Of a stretch of 64,000 nt of DNA, positions 1 through 64,000 are shown one piece after another. The translations under genes and the position numbers were made by a program. Source of the DNA: Cherax quadricarinatus (lineage: Eukaryota > Arthropoda > Malacostraca > Decapoda > Parastacidae); NCBI RefSeq assembly GCF_038502225.1, contig NW_027196463.1, positions 1-64,000 of the forward strand. Direction: 5' to 3'. Every line of letters starts with the position of its first letter. Within the stretch, counting starts at the first letter, position 1. A model generated the notes under the pieces. The model had not been told where the DNA came from. It ran no database searches and saw nothing but the letters and a program-made list of their open reading frames with translations.

Positions 1-252
1 ACTATCTCCTCCACCACAATAGATATTATATAATCACATAGCTAGACCTATAGCATATATGTTTAGCAACATATTTTATATTACTTAAAACATTATGACA
101 AAATAATATTTCAAAACATCAATACACAAATAATATAATTATCATGCAAACATGCATCCTTATACCTGGACTAAAATTTCCCTTGTATCGTAACTCTCAC
201 AGAATAATAAACGAGGTCCAATGAACCTTCTAACCCAACCAACTTACATCAC
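1..252. other. AT-rich flanking DNA, no gene seen
   Basis: AT-rich sequence upstream of the LINE-A insertion. I see no open frame of note, no RNA gene and no recognisable repeat. Confidence 0.6.
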
Positions 253-350
253 AATTGTCTGTTATTATTCGTCTCTCAGCCCTTGAGTAGAGAGGACGTG
301 TGCTGCTGCTACCCCCTGGTGTTGACTGGGTGCAGTAATATTTTCACAAC

Positions 351-1490
351 ATGGCGCAGGCTTGTCGCCGGAGAGTCAATACAGTCTGTATTGAATTAAC
401 CAGTGGAGCTATCACTGGGCCGTCTATGGAGCTACTTCTACCAGCAATAATTAGAGACACCTACGGCGTAGCTACTGAAGAGATTTGTGGACTTGCCTTG
501 AATGGAACGAAGAGGATATTTCTTAAGTTCAATTCGACGAGTATGTATGAGACAGTGGTTAACAAGTTTCAGGAAGTGGCCATACCTGTGAATCATGCTG
601 TCACGGTGAGGATGCATGATGTATCAAGTTACTTCACTTGGGTGAAGATCAGGAATGTGCCATTTGAGGCGGATGCATCTGACATAAGGTTTGCCATGAG
701 TAAATATGGGACGGTACACACGGTTACTGCCGGAAGATGGTCAGCTGGTACGTATATGGGAATACCTGAGGGTACGTACTCTGCAAAGATGACGATACGA
801 CATCCTATACCGTCGTATGTGGTGATGGAAGAATTCAGAACTCAGGTATTTGTGACATACGCAGGGCAACGACGCACTTGTCGTTTGTGTGGGTCGTATG
901 AACACCTGGCAGCGCAATGTGGTAGAGGACGTGGAGACAACGACCTGCAACAACGAAGAAACGTAGAGGTGAGGAGAGTGGAGCAAGAACAGCCTTTTTC
1001 GACACTGACTCCGCAGAGTGCGTCATGGAGTGAGGAGGTTGAGAAGGCAGAGAAGATGGCAGGTGCTACGAGTGGGGGGGACTCCCCTTCCTTGGACGTG
1101 GTTCAGGCATTGGAGGAGATCATCGCAGAAGTGAATGATAGCAAGGAGGAAGCATTGACGACGCTTGTGGATATTTCGGGCACGGGGCCGTATCAGGAAG
1201 AAGGCACGATCCTGGATCTTGGGACTATTATGGAGGACGGAGGGGCGAAGGTAGTTCGTCCTAAGGTGTGTGACAAGGCTGTCTTGTCGGTGAATACGGT
1301 GGAGGTTGAGGTTCATCGTGGTGATGAGCTTGATGACGAGATGCAGGTCGACGGTACGACGCGAAAGCGCGCAGCAGTGCTTTATGATTCAGATGAAGTG
1401 CTTACGCCCGCACAACGTTCAGGGAAGAAAACATGGGCGGATGTCACGCAGAGGGGTTCAAAAAGACACCCAGGGACAGGGATCGAGTAA
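351..1490 (+). CDS. LINE-A ORF1, gag-like CCHC zinc-knuckle protein
   Basis: A 379-residue open frame starts at the first ATG after the element's short 5'UTR. ORF1 proteins of this group bind element RNA and form the RNP that delivers it for target-primed reverse transcription. One zinc knuckle is visible: C177-x2-C180-x4-H185-x4-C190. The N-terminal half (about residues 50-170) has the beta-rich look of an RNA-recognition fold, but I cannot prove that from sequence. The C-terminal third is acidic and low in conservation. An overlapping +1 frame (1306-1599) carries a very basic stretch at about 1485-1580. A frameshift near 1440 may therefore have removed the original basic tail. The gene ends 57 bases before the open part of the ORF2 frame. 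Confidence 0.85.
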   Translation: MAQACRRRVNTVCIELTSGAITGPSMELLLPAIIRDTYGVATEEICGLALNGTKRIFLKFNSTSMYETVVNKFQEVAIPVNHAVTVRMHDVSSYFTWVKIRNVPFEADASDIRFAMSKYGTVHTVTAGRWSAGTYMGIPEGTYSAKMTIRHPIPSYVVMEEFRTQVFVTYAGQRRTCRLCGSYEHLAAQCGRGRGDNDLQQRRNVEVRRVEQEQPFSTLTPQSASWSEEVEKAEKMAGATSGGDSPSLDVVQALEEIIAEVNDSKEEALTTLVDISGTGPYQEEGTILDLGTIMEDGGAKVVRPKVCDKAVLSVNTVEVEVHRGDELDDEMQVDGTTRKRAAVLYDSDEVLTPAQRSGKKTWADVTQRGSKRHPGTGIE

Positions 1491-1547
1491 GAGTGCACAA
1501 AAAAGGGGGAAGGGGAGGGATAAGAGTGCAATGAGGCGATCAGGTGA

Positions 1548-4500
1548 CAAAAAGGTTGTGTCAAGAGGGAAACCTTCTTTGTCGGTTTTAAGTGCTTGAC
1601 ATTGAACATCAATGGTTTGAGGTCGCAGAGAAAGTGTGAGTGGTTTAGGGAGTTTTTGAAGCGTCATGGTGTTGACGTTGTGTTCTTGCAGGAACATAAT
1701 TATAGACATGGTTATGAGTTGAAGGTGGAGGGATATAAGGTGTATGTTGAACATGCGGTCAGATTGAAAGGCGGTGTGGCTATATTGGTAAAGGAAACTA
1801 GCCCGTTGGTTGTCAGGCATTGTGAAGGGGGGGAGGGGAGGGTGATACGTGTGGATGGATTATGGGGTCAGGTACAGATGACGTTGTGTGTGTGTATGGA
1901 CCGGCAGAGGGAGACGTACGCGTTAAGAATAAATTTGTGAGGGACGTGTTGGTTTACTACTTGCGTGGATTGCCAGGGGTAGCCGTGATAGGAGGTGATT
2001 GGAACTGTGTGATAAGGCGTAAGGATGTGGAACCGAGGGGGGCGGGGCATTGTATGGGAACATTGGGAGAATTGTTATCAGGGGTGGGTTTAATCGATAT
2101 CTGTGGGGGGGGGGAGGTAGAGCATACATTTATTAGGCGTGGGTATGCTGCTAGGCTCGATCGTTTGTACGTCCCCAGAAGGGTAGTAATACATAGGGTG
2201 AGGGTGTTGGATGTGGTATTTTCTGATCATAGGGGTGTTATGGTGGATTTGGGTTGGGAGGGGTTGCCACGAAGGGGTAGGGGGCATTGGAAGTTAAATG
2301 TAAAGTTGCTGCATGAAGAAGAATATAGACAGTCATTTAAACAGTTTTGGGAGGGGTTGGAGGCAGAAGCGCCTGGGAATGGTGATCTGGTTAGATGGTG
2401 GGACTCGGTGGCGAAATCAGGTATTAAGGATTTTTATGTACGTAATGGGAGGGAATATAATAGGTTAAAGTATGGGTTTCAATCTTATCTTGAGGGGCAG
2501 TTAAGAGCTTGCTACGAACGAGGGAGGGTTAGTTACCCGGTGGGAGATATTGAGGGATTAAAGGAGAGCATTAGGGATTTGCAAAATGAAAGATTTGATG
2601 GTGCACGCGTTTTGGCGGGGTTGGAGGAGGTGTTATGGGGTGATAGGCCATCGGCGTGTGTATTGAGAGGACAGCGTAAGAGGAGAGCGGCGACGGAGAT
2701 GATGGGATTAACTGTTCATGTGGGGATGGGAGGGTATAGGGAAGGGCAGGTATTGATGTCGACTGAAGGTATGAGTGGATATCTTGATGTATGGTTTAGG
2801 TCATATGCACAACATGTGGGTATACGAGATGATGCTTTAAGGGAAATGGGTGGTTATGTGCAATGCGAGCTTGATGGTAGAGATAGGGAGACTTTGGAAG
2901 GACAGATTACGGAAGGGGAAATTTGGCAAGCTATAGCAGGTGCAAGTTTAGGTAAGGCACCGGGTGTAGACGGGTTGCCTAATGATTTTTATGTTAAGAA
3001 TTGGGAAGTATTGAGGAGATTTTTAGTCAGATTGTTCAATGTAATGAAGGAAGATGGGGCAATGGGTGAGCAGCAAAGGACTGCTGTTGTTGTATTAGTG
3101 CCGAAGGGTGGACAGACAACGGTAGAAGATTACCGTGCAATATCACTTATGTGCGGTGATTATAAGTTATTTGCAAGGGTATTAGGGAACAGAATCAAAC
3201 AGGTTTTAGGTAAAGTAATTGATAGAGGACAATATGGCATACCGGGTAGATCAATGTATGAAGGGCATGGAGTTATTAGGAGTTTTATAGAGCATAGGGG
3301 GGAGGGGGGAGGGGGTGTTTTGGCTCTGGATTGGAGAGCTGCTTATGATAGCGTAGAAAGGGATGCATTATGGAGTTTTATGCGTTGGTTGGGTTTCGGG
3401 AGGGAAATTGTTTCTTGGGCAAAAACTTTGTATCTGGGTGCAGTTATGAGAATTCAGGTTAATGGACGACTAGGTGATAGCATACAGATGGGAAGGGGTT
3501 TGCGACAGGGATGTCCTCTGTCGCAAATTTTGTTTGCATGTCTTCAGGAACCCTTTTATAGGGCAGTTAGGTGGAGTATGGCGAGAGCGAGGGTTGGTTT
3601 TGCACGAGAAGGGGAAGCGGGTATAGTGGGTTACGTGGATGATACGACTGTCTTGGTGAGGGATGTGAGGGATTTACATAAGGTAGGAAGGGTGATAGAC
3701 GTTTTTGGTGAGGCTATGGGGATGAAAATTAATGTAGTAAAGTCCAAGTATTTGGATCTAGGGGATAGTGTACATAATGGTGAGACTGTTGAGGGTGGGT
3801 GGCGTGTGGTAGATCAGTTGTTGATATGTGGGATAGTGTACATGCGGAATGATAGGGATGCACAAGAGGCAAATTCGAGGCGCACCGTGGATGGAGTTTT
3901 GAAAAGATTGGGAGGTTTGAGGGCAGAGCAATTAACGTTGCATCAAAGGGTTATAGTCACGAATGTCCTGTTGTATAGCAAGTTATGGCACGTGGTGGCA
4001 ATATATCCGTTACGACGGTGTGAGGTGCAACGGTTGCAACTGCGAGTATTCAGATTTATATGGGGATCGGGTTGTGACTGGCTAAGTAGAGGGGTGGTGT
4101 CGCTTCCCGTTAGCCAGGGGGGGCTGGGGCTTATACCTCTTGAGAAACGTATGTTGAGTGTGTTTCTGAAAAGGGGGTTTGTGAGGGAGGGGGTGAGCGG
4201 GGGGGGCCTTGAAAGACTGCGCATGGATATGCAACGGTGGTGGAGGGGTAGGGATTTAATGTTTGGGGAGGCTATGTTGCGAATTTTACTGACGGTAAGG
4301 GATCCGAAACAGCTTAAATTGAAGGTTCTTGAGAGGGTGGGGGGTGGGTCTGTGGTGGCGGCAGTTGAGGGGGCATACCCTATGTATGCATGGGGTTCTG
4401 TATGGAAATGTCTTCAACAACTACGTGTAAAACCAAGTGTCAGGGAGGTTATGTTTAGGTTTTTACATGGGATTTTGCCGTCTGGGGTTGTGTTATTTAA

Positions 4501-4909
4501 TAGGAGATTAAGGGAGGGTGGGGAGTGCAAAGCGTGTGGATGTCCGGAAACCATATTTCACGCTGTGTACTTTTGTACTTGTTTAGAAGATGTGAGGGTC
4601 TGGCTAAGTAGGGTAGTTAGGTTAGTGGGTGGGGAAGGGTTACAGGTGTTGTGGGTGTTAAGTTTAGATATAGGTGGGTGGAGTCAGCAGGTGGTGAATG
4701 CGGTTGCGTATGTGGTCACTGATTTTATTTATATATCTTGGGCAATGAGGGAGGTGGGAGTCGAGGAAAGGATAAGAGTGTTAGGGGCCACGATGTATAG
4801 AACAAAGTGCCGCAATAGGGATCTTTATGGGGGAAGATGGGAGACAGCATTTACTGAAGGTTATCGTAGATTCAGGTTGAAGGATTTAAGAGATTTAAGT
4901 GTCAAGTAA
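1548..4909 (+). pseudogene. LINE-A ORF2: APE endonuclease and reverse transcriptase, one frameshift
   Basis: ORF2 nicks target DNA and reverse transcribes element RNA. The frame opens at 1548 after a TGA and reads LTLNINGL (from 1596) and FLQEH, the first endonuclease motifs. Around 1862-1890 it must move to another frame, which then runs open to the TAA at 4907-4909. In that second segment of 1015 codons GGDWN starts at residue 44 and SDH is at 121-123, completing the nuclease. RT motifs follow: ALDWRAAYDS (Asp about 490), GLRQGCPLS, and YVDD at 591-594. A C-x2-C-x7-H-x4-C motif spans residues 889-905, as in L1-type ORF2 tails. No in-frame ATG precedes the nuclease domain, so initiation is unclear. 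The frame change fits a one-base loss; an assembly error is equally possible. Confidence 0.88.
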
Positions 4910-5745
4910 GGGGTTGCGGCGGGCTAGTTTTCTTGAGTATGGACATGTGTATGGATGTTAGCGTGTGTGGTATGTTTGGTAATATAATAAATAAGCTTCT
5001 TTTGTGATGTGAGTTTGGTCGGGGTAGTTGTGTAAGATATGTTTTTCACATTGTTTTTCAGAAGGTATTGAATATAATATGTAAGTAGTGTTGTTGCACT
5101 ACATTGTGTGTAAGTGTGAGAGGGTACATCTCACAGTATTTGTGTGTTTGAAGGTTTGAGGTGACACAAGGCATGATCTAAGTATGCTTGGTTTTTCTTT
5201 TTGTCCTCAAATGTGTTATACAAAGATAATTCTGTGGTGTATGTGATGTGTAGGTTTATAGGTATTCAACATGCTTGTTGTATGTTCCCTTTTCGATACT
5301 TTGTTTTAATTGTCATTTCAATGTACTTTGTATAGTATTATACAATGGTATTGTTCTTTGCCATATGAAGTGGTTTTTTTTTTTTAGGTTATGTTATGTT
5401 CTAGGTTTTTGTATGTTAAGATGTACTTATAGACTGTCAGCACCCTGATATAGGTTTTTCATGCTATGTTCTTAACGTAAGTTTTGGCTGTATGGTATAC
5501 AGATATATCTAGCCAGTTTATAGACGCATTCCTTTTGTGTCTGAGATTTTTGTATACGGGTTTATTGTAACTGTAATGAGTCGGTTTTAAGCTGTTTTCT
5601 TTGTATGTTTATTTGTATTTTGGTATATGGGATAAGTATGTAGATGTTCTAGTAGGATTATGATGTTAGAGATCCATACTGTTTCCTTTTATTTTTATTT
5701 TTATGTATACTGTATTGGTTATAAATAAAATATAAAAAAAAAAAA
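4910..5745 (+). other. LINE-A 3'UTR and poly(A) tail
   Basis: About 0.8 kb of T/G-rich sequence without an open frame, ending in AATAAAATAT and a run of 13 A at 5734-5746, directly followed by the target-site duplication. This is the template end used to prime reverse transcription. Confidence 0.8.
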
Positions 5746-5757
5746 ATTGTCTGTTAT

Positions 5758-5917
5758 ATACAGTTCACCACTAAACACCACCTTGACCATCCTCCAAATG
5801 CCTTCAACTCAAGGGGGCTGCATGGGAATTTTCCGCGCGCTCTCAAAAAAAAAATCGAAAAATTATGGAAATTGAGTTATTTATATCGAAAAATAGCTTA
5901 ACTCTTTGGCAACACAA
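5758..5917. other. Short unassigned spacer between LINE-A and LINE-B
   Basis: Pre-insertion target DNA with A-rich runs. Nothing recognisable is present. Confidence 0.5.
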
Positions 5918-6336
5918 TTCAAATTCAAATTCAAATTCAAATTCAAAGTTTATTCTCCATAAGGATTACAATGCTGAGTTTACAGAATTTGGTTATTGTG
6001 TGGTTTACATGTAGTAAAATACTAATTACAGAGGGGGCCACTAGAGCACCTAGCATGGCTAGGCATTTCGGGCAGACTTAGATTAATTCTTAACTTTAAA
6101 ATATTACAAATTATGAGGTAAGTTGGTATTATGGCTAAGTGACTAAATACTAGTGTGTGAGTTTAGCAATGTGAATGCTTTTGTTTTGGCACAATACAAA
6201 GTTTCAGTATTGGAGTATCACAGGCCAACTTATAACTAGTTAGGATTCATTATTTTAATATTGAGATTGACATTTCTGTTTATGGCCAAATGGGTGAGTG
6301 AGTGTAAGTGTGAACCACCAGGTGGTATTCGTGTAA

Positions 6337-9181
6337 TTAGTTGACGGACTTTATCAGGAAAATAAGATGTTTTCTAATGGTAGTTTTGAAGGTGATGAAT
6401 GTGTCTGCAGTTCTAGAGTTTTTAGGTAGGGTGTTCCAGATTTTAGGGCCTTTGACATACATTGAATTTTTGTAAAGGTTTAGTCGGACACGGGGAATGT
6501 CATAGAGATGTTTGTGTCTGGTGTTATGCCTGTGGGTTTTGTCACAACCATCAAGAAAGCATTTTAGGTCAAGGTTGATATTGGAATTTAAGGTTCTGTA
6601 GATGTAGATTGCACAGTGGTAAGTGTGGATGAACTGAACAGGGAGTAAGTTTAGATTTATGAAGAGTGGGGGGGGGGGTGTTGCCAGGGAAGAGATTTAG
6701 TGATTATTCTTACTGCAGCTTTTTGTTGGGTTATTATTGGCTTTAGGTGTGTTGCTGCAGTTGATTCCCAAGCACAAATAGGATAGGTGATGTATGGATA
6801 AATAAGTGAGTGGTATAGTGTGAGAAGGGCATTTTGCGGCACGTAGTATCGTATCTTGGAGAGGATCCTAACTGTTTTGGATACTTTTTTGGTTATGTGT
6901 TGGATATAGGTGGTGAAATTCAGGTTGTTGTCGAGGTATAGGCCTAGGAATTTGCCCTCATTATGTCTGGCAATTAGAGTGTTGTCGATCTTAATATTAA
7001 TTTGCACAACTCCTGCTCTGCTACCAAACATAATATAGTAGGTTTTGTCAGTGTTAAGCGTAAGTTTATTGACTGTCATCCAAGTCGATATTTTGATCAG
7101 CTCCTTGTTAACAATGGTGTTGAGGGTGGCAAGATCAGGGTGAGAGATGACATAAGTCGCGTCGTCAGCAAAGAGAAAGGGGTTCAGGTGTTGGGATACG
7201 TTTGGAAGATCATTGATGTATATGAGGAAGAGCAAGAGACCAAGGACACTTCCCTGCGGAACTCCAGTATCAAGTGGCTGTGTTGTTGATGCTGTGTCTT
7301 TAATGGTGACATACTGATACCTATTAGTAAGGTAAGATTTGAAATATGCAAGTGCATGGCCTTTTATGCCATAATGGTCAAGTTTGTGGAGTAGGATGCT
7401 ATGGTCTACTGTGTCAAATGCTTTTCTTAGGTCAATAAAAATTCCTAGTGGATATTCCTTATTTTCCAATGCAGTTTAAAGCAGATCTATCATTTTTATG
7501 ATTGCATCATTAGTGATTTTATTTTTCTGAATCCAAATTGGCAGGGGTTGAGTATGTTTTTGTGCCGTTATAAATGAATATAGTCTCCTGTGCATGAGTT
7601 TCTCAAAGATTTTGGATAGCAATGGTAAGTTTGATATTGGCCTATAGTTGTTTAAATCTGTAGGTGGCCTGGTGGCTAAACCTCCCGCTTCACACACGGA
7701 GGGCCCGGGTTCGATTCCCGGCGGGTGGAAACATTTCGACACATTTCCTTACACCTGTTGTTGTCCTGTTCACCTAGCAGCAAATATGTACCTGGGTGTT
7801 AGTCGACTGGTGTGGGTCGCATCCTGGGGGACAAGATTAAGGACCCCAATGGAAATAAGTTAGACAGTCCTCAATGACACACTGACTTTCTTGGGTTATC
7901 CTGGGTGGCTAGCCCTCCGGGGTTAAAAATCCGAACGAAATCTTATCTTATCTTATCACCTTTATGTATTGGTGTAACCCTTGCTGTCTTGAGTAGTTTC
8001 GGGAAGGTGCTAGTTTCTAGTGACTTGTTAAAAAGTAATGAAATAGCATGCTAAAGGACATGAGCTGCTAGCTTGTACAATAATGGTGGGACATGAGACA
8101 GATTCCCTGAGTTATTTTTAATTGACTTTATAATCTCAGTGACTTCCGTGGGCTCAGTTGGTACAAGATAGAAGGAAATTTGGAAATTTCCTTCTAGGTA
8201 GTCCCTGGCATGGGCATTGGTATGTGGGATTTTATTGGCGAGATTAGACCCTATGGTTGAGAAGAAGTCGTTTATCTTGTTAGCTGTGTCAGTGGGATGT
8301 AGTGGTGTTTCATTAGGTTTAGTTAGGACAATATTCTTATTTTTTTCAGTTTGTTGGTCCCTAGAATCTGAGAGAGTGTTTTCCAAGTCTTTTTTATATC
8401 TCCTCTTGTGTCAGTGAATCTGCTGGAGTAGTATAGTTGTTTGACTTTCTTTATTAATTTGGTGAGAACTGATGAATAGTGTTCAAGAATATCTTTGTGT
8501 ATTAAGCCCTGTGTATATTGCTTTTCATATTGGTGTTTCTTATCAATGGATTTCAGAATGGTGCTGGTTAGCCATGGGCAACCAAGCCGTTTGTTCATGA
8601 TCTGTTTCGTTTTTATAGGACAGTGTTTGTTGTATAGTCTAAGTAATTTGTTAAGAAAAATGTCTGTCCAGTCATAAATACCATTGGCATTGCAGAATTC
8701 TGTAGGCCAGTCAACAATCTCTAGGTCAGCTGTGAAATTCCTTATTGAGGCCTCGTCATGGAGTCTAAATGAAACTTTGTTGTATTCAAGTGGTGGTTTA
8801 CTAATGTTTGTCAAGAGGAAGGTAGGGTAGTGGTCTGTAGTGCTATCTGTGATTATCCCTGATTTAAGGGGGGCTAGTATATTGGTCCATATGTGGTCTA
8901 TTGTGGTTGCACTTGTCTCAGTAAGCCTGGTTGGTTTAGTTATTGTTGGTATGAGAAGTGTGTTGCTCATATTGTTGATGAAATCAGTTACAGGCTGATC
9001 ATCTAGTAGGCCAAGGTTGATGTTGAAGTCTCCAGCTAAGAGAAGGTGGTGCTTATTCATTTGTCTGTTTGTTATTAGTGCCTTAATTTCTCACTGAAAT
9101 TTGGGATGTTTGTGTGGGGTATCCAGTAAATGGCACCAATTGTTATAGGCGTCTTAAGGTTTTTTACAGTAAAATTAGCAA
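6337..9181 (-). pseudogene. LINE-B ORF2 (minus copy), partial EN and RT
   Basis: The C-terminal half of the endonuclease (LLLAGDFNINL, then IDHIWTN) lies in 9060-8323. The fingers and palm of the RT follow: NNYRPISNLPLLSKIFEKL (7660-7600), FIDLRKAFDTVDH (7450-7400), GVPQGSVLG, and FADDATYV (about 7170). The last RT block at 7469-6657 is one uninterrupted frame of 270 residues. A SINE splits the gene at 7663-7957, and several small frame changes separate the blocks. The N-terminal nuclease is missing because of the 1.5-kb deletion. It cannot make a working protein. Confidence 0.85.
7663..7957 (+). mobile_element. tRNA-derived SINE with LINE-C-like tail
   Basis: The head is tRNA-like: a box A match TGGCCTGGTGG at 7665-7675 and a box B match GGTTCGATTCC at 7708-7718, correctly spaced for an internal RNA polymerase III promoter. 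The body ends in (TTATC)n at 7940-7957. Positions 7838-7912 repeat the 3' end of LINE-C (18664-18716): GGACCCCAATGGAAATAAGT followed by CTGACTTT-TTGGGTTATCC. Such tail sharing is how SINEs recruit a LINE's RT. It sits inside LINE-B ORF2 and interrupts it. Confidence 0.85.
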
Positions 9182-9245
9182 AAATGTATTCCCCAAATTT
9201 ATGACAATGTAACACTAACTGTGGACTATGGGTATTATGTGCATT

Positions 9246-10218
9246 TTACTCTGATTCTGTTAGTCCAGCCTCACTTAGGAATGTTTTAAGGTCATGTTCT
9301 GTAGAGATGAAGTATCTCTTCCCAGTGGGCTGTTTCTTAACTGCGACTTTTCCATCCCTCACAAAGCACTGGTGGATTTTTTGTGCATAGCGCAATTTTC
9401 TTAGCCGATAAAGGAGGTTTTGTCTTGTTTTGGTAAGGCATCATTGACGTAAACATCAGTTTTCATAGAAATAGATTTTTTTAGTAGGTTGTTTCTTTGT
9501 AGGCTAGTTTGGAATTTTAACAGCACTGTTTTTTACCCGCTTGGTAGCCCATCAGTTTGCAATCCTTTAGGTCATCACTACATATGTTAAGGCGAAGGTG
9601 GTCCTTGATAAGTTGTAGGGTGGTCTCCATGCAGGTCTCTTGGGTGACTGTGGGTGGGAGATGTTTGCTGTTAACTACAACAGTGTCAGATAGCTGCTGT
9701 TGGTCATTATGGTCTTGGAAGTTGGTTATGACATTGGCAGGTTGTTGGTCCACTCTTGATCTTTCCTCTATAATGTTGGTAGTAAGGAGGGTGACTTGGT
9801 CTTTTAGAGTGTTGATGGTGTCTAGGGACTGGGTGTGGGTGTTGCTTTGTTGTTCCAGAGTGTCTAGTTTATGTTGTGCTGTGATCTTGCTGAGGTACTC
9901 TGCATTGCTGGATTTTAGTTCCTGCATTTCTTGAGTTAGTTTGGTGATCGTTTGGTTCTGAATCGTAAGGAGTTTAGCTCTTTCTGGGTCGGTGATCTTC
10001 TTGACATCAAATCCTAAGAAGAAGTTATCTTGGACTGTGGTGGCGGCCATGTTTGTTGTTGTCTGTCGTGTGTTGTGGTGATGCCTGTGGGTGATGAGGG
10101 TTGTGTTCTGGCTGGCAGTACCAGAAGTTTTCCTCGTGTCATTACTGGTCTCACCTTTGATGTTAGGAGTCCTTATCTGGTTACTGGATCTTCTTTTATT
10201 GCTCTGACCCTTGTCCAT
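9246..10218 (-). pseudogene. LINE-B ORF1, coiled-coil protein with two frameshifts
   Basis: From the ATG at 10218 the frame is open to about 9520. It gives a polar N-terminus, then a long heptad-like coiled coil at about residues 75-160 with many Leu, Gln and Asn. After a T-run at about 9520 the sequence continues in another frame (VYVNDALPKQDK), and near 9405 it changes frame again. It then ends with FVRDGKVAVKK and FLSEAGLTESE before the stop at 9246. That order (coiled coil, then a small basic domain with an FVRDG-type strand) is usual for ORF1 of this LINE group, which trimerises and coats RNA. No zinc knuckle is seen. Confidence 0.75.
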
Positions 10219-10475
10219 TGGCTCTGGCTTCGGGTGTATAGTAGGCGATGGGTGATGGGTGAATGTTGTGGAGTTATCACTTCAGTGGCAGCGGGGTAGG
10301 AGGCGGTAATACGAGTCCTATTAGTTGGTAATTTGTGTACTTTTGGGTGATTTCTGCAGTTGATTTATATCATTTTGGGTATCCACACATTTTATTGTTA
10401 TGTGGGTCTTGATTAGGCCATCACTGGGCTGCTGGGAACCTCAGGTAGAAGTAAAAATAGAGGACAAGGTTCCTG

Positions 10476-10648
10476 TTGCCGGTGCCATTGTCGTGTCGCT
10501 TCTGGTACCAAAGTCAATGTTCTACGACGTTTCTACAAGAAATTATAGTCATTTATATCAGGTATGGTGACGGCGATATGGTAGCGAGTCTGCTCACAGC
10601 CCACATACTTTTTGTAATTTTTTCCTTGTTTTTTATATCTTTTTCTTG
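10476..10648. other. Spacer between the two inverted LINE-B copies
   Basis: The 5' ends of the two copies face each other here. The sequence matches neither copy over the part I could compare, and no gene is seen. The minus copy's true 5' end may lie anywhere between about 10300 and 10500. Confidence 0.4.
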
Positions 10649-10659
10649 CCAAAACATGA

Positions 10660-10836
10660 CAAAACCTTCTTTATCGGCTAAGAAAATTACGCTATGCCCA
10701 AAAAATCCACAAGTGCTTTGTGAGGGATGGAAAAATCGCAGTTAGGAAGCAGCCCAATGGGAAGATAGACTTCATCTCTACAGAACACGACCTTAAAACA
10801 TTCCTAAGTGAGGCTGGACTAACAGAATCAGAGTAA
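10660..10836 (+). pseudogene. LINE-B ORF1 C-terminal remnant
   Basis: This stretch is homologous to the last 55 or so codons of ORF1 in the minus copy, including the FVRDGK-IAVRKQP stretch and the LSEAGLTESE ending at 10836. The N-terminal two thirds are absent because of 5' truncation. It is not functional. Confidence 0.7.
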
Positions 10837-10839
10837 AGT

Positions 10840-12036
10840 GCAGATAATACCCACAGTCCACCGTTAGTGTTATATTGTCATAAATTTGTTCCCCCTAAAT
10901 TCTAATACCCCAACTACTTTTGATTGTCATTGTTGTATTCAACGACCATTCTACCTCATACTCTTAATTGTGTTTAATATCTACAGAATCTATCTCCTTT
11001 TTTACAACTTACCACATCACTGTTCCATCTTATTTTATTATAAATTAACCATAACTTGTCCTCAATAATTCTACCTCACTTTAAGAAATACTCAATTGCC
11101 CAATTTTATTCTAAAATCTCTATTATTACCCAATTTTGCTTTAAACTATATTGATCAAACTTATTGTAAACTTCTTTTATTGACCATTTTTATTCTATAC
11201 TTTTTTATACTAGTATTTTCAACTTCAACTTTTATATTATCCTGTCTACCATCTTAGTAGCATATTATAACCAAGTCATTGCCATTTTTATTTTTATCAT
11301 TTTTTTTATTATTCTTTTGCTACCTTAACTTGTGTATTTTATCCTGTCAATTTAAATCTAGTTATACTCTAATTATTGTAAACAACTTATATAAGACCTT
11401 AGTGCAATTACAATTGAAAGTCTTGTGCCTTTTTTATATTATTAGATTAAACTCAGTTGTACTATAGCTCATTCTAGCTCAATACATAGTCAATACCAAA
11501 TTCACTATATTAGACCATAGTGCAATTACTAGTGAGAGACTGGTGCTATTTTTAATTTGTATTTTTATATTATTAGATTAAACCTAGTTGTACTATAGCT
11601 CATTCTAGCTCAATACATAGTCAATACCAAATTCACTATATTAGGCCTTAGTGCAATTACTAGTGAGAGACTGGTGCTATTTTTAATTTGTATTTTTATA
11701 TTATTAGATTAAACCTAGTTGTACTATAGCTCATTCTAGCTCAAAACATAGACTCCACAAAAGTCATTATTAGACCTTAGTGCAATTACAAGTGAGAGTC
11801 TTGTTCTATTTATAATTTGTATTTTTATATTACTAGTTTATACCTAGTTGTACTTTAGTTCATTCCAGCACAACACATAGACAACATCAACTTCATTATG
11901 TGTAGTAGTGACTATACTCTATATGACCAAAATACTCTAGCTATATACTTGTCCAAACTTCCTACCACTACAGATATCAGTACTAGAACTCAACACACAA
12001 CTCAGGATATAAATAACCATAATTTAAACCTAGAAG
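10840..12036 (+). other. AT-rich spacer between LINE-B ORF1 and ORF2
   Basis: About 1.2 kb of T/A-rich sequence with no long open frame. It lies between the end of ORF1 and the start of ORF2 and holds the tandem repeat at about 11385-11900. The minus copy lacks it through a deletion. Confidence 0.6.
11385..11900 (+). repeat. Tandem repeat, about 131-bp unit, about four copies
   Basis: The landmark AGCTCATTCTAGCTCAA recurs at about 11466, 11597 and 11728, with a diverged fourth at about 11855, a period of 131 bp. Copies two and three are nearly identical; the fourth has drifted. It lies inside LINE-B ahead of ORF2. Repeats in this position could act as a promoter or 5'UTR array, but nothing here proves that. 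Confidence 0.8.
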
Positions 12037-14958
12037 ATGATTGATCACGTTGACCCTGATCTAAACCTCCATAATCTGACACCCAATGAAAACCTATTGT
12101 TAAGTAACTGCCTTTATTACACAGCATCACAAGCCAACACTATCCTAAACAATGCTAAAAGTCTATCAGTACTTAACTACAACATCAGGTCCTTAAGCAA
12201 ACACTATGATGACCTCCTGGCACTCCTTGAATCACTAAAGACACCCTTCTCCTGCATTATCCTTACTGAGACCTGGCTTAAGCAGGACACAATAGATATC
12301 TACCCTCTACCAGGATACACAGCAGTTCACAACTGCAGACCAAGCCAAGTTGGGGGTGGTATTGCAATCTATTACTCTAACCAATTATCTTGTATTAGCA
12401 CCACTTGCTTTAGTGGTGAATATGGGGAATACATTTTTGCTAATTTTACTGTAAAAAACCTTAAGACACCATTTACCGGATACCTCACACAAACATCCCA
12501 AATTTCAGTGAGAAATTAAAGTCACTAATAACAAACAGACAAGTGAATAAGCACCACCTTCTCTTAGCTGGAGACTTCAACATCAACCTTGGCCTACTAG
12601 ATGATGTAACTGATTTCATCAACAATATGAACAACACACTTCTCATACCAACAATAACTAAACCAACCAGGCTAACTGAGACAAGTGCAACCATAATAGA
12701 CCACATATGGACCAATATACTATCCCCCCTTAAATTAGGGATAATCACAGATAGCACTACATACCACTACCCTACCTTCCTCTTGACAAACATTAGTAAA
12801 CCACCACTTGAATACAACAAAATCTCATTTAGACTCCATGACGAGGCCTCAATAAGGAAGTTCACAGCTGACCTAGAGACTGTTGACTGGCCTACAGAAT
12901 TCTCCAAGGCCAATGGTATTGATGACTGGAGAGACATTTTTCTTAACAAATTACTTAGACTATACAACAAACATTGTCCTATAAAAACGAAACAGATCAC
13001 AAACAAACGGCTTGGTTGCCCATGGCTAACCAGCACCATTCTGAAATCCATTGATAAGAAACACCAATATGAAAAGCAATATAGACAGGGCTTAATACAC
13101 AAAGATATTCTTAAACACTATTCATCAGTTCTCACCAAAGTAATAAAGAAAGCCAAACAACTATACTACTCCAGTAGATTCACAGACACAAGAGGAGATA
13201 TAAAAAACACTTGGAAAACACTCTCTCAGATTCTAGGGACCCACAAACTGAAAAAAAACAAGAATATTGTCCTAACTAAACCTAACGAAACACCACTACA
13301 TCCCACTGACACAGCTAACAAGATAAACAACTTCTCAACCATAGGATCTAATCTCGCCAATAAAATCCCACATACCAATGCCCATGCCGGGGATTACCTA
13401 GATGGGAATTTCCCAAATTCCTTCTATCTTGCACCAACTGAGCCCACGGAAGTCACCGAGATTATACAGTCACTTAAAAATAACTCAGGGAATCTGTCTC
13501 ATGTCCCACCATTACTGTACAAGCGAGCGGCCCATGTCCTTTTGCATGCTCTTTCATTACTTTTTAACGAGTCACTAGAAACTAGCACCTTCCCAAAACT
13601 ACTCAAGATGACAAGGGTTACACCAATACATAAAGGTGGTGACCCTACAGACTTAAACAACTATAGGCCAATATCTAACTTACCACTGCTATCCAAACTC
13701 TTTGAGAAACTCGTGCACAGGAGACTGTATTCATTTATAATGGCACAAAACATACTCAACCCCTGCCAATTTGGATTCAGGAAAAATAAAAGCACTAATG
13801 ATGCAATCATAAAAATGCTAGATCTGCTTTACACAGCATTGGAAAATAAGGAATATCCTCTAGGGATTTTTATTGACCTAAGAAAAGGTTTCGACACAGT
13901 AGACCACGATATCCTACTCCACAAACTTACGGTATAAGAGGCCATGCGCTTGCTTATTTCAAATCTTACCTTACTAATAGGTATCAGTATGTCACCATTA
14001 AAGACACAGCATCAACAACACGGCCACTTGATACTGGAGTTCCGCAGGGAAGTGTCCTTGGTCCCCTGCTCTTCCTCATATACATGAATGATCTTCCAAA
14101 CGTATCCCAACACCGAAACCCATTCTCTTTGCTGACGACACGACTTATGTTATCTCTCACCCTAATCTTGCCACCCTCAACACCATTGTTAACGAGGAGC
14201 TGATCAAAATATCGACTTGGATGACAGCCAATAAACTTACGCTTAACACTGACAAAACCTACTATGTTATGTTTGGTAGCAGAGCAGGAGATGCACAAAT
14301 TAACATTAAGATTGACAACACTCTAATTACCAGAAATAATGAGGGCAAATTCCTAGGCCTATACCTTGACAACAACCTGAATTTCAGCACCCATGTCCAA
14401 CATATAGCCAAAAAAGTATCCAAAACGGTTGGGATCCTCTCCAAGATATACTACGTGCCGCAAAATGCCCTTCTCACACTATACCACTCACTTATTTATC
14501 CATACCTCACCTATGCTATTTGTGGTTGGGGATCAACTGTAGCAACACACATAAAGCCAATAATAACCCAACAAAAAGCTGCAGTAAGAATAATCACTAA
14601 ATCCCATCCCTGGCAACACACCCCCCCACTCTTCATAGATCTAAACTTACTCCCTGTTCAGTACATCCACACTTACTACTATGCAATCTACATCTACAGA
14701 GCCTTAAACTCTAATATCAACCTTGACCTAAAGCGCTTTCTTGATAGTTGTGACAGAACCCACACGCATAACACCAGACACAAACATCTCTACGACATTC
14801 CCCATGTCCGACTAAACCTTTACAAAAATTTAATGTATGTCAAAGGCCCTAAAATCTGGAACACCCTACCTGGGAACTCTAGAACTGCAGACACATTCAT
14901 CACCTTCAAAACTACCATTAGAAAACATCTTATCTCCCTGATACACCCCGTCAACTAA
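12037..14958 (+). pseudogene. LINE-B ORF2 (plus copy), EN and RT with frameshifts
   Basis: The N-terminal endonuclease reads LSVLNYNIRSLS and LTETWL in 12037-12519. The frame then breaks at about 12474, where 16 bases present in the minus copy are missing. It continues at 12543-13937 with LLLAGDFNINL, NNYRPISNLPLLSK and FIDLRKGFDTVDHD. A few bases are missing at about 13930, and damage near 14110-14150 disrupts the FADD block. The last 245 codons (14221-14958) cover the thumb and C-terminus, ending LISLIHPVN. ORF2 would nick target DNA and copy element RNA; this copy cannot. Confidence 0.88.
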
Positions 14959-15146
14959 CTACACGAATACCACCTGGTGGTTCACACTTACACTCACTCA
15001 CCCATTTGACCATAAACAGAAATATTAGTCTCAATCTTAAAATAATGAATCCTGTGATACTCCAATACTGAAACTATGTACTGTGTCAAAACAAAAGTAT
15101 TCACATTGCTAAACTCACAAACTAGTATTTAGTCACTTAGCAAGGT

Positions 15147-18100
15147 ATGGCAACACCGCATACCCAAACAAAAACAGTGGCACACAGCTCTTATTGTAGC
15201 GCTCTTAAGTGGTGATATCCAAATTAATCCAGGACCTCAAACTATTGTGCAGAGACAAAACAGACAGATAAATGACGGTGATAATGACGGTCTAGTAGCT
15301 AGGAATGATAACCTTTACTCCATATGTAATGCATACATAGATCAATGTGAGACAATACAGCCATTATCATCTCAAACACTACCAAACAGGTTCTTACACT
15401 GTACTAAAGTACGCATGAAAAACAGAAAAGGCACCTTATGTAAAATATGTAAGGGATGGGTGCATGATGGATGTATGTACAATTATAGCAACGGTGCCAG
15501 AATTCATTGTGTGTGTAACAAATGCACTTTGGCACAGTTACCCTTTAGCAGTGATGACATTGATTTACCTAATTTTAATACAAATGACCCATTGCCATAT
15601 ATTGATGATTATGATTGTTTTATGAAAACAGGCCTTCACTTTATTCATGTTAATGCAAGATCACTTCTTCCTAAATTGGCAGAGATTAGGATTCTAGCTA
15701 ACAAAATTAGGGCGGCAGTTATAACCATCTCTGAATCTTGGTTGGATGATACGGTGACTGACGACGAGGTCAAAATAGATGGTTACAATATAAAACGCTT
15801 AGATAGGAACAGAAAGGGTGGTGGAGTATGTGCCTACATTAGAAATGACTTAGCTTACAACCCAAGACCTGATTTAAATAACAATAAACTGGAGATTCTA
15901 TGGTTTGAAGTGCTGCTTCCTAAGACCAAACCCATCTTAGTAGGAACTAGTTACCGCCCTCCTACCCAGGACCAGTTCTTAGAAGACTTTTCCAGAGTCT
16001 TGTCCGGAGTTGAAAACAATTGCGAGACAATAATACTGGGCTACTTCAATATCTGTTTTCAGCAGCAAAATAACGGGCTATGCAAAAGGTATAAGCAAAT
16101 TCTAGGATTAAATAGTTACACTCAACTAATTAATACTCCAACCCGGATCACACAGTTCTCAGCCACCCTAATTGACCACATACTTTGTAACCGCTCTGAG
16201 AACATTAGTCAGTCAGGCGTCATTACCACAGGTCTAAGTGATCATTTCATCATTTACTGCACCAGGAAAATCACTAGGGATAGGATAGGCCTACACAGGA
16301 CAATAAAAATGAGGTCAACTAGAAACTACAGTAAAGAAACACTGGTAAATAGGCTACACAATTGTGACTGGACAGAGATAACAAGTTGCATGGATGTAAA
16401 CGATGCCTGGGAAAAATTCAAAACAATGTTCACTACCATCCTTGATAATATTGCACCAGTTAAAGAGGTTAGGATTAAACGAAGAACTGAACCCTGGATG
16501 AATACTGAGATATTAGATAATATGAAATTCAGAGACCAGCTGCTAAAAAGATTTAAAGCAAACAGACAGGATATTGCAGCACTAAATGAATTCCAAAGGG
16601 TGAGGAACAGAGTACAGAGACTTATAAAAGGAGCAAAGGCAAAGCACTACTGCTCAAAAATTGAAGAGTATAAGCATAACCCCAGAAAGCTCTGGCAACA
16701 ACTAAAACAGTTGGGGTATAGCCATAAGCCAGTAGATAGGTCTAACATAGTACTCACTATCGATAATGAGGTATGCCACGAAACATCTAAGGTGGCAAAT
16801 TGCTTTAATTCATACTACACATCTGTTGCATCAACACTAGTAAGTAAACTACCAGCTGCATCAAATACCTATAACACAGACTCTGATAAGTTTCAATCAT
16901 ACTATACCAGTAAAGGGGTAACCCCAAACAGTTGTCAACTAGTAAGTGTATCTCATGACTTTATTCAAAAAGAACTAAGCAGGTTAAATCCAACTAAGAG
17001 CACAGGCCCTGATAACATCCCGTCTAAGTTCCTAAAAGATGGTGCTTCTGAACTGTCAATCCCTATTGCTCACATAATAAATCTATCAATCACCACTAAT
17101 ACCGTACCGGAGGGGTTCAAGGAGGCCAGGGTTACTCCTATCTTCAAGAAAAATAGTAGGTCTGATGTAAGCAACTATAGGCCTGTTAGTATACTCAGTA
17201 TAATATCTAAAATTCTAGAGAGGGCGGTGTATTCTCAAGTAGTTAAGTACCTTAATGACAACAACATTCTCCATAGCTATCAATCGGGCTTTAGAAGATC
17301 CTACCTTATTAATCTGATGGATTACCTGAGAACTGAAATGTCAAAGGGGAACCTCATAGGTATGGTAACCTTAGACCTGTAAAAGGCCTTCGATACTGTC
17401 AACCACAATATATTATGTAAGAAACTTCAAGCTATCGGTATAGGTTCTGTAGATTGGTTTAAGTCCTACCTTAGCAACAGGAGACAAATAGTCAAAATCA
17501 ACAAAACAGAATCAGAACCCCTGCCGATAACTTGAGGAGTTCCCCAAGGCAGTATTCTGGGTCCCTTATTATTCTTATGTTATGTCAATGATATGCCTAT
17601 CAGTGTCAAGTGCAAACTCCTACTGTATGCAGATGACAGTTCTCTGTTAGTGTCAGGTAAAGACCCACAAGATATTGCTAATGTTTTAACACTGGAACTG
17701 GAGTCCTGCATCAAATGGTTAGTAGACAACAAACTATCATTACACCTAGGGAAAACTGAAGCCATTCTCTTTGGCACGAAACATAAACTGAGAAGGGTAA
17801 ATAATTTTAATGTTCAATGTAATGGGGAGCCCATCACTTTGGTTTCATCAGTAAAATATTTGGGAATCCCCTTTGACCCATGCATGTCAGGAGAATTGAT
17901 AGGAAACAGTGTAGTAAAGAAAGCGAATGCCAGACTAAAGTTCCTGTATAGACAAGCACAGTGTCTACGTACTGAGGCTCGCAGGATCCCATGTCTAGCC
18001 CTTATACAATGCCATATGGATTACGCTTGCTCTTCTTGGTACTCTGCCTTGACAAAAAAAACTGAAAGATAGACTGCAAATCACCCAGAACAAAATCGTA

Positions 18101-18499
18101 AGATTCATCCTGGGGCTGGGACCAAGAGAACATGTAGGCCAGAATGAATTACAGCAGTTGGATATGCTGAATGTTGAAGACAGAGTAAAACAACTGAAGC
18201 TAAATCATGTTTATAAAATTGCTCACAAACAATGTCCAGAATATCTTGCTGTCAATTTTGTCAAGGTTGGGAACCAAAGCAATCATAGTACTAGGGGGAG
18301 AGAGCACAACTCTGTAGTACCCACAGTCAGTGGCCAGGCTTCAAACACCTTTTATTGTACAGCAATAAAGGAATGGAACAGACTGCCCTCACATGTCAAA
18401 GCCAGTCATAGCATGAACCAGTTCAAGAAGAGTGCCAAAAGGTGTCTGATGAATGTAGCTACAGAAAGGGAGGGGAATGATTTTCTATTTTTTAGCTAA
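15147..18499 (+). pseudogene. LINE-C polyprotein: 2A-like, PHD-like, EN, RT
   Basis: The frame from the ATG at 15147 must shift by one base near 15180 to enter the main frame. That frame then reads ALIVALLSGDIQINPGP (15187-15237), a Cys/His cluster (LCKICKGWVHDGCM, CVCNKC; about 15430-15530), endonuclease motifs (FIHVNARSLL, ISESWLDD, GLSDHF) and RT (NYRPVSILSIISK). TAA at 17380-17382 interrupts LDL-KAFDTV and TGA at 17533-17535 interrupts ITxGVPQGS; both fit single C-to-T changes. YADDSS follows at 17626. A run of eight A at 18054-18061 causes the last frame change, and the thumb/C-terminus is read at 18158-18499. The protein would have provided nuclease and RT. Confidence 0.85.
15205..15237 (+). 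other. 2A-like ribosome-skipping motif at LINE-C N-terminus
   Basis: The codons read LLSGDIQINPGP. The 2A consensus is D-V/I-E-x-N-P-G-P, with separation between the final Gly and Pro. Here all invariant positions except Glu (Gln instead) are kept, and a hydrophobic stretch (ALIVALL) precedes it, as in 2A-like sequences known at the N-termini of CR1/L2-group LINE proteins. Activity is inferred, not shown. Confidence 0.7.
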
Positions 18500-18809
18500 C
18501 ATACGTGTAAATTTTACCTTATTCCTAGTAATGACCCTCGTATTGTAGATAGTCTTAATGGCCCTAGTGTAGTAGATAGTCTTTTTAGTATGATAATAAG
18601 ATGTTATCTTCATTATAGAATAATAAGAAAATATTATAACCTTTATATTATAATAATAAGGTAAAAGGACCCCAATGGAAATAAGTCACTCTGTCTGACT
18701 TTTTTGGGTTATCCCAGGTTCTCTACACATATGCTGCTATGTATGATAATTCTATGTAACTGTATTTGTGTATACCTGAATAAACTTACTTACTTACTTA
18801 CTTACTTAG

Positions 18810-19012
18810 CCATAATACCAACTAACCTCATAATTTGTAATATTTTAAAATTAAGAATTAAGCTAAGTCTGCCCAAAATGCCTAGCCATGCTAGGTGTTC
18901 TAGTGGTACACTCTGTAATCATTATTTTACTACATGTAAACCACACGATAACCAAATTCTGTAAACTCAGCATTGTAATCCTTATAGATAATAAACTTTG
19001 AATTGAATTGAA
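18810..19012 (+). other. LINE-B 3'UTR, distal part and tail
   Basis: It matches the minus copy from 6130 down to 5918 (CCATAATACCAAC through TAAACTTTGAATTGAA) and ends in the pentamer tail. Confidence 0.8.
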
Positions 19013-20063
19013 TTAATATAATAACTTGACTGTTTGGCATCATAAAACAGTAGGCGGAGCTTATCCGTAGACTTTGAGCCTACCAGGAACCATATGGGAA
19101 CACTCGGCAGTGTTCCCGCTCCAGAGAGTGCCAGGAGAATTTACTTCATTATTACCACTTTCACCTTATATATTAACTCTACGGCTTATTTATCTATCAG
19201 AATTGATCTAATATGATATAATAAACACTATAAATAACATACAAACATATTATATACTCTAGACTGAATAAAATAAGCCATACTATGGCGAGTGACCATC
19301 GGGAATATTTCAATATAAATGAGTTACTTCTCTCATGTCGTCTCCATGTCGTATTCTTTGGTCTCTGAATAAGAGAAAACGGTGTTTTGAAGAGGTTAAC
19401 AGCACTAGAACACCAGTTTACCAAGAAATACACCCAAACAAACGCGATTTTCGCGATTTTTTTTTTTTTTTTGAGACGGTGGGTCGGCCGGCGCTCCCGG
19501 CCAATATCTCGGAAGTAACTTATTCACTTATTGTACATCGTTCTGCCTTTATTACTTAATTAAATGTAATAATATTCACAGAAATTGTAGAATAATGATT
19601 TCTCTAATTTGCAATTATTCATTTTTGGAAATATTCCAAATACTTTGGGAGTTATGTGGGAGTAAAGGGCAGATTTTTTGCAACATTCCAAGAACTAACA
19701 AACTTTATTTTTTTGTGAAATAAAGATAAGTTATTTAGAGGAAAGGTAACAATTACAATTTCGTATAAGCATTGTTCTCTCGGCACCAAGTGTCCAAACA
19801 ACCTTACGTCGTCCCATATAGGACTACCATCCTGCCAAAGGGCATTTTCAGTAAATCAGCCCTTTTTCAGTGTTTTCTCAGTTGTTGTTTGAGGTATATT
19901 TTTGATAAATATTTTTTACAAAGAGTGAAAACACTTTGTCTTGTGCACCAAAACTGGAGGAAATCGGACGGTAAACAAAAAAGCAACATTTAAGAAATTC
20001 TCAAATTCACCAAGGACTTAGTCACCACCTCTGCTGCAGTAGCTCTATCACCACCACCAACTA
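19013..20063. other. Unassigned DNA
   Basis: AT-rich, with a T run at 19457-19473. I find no convincing gene, RNA or known repeat. Confidence 0.5.
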
Positions 20064-20594
20064 GTGACGTCACTCAAACAACGTCCAATGAGAAGCCTCC
20101 ACCGCCACCACTCCTCATTGAAACCCACCAATCAGAAGCCTTGCCACCAGAAACATCTTCCTATTCGTCTTCTGAAGTTGACAACACCACTTAACAAGAA
20201 AGATAAACCAGCCCCAACAACACCATCTTACGACTCTCGACATGATAACGAAGCAGATGAAAATACTGACAAATATTGTGAATTGAATGGAATCAACTTC
20301 TATTCCACAGAAAATTATCCTCAAGATATGCTGCTTTCTAAACTCCATTCTCACCTCATTCAAAAGAAAGTCAAGTTTACAAGAGATTCTTCTTGCACAG
20401 CTACTGGTAAAATTGAACTTTCTACTATCCTAAAGTACATTGAAGATCGACTAAAAGAAGGAAAAGATTCCCGCCTTCACCACTCGCTGACACGTCTAAA
20501 TATGCTCCCTCTACAACGTTTTAAACGTCTTGAAAATGAAACTGAATTCAAATTTCCAATACACATCGTAAAAATACGCCACAACTCCAAGTAA
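20064..20594 (+). CDS. Hypothetical 176-residue open frame, unrecognised
   Basis: The first 60 or so residues are Lys/His/Pro/Thr-rich and may be untranslated. The rest reads like real protein: YPQDMLLSKLHSHLIQKKVKF, TGKIELSTILKYIEDRLKEG and a basic end. There is no signal peptide or membrane segment. I do not recognise a domain. It may be an exon, a worn retroelement ORF or chance. No clear splice sites or partner exons were found. Confidence 0.25.
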   Translation: MTSLKQRPMRSLHRHHSSLKPTNQKPCHQKHLPIRLLKLTTPLNKKDKPAPTTPSYDSRHDNEADENTDKYCELNGINFYSTENYPQDMLLSKLHSHLIQKKVKFTRDSSCTATGKIELSTILKYIEDRLKEGKDSRLHHSLTRLNMLPLQRFKRLENETEFKFPIHIVKIRHNSK

Positions 20595-21036
<442 letters not shown>

Positions 21037-21268
21037 TCTTTGTCTTACTTCTGTTACCAGAAGGTAGGTTATTGACACAGGATTTACCAACACTGAAGCC
21101 GTGCTGATTGTCTTGTATCAGCTCATTCCTTTCTTGGAGTTCCAACACTTTTCTCATGATAAACTTCTTCAAGACTTTATATACTATACATGTAACATTA
21201 GTCTTTAGTATAATTCTGCCTGTCTGCATCATTTCCTTAAAAAATGGACTACATTTACTGTCTTTCAC
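21037..21268 (-). pseudogene. LINE RT fragment
   Basis: On the minus strand the sequence reads a worn RT fingers block (VTCIVYKVLKKFIMRKVLELQ, then LIQDNQHGFSVGKSCVNN). This corresponds to the motif NYRPISLTSIVGKLLE...HGFTRGRSCLTNLL seen in other copies here. It ends at the CT tract. The family is uncertain. Confidence 0.7.
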
Positions 21269-21342
21269 ACCACATGCAGTTGCCCTGTTTTGATATTATT
21301 AAAGATTGTTGTTTGTAGTAAACACAGTGCCTCTTCTCCCTC

Positions 21343-21402
21343 TCTCAGGTCCTGCCTTGCATGGGCCAGTGGGCCTTCTGCAGTGTTCCTCCATTCCTAT
21401 GT
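21343..21402 (+). mobile_element. CR1-type 3' end fragment
   Basis: The stretch from CAGGTCCTGCC through GCAGTGTTCCTCCATTCC and ATGTT is the conserved 3' end also seen at 45356-45420 and 60395-60450 (opposite strand). It is a heavily 5'-truncated copy. Confidence 0.55.
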
Positions 21403-21436
21403 TAAATGTTATATTCACCCACCGTCTTTGAGGTAT

Positions 21437-21855
21437 CTAGTTCACCAAGCAGTTTTTCACCTCCTCCTTGATTGTTTGCAGTTTGTTCAGCACTTGCTGG
21501 TGTACCCTTTTGCCTCGGTTTGCTAGAAGCTCTTTTGTTTTGTCAGTGAGTACCTCCCTAAATCTTGTGATGAACACTTTCATGTACTTCCTGGTCTCAC
21601 CTTAGTCCTTTCGATCCTTGTTTTTATATCCCATTTCAGCACTTCAAGTTCCTTCACCAGACTCTGTATGTTTGCCTCAGCATCTACAGCTCTTAACTCC
21701 CACTTATTGTAATCTGTGTATATCTTCTCCACCACTGCACTGAAAAGCTTGTTTAGCCTTCTTTTCCCAACTCTTGTTCCATTGTGCTTTTGAAATTTTT
21801 CTTCCCATATTTTTTCATTCAGCAGCCACCTTCGATTCCATTGTATCTTCTTCAT
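21437..21855 (-). pseudogene. Unrecognised Lys/Glu-rich coiled-coil remnant
   Basis: The minus-strand frame from 21855 gives 91 residues (WEEKFQKHNGTRVGKRRLNK..., then VKELEVLKWDIKTRIERTK). After a frame change near 21590 it continues with YMKVFITRFREVLTDKTKELL and ends at a stop at 21437-21439. The charged, heptad-like pattern suggests a coiled coil. It may be an ORF1 remnant; I do not recognise a family. Confidence 0.4.
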
Positions 21856-22849
21856 ACCTTTTGGTATACCTGTTTTTCTGTGTGTATGTCCTATTTAATC
21901 AACTTGTCTTTTCCTATGTAACCGATAACGTCCTCTCGCAAGCGGCATTGTAGTGTTATCTTTCTGCAATACAGCTTCTCGTATTTCGTAGGCAGAGATG
22001 AAGCAGGTAAGCACTGTGTGTTATCTGCCAGAAAATATTGGTTGATTAAAGGTAGCAACTGAAAAACTGTCTACCTATCTAGGACTGACACTGCTAGGAA
22101 ATCTAGGACTGTCTGCTAGGTAGACTGAAACTGCTGTGGAGGACTCTTACCAGGTTGTATATCGAATCGCTCATGTAAAAAAAAAAAAACTCAGAATTTG
22201 AAAGATTCTCAAAATGCCCTGTCCTAGTGACATCTTATCAGTCAATAGTGGTTTGAATGTTCCCAAAAATTGATGATTATGTCATTTTTAAATGACTTTT
22301 TGAATGTTTTTAATAATCTTCCTGGCTTGTTAGTGTACTCGCATATAATCTAGTGATACCAGTGAATAGCAGAATACAGTGTTGTAGTAGCAACTAACCA
22401 GTATTATAATGGTACTTAGTGGAGTGGAGTGACTTTCATTAGTTTCTTTTTACTTGAAATACAAGACGTATACTGTGAATTTCATATAACCTGTAGTTAC
22501 CAGCGGTCGCAATATACACAACCAGAAGCAAATATTACTACAGAAAAAGCGTCCTTCCTCCAAAATTTCCACCAGTCAACTATAGTGATAATATAGCATT
22601 TATTGTGGTGGAGACGGAAAAAAGATAGAAAAGCTAGATACAGCGATTGATAAACAAGGGTTGAGGTCGACCGTTCGTCATTGTAGGAGCTGCCAGAAAT
22701 CACCGGTTTCTTCAACACGCAAGTTATACTTTTGTATCAATCAAATCACATATTACTCGGGTAGATAATTTCCAGTAGATCCTTCATGTGTTAGCCCAAA
22801 TCACCGACCAGTATGTTTTAAATAAGCGACCCACTGATCAGATCAGATA
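21856..22849. other. Unassigned DNA
   Basis: No convincing coding frame. A run of 12 A lies at about 22178-22190. Confidence 0.5.
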
Positions 22850-22941
22850 GACTGGTCAGAACCCTTGACTGGTCTGAACCCTTGACTGGTCCGAACCCTT
22901 GACTGGTCCGAACCCTTGACTGGTCCGAACCCTTGACTGGT
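22850..22941. repeat. 17-bp minisatellite
   Basis: GACTGGTCCGAACCCTT is repeated about five times, with C/T and G/A variants at the first copies, just upstream of LINE-D. Confidence 0.9.
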
Positions 22942-23173
22942 TTCAAACGGTTTCGTTGGACAATAAAGCAGACTGTAAATGGATGGGGTTATAGGCGCCC
23001 TTATAAACACAAACATTAAATATATATCAGGAACGTGCACGGTAAGCTGTCAAATATACAAAAACAGTTAGAAACAGAAATACAAATAGCTAGAGCTTCA
23101 TTTAAGGAGGTTATTAATAGAATATTCAAGAGGTTGCTAGTAGAATTGCAGTAAATCAACCATTCAAATCATT

Positions 23174-24397
23174 ATGAAGCTGTGTGTAGTCTGTGGTCAG
23201 TCAAACAAACGGGCTTCCACATGGATAAATTGTCATTTGTGTGGAAATTGGTGTCACGCCCCTTGTGCAGATATCCAAGAACTAGCTACAAGCAGTGTTA
23301 AAACAGGGAAATGTTTTTGGGTATGCCCAAATGAGATAAATCTGTGGACTAAAATCACAAGGGTATTAAAAGAGGACAACATCAAAGCTGCTTTCATAGA
23401 CAACCTGGAAGCTTTCTACAACAGATGGGAACATAAAAAGTCTGTGCTGAATGGTACTGCCCTTGATACTGGCCATGTAGTCAGAAACTGTAAGGCTGGA
23501 GATGAAGTCCTGGTAGTCAGTAAATGTGGGGCTGATAGTGCTGTCCTGGGAGACAGTAATGGTGAAGCTGGAGGTGCTGTCCTGGGAGACAGTAATGGTG
23601 AAGCTAGAGGTGCTGTCCTGGGAGACAGTAATGGTGAAGCTGGAGATGCTGTCCTGGGAGACAGAAATGGTGAAGCTGGAGATTTTGTCCAGGTAGTCGG
23701 GAACTATACGCAGGAAGGAATACATATAAATGACCTCATAGGGGACAGGAGCCATAGTAGGGAAGCAAGTGTAGTCAAAGATAAGATAAAACCAATATTG
23801 CAAACTAGAAATACCGCAGGAAATAGCAAACAAGAGGACTCCACTAGCAATAGTGAGGATATATTACCAAAACCAACTGGTGGGAGCTCCATTGTTGGTG
23901 CTAGGGAGGATAGAAGTAAGACAGGGAAACATGCACCAACAGGGAATACAGTCACAGAAACCCAAGGCAAACGGAAACCAAGCCTGTGCACATACTATGC
24001 ACTTGGTATCTGCTGGCATGGGAAATCTGGAAAAACAGATGGGACGTGCAACTATGACCACCGTAGAAAATGCCATGCCCATATGACAACAGGAAAATGC
24101 AAACTCCCTTCCTGTAAGCTTTTTCACCTTGAACTGTGTACCTCTTCAGTACAGGAAAGACTGTGCTATAACTTAAATTGCCAGGCATACCATCTAAAGG
24201 GGACAAAAAGATACAAAACATCCAGGCCATGGGAAAACCTGGGTAGCCACAGCCACTCAAGAGGGAGAGGTTTTTTAGTGTCAGGAAGGAAAAAAAACTG
24301 GCAGGAAATGGCAGAAATCGTACACCAAATCCAGTCATTCCTGGAGTGGAACCACAGTCGATGGCCTCTACTCCAAACCAACAGATACAGATACTAA
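23174..24397 (+). CDS. LINE-D ORF1: PHD-like and CCCH zinc-finger protein
   Basis: A 407-residue open frame. Residues 4-52 form a PHD-like cluster (CVVC, CHLCGNWCHAPC, then CFWVC). Residues about 118-170 contain a 12-residue repeat (AVLGDSNGEAGG) four times. Residues about 275-345 hold Cys/His fingers of CCCH style (LCTYYALGICWHG, CNYDH, RKCHAHMTTGKC, CKLFH, LCYNLNCQAYH). Such proteins are expected to bind element RNA. The stop TAA overlaps an ATG (TAATG, 24395-24399), a likely termination-reinitiation site for ORF2. This frame is intact. Confidence 0.8.
   Translation: MKLCVVCGQSNKRASTWINCHLCGNWCHAPCADIQELATSSVKTGKCFWVCPNEINLWTKITRVLKEDNIKAAFIDNLEAFYNRWEHKKSVLNGTALDTGHVVRNCKAGDEVLVVSKCGADSAVLGDSNGEAGGAVLGDSNGEARGAVLGDSNGEAGDAVLGDRNGEAGDFVQVVGNYTQEGIHINDLIGDRSHSREASVVKDKIKPILQTRNTAGNSKQEDSTSNSEDILPKPTGGSSIVGAREDRSKTGKHAPTGNTVTETQGKRKPSLCTYYALGICWHGKSGKTDGTCNYDHRRKCHAHMTTGKCKLPSCKLFHLELCTSSVQERLCYNLNCQAYHLKGTKRYKTSRPWENLGSHSHSRGRGFLVSGRKKNWQEMAEIVHQIQSFLEWNHSRWPLLQTNRYRY
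23536..23690 (+). repeat. 36-bp coding tandem repeat in LINE-D ORF1
   Basis: About four copies of a 36-bp unit starting GCTGTCCTGGGAGACAGTAA, each giving AVLGDSNGEAGG-like residues. The unit length is a multiple of three, so copy number can vary without breaking the frame. Confidence 0.9.
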
Positions 24398-25194
24398 TGC
24401 CGGAAAAAAAATCCCCCCCCCAGTACCAACAATACGTCCGATAACATTCTTCTTTGCAAATATACAGGGTCTAAAGCCAGCAACAAACAACAAAATACCT
24501 TTCATCCGTGGACTGCTTGCAGAGGCAAAGGCAATGTTCGCGGCTTTCACTGAGACCCACATAAAGGATCACTTGGACAACGAAATATGGATCCCACGTT
24601 ACAACAGGCAAAAGGGGGAGGTTGGCCTGTACATTGCAGAGTCACTTGTTTGCACAGAACTGCTTAATGCCTCAAATGATGTAGTGGAAGTTTTAGGAGT
24701 AAAGGTCGAGAACCAAAACCTAGTCATTGTGGTAGTCTACAAGCCTCCGGATGCAACATCCCAGCAATTCCAGGAACAGCTGTTAAAAATTGACCACTGT
24801 CTGGAAAATCTTCCAGCTCCTGCACCCAGCATCTTGCTCCTGGGGGATTTCAACTTAAAGCACCTAAAATGGAGGAATATAGCAAATAATATTGCTGCAG
24901 TAATAACACCAGGAGGCAGCTCTGATGAAAACTCACACTCACACGAGCTTTTAAATCTCTGCACAAAATTCAATTTAAACCAGCAAATAATAGAGCCTAC
25001 TAGACTGGAGAATACACTAGACCTCATCTTCACTAACAATGATGATCTGATAAGAAATGTCACCATATCAAAAACAATATACTCAGATCACAACATAATT
25101 GAGGTTCAGACATGTATGCGTGGAGCCCCAGACCGACATAATGAGACTAGTTGATAAATTAGACACATATGCAACTCTTGGGTATCTTTATTGA

Positions 25195-25229
25195 GGAAAC
25201 GTTTCGCCACACAGTGGATTCATCAGTCC
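25195..25229 (-). ncRNA. Hammerhead-like motif A1
   Basis: Minus strand: stem I GGA/TCC, core CTGATGAA, stem II loop TGT, then GAAA and CGTT. Base 10.1 of stem II is changed (T instead of G), so this copy is probably weakened. Confidence 0.6.
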
Positions 25230-25566
25230 ATACGTAGGAGAAACTTGAAGAACAGGAGGAGAATGAGGTAATCAGTCCCTCAACCTTGAGTCGATGTGTT
25301 CAGTCCATCAATCTTGAATAGAATACGGCATATCAGCGGAGAAGCAGCTTATAAACCGTATGGCAGGAGAGGTGCAGCAGTCATAGGTCGTGTCACATTT
25401 GTTCAATGTGGAAGTAGGTCGTGCCCAAGAATTAGGCAAGCGAAGAATTCCTAAGTATTAAGATCCCAAGAAGTTGCAGTGTCTGACAGATTTGTAGATG
25501 AATGGTTCAGAGAACCGACATGTTGATAAATTAGACACATATGCAACTCTTGGGTATCTTTATTGA

Positions 25567-25601
25567 GGAAACGTTTCGCCACACAGTGGCTTCATCAGTC
25601 C
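25567..25601 (-). ncRNA. Hammerhead-like motif A2
   Basis: Same as A1 but with stem II intact (GCCAC/GTGGC). Stem I GGA/TCC and core CTGATGAA...GAAA are present. Confidence 0.65.
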
Positions 25602-25966
25602 ATACGTAGGAGAAACTTGAAGAACAGGAGGAGAATGAGGTAATCAGTCCCTCAACCTTGAGTCGATGTGTTCAGTCCATCAATCTTGAATAGAATACGG
25701 CATATCAGCGGAGAAGCAGCTTATAAACCGTATGGCGGGAGAGGTGCAGCAGTCATAGGTCGTGTCACATTTGTTCAATGTGGAAGTAGGTCGTGCCCAA
25801 GAATTAGGCAAGCGAAGAATTCCTAAGTATTAAGATCCCAAGAAGTTGCAGTGTCTGACAGATTTGTAGATGAATGGTTCAAGATTGATGGACTGAACAC
25901 ATCGACTCAAGGTTGAGGGACTGATTACCTCATTCTCCTCCTGTTCATCAAGTTTCTCCTACGTAT

Positions 25967-26001
25967 GGACTGATGAAGCCACTGTGTGGCGAAACGTTTC
26001 C
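25967..26001 (+). ncRNA. Hammerhead-like motif A3
   Basis: Stem I 5' strand GGA (25967-25969); core CTGATGAA (25970-25977); stem II GCCAC-TGT-GTGGC (25978-25990); GAAA (25991-25994); short self-complementary ACGT stem III; predicted cleavage after T25998; stem I 3' strand TCC (25999-26001). AATAAA follows at 26004. One extra A lies between A9 and stem II compared with the usual CUGANGA core. Confidence 0.7.
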
Positions 26002-28395
26002 TCAATAAAGATACCCAAGAGTTGCATATGTGTCTAATTTATCAACATGTCCGTTCTCTGAACCATTCATCTACATAATGAGACTAGTCACGAGGGAGGA
26101 TTCACCAAATTCAACTTCAATAACAAAAACATAAAGTGGGACCAAGTAAACCAATTCCTAACCGATATAAGCTGGGAAGATATACTAAGCAACACAGACC
26201 CCAACTTATGCCTAGAACAGATTAACTCGGTGGCACTCGATGTTTGCACAAGGCTTATTCCTCTAAGAAAAAGGAGGAGTAGATGTAAAATAGAAAGAGA
26301 CAGGCGCTCCCTTTACAGGCGAGGGAAAAGAATAACAGAGCGGCTAAAAGAGGTCAATATATCTGAAATGCGTAGGGAGACACTGGTCAGAGAAATAGCA
26401 AGCATCGAACTTAAGCTAAAAGAATCCTTTAGGAGTCAGGAATCGCGGGAAGAACTAAAAGCCATAAATGAAATCGAAAGAAACCCAAAGTATTTCTTCT
26501 CCTATGCCAAATCAAAATCGAGAACAACGTCCAGTATTGGGCCTCTACTTAAACAAGATGGGTCCTACACAGATGACAGCAAGGAAATGAGTGAGCTACT
26601 CAAGTCCCAGTATGACTCAGTTTTTAGCAAGCCGCTAACCAGACTGAGAGTCGAAGATCAAAATGAATTTTTTATGAGAGAGCCACAAAATTTGATTAAC
26701 ACAAGCCTATCCGATGTTATTCTGACGCCAAATGACTTCGAACAGGCGATAAATGACATGCCCATGCACTCTGCCCTAGGGCCAGACTCATGGAACTCTG
26801 TGTTCATCAAGAACTGCAAGAAGCCCCTATCACGAGCCTTTTCGATCCTACGGAGAGGGAGCATGGACACGGGGGTCGTCCCACAGTTACTAAAAACAAC
26901 AGACATAGCCCCACTCCACAAAGGGGGCAGTAAAGCAACAGCAAAGAACTACAGACCAATAGCACTAACATCCCATATCATAAAAATCTTTGAAAGGGCC
27001 CTAAGAAGCAAGATCACCACCCATCTAGAAACCCATCAGTTACACAACCCAGGGCAACATGGGTTTAGAACAGGTCGCTCCTGTCTGTCTCAACTATTGG
27101 ATCACTACGACAAGGTCCTAAATGCACTAGAAGACAAAAAGAATGCAGATGTAATATATACAGACTTTGCAAAAGCCTTCGACAAGTGTGACCATGGCGT
27201 AATAGCGCACAAAATGCGTGCTAAAGGAATAACAGGAAAAGTCGGTCGATGGATCTATAATTTCCTCACTAACAGAACACAGAGAGTAGTCGTCAACAGA
27301 GTAAAGTCCGAGGCAGCTACGGTGAAAAGCTCTGTTCCACAAGGCACAGTACTCGCTCCCATCTTGTTCCTCATCCTCATATCCGACATAGACAAGGATG
27401 TCAGCCACAGCACCGTGTCTTCCTTTGCAGATGACACCCGAATCTGCATGACAGTGTCTTCCATTGCAGACACTGCAAGGCTCCAGGCGGACATCAACCA
27501 AATCTTTCAGTGGGCTGCAGAAAACAATATGAAGTTCAACGATGAGAAATTTCAATTACTCAGATATGGTAAACATGAGGAAATTAAATCTTCATCAGAG
27601 TACAAAACAAATTCTGGCCACAAAATAGAGCGAAACACCAACGTCAAAGACCTGGGAGTGATCATGTCGGAGGATCTCACCTTCAAGGACCATAACATTG
27701 TATCAATCGCATCTGCTAGAAAAATGACAGGATGGATAATGAGAACCTTCAAAACTAGGGAGGCCAAGCCCATGATGACACTCTTCAGGTCACTTGTTCT
27801 ATCTAGGCTGGAATATTGCTGCACACTAACAGCACCTTTCAAGGCAGGTGAAATTGCCGACCTAGAAAATGTACAGATAACTTTCACGGCGCGCATAACG
27901 GAGATAAAACACCTCAATTACTGGGAGCGCTTGAGGTTCCTAAACCTGTATTCCCTGGAACGCAGGAGGGAGAGATACATGATTATATACACCTGGAAAA
28001 TCCTAGAGGGACTAGTACCGAACTTGCACACGAAAATCACTCACTACGAAAGCAAAAGACTTGGCAGACGATGCACCATCCCCCCAATGAAAAGCAGGGG
28101 TGTCACTAGCACGTTAAGAGACCATACAATAAGTGTCAGGGGCCCGAGACTGTTCAACTGCCTCCCAGCACACATAAGAGGGATTGCCAACAGACCCCTG
28201 GCAGTCTTCAAGCTGGCACTGGACAAGCACCTAAAGTCAGTTCCTGATCAGCCGGGCTGTGGCTCGTACGTTGGTTTGCGTGCAGCCAGCAGCAACAGCC
28301 TGGTTGATCAGGCTCTGATCCACCAGGAGGCCTGGTCACAGACCGGGCCGCGGGGGCGTTGACCCCCGGAACTCTCTCCAGGTAAACTCCAGGTA

Positions 28396-28944
28396 ATACA
28401 GTCCATCACTGCTAACTCAAATCATGTAAAAAGTCAGGTGTAAAAGGAAATCACACAAAATATATTCAAACTTGGGCAGCAACTGGATGATTCATGAATT
28501 AAGAATGTCTGAGCACGTTCATGGTTCTTTGCTATTAAACAAAGGACTTTCCAACTGCGTCAGAGATGATGAGAAACACAAAGGAGCAGCTGTAGATGGG
28601 AATGAGAGCGGAGAGCAGAGAGGAAGGTGGGTAGCAACGACGGAGTTTGGCAAGGATGGAGACATGGGGGAGGAAGGGGGGAGGAGGAGGAGGAATGGAG
28701 TGAGAGAATGAGGGAGGGTGAGGCTAAGGATGGAGGGAAGGAGGGAGGGAGGCAGGTTGGGAAAGGAGAAAAACAGTCATTGTGAGATACACAAGGCTGG
28801 GTTTCACGCCCATCAGACCCTGGGGAAAATTAGAGAAGGTTAAGAGAGCCATTGAGGCAGCGGGTCACTATATGCACCACCAACAGTTCTGGTCATACCT
28901 CGCCTTGCAACACATTACAGCTGAACTACTCCTTGTCGTAAACG
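28396..28944. other. Unassigned DNA with a purine-rich tract
   Basis: 28600-28765 is strongly G/A-rich (GGA-type triplets). No gene is seen. Confidence 0.5.
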
Positions 28945-29500
28945 GTAAGCTGACCTACCACTGTCACACACACGGTAAGCTGACCTACCACTGTCACACA
29001 CACAGTAAGCTGACCTACCACTGTCACACACACAGTAAGCTGACCTACCACTGTCACACACACAGTAAGCTGACCTACCACTGTCACACACACAGTAAGC
29101 TGACCTACCACTGTCACACACACAGTAAGCTGACCTACCACTGTCACACACACACACGGTAAGCTGACCTACGACTGTTGCACACAAAGTAAGCTAACCT
29201 ACCACTGTTGCACACACAGTAAGTTGAACTACCGCTGTCACACGCAAAGTAAGCTAACCTGCCACTGTTACACACACGGTAAGCTGACCTACCACTGTCT
29301 CACACACAGTAAGTTGAGGTACCACTGTCTACACAGTAAGCTGAGGTACCACTATCTACACAGTAAGCTAAGGTACCACTGTCTCACACAGTAAGCTGAG
29401 GTACCACTGTCTCACACAGTAAGCTGAGGTACCACTGTCTCACACAGTAAGCTGAGGTACCACTGTCTCACACAGTAAGCTGAGGTACCACTGTCTCATT
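28945..29500. repeat. Minisatellite zone 1, about 30-bp unit
   Basis: Units begin GTAAGCTGACCTACCACTGT and end in CACACACA. The first seven to eight are nearly identical at 30 bp; later ones change to GTAAGCTGAGGTACCACTGT with CTCACACA and shorten. Open frames here exist only because 30 is a multiple of three. Confidence 0.95.
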
Positions 29501-29659
29501 TACACTAACTGAACTATCTTTGTCTCACATACAAAAACAACAACTACCCGAGTCTCACCAACAGTTAACAGAACTACCATTGCAATACACACAGGAACCT
29601 TGAACTACCTGTATCTTGCACAAAACAAGTTGAATCCTCCCTGTCACACACAAAATAAG

Positions 29660-32069
29660 CTGAACTACCACTGTTTCACTCACAGCATGCTGAACTACCA
29701 CCACTCACAGCATGCTTAACTACCACCACTCCCAGCATGTTGAACTACCACCACTCACAGCATGCTGAACTACCACCACTCACAGCATGCTTAACTAAAA
29801 CCACTCACAACATGTTGAACTACCACCACTCACAGCATGCTGAACTACCACCACTCACAGCATGTTGAACTACCACCACTATCAGCATGTTTAACTACCA
29901 CCACTCTCAGCATGCTGAACTACCACCATTCACAGCATGCTGAACTACCACCACTCACAGCATGTTGAACTACCACCATCAGCATGTTTAACTACCACCA
30001 CTCTCAGCATGCTGAACTACCACCATTCACAGCATGCTGAATTACCACCACTCACAGCATGTTGAACTACCACCACTCACAGCATGCTAAACTACCATCA
30101 CTATCAGCATGCTGAACTACCACCACTTACAGCATGCTGAAATACCACACTCACGGCATGCTGAACTACCTCCATTTACAGCATGCCGAACTACCACCAC
30201 TCACAGCATGCTGAACTACCACCACTCACAGCATGCTGAACTACCACCACTCACAGCATGTTGAACTATCACTACTCTCAGCATGCTGAACTACCACCAC
30301 TCACAGCATGCTGAACTACCACCACTTTCAGCATGCTGAACTACCACCACTCACAGCATGCTGAACTACCACACTCACAGCATGCTGAACTACCACCACT
30401 CACAGCATGCTGAACTACCACCACTCACAGCATGCTGAACTACCACACTCACAGCATGCTGAACTACCACCACTCACAGCATGCTGAACTACCACCACTC
30501 ACAGCATGCTGAACTACCACACTCACAGCATACTGAACTACCACACTCACAGCATGCTGAACTACCACCACTCACAGCATGCTGAACTACCACCACTCAC
30601 AGCATGCTGAACTACCACACTCACAGCATGCTGAACTACCACCACTCATAGCATGCTGAACTACCACCACTCAAAGCATGCTGAACTACCACCACTATCA
30701 GCATGCTGAACTACCACCACTCACAGCATGCTGAACTACCACACTCACAACATGCTGAACTACCACCACTATCAGCATGCTGACCTACCACCACTCTCAA
30801 TACGTTGAATTACTACCACTATCAGCATGCTTTACTACCACCACTCACAACATGTGGAACTACCACCACTCACAGTATGCTGAACCACCACCACTCACAG
30901 CATGCTGAACTACCACCACTATCAGCATGCAGACCTACCACCACTCACAGTATGCTGAATTACTACCACTATCAGCATGCTTTACTACCACCACTCACAG
31001 CATGCTGAACTACCACCACTATCAGCATGCTGACCTACCACCACTCACAGCATGTTGAACTACCACCACTATCAGCATGTTTAACTACCACCACTCTCAG
31101 AATGCTGAACTACCACCATTCACAGCATGCTGAACTACCACCACTCACAACATGTTGAACTACCACCACTCACAGCATGCTAAACTACCATCACTATCAG
31201 CATGCTGAACTACCTCCACTCACAGCATGCTGAACTACCACACTCACGGCATGCTGAACTACCTCCATTCACAGCATGCCGAACTACCACCACTCACAGC
31301 ATGCTGAACTACCACCATTCACAGCATGTTGAACTATCACTACTATCAGCATGCTGAACTACCACCACTCACAGCATGCTGAACTGCCACCACTTTCAGC
31401 ATGCTGAACTACCACCACTCACAGCATGCTGAACTACCACACTCACAGCATGCTGAACTACCACCACTCACAGCATGCTGAACTACCACCACTCACAGCA
31501 TGCTGAACTACCACATTCACAGCATACTGAACTACCACACTCACAGCATGCTGAACTACCACCACTCACATCATGCTGAACTACCACCACTCACAGCATG
31601 CTGAACTACCACACTCACAGCATGCTGAACTACCACCACTCACAGCATGCTGAACTACCACCACTCAAAGCATGCTGAACTACCACCACTATCAGCATGT
31701 TGAACTACCACCACTCACAGCATGCTGAACTACCACACTCACAGCATGCTGAATTACCACCACTATCAGCATGCTGACCTACCACCACTCTCAATACACT
31801 GAATTACTACCACTATCAGCATGCTTTACTACCACCACTCACAGCATGCGGAACTACCACCACTCACAGCATGCTGAACCACCACCACTCACAGCATGCT
31901 GAACTACCACCACTATCAGCATGCAGACCTACCACCACTCACAGTATGCTGAATTACTACCACTATCAGCATGCTTTACTACCACCACTCACAGCATGCT
32001 GAACTACCATCACTATCAGCATGCTGACCTACCACCACTCACAGTATGCTGAATTACTACCAGTATCAG
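29660..32069. repeat. Minisatellite zone 2, about 25-bp unit
   Basis: The unit is CATGCTGAACTACCACCACT plus CACAG, repeated about 95 times, with 22-bp forms (ACCACACTCACAG) and ATCAG variants. Ordered variants recur about 1.0-1.1 kb apart (for example CACGGCATGCTGAACTACCT at about 30153 and 31246), showing a higher-order duplication. The array is interrupted at 32070 by a solo LTR. Confidence 0.95.
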
Positions 32070-32395
32070 TATAACGAGATTATTTGGTAGATGCTGCAAG
32101 CGGGTGGTTAATGATAAACTTCTTCGGAGGCTTCTTACTTTATTGTTAAGTGTCGTGGTGGGTACACAGGCTTGTGTTGTGCCCATGGCCCGGGAAGGGC
32201 CATCCCACGAGAGTGAGCTGGGGGTACTTGTGTCTTGCTGCTAGGCCGCTGTGTGAGTGAGCGTGGCAAGGGCCGGCAGGCTGGCGTGCCCACCGAGAGG
32301 CCTAGCTGCAGAGGGCAGCATCTGAGTGGCGCGAAATATGAACTAAGCTGGCAGACAACATGGGCTGTCTGTGCAGACAGTACAGGCTGTCTACA
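32070..32395 (-). mobile_element. Solo LTR in the minisatellite
   Basis: Read on the minus strand it begins TGTAGACAGCC and ends CGTTATA. TCAG lies on both sides (32066-32069 and 32396-32399), and the minisatellite unit is perfectly restored if the LTR and one TCAG are removed. It matches 37089-37409 almost throughout, so that copy identifies the family. Confidence 0.8.
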
Positions 32396-32780
32396 TCAGC
32401 ATGCTTTACTACCACTACTCACAGCATGCTGAACCACCACCACTCACAGCATGCTGAACTACCACCACTCACAACATGCTGAACCACCACCACTCACAGC
32501 ATGCTGAACCACCACCACTCACAGCAAGCTGAACCACCACCACTCACAACATGCTGAACGAACGGTGTCTTGCACACCGTAAGTTCAACTATTTTACTCA
32601 GAGTCAGTTGCACTACACTTGTCTCACACACAGTAAGTTGAACTATCTCATTCACTCACACACAGTAAATTAAGCTACAGCAATACGTACAGTGATTTCA
32701 ACTACCACTGTCTCATTAACATACAGTAAGTGGAACTATGTCTAACATAAAGCAAGTTGATCTAAACATGTCTCACAAAT
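32396..32780. repeat. Minisatellite zone 2 remainder and diverged transition
   Basis: About seven further 25-bp units continue to about 32560. Irregular units (AAGTTGAACTA, TCTCACACACAGTAA) follow that bridge zones 2 and 3. Confidence 0.85.
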
Positions 32781-34685
32781 GATGCTGAACTTCCCCTGTC
32801 TCACACAGAGTTGAACTACAACTGTCTCACACAGAGTTGCACTACAACTGTCTCACACAGAGTTGAACTACAACTGTCTCACACAGAGTTGAACTACAAC
32901 TGTCTCACACAGAGTTGAACTGCAACTGTCTCACACAGAGTTGAACTACAACTGTCTCACACAGAGTTGAACAGCAACTGTCTCACACAGAGTTGAACTA
33001 CAACTGTCTCACACAGAGTTGAACTACAACTGTCTCACACAGAGTTGAACTGCAACTGTCTCACACAGAGTTGAACTGCAACTGTCTCACACAGAGTTGA
33101 ACTGCAACTGTCTCACACAGAGTTGAACTACAACTGTCTCACACGGAGTTGAACTACAACTGTCTCACACAGAGTTGAACTACAACTGTCTCACACAGAG
33201 TTGAACTACAACTGTCTCACACAGAGTTGAACTACAACTGTCTCACACAGAGTTGAACTACAACTGTCTCACACAGAGTTGAACTGCAACTGTCTCACAC
33301 AGAGTTGAACTGCAACTGTCTCACACAGAGTTGAACTACAACTGTCTCACACAGAGTTGAACTACAACTGTCTCACACAGAGTTGAACTGCAACTGTCTC
33401 ACACAGAGTTTCACTACAACTGTCTCACACAGAGTTGAACTACAACTGTCTCACACAGAGTTTCACTACAACTGTCTCACACAGAGTTGAACTGCAACTG
33501 TCTCACACAGAGATGAACTAGAACTGTCTCACACAGAGTTTCACTACAACTGTCTCACACAGAGATGAACTAGAACTGTCTCACACAGAGATGAACTACA
33601 ACTGTCTCACACAGAGTTGAACTACAACTGTCTAACACAGACATGAGCTACAACTGTCTCGCACAGAGTTGAACTACAACTGTCTCACACAGAGATGAAC
33701 TACAACTGTCTCACACAGAGATGAACTACAACTGTCTCACACACAGATGAACTACAACTGTCTCACACAGAGATGAACTACAACTGTCTCACATAGAGAT
33801 GAACTACAACTGTCTCACACACAGATGAACTACAACTGTCTCACACACAGATGAACTACAACTGTCTCACACGCAGATGAACTACAACTGTCTCACACAC
33901 AGATGAACTACAACTGTCTCACACAGAGATGAACTACAACTGTCTCACACACAGATGAACTACAACTGTCTCACACAGATGAACAACAACCGTCTCTCAC
34001 ACAGATGAACTAGAACTGTCTCACACAGATGAACAACAACTGTCTCTCACACAGATGAACTAGAACTGTCTCACACACAGATGAAATACTGTCTCACACA
34101 CAGATGAACTACAACTGTCTCACACACAGATGAACTATAACTGTCTCACACACAGATTAACTACAACTGTTTCACACAGATGAACTACAACTGCCTCACA
34201 CACAGATGAACTACAGCTGTCTCACACACAGATGAACTACAACTGCCTCACACACAGATGAACTACAACTGTCTCACACACAGATGAACTACAACTGTCT
34301 CACACAGAGATGAACTACAACTGTCTCACACACAGATGAACTACAACTGTCTCACACAGTTGAACAACAACTGTCTCTCACACAGATGAACTAGAACTGT
34401 CTCACACAGATGAACAACAACTGTCTCTCACACAGATGAACTAGAACTGTCTCACACACAGATGAACTACTTTCTCACACACAGATGAACTACAACTGTC
34501 TCACACACAGATGAACTATAACTGTCTCACACACAGATTAACTACAACTGTCTCACACAGATGAACTACAACTGCCTCACACACAGATGAACTACAACTG
34601 TCTCACACACAGATGAACTACAACTGTCTCACACACAGATGAACTACAACTGCATCACACGCAGATGAACTACAACTGCCTCACA
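32781..34685. repeat. Minisatellite zone 3, about 26-bp unit
   Basis: The unit is GTTGAACTACAACTGTCTCA plus CACAGA. Past about 33500 it is gradually replaced by a GATGAACTACAACTGTCTCA plus CACACA form. About 72 units. A block containing AACAACAACTGTCTCTC recurs about 385 bp apart (33970 and 34355). Confidence 0.95.
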
Positions 34686-35006
34686 CACAAGAGGAATTGA
34701 CAAGGTGGACAAAGACAGGATGTTCCAGAGATTGGACACAGTAACAAGGGGACACAGTTGGAAGCTGAAGACACAGATGAATCACAGGGATGTTAGGAAG
34801 TATTTCTTCAGCCACAGAGTAGTCAGTAAGTGGAATAGTTTGGGAAGCGATGTAGTGGAGGCAGGAGCCATACATAGCTTTAAGCAGAGGTATGATAAAG
34901 CTCACGGCTCAGGGAGAGTGACCTAGTAGCGATCAGTGAAGAGGCGGGGCCAGGAGCTCGGACTCGACCCCCGCAACCTCAACTAGGTGAGTACAACTAG
35001 GTGAGT
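34686..35006 (+). mobile_element. LINE-E 3' end inserted in zone 3
   Basis: It encodes the last 70 or so residues of a LINE ORF2 (DKVDKDRMFQRLDTVTRGHS, YFFSHRVVSKWNSLGSDVV, HSFKQRYDKAHG) to a stop at 34924-34926. A short 3'UTR follows, and the tail is AACTAGGTGAGTAC repeated twice. The minisatellite resumes directly after it. This is a classic 5'-truncated insertion. Confidence 0.85.
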
Positions 35007-35172
35007 ACACAGATGAACTACAACTGTCTCTCACACAGATGAACTACAACTGCCTCACACACAGATGAACTACAACTGTCTCACACACAGATGAACTACA
35101 ACTGTCTCACACGCAGATGAACTACAACTGCCTCACACACAGATGAACTACAACTGTCTCTCACACAGATGA
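35007..35172. repeat. Minisatellite zone 3, end
   Basis: About six GATGAACTACAACTGTCTCA-type units. Diverged units continue to about 35280. Confidence 0.9.
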
Positions 35173-35280
35173 ACTGCTCCTTGGCTCACCCTCAATAAGC
35201 TGATCTTCCTCTGTCTCCCTCACAGTAATTTGACGTATATCTGTCTCTGTGACCGTAGCCTGAACTACACCTGTCTCAAT

Positions 35281-36372
35281 TTTAAGAATATAAAAAAGGC
35301 GCAGCACTGCAGTGGGCTTATTGGCCTGCGGCAGTGCATTTTCAGTGGTTCCCAATGAATATGCTTTGATAACCCTATTAACTCATGTGCAAGGCCTTCT
35401 TAAATCCAACCCTTCTCAATCATACATAAAATTGAAGTTACGCAAGGTTTTAGCTTCAACGACGCTACTAGGAAGACTGTTCCCTCATCGACAACTCTAT
35501 TTCTAAACCAATACATTCCTATATCCTTTCAAATTCTAAACTTATCCGATTTGTAATCTTTATTTTGAGTTTTTTCTTGGAGGAATATCCTCAGGCCCTT
35601 ATTTATATCTCCTTTGTTGACGCTCAGCTTCCACTTAAATACTTCAGTCATGCCTCGCTTCTTCCTAAGTCTTATACAATGGATTAATTTCATTATTATT
35701 CTATGAATGTTTTCTAACGAATTTATGTCAAACGTGTTATATGGAGACCAGAACTGAGCTACATAATCTATGTGAGGCCTTACTAATGATGTGTTGAGCT
35801 GTAGTATAACCTCTGGACTCCTGTTGATTATGCTTCTTGATGTAAATCCTAGTAATCTGTTTGCCTTACAACATACGCTTAGGCATTGCTCTCTTGGCCT
35901 CAGGTTCTCCGTAACCATAAATCTTTATCGCATTCTGTATGACCAAGTTCTATATTATTTAGTTTATAAGTGCTAGGGATTATATTCATTCCCGAGCTTC
36001 ATGACTGCGTTTTTCTACATTGAACTGCATCTGCCACTTTTCAGACCATGGCATGAGTTTGTCAAAATCTTCCTGAGGTACTGTAGAATCTTCCTCTGAA
36101 TCATTTATCCTGCCTATTTTTGTATCGTCAGCAAATCTGCTCATTACACTTGTAATTTCCTCGTCAAAGTCAAAGTCATTAACGTATATGGTAAACAACT
36201 ATGGGCATCAAACTGACTGTTGTGGAACGCCACTTGTGACTCATCCATACTCACATTTTACCTCAGTCATGCACATTCTCTGCTTCTTGTTTGCGACTTG
36301 ATCCATGACAGAACTTTTCCTTCAATATCATTAGCTGCCACTTATGACACTGTAATGTTACATTATTTATTT
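35281..36372 (-). mobile_element. CR1-B fragment, 3' part of ORF2
   Basis: Minus strand: RT pieces MSRFADDTKIGRI (about 36150), WSEKWQMQFNVEK, KANRLLGF, then SLVRPHIDYVAQFWSP and the C-terminus to about 35530. The CR1-type 3' end (GGCAGTGC, GCAGTGCTGCGCC) reaches about 35290. Several frame changes are present. It is 5' truncated near 36372. Confidence 0.8.
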
Positions 36373-36412
36373 GACACTCGCCATAAAAAAAAATCAAGGA
36401 TATTTCATTCTC

Positions 36413-37088
36413 CTTTCCTGGAGTGTACTTGGAAAGGGTCTCGGGGTTCAACGCCCCCTCGGCCCGGTCCGAGACCAGGCCTCGTGGTGGATCAGGGTCT
36501 GATTAACCAGGCTGTTACTGCTGGCAGCACGCAAACTGATGTACGAACCACAGCCCAGCTGGTTAGGTACTGACTTTAGGTGCCTGTCCAGTTCCTTCTT
36601 AAAGACAGCCAGGAGTCTATTGGCAATCCCTCTTAAGTATGCTGGTAGGCAGTTGATCTGTCTTGGGCCCCGGACACTTACTGTGTTGTCTCTCATTGTA
36701 CTTGTGGCGCCCCTGCTGTTCACTGGGGGAATGTTGCATCTCCTGCCGAGTCTTTTGCTTTCAAAAGGAGTGATTTTCGTGTGCAAGTTTGGTACTAATC
36801 GCTCTAGGATTTTCCACATGAATAATATCATGTACCTCTCTTCCCTGTGTTCCAGGGAATACAAATCAAAGAACTTCAATTGTCTTCAGTAATTTAGGTG
36901 CCTTATCATACTTATTTGTGCCATGAAAGTTCTCTGTGAACTCTCCAGGTCAACAATTTCACCAGCCTTAAAGGGGGCAGTTAGTGTATAGCAATATTCC
37001 AGCCTATAGAGAACAAGCGATTTGAAGAAAATCATCATGAGCTTGGCGTCCCTAGTTTTGAAGGTTCTTTTTTTTATCCATCCTCTCA
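36413..37088 (-). pseudogene. LINE-D minus copy, C-terminal part of ORF2
   Basis: Minus-strand residues from GWIKKRTFKTRDAK to AWSRTGPRGR (stop about 36448) closely match the LINE-D C-terminus at 27735-28362. The 3' end includes the CCTGGAGTGTACTTGGAAAG motif. The upstream half of the same copy lies at 40822-42296; the two are separated by the LTR element and the RTE fragment. Confidence 0.85.
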
Positions 37089-38498
37089 TATAAAAAGGAA
37101 TTATTTGGTATTCTGGTAGCGGGTGGTTAAATGATACGTCTTCGGAGGCTTCTTTGTTTATTGTTAATGTCGTGGTGGGTTACACAGGCTTGTGTGTTTG
37201 TGCCCATGGCCCGGGAGGGCCATGCCCACGAGAGAGAGTTGGAAAATCCTTGTGTGTTCCTGCTAGGCCGCTGTGTGAGTGAGAGGGAGGCATGTCTGGG
37301 CATGCTGAAGTGGCAAGGCCTATAGGTGGCAGCACTTGAGTGACGCGAAATATGAACTAAGCTGGCAGACAGCATGGGCTGTCTGTGCAGACAGTACAGG
37401 CTGTCTACATACGCTCGGCCACCTACCGCGCGTCGTCCCGACGCGACAATACTGGTGATAAAAGAAACTCGGTCTCTCTCTCGTAGGAACAGGGCACAGA
37501 ACACAAAATAAAAACATATATATACATATGAACATGGGAAAAAAACTTCCTACAGGGAGGGAAGAAAAAAACATGTGGGTGTGCTAAACATCGTGGTCAA
37601 AGGCAGTGAGCGTCGAAGGGCAACACTGCACGCCTTCCTGTGTCTGGACAGATACTGCAACACGGGAGACATCGCTGCGGCTGAGCTGTGACGTAACAAG
37701 TTACGGTCTCCTCTGGAACGGTGAAGCAGTCATTGTAGGAGTCGCTGCAGGTTTCACTCAACCTGGGGCACGACATGCTGGTGCCCTCGAGTGAGGCGTC
37801 GACAAAACTCGGCAACTGGGCAGGACTTCTGGCAAGCGACTCAGGAGGACACTTCTCGACTGGTACTGTCGCTGGGCTGTCACTGCCGGCGAGCGTGGAG
37901 TGAGTTGTAGAGGGAGTCGTGGCAGAGACGACTGGGCGAAACATCTGGGAGTTGTAACATCATACACCAGACTGCAGTGAGAGAGCTAGCAGTCAAAGTG
38001 ACATCTTTGTGCAGGCTGCTCACTGAAGCTTGTGACACGAGGCTGACACAGCGTGTCATTCTCTCGACAGTTGGAGTTATAGCAGAGGTTAGTCTAAGCA
38101 TCCCCAGACTTGTTTCTCTACATATAACTGCACTCTGAAGGTCTGGAGGTGAAGTGAAACAAATCTCGATGGGAATCGTAGCAGGTACGATTCTGCAGAA
38201 CATCACGAGCGACGAGCATAAAAGCTTTCTGTACAAGAGGGCTCATACGCTCAGGGCTGAGTAATCAGCTGTCAAACACACTGGTCACACGGCTGACTTA
38301 GCACAGACCTCACTGGACACACGGAAACTTTAAAAACACACCGCTGTACATACGGTACACTAACATGTGAGAACACTGACTGAGAGGAATTAATTAACAC
38401 ACGACATATATTTTCTCTCAATCTTCTCGACAATACTAAAATAATTACTAGAACACTCGATGGTGACATCATGTGATGTCAGGCGTGATGTCGCGAGG

Positions 38499-38711
38499 TG
38501 ACGTCAGCAGCACTGTGACGTCAGCAGACATCTCGAGGTGACGTCAGCAGACATTTCGAGGTGACGTCAGGCAGACATCGTGAGGTGACGTCAGCAGACA
38601 TCTCGAGGTGACGTCAGCAGACATCTCGAGGTGACGTCAGCAGACATCTCGAGGTGACGTCAGGCAGACATCGTGACATCATGAAGTCGGGCAGCATCGT
38701 GGGTGACGTCA
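38499..38711. repeat. 23-bp tandem repeat, nine TGACGTCA sites
   Basis: GAGGTGACGTCAGCAGACAT-type units repeat with 23-24-bp spacing. Perfect palindromes TGACGTCA begin at 38499, 38516, 38539, 38562, 38586, 38609, 38632, 38655 and 38704. TGACGTCA is the consensus CREB/ATF binding site. It lies inside the LTR element. Regulatory action is inferred only. Confidence 0.9.
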
Positions 38712-39015
38712 ATGTGATGCGGGCAGCAGACCACAGCATGTGGCCTGGGACATCTGGTAACTCACGTGGCTGGTAGATCCACGTGACATCGCCCACACCC
38801 ACGTGACGTCGTGATCTACGTGCGTCGTGATCTACGTGGCATGCTGGTCCACGTAGCTTCGAGTGGCCTCGGGCACTCGGATACACAGCTCTGGCAATGA
38901 ATTCACATGGAAAACAGCAGAAAACACAGCAGAGGGAGTGGGCAGTGGTGAGTGTATGGTAGTGTGGTGGCGAGGAGCGTGGGTGAGTGTATGGCAGGGC
39001 GAGCATCTAGCCATT

Positions 39016-39043
39016 CCTCCTCCTCCTCCTCCTCCTCCTCCTC
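39016..39043. repeat. (CCT)n trinucleotide repeat
   Basis: About nine CCT units. It produces false poly-Glu and poly-Gly frames on the minus strand. Confidence 0.95.
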
Positions 39044-39545
39044 CACCCACAAACACGTGGAGAAGCTCACACTGGACGCAGAAATCACCACAAAACTCAC
39101 CTCTGGCTTGCTGAAACAGCTGTGCTGAGCTGAACAACAACAGCAACATACAAGTGACGCTGAACACGTGACTTGAGAAACAGCGTGGGACACTGTAGCG
39201 TGGGACGCTGTAGCGTGGGGTCACTGTGACGCCACTTACAATTCTCGAAGACTTTCGACAAATTTCGGCTGGATCCTGCTAGTACCTGTGTCTTGATGCT
39301 CAAAAGTGCAGACACGACATCAGGATAACTCGTTGAGAGACGGATGCTTCTTGTATGGGATGATGAAGTGAAGATGACTTCATACCTCTTCCTCCCTCTC
39401 TCCAGGCAAACACAACTGCTGCAAGCACCGCTGTCACCATTTATAATGGGGTTGTTTGGTAAGTGCTGCAAGCGGGTGTGAATGATACGTCTTCTTCGGG
39501 CAGATACAGTAAATACGGTGCTGTAGTCTTTGATACAGTTTTAAT

Positions 39546-40812
39546 ATCTTCAAGTGAAGAGTTTTTACGAGGATAGTGAGGCTCAAGTTAGAGTATGTAG
39601 GAAAGAGGGAAATTATTTCCAAGTAAAAGTAGGCCTTAGACAAGGATGTGTGATGTCACCGTGGTTGTTTAATATATTTATAGATGGGGTTGTAAGAGAA
39701 GTAAATGCGAGGGTCTTGGCAAGAGGCGTGGAGTTAAAAGATAAAGAATCACACACAAAGTGGGAGTTGTCACAGTTGCTCTTTGCTGATGACACTGTGC
39801 TCTTGGGAGATTCTGAAGAGAAGTTGCAGAGATTGGTGGATGAATTTGGAAGGGTGTACAAAAGAAGAAAATTAAAGGTGAATACAGGAAAGAGTAAGGT
39901 TATGAGGATAACAAAAAGATTAGGTGATGAAAGATTGGATATCAGATTGGAGGGAGAGTATGGAGGAGGTGAATGTATTCAGATATTTGGGAGTGGACAT
40001 GTCAGCGGATGGGTCTATGAAAGATGAGGTGAATCATAGAATTGATGAGGGGAAAAGGGTGAGTGGTGCACTTAGGAGTCTGTGGAGACAAAGAACTTTG
40101 TCCTTGGAGGCAAAGTGGGGAATGTATGAGAGTATAGTTTTACCAACGCTCTTATGTGGGTGTGAAGCATGGGTGATGAATGTTGCAGCGAGGAGAAGGC
40201 TGGAGGCAGTGGAGATGTCATGTCTGAGGGCAATGTGTGGTGTGAATATAATGCAGAGAATTCGTAGTCTGGAAGTTAGGAGGAGGTGCGGGATTACCAA
40301 AACTGTTGTCCAGAGGGCTGAGGAAGGGTTGTTGAGGTGGTTCGGACATATAGAGAGAATGGAGCGAAACAGAATGACTTCAAGAGTGTATCAGTCTGTA
40401 GTGGATGGAAGGCGGGATAGGGGTCGGCCTAGGAAAGGTTGGAGGGAGGGGGTAAAGGAGGTTTTGTGTGCGAGGGGCTTGGACTTCCAGCAGGCATGCG
40501 TGAGCGTGTTTGATAGGAGTGAATGGAGACAAATGGTTTTTAATACTTGACGTGCTGTTGGAGTGTGAGCAAAGTAACATTTATGAAGGGGTTCAGGGAA
40601 ACCGACAGGCCGGGCTTGAGTCCTGGAGATGGGAAGTACAGTGCCTGCACTCTGAAGGAGGGGTGTTAATGTTGCAGTTTAAAAACTGTAGTGTAAAGCA
40701 CCCTTCTGGCAAGACAGTGATGGAGTGAATGATGGTGAAAGTTTTTCTTTTTCGGGCCACCCTGCCTTGGTGGGAATCGGCCAGTGTGATAATAATAATA
40801 ATAAAAAAAAAA
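39546..40812 (+). mobile_element. RTE-type LINE, 5' truncated
   Basis: It contains the C-terminal half of an RTE-clade ORF2, a 3'UTR with CCTGCCTTGGTGGGAATCGG (40764-40783) and an (ATA)n/A-rich tail to 40812. It is inserted at the truncated end of the LTR element's right repeat. Confidence 0.85.
39554..40550 (+). pseudogene. RTE ORF2, RT and C-terminus, one frameshift
   Basis: RT motifs are GLRQGCVMSPWLFNIFIDGV and LLFADDTVLLG. The frame changes at about 39965, after which VFRYLGVDMSADGS, LCGCEAWVM, LRAMCGV and WFGHIERM follow, ending at 40550. LRWFGHIERM and RGRPRKGW are characteristic of RTE-like tails. The endonuclease half is missing. Confidence 0.88.
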
Positions 40813-40821
40813 GTTTTCCAT

Positions 40822-42296
40822 ATCAGAGTAGTTGAAATTTCGCTTCATTGAACTTCATATTGTTTCGAGTGGCCCATTTGAAGATTCGGTTGATGTCCGC
40901 TTGGAGTCTTGCGGTGTAGTCCATGGAGGTCGCTGTCATGGTAATTCGGGTGTCATCCGCAAAGGAAGACACGGAGCTATGGCTTATGTCTCTCTCTATG
41001 TCAGATATAAGGATGAGGAATAAGATTGGAGCTAGTACTCTCCCTTATAGAACACTGTTTTTCACAGTACCTGCCTCTAACTTTACTCTGTTTACTATTA
41101 CTCTGTGCTCTATATGTCAGGAAGTTAAAGATCCATCTTCCAACTTTACCTGTTATTCCTTTATCACGCATTTTGTGCCCTGTTAGACCATGGTCACACT
41201 TGCCGAAGGCTTTTGCGAAGTCTGTGTATACTACATCTGTTTTATTTATCCTCAACAGCATCCAGGACATTGTCATAATGATTCAGTAGCTGGGACAGGC
41301 AGGAGTGACCTGCTCTAAACCCGTGTTTCCCTGGATTGTGTAATTGATGGGTATCTAGGTGGTTGGCGATCGCGTTTCTTAGAACCCTTTCAAAGATTTT
41401 TATGATATGGGATGTTAGTGCGATCAGTCTGTAGTTCCTCGCACGTTTGTGGAGTGGGACTATGTCTGCTTTTTTTAGTGTGTATGGAATGACCCCTGTG
41501 TCCATGCTTCCTCTCCATAGAATGCTGAAGGCACGCGACAGGAGCTTCTTGCAATTCTTGATGAACACGGAGTTCCATGAGTCTGGGCCTGGGGCAGAGT
41601 TCATGGGCATGTCATTTATTGCCTTTTCAAAGTGTTGTCTTGTTAGGATATATATCAGAGATTTTTGAGATGACCAAGTTTTTGGGTCTCGTTTATAAAG
41701 AATTCATTTTAGATTGCCGACCTTTAGTCTGGGAGCCGGCTTGTTAAACACTAGTCGTATTGGAACTTTAGTATCTCACTCATGTCTTGGCTGTCATCTC
41801 TGTATGTCCCATCTCGCCTAAGCAAGGGAACATTACTGGATGTTTTTTTTTCCCTAGATTTGGCATAATATAAGAAGTATTTTGATTTTTTTCAATTTCC
41901 TTTATGGCTTTTAGTTCTTCGCGCAAATCTTGTCTCCTGTAACTCTCCTTTAGCATAAGTTTGATATTTGCAATTTCATTGATCAGCACCTCCCTTCATA
42001 TTCCACACATACTGGCCCCTCTCAGCAGATCTGTGACTCTTTACCTTCGTCTGTAAAGGGAGCGTCCCTCTCTTGCTAGCTTACATCTTCACTTTCTTTT
42101 TCTTAATGGAATGTGTCTTGAGCAGATCTCAAGAACCATATAATTTGTTTGCAAACATGTTATTTAGAATATCTTCTTATCTTGTTTCATTTAGGACATG
42201 GTTGACTTATTCCCATTGTATGCTTTTGTTAATGAAGTTGAATTTTGTGAAGACACCCTCATGACTGATCGCATTTAGCTGGTCAGGAGCATTGTA
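40822..42296 (-). pseudogene. LINE-D minus copy, RT part of ORF2
   Basis: Minus strand from about 42296 (SHEGVFTKFNF) down. ELKAIKEIEKN is near 41900. PMNSAPGPDSWNSVFIKNCK follows at 41610-41550, then YRLIALTSHIIKIFERVLRN, HGFRAGHSCLSQLLNHYD and DFAKAFGKCDHG (about 41200). A worn FADD region is at 40950, and FQLLRYGKHE is at about 40840. Many stops and frame changes. It continues at 36413-37088. Confidence 0.85.
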
Positions 42297-42477
42297 CTCA
42301 TGTAGCTGTACTCACCTGGTTGTGGTTGCAGAGGTCGAGTCATAGCTCCTGTCCCTGCTCTTCACTGGCCGCTACTGCATCACTCTCCCTTCACCATGAG
42401 CTTTATCATACCTCTTCTTAAAGCTATGTATGGATCATGCCTCTACTGCATCGCTTCCAAAAATTATTCCACTTCCT
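42297..42477 (-). mobile_element. LINE-E 3' end fragment
   Basis: Minus strand: WNNFWKRCSRGMIHT-like C-terminus and HSFKKRYDKAHGEGRV, then the 3' end with the CCAGGTGAGTACAGC tail at 42305-42320. It is homologous to 34750-35006 and strongly 5' truncated. Confidence 0.75.
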
Positions 42478-42570
42478 GACGCCTCTTGTGGTATACTGAG
42501 GTCAGTGATCACGTGTGGTCATACCTGTCCTAAGCTGTTTGGGATTAGCGTGGGGTGTTACCTAGCACAA

Positions 42571-43422
42571 TGGCTTGTTGTACTGTTTTAGAATATCATG
42601 TTAAAGTGTTAAAGAAGGAGATTATACTTCTTCAGGGGGAAAATAGGAGGCTGAAGCTTTAGATAGGTTTGGGAGTGAGTGTGAGATGGTGGTAGCTGGT
42701 GAGGAGTAAAAAGTTACCAGCAATGATTTGGAGACTGGCACCCGCTTTAAGTGGCAAGTGGTTCACAATTCAGGAAGAAGGATGATATGGAAGGTTAATA
42801 GAGATGATGTGAAGATAGGAAATCGATTCTCAGTTCTCCAGGAAGAGTGAACTTCAGTGGTTAGTGAGATTAAAGTTACCACTGACTCCCCTGCTTATCA
42901 AGGAAAGAATATTCTGATTGTGGGAGATTCTCAGTAAGATATATGGACCGTGCTTTTAGTAACAGAGATAGAAAGGTCAGACAGAGGGTGTGCCTCCCAA
43001 GAGCTGGTGTTGGTGACATAGTCAGCAGGTTGGATAATATTAAGTCAGGTAATAGGAACAAGCCAATTATCTGTCTTAGTGCTGGTAGTAACGACATCAG
43101 GAAGGGCAGGAGACAAGAGCTGCTGGATAAGAACAGGTCAGCCATAGAAGTAGCCAGGTCTGAAGGAGGGATCCCAATAAAATGTAGCATCTTGCCTATA
43201 AAGGGAGTGGGCAATGAATGATGTTTAGGACAATTGGTATAAATTGCTAGCTAGACAGGTACAGCAAAGAACTTGCAATCCCATCCATTGATAACTGGAA
43301 AAAAATTCTATGGCAAACATGATATATGCGAGGGATGGGGTTCATCTTTCTGGGGCTGGAGTGGTTGCATTAGCCACTTCGATTGAAGGGGTTATTGGTG
43401 ACATGTCTAGAACTTTAAAGTG
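42571..43422 (+). pseudogene. CR1-A ORF1 (plus copy), broken esterase-type ORF1
   Basis: It starts MACCTVLEYHV (ATG 42571) with a coiled-coil start. The SGNH-esterase part reads ILIVGDSQ, then breaks; RQRVCLPRAGVGDIVSRLDN and ICLSAGSNDI (about 43075) follow in another frame, and MRGMGFIFLGLE (worn DGVHLSG) near 43330. Stops and frame changes are frequent. Confidence 0.75.
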
Positions 43423-43598
43423 ATAGGTTATAGAGGTATGGGTGTTTGTGGGAAACAATCAGGCTGCAATACTAGGGTTGAAAACAGCAGATATAACCAG
43501 GATACCTCAGGGATATGTTTAAAAGGCAATATTCAAAATAAAGTTCCTAGTAAAGGCAAAGCAAATGATCAACAAAGAGAGATAGTAGAAGGCAACTA

Positions 43599-44780
43599 GT
43601 GACTAGCTCCCTTAAGGTTTACTATACAAATAGTTGGAGTCTAAGAAATAAAATAGATGAGCTAAGATTACTTGCACGTGTAGGTAATATAGATATTATT
43701 GCTATAACAGAGACTTTGTTCAACTTGAAACATAGAGAAATTCCTACTGAATGCAACATACAGGGTTATAAACTATTCCATACTGATATGGTCAATAGGA
43801 ATGTTGGTGGAATGGTGATGTATGTGAGAGATAATTTAAATTGTTGTCTTAGATATGATGTAAGATCAGAAACATCGGACACAGATTCGGTTTGGCTACA
43901 GTTTCTCGAGGGTCGAGAAAATTAAATTTTGGGTGTGATTTGTAGGCCCACAAACCTTGATAGAGATTGCAGTAAGCTGCTATGGGACGAGATTCATAAG
44001 GCATCTAGATATGAAAATGTTGTGTAAATGGGAAATTTTAACTTTAGACAAATTGATTGGAACAATGTGACAGGAAATCTTAAGTCTGGTGACTTTCTTG
44101 ATACTGTTCAGGATTGCTTTTTGAAACAATTTGTGACAGAACCAACTAGAGGAAACAATCTACTTGACTTGGTTCTTGCCAACACAGAATCAGTAGTTAA
44201 TAATCTTGAGGTTAATGACGAACTTGGGGTAAGCAATCACAAATCACTTAGTTTCAATATATCACAGAGTTACCCGGATAACTGCAATCAAATTCTCCCA
44301 GACTTTCGCTTGGCCGATTTCATGTGACTGAAAAATTACCTGGGTGGGCTAAATTGGCATGTCCTGACTATGGGTCAGGTATGTGGCCTTGGTTGCCAAT
44401 ATGACGTTTTTGAGAGAATAGTTCTAACTGCCCTGACAACTATTGTTCCGAGTAGGGAAATTAGATCTAACAAAAATGACCCCAAATGGATGAACAATAG
44501 ATTAAAACATCTCATTGGTCAAAAGAGTCATATATAGGCATATCAAAAGAGAGGAGGGGCAGTAAAGAAATCAATATATCAAATTAAAGAGAGAAATAAA
44601 AAAAGGAATAAGAAAAGCAAAAAGGGATTAAGAATCTATGGTCGCAAGGGATTCGAAGACTAACCCAAAAGGATTCTTTCAGGTATGCAGAATTAAGATT
44701 AGGGACAAGATACGCCCACTAAAGAGTAACACAGGTCAGATCACTGACAGTGATAAGGATAGGTGTGAAATTTTCAATAC
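43599..44780 (+). pseudogene. CR1-A ORF2 (plus copy), endonuclease part
   Basis: LKVYYTNSWSLRNKIDELR, ITETLFNLK and VGGMVMYVRDNLNCC are followed by a stop at 43923. MGNFNFRQIDWNNVTGNL, EPTRGNNLLDLVLAN and SNHKSLSF follow in 44028-44327. Further breaks precede WMNNRLKHLIGQK (44490). It is cut at 44780. Confidence 0.85.
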
Positions 44781-45355
44781 TTAGAACATAAGAACATAAG
44801 AAAGAAGGAACACTGCAACAGGCCTACTGACCCATGCAGAGCAGGTCCATGTCCCCCCCACCCCTCGGATTAGACCAATGACCCACCCCCCGGATTATCC
44901 AAATGACCCACCCAGTCTGGTCATCCCCACTCAAGGATGGAGCACTGTTCCAGACCCAGCAGCGCAAGCTAGTCAGGTTCAACTCACACCCACCCAAGTA
45001 TTTATCTAACCTATTTTTAAAACTACACAACGTTTTAGCCTCAATAACTGTACTCGGGAGCTTGTTCCACTCATCCACAACTCTATTACCAAACCAGTAC
45101 TTTCCTATATCCTTCCTGAATCTGAATTTTTCCAACTTGAAACCATTGCTGCGAGTCCTGTCTTGGCTGGGAATTTTCAGCACACTATATACATCCCCTT
45201 TATTTATTCCTGTTTTCCATTTATACACCTCGATCATATACCCCCTAATTCTATGTCTTTCGAGAGAGTGCAGAATCAGGGCCTTCAGTCTATCCTCATA
45301 GGGAAGATTTCTGATACATGGGATCATCTTTGTCACCCTCCTTTGTACGTTTTCA
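44781..45355 (-). mobile_element. CR1-A minus copy, 3' end
   Basis: It starts with the CR1 terminal repeat ATAAGAACATAAGAAAG and 3' end. On the minus strand it encodes ENVQRRVTKMIPCIRNLPYED through KYWFGNRVVDEWNKLPSTV to LDKYLGGC (45350-45000). ENVQRR is exactly the residue block that follows where the copy at 50247 ends (DINAL), so the two are halves of one element split by CR1-B. Confidence 0.82.
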
Positions 45356-45508
45356 TAAGAACATAAAAACATAAGAAAGGAGGAACACTGCAGCAGGCCT
45401 GTTGGCCCATACTAGGCAGGTCCTTTACAATTCATCCCACTAACAAACATTTGACCAACCCAATTTTCAATGCCACCCAAGAAACAAGCTCCGATGTGCA
45501 AGTCCCTC

Positions 45509-48500
45509 TCAAATCCAACCCCTCCCACTCATGTACTTGAACATTAAAATGGTATAAAATACCGACAGATTGTTAGGTAAGACACATATGCAACAGTTAG
45601 GTATCTTTATTTCGAAACGTTTCGCCTACACAGTAGGCTTCTTCAGTCGAGTACAGAAAAGTTGATAGAAGCAGAAGATACTTGAAGACGATGTAATCAG
45701 TCCATCACCCTTCAAGTATCTTCTGCTTCTATCAACTTTTCTGTACTCGACTGAAGAAGCCTACTGTGTAGGCGAAACGTTTCGAAATAAAGATACCTAA
45801 CTGTTGCATATGTGTCTTACCTAACACTCATGTACTTATCCAACCTAAATTTGAAACTACTCAAAGTCCTAGCCTCAATAACCCAACTAGGTAGACTGTT
45901 CCACTCATCAACTACCCTATTTCCAAACCAATACTTTCCTATGTCCTTTCTAAATCTAAACTTATCTAATTTAAATCCATTACTGCGGGTTCTCTCTTGG
46001 AGAGATATCCTCAAGACCTTGTTAATATCCCCTTTATTAATAACTATCTTCCACTTATACACTTCGATTAGGTCTCCCCTCATTCTTCGTCTAACAAGTG
46101 AATGTAACTTAAGAGTCTTCAATCTTTCTTCATAAGGAAGATTTCTAATGCTATGTATTAATTTAGTCATCCTACGCTGAATGTTTTCTAACGAATTTAT
46201 GTCCATTCTGTAATATGGAGACCAGAATTGAGCTGCATATTCTAGGTGAGGCCTTACTAATGATGTATGGAAATAAATGGTATAAAATACCGACACAATG
46301 GCAATATAAACACAAATGCAGTATAATGTGATCTTTTATTGACTACGTTTCGCCCACACAGTGGGCTTTTTCAAGTCACAAACAGAACTACCTGGGGTGG
46401 AAGGAACGCGAGTATTTATAGTCCAGCTGAGGTCAGGTGAAGAATGCTGCATCTGATGATGTACCGAGTGGGGTTATAGAGTCTAAAAACTTTCCAAGCT
46501 ACCCAAGTTTTTAGACTCTATAACCCCACTCGGTACATCATCAGATGCAGCATTCTTCACCTGACCTCAGCTGGACTATAAATACTCGCGTTCCTTCCAC
46601 CCCAGGTAGTTCTGTTTGTGACTTGAAAAAGCCCACTGTGTGGGCGAAACGTAGTCAATAAAGGATCACATTATACTGCATTTGTGTTTATATTGCCACT
46701 AATGATGTATAAAGCTGCAGTATGACCTCTGGACTTCTGTTCCTTACACTTCTTGATATAAATCCCAGTAATCTATTTGCCTTATTACGTACGCTTAGGC
46801 ATTGCTGTCTTGGTTTAAGGTTGCTGCTTACCATAACCCCCAAGTCCTTTTCGCAATCTGTATGGCTAAGTTCTACATTATTTAACTTATAAGTGCTAGG
46901 GTTATGGACACTCCCGAGCTTCAGAACCTTGCATTTATCTACATTGAACTGCATCTGCCACTTTTCTGACCAAGAGTAGAGTTTGTCTAAATCCTCCTGA
47001 AGTTCCCTAACATCTACGTTTGAATCAATTATCCTACCTATCTTCGTGTCATCGGCGAATTTGCTCATATCACTAGTAATTCCTTCATCAAGATCATTGA
47101 TATATATTATAAACAACAACGGGCCCAAGACTGATCCCTGTGGAACGCCACTTGTTACTGATCCCCACTCGGATTTAACCCCATTTATGGACACTCTCTG
47201 CTTCCTGTCTGTGAGCCATGATTCGATCCACGAGAGCACCTTTCCCCCAATGCCATGAGCTGCTACTTTCTTCAACAGTCTTTGGTGCGGAACTCTATCA
47301 AATGCCTTACTAAAATCTAAGTAAACAATATCAAATTCTTTATCGTGGTCAACAGCCTCAAAAGCTTTACTGAAGAAAGTTAATAAATTAGTTAGACAAG
47401 ACCGGCCTCTTGTGAATCCATGCTGAGTATCCTTAATCAAGCTATGCTTATCGAGATGGCTTCTTATACTCTCAGCTATAATTGACTCTAGTAATTTGCC
47501 TACAATTGAGGTCAGGCTTATTGGGCGGTAATTTGACGGTAACGACTTGTCCCCTGTTTTAAAAATAGGAATTACATTAGCCATCTTCCACATATCAGAC
47601 ACTACACCTGTTTGAAGAGATAAATTAAAAATATTAGTTAATGGTTCACAGACTTCAATTTTGCATTCCTTAAGAACCCTGGAAAAAACCTCATCAGGAC
47701 CCGGTGACTTATTTTGCTTCAGTCGGTCTATCTGCTCCACAACCATTTCACTAGTGACTGTGATGTTACATAATTTATCTTCTTCTGATCCACTATAAAA
47801 ATTAATTACCGGAATATTATTAGTGTCTTCCTGTGTAAAAACCGAGAGAAAATAATTATTTAAAATCGAGCACATTTCATTCTCTTTGTCAGTAAGATGC
47901 CCATAGTTATTTTTAAGGGGACCTATCTTATCTCTGACTTTTGTTCTATAGACTTGGAAAAAACTTTTTGGGTTAGTTTTAGAATCCCTAGCAACTTTAA
48001 TTTCATAGTCCCTTTTAGCTTTTCTTATCCCCTTTTTAATGTCCCTCTTAATGTCAATATACTGATTCATAAGATGACCCTCGCCTCTTTTGATACGCCT
48101 ATAAATTCCTTTCTTATGCCCTAGTAGATATTTCAGCCTATTATTCATCCATTTTGGGTCATTTCTATTTGTTCTAATTTCCTTATAAGGGATAAACGTT
48201 CTTTGAGCAGCATGCATTGTGTTCAGAAAACTGTCATATTGATAGCTCTCTTCGTTACCCCAGTCAACAGATGATAAGTGTTCTCTAAGCCCATCGTAAT
48301 CTGCTAAGCGAAAATCTGGGACTGTTACTGAGTTATCCCTACTATCATACTTCCATTCAATTCTAAATGTAATTGATTTGTGGTCGCTAGCACCCAGTTC
48401 CTCTGAAACTTCTAAATTATTAACAAGAGATTCATTGTTTGCCAGAACTAAGTCAAGCAGGTTATTACCCCTTGTAGGTTCTCTCACAAACTGCTTCAGA

Positions 48501-49186
48501 AAACAATCCTGAACTACTTCTAAGAAATCGTATGATTCTAAATTCCCAGTCAAGAAATTCCAATCAATATGACTAAAGTTAAAGTCTCCTAGAATTACTA
48601 CATTATCGTGCCTTGTGGCCCTAACAATTTCCTCCCATAGTAGTCTCCCCTGGTCCCTATCTAAATTTGGGGGACGGTATATCACACCTAAAATTAATTT
48701 TTCATGCCCCTCTGAAAATTCTATCCAAACAGACTCTGTATGTGTTACTTCAGACTTAATACCCGTTTTTATGCAACAGTTCAAGCGATCTCGGACATAC
48801 AATGCCACCCCACCCCCCTTCCCGATACTTCTATCTACTTGGAACAATTTAAAACCCTGAATGTGACATTCTGCAGGCATGTCCCGACTTTTTGAATTAA
48901 ACCACGTCTCAGTAATGTCAAATACATCTATATTACCTGCACTAGCAACTAGTCTCAACTCGTCCATCTTATTCCTAGCACTGCGACTATTTGTGTAATA
49001 AATATTTAATGACCCTCCTCTCTCTTTACCCTTCCTGCTCCTTTCTGTTATTCCACTAAACCTATTACTGTCCTTGTCAATTAGTGCCACTGGCTTTCCA
49101 ATATCCACCTCATTTTGCCTATTACTAGTTCTCCTAGTACTCATATTACTACCCTGCGACTTCACAGTTTTCCCGCCAAAACCCAT
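45509..49186 (-). CDS. CR1-B ORF2: EN and RT, interrupted twice by insertions
   Basis: The first 832 codons (49186-46688) are uninterrupted. Nuclease motifs: NIYYTNSRSARNKMDEL (about 61), ITETWF (about 91), VILGDFNFSHIDWN, and ASDHKSITF. RT motifs: NYRPISLTSIVGKLLES, HGFTRGRSCLTNLL, YLDFSKAFDRVPH, GVPQGSVLGPLLFIIYIND, FADDTKIG. Element C begins at SLV; past it the frame resumes with RPHLEYAAQFWSP (46240) and runs to LDKYMS, where element B lies. The stop is at 45509-45511. ORF2 starts about 14 bases after the ORF1 stop, so reinitiation is likely. No other damage is seen. Confidence 0.88.
45526..45538. repeat. TSD of hammerhead element B
   Basis: CACTCATGTACTT here and at 45825-45837. Confidence 0.9.
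45612..45650 (-). ncRNA. Hammerhead-like motif B1
   Basis: Mirror copy of B2 on the minus strand: stem I TCGA/TCGA, core CTGAAGAA, stem II GCCTAC-TGT-GTAGGC, GAAA, ACGT. Confidence 0.65.
45747..45785 (+). ncRNA. Hammerhead-like motif B2
   Basis: Stem I TCGA (45747-45750) with TCGA (45782-45785); core CTGAAGAA (45751-45758); stem II GCCTAC-TGT-GTAGGC (45759-45773); GAAA (45774-45777); short ACGT; predicted cleavage after T45781. AATAAA at 45786. Both stems differ from motif A by paired changes. Confidence 0.7.
46340..46378 (-). ncRNA. Hammerhead-like motif C1
   Basis: Minus-strand mirror of C2. Confidence 0.5.
46619..46657 (+). ncRNA. Hammerhead-like motif C2, degenerate core
   Basis: Stem I TGAC (46619-46622) with GTCA (46654-46657); core TTGAAAAA (46623-46630) in place of CTGANGAA; stem II GCCCAC-TGT-GTGGGC (46631-46645); GAAA; CGTA before the predicted site. 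AATAAA starts at 46657. The fold is kept but conserved core bases C3 and G8 are changed, so cleavage is doubtful. Confidence 0.5.
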
Positions 49187-49200
49187 ACCACTAACTATGC

Positions 49201-50166
49201 CTAGTTTAAAGACCTAACAGCTCCCTCCACTGCGTTGGCCAGTGCTCCCACCCCACACCTAGATAAGTGAACCCCATCCCTGGCATACATGTCATTTCTG
49301 CCATAGAAGAGGTCCCAGTTGTCAATGAATGTTACCGCATTTTCCTTACAGTATTTGTCCAGCCAGCAATTGACACCAATTGCTCTGGACAACCATTCAT
49401 TTCCAACTCCTCTCCTTGGCAAAATGCCACATATGACAGGTTTCCCACCCTTCCTCCTAATTATCTCTATTGCTGACCTATACCTGCTAATCAGGTCCTC
49501 ACTCCTACGTCTGCCAACATCGTTGCCTCCAGCACTGAGACAGATAATAGGATTGCTCCCATTACCTCTCATGATGTCATCCAGACGGCTAACAATATCC
49601 TTCATCCCAGCCCCAGGAAAACGCACTCTCTGCCTCCTACTCCTATCCTTCAAGCAGAATGCCCTATCCATGTACCTAATCTGGCTATCCCCAACAACAA
49701 CAATGTTTTTACCTTCCTTGGCGTCGTCCGTCGTGATGCTCCGAGTAGTCGACTCACATTCGCCAGGTAGCATTACACCACTTGTAGAATTCGTCAAGAC
49801 GTTCTCGATGGTCTTCGTTGGGGTTTCTAGGGATGTCTTACTCACGTCTGCCAATGCTTCTTTGGTGCTCGTTGTAGCATTCCCAGTAGAACACTCACAT
49901 TCGTCAGGTAGCACCGAGAATGAATTGGAAGTTTCCACGGTAGTCTTCTGGTTTCTTGTTGTTTCTGCCTCTCCAACCGTTTTCTTGATCTTCAGCTTGG
50001 TTCCATGTTGCCCGGCCACTGACCAAGCTCCCCTCTTAATCTGGGGACTCACAACAGGAGGATTACTACGAATCCTCTTGTTCTCCTCCGTTAATCGCCG
50101 TATCTCCATCTTAGCAACTCTGAGCTCTTCTCTCAGCTGCTGGTAAAGTTGCTCAAGAGAGGGCAT
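49201..50166 (-). CDS. CR1-B ORF1: coiled coil plus SGNH esterase
   Basis: 321 residues, intact. Residues 1-35 form a Leu/Glu/Arg-rich coiled coil. The middle (about 40-150) is Thr/Ser-rich. Residues 153-321 form an SGNH/GDSL-type hydrolase: block I GDSQ with nucleophile Ser161, block III GGND (213-216), and block V D297-x2-H300 (DGVH). CR1-clade ORF1 proteins are known to carry such an esterase; its role in transposition is unsettled. All catalytic residues are present, unlike in the neighbouring CR1-A copy. Fourteen bases separate its stop from the ORF2 ATG. Confidence 0.88.
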   Translation of the reverse strand: MPSLEQLYQQLREELRVAKMEIRRLTEENKRIRSNPPVVSPQIKRGAWSVAGQHGTKLKIKKTVGEAETTRNQKTTVETSNSFSVLPDECECSTGNATTSTKEALADVSKTSLETPTKTIENVLTNSTSGVMLPGECESTTRSITTDDAKEGKNIVVVGDSQIRYMDRAFCLKDRSRRQRVRFPGAGMKDIVSRLDDIMRGNGSNPIICLSAGGNDVGRRRSEDLISRYRSAIEIIRRKGGKPVICGILPRRGVGNEWLSRAIGVNCWLDKYCKENAVTFIDNWDLFYGRNDMYARDGVHLSRCGVGALANAVEGAVRSLN

Positions 50167-50246
50167 CCTGGTTCAGATTCACAGAGAGCACACATACAGG
50201 TCTTCACAGAGCTAAGTACACGTCACCACTGAGCTAAGTACACGTC

Positions 50247-52759
50247 GAGAGCATTTATATCTATTCTGTAATACGGTGACCAGAACTGAGCAGCATAGTC
50301 TAAATGAGGCCTAACCAAGGATATATAGAGTCGAAGAACAACCTGAGGACCAAGAATTCTGTTAGCTTCAATGAGAACACTAATGCACTGTTGTCTTGGT
50401 TTTAGGTTACTGCTAACCAGAATTCCTAAATCCTTTTCGCAATCGTTAGTATTAAGATCTACATTATTTAGTTTATATGTGGCATGGCTATTTAACTGTC
50501 CAACATTTAGAACTTTGCATTTGTCAATATTAAACTGCATCTGCCACTTCTCAGGCCATTGCGTCAGTCTATTTATATCATCCTGGAGTGCTCTAATGTC
50601 CTCATTAGAATGAATTGGACGGCCTATTTTGGTGTCATCAGCAAATTTGCTTATGTCGCTATTTATTCCCTCATCTATGTCGTTTATGTAAATTGTGAAC
50701 AACAACGGGCCCAACACTGACCCCTGAGGAACACCGCTTGTGACGTGCCCCCATTCTGATTTCTCCCCATTTATGCAAACACTCTGCTGTCTATTTGTCA
50801 GCCATGCCTCTACCCAGGAAAAAATTTCTCCTCCTATTCCTTGAGCCCAAAGTTTCCTCAATAGCCTCTGGTGAGGAACTCTATCGAAAGCCTTATTGAA
50901 GTCCATATACACAATATCATATTCATTACCATGATCTACCTACTCAAACACCTTAGTGAAAAAAGTTAGTAAATTCGTAAGACAGGAACGCCCCTTTGTA
51001 AAACCGTGTTGAGAATCATTAGTCAATCTGTGCCTGTCGAGATGGCTACGAATTGCTTCGGCAATTATTGATTCCATAAATTTTTCCACTATGGAGGTAA
51101 GGCTTATTGATCTATAGTTCGAAGCCAAGGACCTGTCACCTGCCTTGTAAATAATTATTACATTTGCCATTTTCCACTTATCAGGCACTGTGCCAGTTTG
51201 TAGTGATATGTTAAAAAGATTAGCCAAAGGTATGCTAAGTTCCTCTTTACATTCCTTTAACACCCTTGAAAACAGTTCATCAGGGCCTGGGGATTTGTTA
51301 GGTTTTAGTTTCTCTATTTGTCTGATGACCATTTCACTAGTTACCGCAATCGTACATAGTTTATTATCATTCTGTTCTACGTAACCTATTATTTCAGGAA
51401 TATCACTAGTATTTTGCTGGGTGAAAACTGAGAGGAAGAATTTCACATATATCCCTATCACTGTCAGTGATTTGACCAGAGTTACTCTTAAGTGGGCCAA
51501 TCTTGTCCCTAATCTTACTTGTGTATACCTGAAAGAACCCTTTTGGGTTAGTCTTTGAATCCCTTGTGACCTTAGCCTCATAATCTCTTTTTGCTTTTCT
51601 TATTCCTTTCTTTATTTCTCTCTTTAATTGATTATTTTGATTTCTTAACTGCCCATCCCCTCTTTTGATTCGTCTATATATGCCTCTCTTTTGACCAATG
51701 AGATGTTTTAATCTATTGTTCATCCATATGGGATAATTTTTGTTAGATCTAATTTCCCTACTCGGAACAAAAGTTGTCTGGGCAGCTAGAACTATGCTCT
51801 GAAAAACGACATATTGGCAACCAAAATCACCTACCTGACCCATAGTTAGGACATCCCAATTTAGCCCACCCAAGTAATTTTTCAGTCCCATGAAGTCGGC
51901 CAAGCGAAAATCTGGGACAGATTTATCTGCAGTTATCTGGGTAATTCCATGATATATTGAAACTAAGTGATTTGTGATCACTTTCCCCAAGCTCATCATT
52001 AACCTCAAGATTATTAATTAGTTAATCTTTGTTGGCAAGAACCAAATCAAGCAGATTGTTTCCTCTAGTTGGTTCTGTCACAACCTGTTCTAAAAAGCAA
52101 TCCTGAACCGTATCAAGAAAGTCACTAGACTCAAGATTTCCTGTGATATTGTTCCAACCAATTTGTCTAAAGTTAAAATCTCCCATTATCACAACATTTT
52201 CATATCTAGATGCCTTATGAATTTCGTCCCATAACAGCTTACTGCACTCCCTATCAAGGTTTGGGGGCCTATAAATCACACCCAAAATTAATTTGTCACG
52301 ACCCTCGAGAAACTGAAGCCAAACCGATTCTGTGTCTGATGTTTCTAATCTTATATCATGTCTAAGACAACAATTTAAATTTTCTCTGGCATACATCGCC
52401 ACACCACCACCCTTCCTGTTGACCCTATCAGTGTGGAATAGTTTATAACCCTGTATGTTGCATTCAGAAGGCATTTCTCTATCTTTCAGGTTGAACCAGG
52501 TCTCTGTTATGCCAATAATATTTATATTACCTACACTTGCAAGTAATTTTAGCTCATCTATCTTATTTCTTAGACTCCTACTATTTGTATAGTAAACCTT
52601 AAGGGAGCTAGTCACTCGTTGCCCTCTACTATCTCTCTTTGTTTGTTGATCAATTGATTTACAATTACTAGCAACTTTATTTTGAATATTGTCTTCTAAA
52701 CATATCCCTGAGGTATCCCGGTAAAAACTGTTGTTTTTAACCCTGATTGTTTCCCACAA
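50247..52759 (-). pseudogene. CR1-A ORF2 (minus copy), broken
   Basis: The nuclease is open from 52759 to LVLANKD, then a stop at 52022-52024. A frame change leads into VPDFRLADFMGLKNYLGG and WMNNRLKHLIGQKRGIYRR (52008-51406). RT: SPGPDELFSRVLKEC, NYRSISLTSIVEKFMES, HGFTKGRSCLTNLL (51581-50940), then after a stop YMDFNKAFDRVPHQRLL, GVPQGSVLGPLLFTIYIND and FADDTKIG (50912 down). At least three inactivating changes. Confidence 0.87.
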
Positions 52760-52781
52760 ACACCCATACCTCTATAATCTA

Positions 52782-53644
52782 TCAGTTTAAACTCCTAGAC
52801 AAGTCATCAATTACCCTCTCAATTGAATTGGCTAATGCAACCACTCCATCCCCAGAGAGATGAACCCCATCCCTTGCATACATATCACGTTTGCCAAAGA
52901 AAAGGTCCCAGTTATCAATGAATGGGATTGCAAGTTCCTTGCAGTACCTGTCTAGCCAGCGATTTATACTAATTGCCTTAGACATCCATTCATTGCCCAC
53001 TCCTTTTCTAGGCAAGATGTGACTGTGATCCCTCCCTTAGACCTAACTACTTCAATGGCTAACCTGTACTTACCCAGCAGCTCCTCTCTCATGCCCTTCC
53101 CAATGTCATTATCCCCAGCACTAAGACAGATAATGGGCTTGTTCCCATTGCCTGCCATAATATTATCCAACCTTCTGACTATGTCGCCAACATCAGCTCC
53201 AGGAAGACACACTCTCTGTCTGACTTTTCTGTCTCTGTTACAAAATGCACTGTCCATATATCTTACCTGAAAATCGCCTACTATTAAAATATTCTTACCT
53301 TGATTAGCAGGGAAATCAGTGGTACCTTCAACCTCACTAACCACTGAAGTACACTCGTCTTGGAGAACAGAGAATCGATTTCCTCCCTTCACATCTTCTC
53401 TATTAACTCTCCTCATCTTTCTTCTTCCTGAACTGTGAACCACTTGCCACTTAAAGCGGCTGCCACTATCACTACTGGTGACCATTCCGACCTTGCCAGC
53501 TAAATCCTTCTCAGCTAAATCCTTCTCACACTCGCTCCCAAACTCATCTATGCCAAGCTTCAGCTTCCTATTTTCCTCCTGAAGAAGTAGAATCTCCTTC
53601 TTCAATACATGAACCTGGGATTCTAAAGCACTACAACAAGCCAT
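52782..53644 (-). pseudogene. CR1-A ORF1 (minus copy), esterase inactivated
   Basis: Coiled coil at residues 1-35. Block I reads GDFQ instead of GDSQ, so the nucleophile Ser is lost. Block III reads GDND instead of GGND. A frame change near 53010 separates off the C-terminus (NEWMSKAISINRWLDRYC, YARDGVHLSGDG). The same protein family as 49201-50166, but catalytically dead. Confidence 0.82.
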
Positions 53645-53715
53645 GGTATGGGTAACAGCGCACGCTAACTCCCAATAGCTTAGCGGTATGACCGCACTTG
53701 ACCACTAACCTCAGC

Positions 53716-55558
53716 AGATATAATAGATTATGTAGAACAGGACGACAATAAACTATGCAAGACTGCAGTAACTAGTGATATGGTTCTCAGACAAATAGAG
53801 AAATTGAAACCTAACGAATCCCCAGGCCCTGATGAACTACTTGCAAGACTGTTAAAGGAATGTATACCTTTGGCTATTTTTTTCAACATATCACTGCAAA
53901 CTAGCATAGTGCCTAATAAGTGAAAAATGGCAAATGTAATACCTATTTACAACGTAGGTGACAGGTGCTTAGCTTTGAGCTATAGACCAATAAGAATTAT
54001 CTCCATAGTGGGAAAGTTTATGGAATCAATAACTGCCGAAGCAATTCATAGCCATCTCGAAAGCCATAAATTGATTAATTAACCTCAGCACGGTATTACA
54101 AAGGGGCGTTCCTGTCTTACGAATTTACTGACTTTCTTCACTTAGGTATCTGAGGAGGTAGATCATGGTATTGAATATGATATTGTGTATATGGAGTTCA
54201 GGAAGGCTTTCAATAGAGTTACACATCATAGTCTATTTGAGGAAACCTAAGGCACAAGAAGTAGGAGGAGAATTTTTTCCTGTGCTGAGGCATGGTTGAC
54301 GAATAGGCAGCATAAATGGGGATAAATTTGACTCGGGGCACTTCACAAGCAGTGTTCCACAGGGTTCAGTGTTGGGCTCCTTGTTGTTCGCAATATACAT
54401 AAACGACATAGATGAGGGAATAAATAGCGACATAAGCAAATTTGCTGATGATACCAAAATAGGCCGTCCAGTTCATTTTAATGAGGATATTAGAGCACTC
54501 CAGGATGAGTTGAATAGACTGATGCAATGCTCGAAGAAGTGGTAGATGCAGTTTAATATAGACAAATACAAAGTTCTAAATGCTGGACAGGAAAATAACC
54601 AAGCCACATATGAAATAAATAATGTAGATCTTAATATGACGGACTGCGAAAAGGATTTAGAAGTTCTGGTTAGTAGTAATCTAAATCCAAGCCAACAGTG
54701 CATTAGTGTCTGCAATAATGTTAACAGAATCTTTGGCTTCATAGCAAGAAGTATAAATAATAGAAGTCCTCAAGTTGTTCTTCAACTCTATATATCTTTA
54801 GTTAGGCTTCATTTAGATTGTGCTGCTCAGTTTTGGCCACCGTATTACAGAATGGATATAAATGCACTGGAAAAAGTACAAAGGAGGATGACAGAGTTGA
54901 TCCCATGTATCAGAAATCTTCCCTTTGAATATAGACTGAGGGCCCTGAATCTGCACTCTCTCGAATGGCGTAGAATTAGGGAGGATATGACTCACGAAAT
55001 CGTAATGACACGATTGCAAACACACCATACCACGGGCGGGGTTAGAACCAGTGATCAGAGAGTCTCAAAACTTCAGATCGTCGCGTTAGCCACTGGACCA
55101 GCTAGCCACAATAAGATTCGTCCAACTTAGGTCCCTGAATCTACACTCTCTAGAAAAGCGTAGAATTAGGGGGGGGGATATGATTGAGGTGTATAAATGG
55201 AAAACAGGAATTAATAGAAAGGCTGTAAATAGCGTGCTTAAAATATCTAACATAGACAGGACTGGCAATGGCTTTAAACTGGACAAATTCTGATTCAGGA
55301 AGGATTGAGGATAGCACTGGTTTGGTAATAGAGTTGTTGATGAGTGGAACAAACTCCCGAGTACCGTCATAGACGCTAAGATGAAGTGTAGTTTTAAAAA
55401 TAGGTTGGATAAATACATGAGTGGGTGCACTGCTCCTCCCTTAAGTGGCGTATCTGACCTCACTAGGTCAAGGCATTGGCTTAAGCCGGTGGGAGAATTG
55501 GAGCTGCCTCGCATAGGCCAGTAGGCCTGTTGCAGTGTTCCTTCTTTCTTATGTTCTT
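53716..55558 (+). mobile_element. CR1-A plus copy, 3' half
   Basis: The RT half resumes about 45 bases beyond where 44780 stops (IIDYVEQDDNKLC). It runs through worn RT motifs (SPGPDELLARLLKEC, FADDTKIGRP at 54440, KANRI region 54720) and the C-terminus, and ends in TTCTTTCTTATGTTCTTC at about 55558. Many stops. A SINE lies at 54991-55128. Confidence 0.8.
54991..55128 (-). mobile_element. tRNA-like SINE (second family) in CR1-A
   Basis: Minus strand: GTGGCTAGCTGG, box A TGGTCCAGTGG and a box B-like GGTTCTAACCC, then CCGTGGTATGG and CGTAATGACACG-type 3' part (read on plus). The flanking LINE sequence of about 50 bp is present on both sides (54942-54990 and 55131-55183, diverged), unusually long for a TSD. 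Confidence 0.75.
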
Positions 55559-56360
55559 CTTAACTGTGTCCCCTTGTTTCGTTGTCACATCTCTGCAACA
55601 TTCTGTCTCTGTCCACCTTGTCAATTTCTCTCAGTATTTTATAGGTCGTTATTATGTCCCCCCATATCTCCCCTGTCCTCCAGTGTTGCCAGGTCGATTT
55701 CCCTTAACCTCTCCTCGTAGGACATATCCCTTAGCTCCGGGACTAGTCTTGTTGCAAACCTTTGCATTTTCTCTAGTTTCTTCACGTGCTTGGCTAGGTG
55801 AGGGTTCCAAACTGGTGCCGCATACTCCAATATGGGCCTAACGTACGCAGTGTGCAGGGTCCTGAACGATTCCTTATTAAGATGGCAGAATTCTGTTCTT
55901 AGGATTGCTAGGCTTCCATATGCTGCCTGGTGTTATATTCACCCCAAGATCTTTTTCCTCGAGTTCTGTTTGCAGCCTCTGGCCTCCTGGCTGTGCTCCA
56001 TCTGTAGTCTTCCTTGCTCTTCCCTCAATTTTCATGACTTTGCACTTGGTGGGGTTGAACTCCAGGAGCCAATTGTTGGACCAGGCCTGCAGCCTGTCCA
56101 GATCCCTTTATAGTTCTGCCTGGTCCTCGTCCAATTGGATTCTATTCATCAACTTTACATCATCTGCAAACAGGGACTATACGGAGACTTCTCCTTCCTC
56201 TTGTCATTCACAAATACCAGAAACAGTACTGGTCCTAGGACTGACCCCTGTGGAACCCCACTCGTCACAGGCGCTCACTCTGGCGCCTCGCCACTTACCA
56301 TGACTCGCTGCTCTCTTCCTGTGCATATATGTCTGTGCCTCTATTATGTTTTGATCTGAG
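55559..56360 (-). pseudogene. LINE-E RT C-terminal fragment
   Basis: Minus strand: VTSGVPQGSVLGPVLFLVFVND (56260-56200), NWLLEFNPTKCKVM region near 56050, then AYVRPILEYAAPVWNPHLAKH (55840-55780), LEKMQRFATRLVPELRDMSYEERL and RDNETRGH at about 55590. Several breaks; no tail is visible. The same family as 34686-35006 by the C-terminal sequence. Confidence 0.75.
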
Positions 56361-56370
56361 TGTATTTGTT

Positions 56371-57045
56371 TTATACGGTTATATTACATAACAGATAGTC
56401 GTTGTTAGTGAAGATTAGGTCCAGCATAATTCCTAGTCTTGTTGGCTCTAATATTTGCTGGTTTAAGGTGAATTTGGTGCAGAGATTTAATAGCTCGTGT
56501 GTGTATGAATTTTCGTCTGAGCTGCCTCCTGGTGTGATCTCTGCTAAAATATTATTTGCCACACTTCTCCATTTTAGGTGTCTAAAGTTGAAATCACTCT
56601 GTAACAAGATGTTTGGGGGAGGAGTTGGGAGATTTTCCTAGACAGTGGTCTATTTTCAAAAGATGTTCCCGGAATTGCTGGGAAGTAGCATCCGGAGGCT
56701 TGTATACTACCACAATGACAGGGTTTTGGTTTTCAATCTTTACCGTCAAAAGTTCAGCTACATCATTTGAGGCGTTTAGTAGTTCTAAGCAAATGAGTGA
56801 CGCCGTGACGTACAAGCCAACCCCCATCTCCTCCGTTGCCTGTTTATTCTGTCGCATCTAAATAGGTTATAACCTGGGATCCATATTTCGTTGTCAAAAT
56901 GATCCTTTATATGGGTCTCTGTGAATGCTGGAAACATTACATTTGATTCCGTGAGCAGTCGATTTATGTAAGGAATTTTGTTGTTTGTTGCCGGCTTCAG
57001 ACCTTGTATGTTTGCAAAGACACATGTTGTTATACTGATGGAATT
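56371..57045 (-). pseudogene. LINE-D endonuclease fragment
   Basis: Minus strand: NIQGLKPATNNK (57000), a TETHIKDHFDN-like stretch, MGVGLYVTASLICLELLNASND (56820-56750), VVYKPPDATSQQF (56700) and LEPTRLGIMLDLIFTNND (56450). It corresponds to LINE-D 24455-25060. It abuts the LINE-E piece. Confidence 0.8.
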
Positions 57046-58690
57046 TAGTAAGCTGCCCAGAGTTAGTTTTAAGAGGGCCTAAGTTTCTCTAACCTTTGTT
57101 CTATATACTCAGTAAAGCTTTTCGGATTTGTTTCCAAATCATTGGCAACTTTAATTTCATAGTTCCGCTGAGCTTTTCTTATCCCCTTTTTTAATCTCCC
57201 TCTTAATGTGAGTATGTTGATCAATGAGATGGCCCTCACCTTTTTTGATATGTCTATAAATTCCTTTCTTCTGCTTTAAAAGATATTTGAACCTCTTTAT
57301 TTGCTTCGGAGCGTTTCAGTTCGATGAATTTCTCTGAACAAAATAAATATTCTTTGAGCAGCTTGTTTAGGAAACTATCATTTTGACAGTTCTCTTAATT
57401 ATTGTAGTCCACAGGTTATAGGTGTTCTCTATGCCCATTTGTAATCCGCTGAGCGATTATCTGGGATTATTACTGAATTATCCATTTTATCATACTTTCA
57501 TTCACTACTAAACGCAATTAATTTTGGTCGTTCGTGCCAAGTTCCTCTATAATCTCTAGATTATTAACAAGGGTATCCTTGTCACAAACTTAAACTACCT
57601 CCAGGAAGTCGTCTAACTCAAGATTCCCATTCAAGGAATTCCAATCAATTCGGCTGAAGTTAGTCTCCAAGAATTACGTTATCGTGCCTTGTGGCCTTAA
57701 CAGTTTCTTACCAGAGTAGTCTCCTTTTGTCCCTATCCAAGTTAGGCGGACCGTAAATCTTACCAAAAATTAATTTTTAATGCTCTACTGAAAAATACTA
57801 CCCAGTTAGACTGTGTGTGTCTTTCAGTGTTAATACCCTCGTTTTATGCAACAATTTAAGTGTTCTCTGGCAAATAGTGCCACCCCATCTCTTTTCCCGT
57901 TATTTCTATCAACGTGGAATAACTTAAACCCTGAATGGGACATTCAATTATTCATATTGAACCATGTCTCAGTTATGACAAATACTTCAATGTTGCCCAC
58001 ACTACTAATCTCAACTCTTCCATCTTGTTTCTAGCCCTATGACTATTTATATAATGTGCATTAAGAATCCCCTTTTCCTTTTTTCCTTCCTGCCTATTTC
58101 TGTTCCTCCACTATCTCTATTATTGTCCTTATCACCTAGTATAACCGGCTTTCCAATTTTCACCAATAACTCTACTTCATTCTACATATTATTGGTTTCC
58201 TTATTCAAACTCTCTGCTGCCATGTGTCAACCACGCCTCCCTCCAAGAAAAAAAATTCTTACCCTATTCTGTGTTCCTCTATTTTACTCAGCAACCTTTG
58301 ATATGGAACTCTATAAGAAGTTTTACCGAAGTCTATATACACAATATCATATTCATTACCATGATCTACCTCATCAAATACCTTAGTGAAAAAAGTCGGT
58401 ACATTCGTTAGACACTAACGCTTCTTTGTAAACCCGTGTTGAAATTCATTAGTCAGTTTATGGCTTTCAAGGTGGGTTCAAATTGCCTCGAAAATTATTG
58501 ATTCCATCAGTTTTCACACAGTGGAGATTTGGCTTATTGGTATATAATTCGAAACTAAAGACCTGTCACCTGCTTTGTAGTGAGGTATCATATTTACCGT
58601 TTTCCATTTATAATGCATTATGCTAGTTTGTAAAAGAAAAGACTAACCAAAGGGGATTTGCTAGGTTTTAATTTATATGCTAGTCTGAGA
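57046..58690 (-). pseudogene. Degenerate CR1 copy or copies
   Basis: 57046-58190 is a badly worn copy of the CR1-B nuclease-to-linker region (compare 47890-49060). 58190-58690 resembles the CR1-A RT region (compare 50760-51300). Dense indels; no frame over 115 codons belongs to it. It may be one old rearranged copy or two. Confidence 0.65.
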
Positions 58691-58818
58691 ACCAATATCG
58701 AAAGAATTTTCAATTAACTTAGGTAGGATTAATATGGCAGTCATTTATCTCTAGATATAATAAAATGACTTTGTATGCATAATTCAATAATGAAATAATA
58801 ATATTCTGTTACTTTTAG
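58691..58818 (+). other. Intron end with 3' splice site
   Basis: TTCTGTTACTTTTAG ends at 58818, a T-rich tract plus AG directly before the fibrinogen-domain exon. Confidence 0.7.
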
Positions 58819-59445
58819 GTTAAAGTGAAAGATGTGTATGCTGCTGTGGACGCTGGTGGTAGTGGGTGTTAGCAGCGAGGGACTGATGGTGGCAGCAGAT
58901 GACACCACTGCCAATGCTAATTTTCCTGAGCTCTTCTGGGCAGGACTTGGCTTCCAAAACCGAAACTGTCGTGAACTGCAAGAGCATGGTCACAAGACCA
59001 GTGGAATATACACCATCTATCCACATGACTGCTGCCCCAAACGTCCTGTCCGTGTCTACTGTGATATGGACACTAATAAAGGAGGATGGACTGTTATCCA
59101 GCGTCGCGAAGATATTCTGCCAAAGGAAGACTTTTACCGCACCTGGATGGAGTATGCTTTAGGCTTTGGTAATCTCTCCGGCGAGTTCTGGCTTGGCCTT
59201 GAACATATCCATGCCCTCACTGATCAAACTCTCAACCAGATACGATTTGAATTAACGGATTTCGACAACAGCACCCGGTGGGCACAGTACCAATTCTTTT
59301 ATGTCCATGACAGGAGCTCCTTATTCAAGGTAGAAGTTAATGGTTACACTGGAGATGCTGGTGATGGCTTCAGTAACGTCAACGATCTGAAGTTCTCTGC
59401 GAAGAATTACGATCTAGACACTTCTCCAGAAAACTGTGCTGTATT
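58819..59445 (+). CDS. Fibrinogen-related secreted lectin, exon (partial gene)
   Basis: The coding start is ATG 58832, 13 bases after a good splice acceptor, so an upstream non-coding exon is expected. Residues 1-16 are a hydrophobic signal peptide. A fibrinogen-related domain starts near residue 45: NCRELQEHGHKTSGIYTIYP, Cys77 in VYCDMDTNKGGWTVIQRR, GEFWLGLEHIHALT, then the DAGDGF and FSAKNYDLDTSPENCA blocks. A donor GTATGT at 59446 ends the exon just after ENCAVL. In this family the calcium-binding and ligand-pocket end follows ENCA, and it is not in the window. Proteins of this type (ficolins, techylectins) bind acetylated sugars on microbes in innate immunity. Reading on past the donor gives a false stop. 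Confidence 0.9.
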
Positions 59446-60389
59446 GTATGTTAAACCCATTTACACTTATTTACTAGTGTTTTAAATATGAACATAATAT
59501 CAGTAATTAGTAATTGCTTGAACAGATACTGCCAATGGAAAAAAATATAAATAGGTTTAGTGTTATTTAAGAATATTTATGTTCGGTAACACCTAAACAC
59601 TAAATTGTAGAGACTCTAATTTCAAAATCAGCTTTTGCTTGAATTTTTTTTTTTTTAGTCTAGAGAAAGAAATACAGATCATATAAATATTTCGTCTTGG
59701 AGAATGCAGCTTAGAAGAATCATAATCAAATTAGTCCTCAGAAACAATGACGCAAAATTCTAAAAATGTATTTAACATATTCCAACATTCTTACTCCAGT
59801 AGTAATCCGGGACTTATTATTGAAGGTTTGAATCCAGTCAGGAGAAGCTTTCTCAAGCCTCTGTATGGAAATAAAAATCTGGAATTCTTCATAATATTTG
59901 CAAGTGGATGCCTATCACTCCAATAGTTCCAAGAACTTTCCACTACTTATAGATCTTCATTATTGAATGAGGAGTTCTATATTACAAATAACACAAATTA
60001 GTAGAAGAAAAGACCATAAAATTTTTGTGATTTTCTCACATACGAGGTGAAGCAAATTTCTTGTTCAGGTTAGGTGAGGTTAGCATGTCCTCTGTGAATA
60101 TAAATAACGAATTATAACCTACGACACCTGAAAAAATATAAATACAAGATAAAGGTGATAAAAAATTATGCAGTATTAAGAGGAAACATCACTCATCAAG
60201 AGCAATAGAAGTAATAAAGTGAGATTTTCACTGTTTAAGGAACTTTTATCAGTCACACATTTGACTGTCTTGACAACAGTGAAATGATGTCGGCATGAGT
60301 GTGTTATACTAGAATTATGAAAGCTGTCTTGGACATCCTTGAGAATAGTTTGGAGAAATATTTTTATTGTTTAAAGCAAAATTATGATA
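59446..60389 (+). other. Intron, nothing recognised
   Basis: AT-rich; no exon with the WWY, or the C-terminal fibrinogen motifs, was found on either strand. Confidence 0.6.
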
Positions 60390-60852
60390 GGAACATGAGA
60401 ACATAAGAAAGAAGGAACACCGCAACAGGCCTACTGACCCATGCAGAGCAGGTCCACACCTCCCCGGATTAGACCAATGACCCACCCCCCGCAGATTAGC
60501 CCAATGACCCACCCAGTCTGGTCACCTCCACTCAAGGATGGAGCACTGCACCAGACCCAGCAGCACAAGCAAGTCAGGTCCAACTCACACCCACCCACAC
60601 ACACTCATGTATTTATCTAACCTATTTTTAAAACTACACAACGTTTTAGCCTCAATAACTGTACTCCGGAGTTTGTTCCACTCATCCACATCTCTATTAC
60701 CAAACCAGTGCTTTCCTATATCCTTCATGAATCTGAATTTTTCCAATTTGAAACCATTGCTGCGAGTCCTGTCTTGGCTGAAAATTTTCAGCACGCTATT
60801 TACATTCCTTTTATTTATTCCTGTTTTCCATTTATACACCTCGATCATATCC

Positions 60853-61539
60853 CCCATAAAAAAACCATACCATGGGCGGGTATAGAACCCGCGATCAGGA
60901 CTCTCAAATCTCCAGACCGTCGCGTTAGCCACTGGACCAGCTAGCCACAACAAGATTCGTCCAACTAGGTATGTTTCTACACCATAGGAAGGTTAGCATA
61001 GGCACCACTGTGTCCACCAATGCAAGATTTTACAGAAGAATCTCCAGCTAGCGTGGGCGTGACGAACTCTAGCTCAAGTCCCCTCAAAGCCGTTAACATG
61101 ACTCACGAAATCGTAATGACACGATTACAAATAAACCATGCCACGGGCGGTGATAGAACCCGCGATCAGAGAGTCTCAAAACTCCAGACCGTCGCGTTAG
61201 CCACTGGACCAGCTAGCCCCGCCCGTGGTATGGTTTGTTTGCAATCGTGTCATTACGATTTCGTGAGTCATGTTAACGGCTTTGAGGGGACTTGAGCTAG
61301 AGCTCGTCACGGCCACGCTAGCTGGAGATTCTTCTGTAAAAACTTGCATTTGTGGACACAGTGGTGCCTATGCTAACCTTCCTATGGTGCAGAAATATAC
61401 CTAGTTTTACGAATTTTGTTGTGGCTAGCTGGTCCAGTGGCTAACACGACGGTCTGGAGATTTGAGACTCTCTGATCGCGGGTTCAATCCCCGCCCGTGG
61501 TATGGTTTGTTTGCAATCGTGTCATTACGAGTTCGTGAG
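60853..61539. mobile_element. Palindromic composite of tRNA-like SINE units
   Basis: tRNA-like units lie at about 60861-60955 (-), 61105-61218 (-) and 61421-61500 (+), with a spacer of about 150-215 bp between units. The part left of about 61213 is largely the reverse complement of the part to the right. TCATATCC is found at 60845-60852 and 61540-61547. It splits CR1-A. Confidence 0.75.
61421..61500 (+). other. tRNA-like head with Pol III boxes
   Basis: Box A TGGTCCAGTGG at 61430-61440 and box B GGTTCAATCC at 61481-61490. A SINE head, not a tRNA gene: it lies in repeats with the same 3' body. Confidence 0.75.
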
Positions 61540-61544
61540 TCATA

Positions 61545-62995
61545 TCCTCCCTAATTCTACGCCTTTCGAGAGAGTGCAGATTCAGGGCCCTCAGTCTATC
61601 CTCATAAGGAAGATTTCTGATACATGGGATCATCTTTGTCATCCTCCTCTGCACGTTTTCCAGAGCATTTATATCCATTGTGTAATACGGTGACCAGAAC
61701 TGAACAGCATAGTCTAAATGAGGCCTAACCAAGAACATATAGAGTTGAAAAACAACCTGAGGACTTCTATTATTTATACTTCTAGTTATGAAGCCAAGAA
61801 TTTATTTCGAATTTATTTCTAGTTATGAAGCCAAGATTTATTTCGAATGCTATTGCACTATTGTCTTGGTTTTAGATTACTGCTAACCAGAATTCCTAAA
61901 TCCTTTTCACAATCAGTAGTATTAAGATCTACATTATTTAGTTTATATGTGGCATGGTTATTTAACTGTCCAACATTTAGAACTTTGCATTTGTCAATAT
62001 TAAACTGCATCTGCCACTTCTCCGATCATTGCATCAGTCTATTCAAATCATCCTGCAGTGCTCTAGTATCCTCATTAGAATGAATTGGATGGCCTATTTT
62101 GGTGTCATCAGCAAATTTGCTGATGTCGCTATTTATTCCCTCATCTATGTCGTTTATGTAAATTGTGAACAACAACGGGCCCAACACTGTCCTCTGAGGA
62201 ACACCACTTGTGACGTGCCCCCATTCTGATTTCTCCCCATTTATGCAAATTCTCTGCTGTCTATTTGTCAGCCATGTCTCTACCCAGGAAAAAATTTCTC
62301 CTCCTATTCCGTGCGCCTTAAGTTTCCTCAATAGCCTCTTGTGTGGAACTCTATTGAAAGCCTTACTGAAGTCCATGTACACAATATCACATTCATTACC
62401 ATGATCTACCTCCTCAAACACCTTAGTGAAAAAAGTTAGTAAATTCGTAAGACAGGAATGCCCCTTTGTAAAACCGTGTTGAGATTCATTAATCAATCTG
62501 TGTCTGTCAAATTTGGGTACGAATTGCTTCCGCAATTATTGATTCCATAAATTTTCCCACTATGGAGGTAAGGCTTATTGGTCTATAGTTCGAAGCCAAG
62601 GACCTGTCACCTGCCTTGTAAATAGGTATTACATTTGCCATTTTCTACTTATCAGGCACTATGCCAGTTTGTAGTGATATGTTAAAAAGATTAGCCAAAG
62701 GTATGCTAAGTTCCTCTTTACATTCCTTTAACACCCTTGCAAACAGTTCATCAGGGTCTGGGGATTTGTTAGGTTTTAGTTTCTCTATTTGTCTGATGAC
62801 CGCAATCGTGCATAGTTTATTATGTAGAACAGCATAATTTATTATCCTGTTCTACATAATCTATTATTTCAGGAACATCGCTAGTATTTTCCTGGGCGAA
62901 AACTGAGAAGAAGTAGGTATTGAGAATTTCACACATATCCCTATCTCTGTCAGTGATTTGACCAGAGTTACTCTTACGTGGGCCAATCTTGTCCC
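61545..62995 (-). pseudogene. CR1-A ORF2, RT part (right-hand copy)
   Basis: ENVQRRMTKMIPCIRNLPYEDRL (61680-61600), a small local duplication near 61790-61840, FADDTKIGHP (62110), GVPQRTVLGPLLFTIYIND, YMDFSKAFNRVPHKRLL (62370), HGFTKGHSCLTNLL (62470), then worn fingers. Several breaks. Confidence 0.85.
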
Positions 62996-62999
62996 TAAT

Positions 63000-63431
63000 T
63001 ATTACAACCCAGGATCCCAAATGGCCTGTTATCCTGGGTGTAAAGGGAGCAAAATAAACACAGCAGAAAAGTTTTGACTTATATTATCCTTCACCAATTT
63101 AGAACAGAAGTATGTACACTATATACACTATGTACAGTGATAGGTATTAGTGCACTCCACGGTAAGCAAGGCAGAATAGAAGCCACTAGAGAGCAGACCG
63201 TGCTCCAACCAGCTCTAGAATGGGAATGACAAGGGCAGACAGGAGAGTGGTACCCATAACCTCTGTGGTTGCCAAAACCCTCTTCTTAATGGCTGGAACC
63301 TGGTTACTGGTTGAACGACGGGGCTCCATCGTCAACCCTCAGTCACCTGGTTCGCTGGTTGGGGGAGATAGCCTGTGAATGAGGGTGTGTACATGCGCCG
63401 AATAAAGGTTACATACTCTTTGCATGCTACA
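63000..63431 (-). mobile_element. Solo LTR-like insertion, 5-bp TSD
   Basis: CTAAT at 62995-62999 and 63432-63436. On the minus strand the insert starts TGTAGCATGC and ends GGTTGTAATA. 432 bp, no coding. The start and the 5-bp duplication fit an LTR. It is unlike the 32070 LTR. Confidence 0.65.
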
Positions 63432-63436
63432 CTAAT

Positions 63437-64000
63437 CTTACTTCTGTATACCTGAAAGAACCCTTTTGGGATAGTCTTTGAATCCATTGTGACCTTAGCC
63501 TCATAATTTCTTTTTGCTTTTCTTATTTCTTTCTTTATTTCTCTCTTTAATTGAATATTTTGATTTCTTAACTGCCCATCCCCTCTTTTGATACACCTAT
63601 ATATGCCTCTCTTTTGACCAATGAGATGTTTTAATCTATTGTTCATCCATTTGGGATCATTTTTGTTAGATCTAATTTCCCTACTCGGAACAAAAGTTGT
63701 CTGGGAAGCTGGAACTATGCTCTGAAAAACATCATATTGGAAAACAAGATCACCTACCTGACACATAGTCAGGGTATCCCAATTTAGCCCACCCAGGTAA
63801 TTTTTCAGTCCCATTAAGTCCGCCAAGCGAAAATCTGGGACAGAGATTTGATTGCAATTTTCTGGGTAATTCCATGATATATTGAAACTAAGTGATTTGA
63901 GATCACTTTTCTGAGGCATATCATTAACCTCAAGATTATTAATTAGTGAATCTTTGTTGGCAAGAACCAAGTCAAGCAGATTGTTTCCTCTAGTTGGTTC
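63437..64000 (-). pseudogene. CR1-A ORF2, endonuclease end and linker
   Basis: Minus strand from 63970: VLANKDSLINNLEVND, VPDFRLADLMGLKNYLGGLNW, WMNNRLKHLIGQKRGIYR, KAKRNYEAKVTMDSK. Open for about 190 codons; it continues past the window. Confidence 0.85.

What the first reader, a model, noticed from the sequence alone, without database searches (positions are those of the whole stretch)
25151..26074. Hammerhead-ribozyme-like motifs in a non-coding tandem/inverted element
Directly seen: three copies of GGA-CTGATGAA-GCCAC-TGT-GTGGC-GAAA-CGTT-TCC (A1 with one change), each followed by AATAAA. This is the type I hammerhead layout with minimal stem III. The ACGT there is self-complementary, so two units in tandem or inverted order could pair as a dimeric ribozyme. 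There is one extra A after CUGAUGA; from memory, the chrysanthemum chlorotic mottle viroid hammerhead has an extra A at the same place and is active. Tandem units with short-stem-III hammerheads are known from Penelope-like elements and retrozymes; this element has no protein gene. The two minus-strand units followed by one plus partial unit is an unusual layout.
Basis: partly seen in the sequence, partly recalled or inferred. Interest (0 to 1): 0.9.

Follow-up and report, generated by a model that had tools for sequence, protein, structure and literature searches.

The report
Crayfish Penelope passenger with hammerhead-like ribozymes
A short non-coding jumping gene in a crayfish genome carries small hammerhead-type ribozyme motifs and appears to be moved by an abundant Penelope-type retrotransposon that carries a related ribozyme motif.

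Summary
Three hammerhead-like motifs, each followed by AATAAA, lie in a 921-bp insertion (25152-26072) flanked by a perfect 16-bp target-site duplication and interrupting a LINE frame. Two diverged relatives lie at 45539-45824 and 46269-46697. Stem I and the catalytic core pair 3-8 (C-G or U-A) covary across families. The genome also holds a very abundant Penelope-like element (PLE) whose start codon follows the same module: hammerhead, AATAAA, 30-nt tail. Best reading: a non-autonomous PLE mobilised in trans; the odd layout is the known PLE inverted layout. In 27 of 29 two-armed insertions judged one end starts at a short and one at a long initiation site; 2 fit loosely; 9 two-armed A loci without clear duplication were left out, one of them short/short. 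Self-cleavage and circular RNA are untested, stem III exists only as a dimer, and Rfam scores far below threshold. A new member of a known kind, with two unusual regularities.

The parts
25136..25151 (.). target-site duplication, left copy (ACATAATGAGACTAGT)
   Evidence: identical to 26073-26088
25152..26072 (.). element A: inverted two-armed insertion; left arm antisense 25152-25881 (1.96 units), right arm sense 25878-26072, joined at a 4-nt overlap TTCA
25195..25229 (-). hammerhead A1 (one stem II change), position 17 at 25198
25187..25192 (-). AATAAA after A1
   Evidence: read
25567..25601 (-). hammerhead A2, position 17 at 25570
25559..25564 (-). AATAAA after A2
   Evidence: read
25967..26001 (+). 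hammerhead A3: stem I GGA/TCC, core 25970-25976, extra A 25977, stem II 25978-25990, GAAA 25991-25994, palindrome ACGT 25994-25997, position 17 at T25998
26004..26009 (+). AATAAA after A3
   Evidence: read
26045..26072 (+). PLE-type tail between the short and long ends (hairpin GTTC-TCT-GAAC)
   Evidence: the two end positions recur across loci
26073..26088 (.). target-site duplication, right copy
24534..25151 (+). LINE reading frame, endonuclease part, interrupted by A
   Evidence: PF14529 2.3e-15; joining the flanks gives a 963-aa open frame
26089..28362 (+). LINE reading frame, reverse transcriptase part
   Evidence: PF00078 1.3e-29
45539..45824 (.). element B, diverged relative, inverted; long end left, short end right
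   Evidence: duplication CACTCATGTACTT 45526-45538 / 45825-45837
45747..45785 (+). hammerhead B1 (CUGAAGA; stem I UCGA/UCGA)
45612..45650 (-). hammerhead B2
46269..46697 (.). element C, diverged relative, inverted; long end left, short end right
   Evidence: duplication ACTAATGATGTAT 46256-46268 / 46698-46710
46619..46657 (+). hammerhead C1 with U3-A8 core pair (UUGAAAA; stem I UGAC/GUCA)
46340..46378 (-). hammerhead C2 with U3-A8 core pair

Best explanation
The insertion is a non-autonomous Penelope-like element (a retrozyme-like PLE passenger) of 372-nt units. Each unit carries the PLE module: a minimal dimer-type hammerhead, AATAAA, and two reverse-transcription start sites about 30 nt apart. 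Inferred cycle: the RT/GIY-YIG protein of an autonomous PLE binds the unit RNA, cuts both target strands with a stagger that gives duplications of 11-16 bp, and primes one cDNA from the short site on one strand and one from the long site on the other. The two cDNAs are then joined, mostly at a few nt of microhomology, giving head-to-head arms. Arms run through the ribozyme cleavage site and up to nearly three units, so the template was an uncleaved multimer or a religated circle. The hammerhead, completed when two copies pair through ACGU, is inferred to cut multimers to unit length. Shown by sequence: anatomy, duplication, two end points, covariation, homology to the PLE start region. Inferred: trans mobilisation, ribozyme catalysis, circles.
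For: Duplication and restored 963-aa LINE frame. Changes on both sides in 5 of 11 pairs (stem I, stem II, core pair), reached by 0 of 500 shuffles, none when slid. Of 144 motifs in the window and 67 fetched loci, 142 have C-G or U-A at 3-8. Genome counts: C3-G8 121,917 (backward control 1), C3-A8 4,411 (control 1). The only ribozyme match by Rfam is hammerhead III, sub-threshold, with the extra A as an insertion. A PLE with YVDD and GIY-YIG has 65,536 first-look candidates (evidently a cap), 140 scored; listed open frames reach 805 residues. Its first ATG follows hammerhead, AATAAA and tail; a collinear 140-nt block, 65% identical, E 4e-11, links it to the unit. Ends: 16 of 16 two-armed A loci with a duplication have one short and one long end; B, C and A' too; 8 of 10 autonomous pairs strictly, 2 loosely. 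Published PLE tail and both-strand priming.
Against: No cleavage, circular-RNA or transcript data. Rfam scores 16.4 bits against a threshold of 48.5; B and a PLE copy match no hammerhead model even at E 10. A monomer has no closed stem III loop; stem I is only 3 bp in family A, and its fourth pair forms in only 9 of 21 variants. In the anole PLE the ribozyme needed protein, its mutants did not affect insertion, and no reads began or ended at the cleavage site, so the ribozyme may not serve insertion. Of 40 distinct A loci 15 are not two-armed as called here, and of the 9 two-armed ones without a clear duplication one has two short ends (L068) and 7 have at least one end elsewhere. A duplication was found in only 3 of 10 autonomous pairs. 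The PLE found carries the U3-A8 motif, not A's C3-G8, so A's own partner may be another PLE.
Confidence: 0.82

Rival explanations
1. The hairpin module is conserved only as a binding or start signal for the PLE protein; it looks like a hammerhead by descent but no longer cleaves RNA.
For: In the anole PLE, ribozyme mutants still insert and cleavage needs protein. Stem III is minimal and Rfam is far below threshold or silent. A C3-A8 core sits in one otherwise intact copy (L048), and 4,411 such motifs exist in the genome.
Against: The 3-8 core pair is kept along with the stems: 142 of 144 motifs have C-G or U-A there (the pattern itself fixed UGA, AAG and CGAAACGU), and the U3-A8 swap is reported as natural and active in vitro (PMC3088659 section 8).
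Confidence: 0.3
2. The element is moved by a LINE of the same genome, as a SINE-like passenger, not by a PLE.
For: LINE-type frames are frequent in the window, and element A sits in one.
Against: No poly(A) is seen at either end of A; inverted head-to-head arms and two end points 28-34 nt apart match the PLE tail, and the PLE of the genome shows the same ends.
Confidence: 0.05
3. The inverted layout arises by self-priming (fold-back copying) rather than by two separate primings.
For: Proposed for rotifer PLEs with palindromic junctions (PMC3846280 passages); elements B and C are near-symmetric, with 22 and 12 nt between their arms.
Against: In 15 of 16 A loci with a duplication the two inner ends differ by more than 30 nt, and the outer ends differ (short and long) in all 16; simple fold-back copying would give equal ends.
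Confidence: 0.12

Closest known systems
Penelope-like elements with minimal hammerheads (PMC11167929 parts 1-2 of 4 read; PMC3846280 and PMC6155905 passages; Cervera 2014 and Lunse 2017 seen only as cited titles, not held)
   Same: minimal hammerhead near the start of the frame, inverted and tandem copies, target-site duplication, 30-40 bp tail between two start sites, both target strands primed
   Different: no reading frame; 372-nt unit; strict pairing of one short and one long end in the two-armed copies with a duplication. Whether the extra A is usual in PLE hammerheads was not checked
Metazoan non-LTR retrozymes (PMC7229834, sections 13, 14, 17 read)
   Same: small non-coding unit in the 150-450 bp range, tandem copies, duplications longer than 4 bp, crustaceans named among hosts, PLEs suggested as movers
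   Different: minimal PLE-type hammerhead in place of the canonical one; inverted arms; PLE tail; circles not shown
Hammerheads with U3-A8 core pair (PMC3088659, section 8 read)
   Same: the same natural swap of the 3-8 pair
   Different: here in several families and in the autonomous PLE: 31 of 32 motifs in 28 PLE loci

Membership tests
hammerhead ribozyme, minimal PLE type | core CUGANGA ... GAAA with a 3-8 pair | tested here: met
   C-G or U-A in 142 of 144 motifs; one extra A after A9 in all 21 variants
hammerhead ribozyme, minimal PLE type | stem I and stem II with covariation | tested here: met
   stem I pairs 1-3 only, pair 4 forms in 9 of 21
hammerhead ribozyme, minimal PLE type | stem III | tested here: inconclusive
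   only the palindrome ACGU without loop: possible as a dimer, not as a monomer; the search patterns required it. PLE hammerheads are described as usually lacking helix III (PMC6155905 passage)
hammerhead ribozyme, minimal PLE type | Rfam gathering score (a curators' threshold, not a biological definition) | tested here: not met
   16.4 against 48.5 for A; none for B and a PLE copy
hammerhead ribozyme, minimal PLE type | self-cleavage | not testable with these tools
   needs transcripts
Penelope-like element (non-autonomous) | inverted and tandem repeats with target-site duplication | tested here: met
Penelope-like element (non-autonomous) | tail of about 30 nt between two end points | tested here: met
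   28, 34 and 31 nt in A, B, C (counted); two clusters of ends; 30 nt in the PLE
Penelope-like element (non-autonomous) | sequence shared with an autonomous PLE of the genome | tested here: met
   140-nt block, 65% identical, E 4e-11
Penelope-like element (autonomous) | RT and GIY-YIG reading frame | tested here: not met
   no frame of 150 aa or more inside the element; hence filed as non-autonomous only
metazoan non-LTR retrozyme | small non-coding unit of 150-450 bp with type I hammerhead | tested here: met
   372 nt; hammerhead of the minimal form, not the canonical one
metazoan non-LTR retrozyme | circular RNA | not testable with these tools
   no RNA data

The most novel reading that the evidence does not exclude
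PLE insertion is a two-sided reaction in which each target strand is obligatorily primed from a different one of the two start sites, so one complex (perhaps a protein dimer on one RNA, or on a ribozyme-paired RNA dimer) sets both ends. The dominant PLE of this genome has, besides, fixed a U3-A8 hammerhead core, and small ribozyme passengers with over a hundred thousand motif copies ride on this machinery.
Probability: 0.42. Interest if true: 0.75.

Novelty: new member of a known kind. Interest (0 to 1): 0.57.

Why it matters
Which retroelement moves animal retrozymes is left open in the paper read here, with PLEs named a strong candidate (PMC7229834 section 17). This element ties a retrozyme-sized passenger to a PLE by a shared module and shared end points, in a genome where both are abundant enough to test. 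The short-plus-long end rule is a simple, checkable constraint on the poorly known PLE insertion mechanism. The C-G to U-A swap of the catalytic pair is natural covariation inside a ribozyme core.

Tried and rejected
Rfam at gathering score found nothing in the window; a mir-199 match at E 8.5 was taken as chance. Exact-pattern scans of the viral and bacterial collections gave 2 and 37 hits; about 35 are expected by chance in the bacterial one from its size (own estimate, no call). Between core and GAAA 27 of these 39 folded to no structure and 12 to stems of -0.4 to -6.0 kcal/mol. They were taken as chance and not used. A paper search for six stretches of the motif found none. A looser scan of the window (one core mismatch allowed) was not selective: 20 random windows gave 0-4 hits; it was replaced by the stricter descriptor. 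MAFFT placed the stem II gap of A one column off, so pairs of stem II with gaps were set aside. A cluster of long-site arms of about 400 nt was seen but not used: the 381-nt query selects such arms. Target flanks oriented by short and long end gave no clear motif beyond a T at the primer end. PDB search with the PLE piece: no match. Genome counts for U3-A8 and U3-G8 were asked for but did not complete. Lunse 2017 and Cervera 2014 are not held. Read at first as a broken core, element C turned out to have the U3-A8 swap.

Full report
What is there. The three motifs exist as described; AATAAA follows each. They sit in a 921-bp insertion, 25152-26072, between two perfect copies of a 16-bp target-site duplication. 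Joining the flanks with one duplication copy gives a single open frame of 963 residues, with LINE endonuclease and reverse transcriptase domains on either side, so this is an insertion into a LINE. The left arm holds 1.96 units of 372 nt on the minus strand, the right arm about half a unit on the plus strand, with both sense 3' ends facing outwards. The arms overlap by 4 nt at the centre. Three letters differ between the copies: one private to A1, one private to A3, one at a place that only two copies cover.

Relatives in the window. BLAST of the element found a second site at 45548-45817 (73-87%), and a repeat scan a third, around 46275-46698. Both are inverted, both have 13-bp duplications, and both carry two hammerhead motifs. 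Element C reads UUGAAAA in the core, which at first looked broken; but positions 3 and 8, which pair in the hammerhead, have changed together from C-G to U-A. Perreault et al. report this swap in nature and state that ribozymes with it had already been proven active in vitro (PMC3088659, section 8 read).

Covariation. On the seven motifs of the three elements (4 distinct rows) 5 of 11 pairs have changes on both sides; none of 500 shuffles reaches this and no slid version has any; of the five measures one (further pair types) was reached by 9 of 500 shuffles. A scan that left position 3, position 8 and stem I free, over 201,477 bases of window and fetched loci, found 113 motifs in 21 distinct variants: stem I pairs 1-3 form in 20, 20 and 21 of 21, pair 4 in 9 of 21, core pair 3-8 in 19 of 21; stem II was required by the scan; all have the extra A, which was not required; joint shuffles of stem I 1-3 and the core pair, 0 of 5000. 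The same kind of scan of ten random sequences of 195,858 bases gave 0 hits. Related sequences inflate such numbers; the clearest statement is by family: A, B, C, D and E have different stem I sequences, all pairing over at least 3 bp. Over the window and 67 loci (246,624 bases), 98 motifs are C-G, 44 U-A, 1 C-A and 1 C-C. In the whole genome of 3.95 billion bases, the C3-G8 pattern occurs 60,733 + 61,184 times (control, pattern read backwards: 1 + 0) and the C3-A8 pattern 2,190 + 2,221 times (control 1 + 0). Counts for U3-A8 and U3-G8 could not be obtained. These are motif copies of all families that fit, not insertions.

Against. Rfam 15 has no match at gathering score in the window. On a short stretch, hammerhead III scores 16.4 bits against a threshold of 48.5 (E 0.35), with the extra A as an insertion; B and a PLE copy give no hammerhead match at E 10. 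Stem III is only the palindrome ACGU, without a loop; as a dimer it can form 4 bp. For the A monomer the hammerhead fold has -9.8 kcal/mol against -10.6 for the best fold.

The mover. One fetched locus held a frame with YVDD and a GIY-YIG-like domain (PF01541 18.3 bits, below its cut-off of 22.6). Of 102 related proteins found, many are marked RVT_1 and 12 GIY-YIG; the best are from Cherax quadricarinatus, and the contig lengths of P0001, P0004 and P0072 equal those of C32, C36 and C55 of the window's genome, which identifies the species by inference. In that genome the fragment has 65,536 first-look candidates (evidently a cap), 140 scored, 274 matches, with open frames up to 805 residues among those listed. 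Among the places listed there, close pairs (under 5 kb) count 13 head-to-head, 0 tail-to-tail and 1 direct (my reading of a list that is not complete). The open frame runs through the module, and its first ATG lies just after a U3-A8 hammerhead, AATAAA and a tail with hairpin GGTA-ATTC-TACC. A's unit shares a 140-nt collinear block with this region, from the hammerhead through the tail to the PLE start codon; beyond it, no further significant match was found.

The ends. Of 41 A loci fetched (40 of 1,086 first-look candidates scored, best first; one overlapping locus dropped), 40 are distinct; 25 are two-armed and 15 are not. 18 of the 40 have a duplication of 11-16 bp; 16 of these are two-armed, and all 16 have one end at unit position 360-3 (short) and one at 26-38 (long). 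The nine two-armed loci without such a duplication are mixed: one long/short, one short/short, seven with at least one end elsewhere. B and C and an 85% relative, A' in L081, also have one of each. Of the 13 head-to-head pairs of the autonomous PLE I fetched the outer ends of 10: 8 have one of each strictly, 2 have a long end plus an end 11 or 15 nt from the short site; a duplication was found for 3. So 27 of 29 judged are strict. In the anole PLE, reverse transcription starts at two sites that bound the genomic tail, both target strands are cut and extended, and no difference in start site between strands was seen in vitro (PMC11167929, parts 1-2 read). An optional tail at one of the inverted repeats is described for PLEs (PMC3846280, passages). 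That the two ends of one insertion take different sites this regularly I did not see in the passages read; I did not search print for it.

How it was copied. In 15 of 16 loci with a duplication the inner ends differ by more than 30 nt, which argues against fold-back copying; junction overlaps are 1-5 nt in 19 of 25 two-armed loci. Each arm of the 16 loci (87 nt or longer) crosses the hammerhead cleavage site, which lies 46 nt from the short end, and one locus without duplication has an arm of 1,081 nt, 2.9 units. The template was therefore not cut at that site: an uncleaved multimer or a religated circle. In the anole, ribozyme mutants insert normally in vitro, so the ribozyme's place in the cycle is inference. 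Cervera and de la Pena name autonomous PLEs as a strong candidate mover of animal retrozymes and crustaceans among the hosts (PMC7229834, sections 13, 14, 17 read); up to 120,000 retrozyme copies in the axolotl stand in a heading of that paper.

Verdict. A non-autonomous PLE, or PLE-type retrozyme, in a decapod: ordinary in kind, unusual in abundance, in the natural core-pair swap and in the regular pairing of two start sites. On checking, confidence was lowered slightly because the excluded and loosely fitting loci are now counted openly.

Noticed in passing
L081:4836-6218: A unit of family A ends at its long site directly against a 5'-truncated PLE frame, without a duplication found, as if the reverse transcriptase had switched from PLE RNA to A RNA at that site.
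   Followed up: partly
45568-45829 and 46299-46698: Elements B and C are nearly symmetric palindromes with 22 and 12 nt between the arms, unlike most of the A loci.
   Followed up: partly
L048:2381-2595 and L081:6353-6963: Elements of this group lie beside or in PLE copies; A' has its own duplication AACCTATTTTTATGT.
   Followed up: partly
24534-28362: Apart from insertion A the LINE reading frame is open over 963 residues, so A is probably young.
   Followed up: yes
58832-59485: Fibrinogen-related protein frame (PF00147, 6e-45), the only host-type gene piece noticed in the window.
   Followed up: no
L073, minus strand, position 2548 counted on the reverse complement: A hammerhead-like motif with C-C at positions 3-8 and no stem I, followed by AATAAA: a decayed relative or chance.
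   Followed up: no
44800-44848 and 45375-45423: Dispersed repeat, 82% between two copies, next to element B.
   Followed up: no
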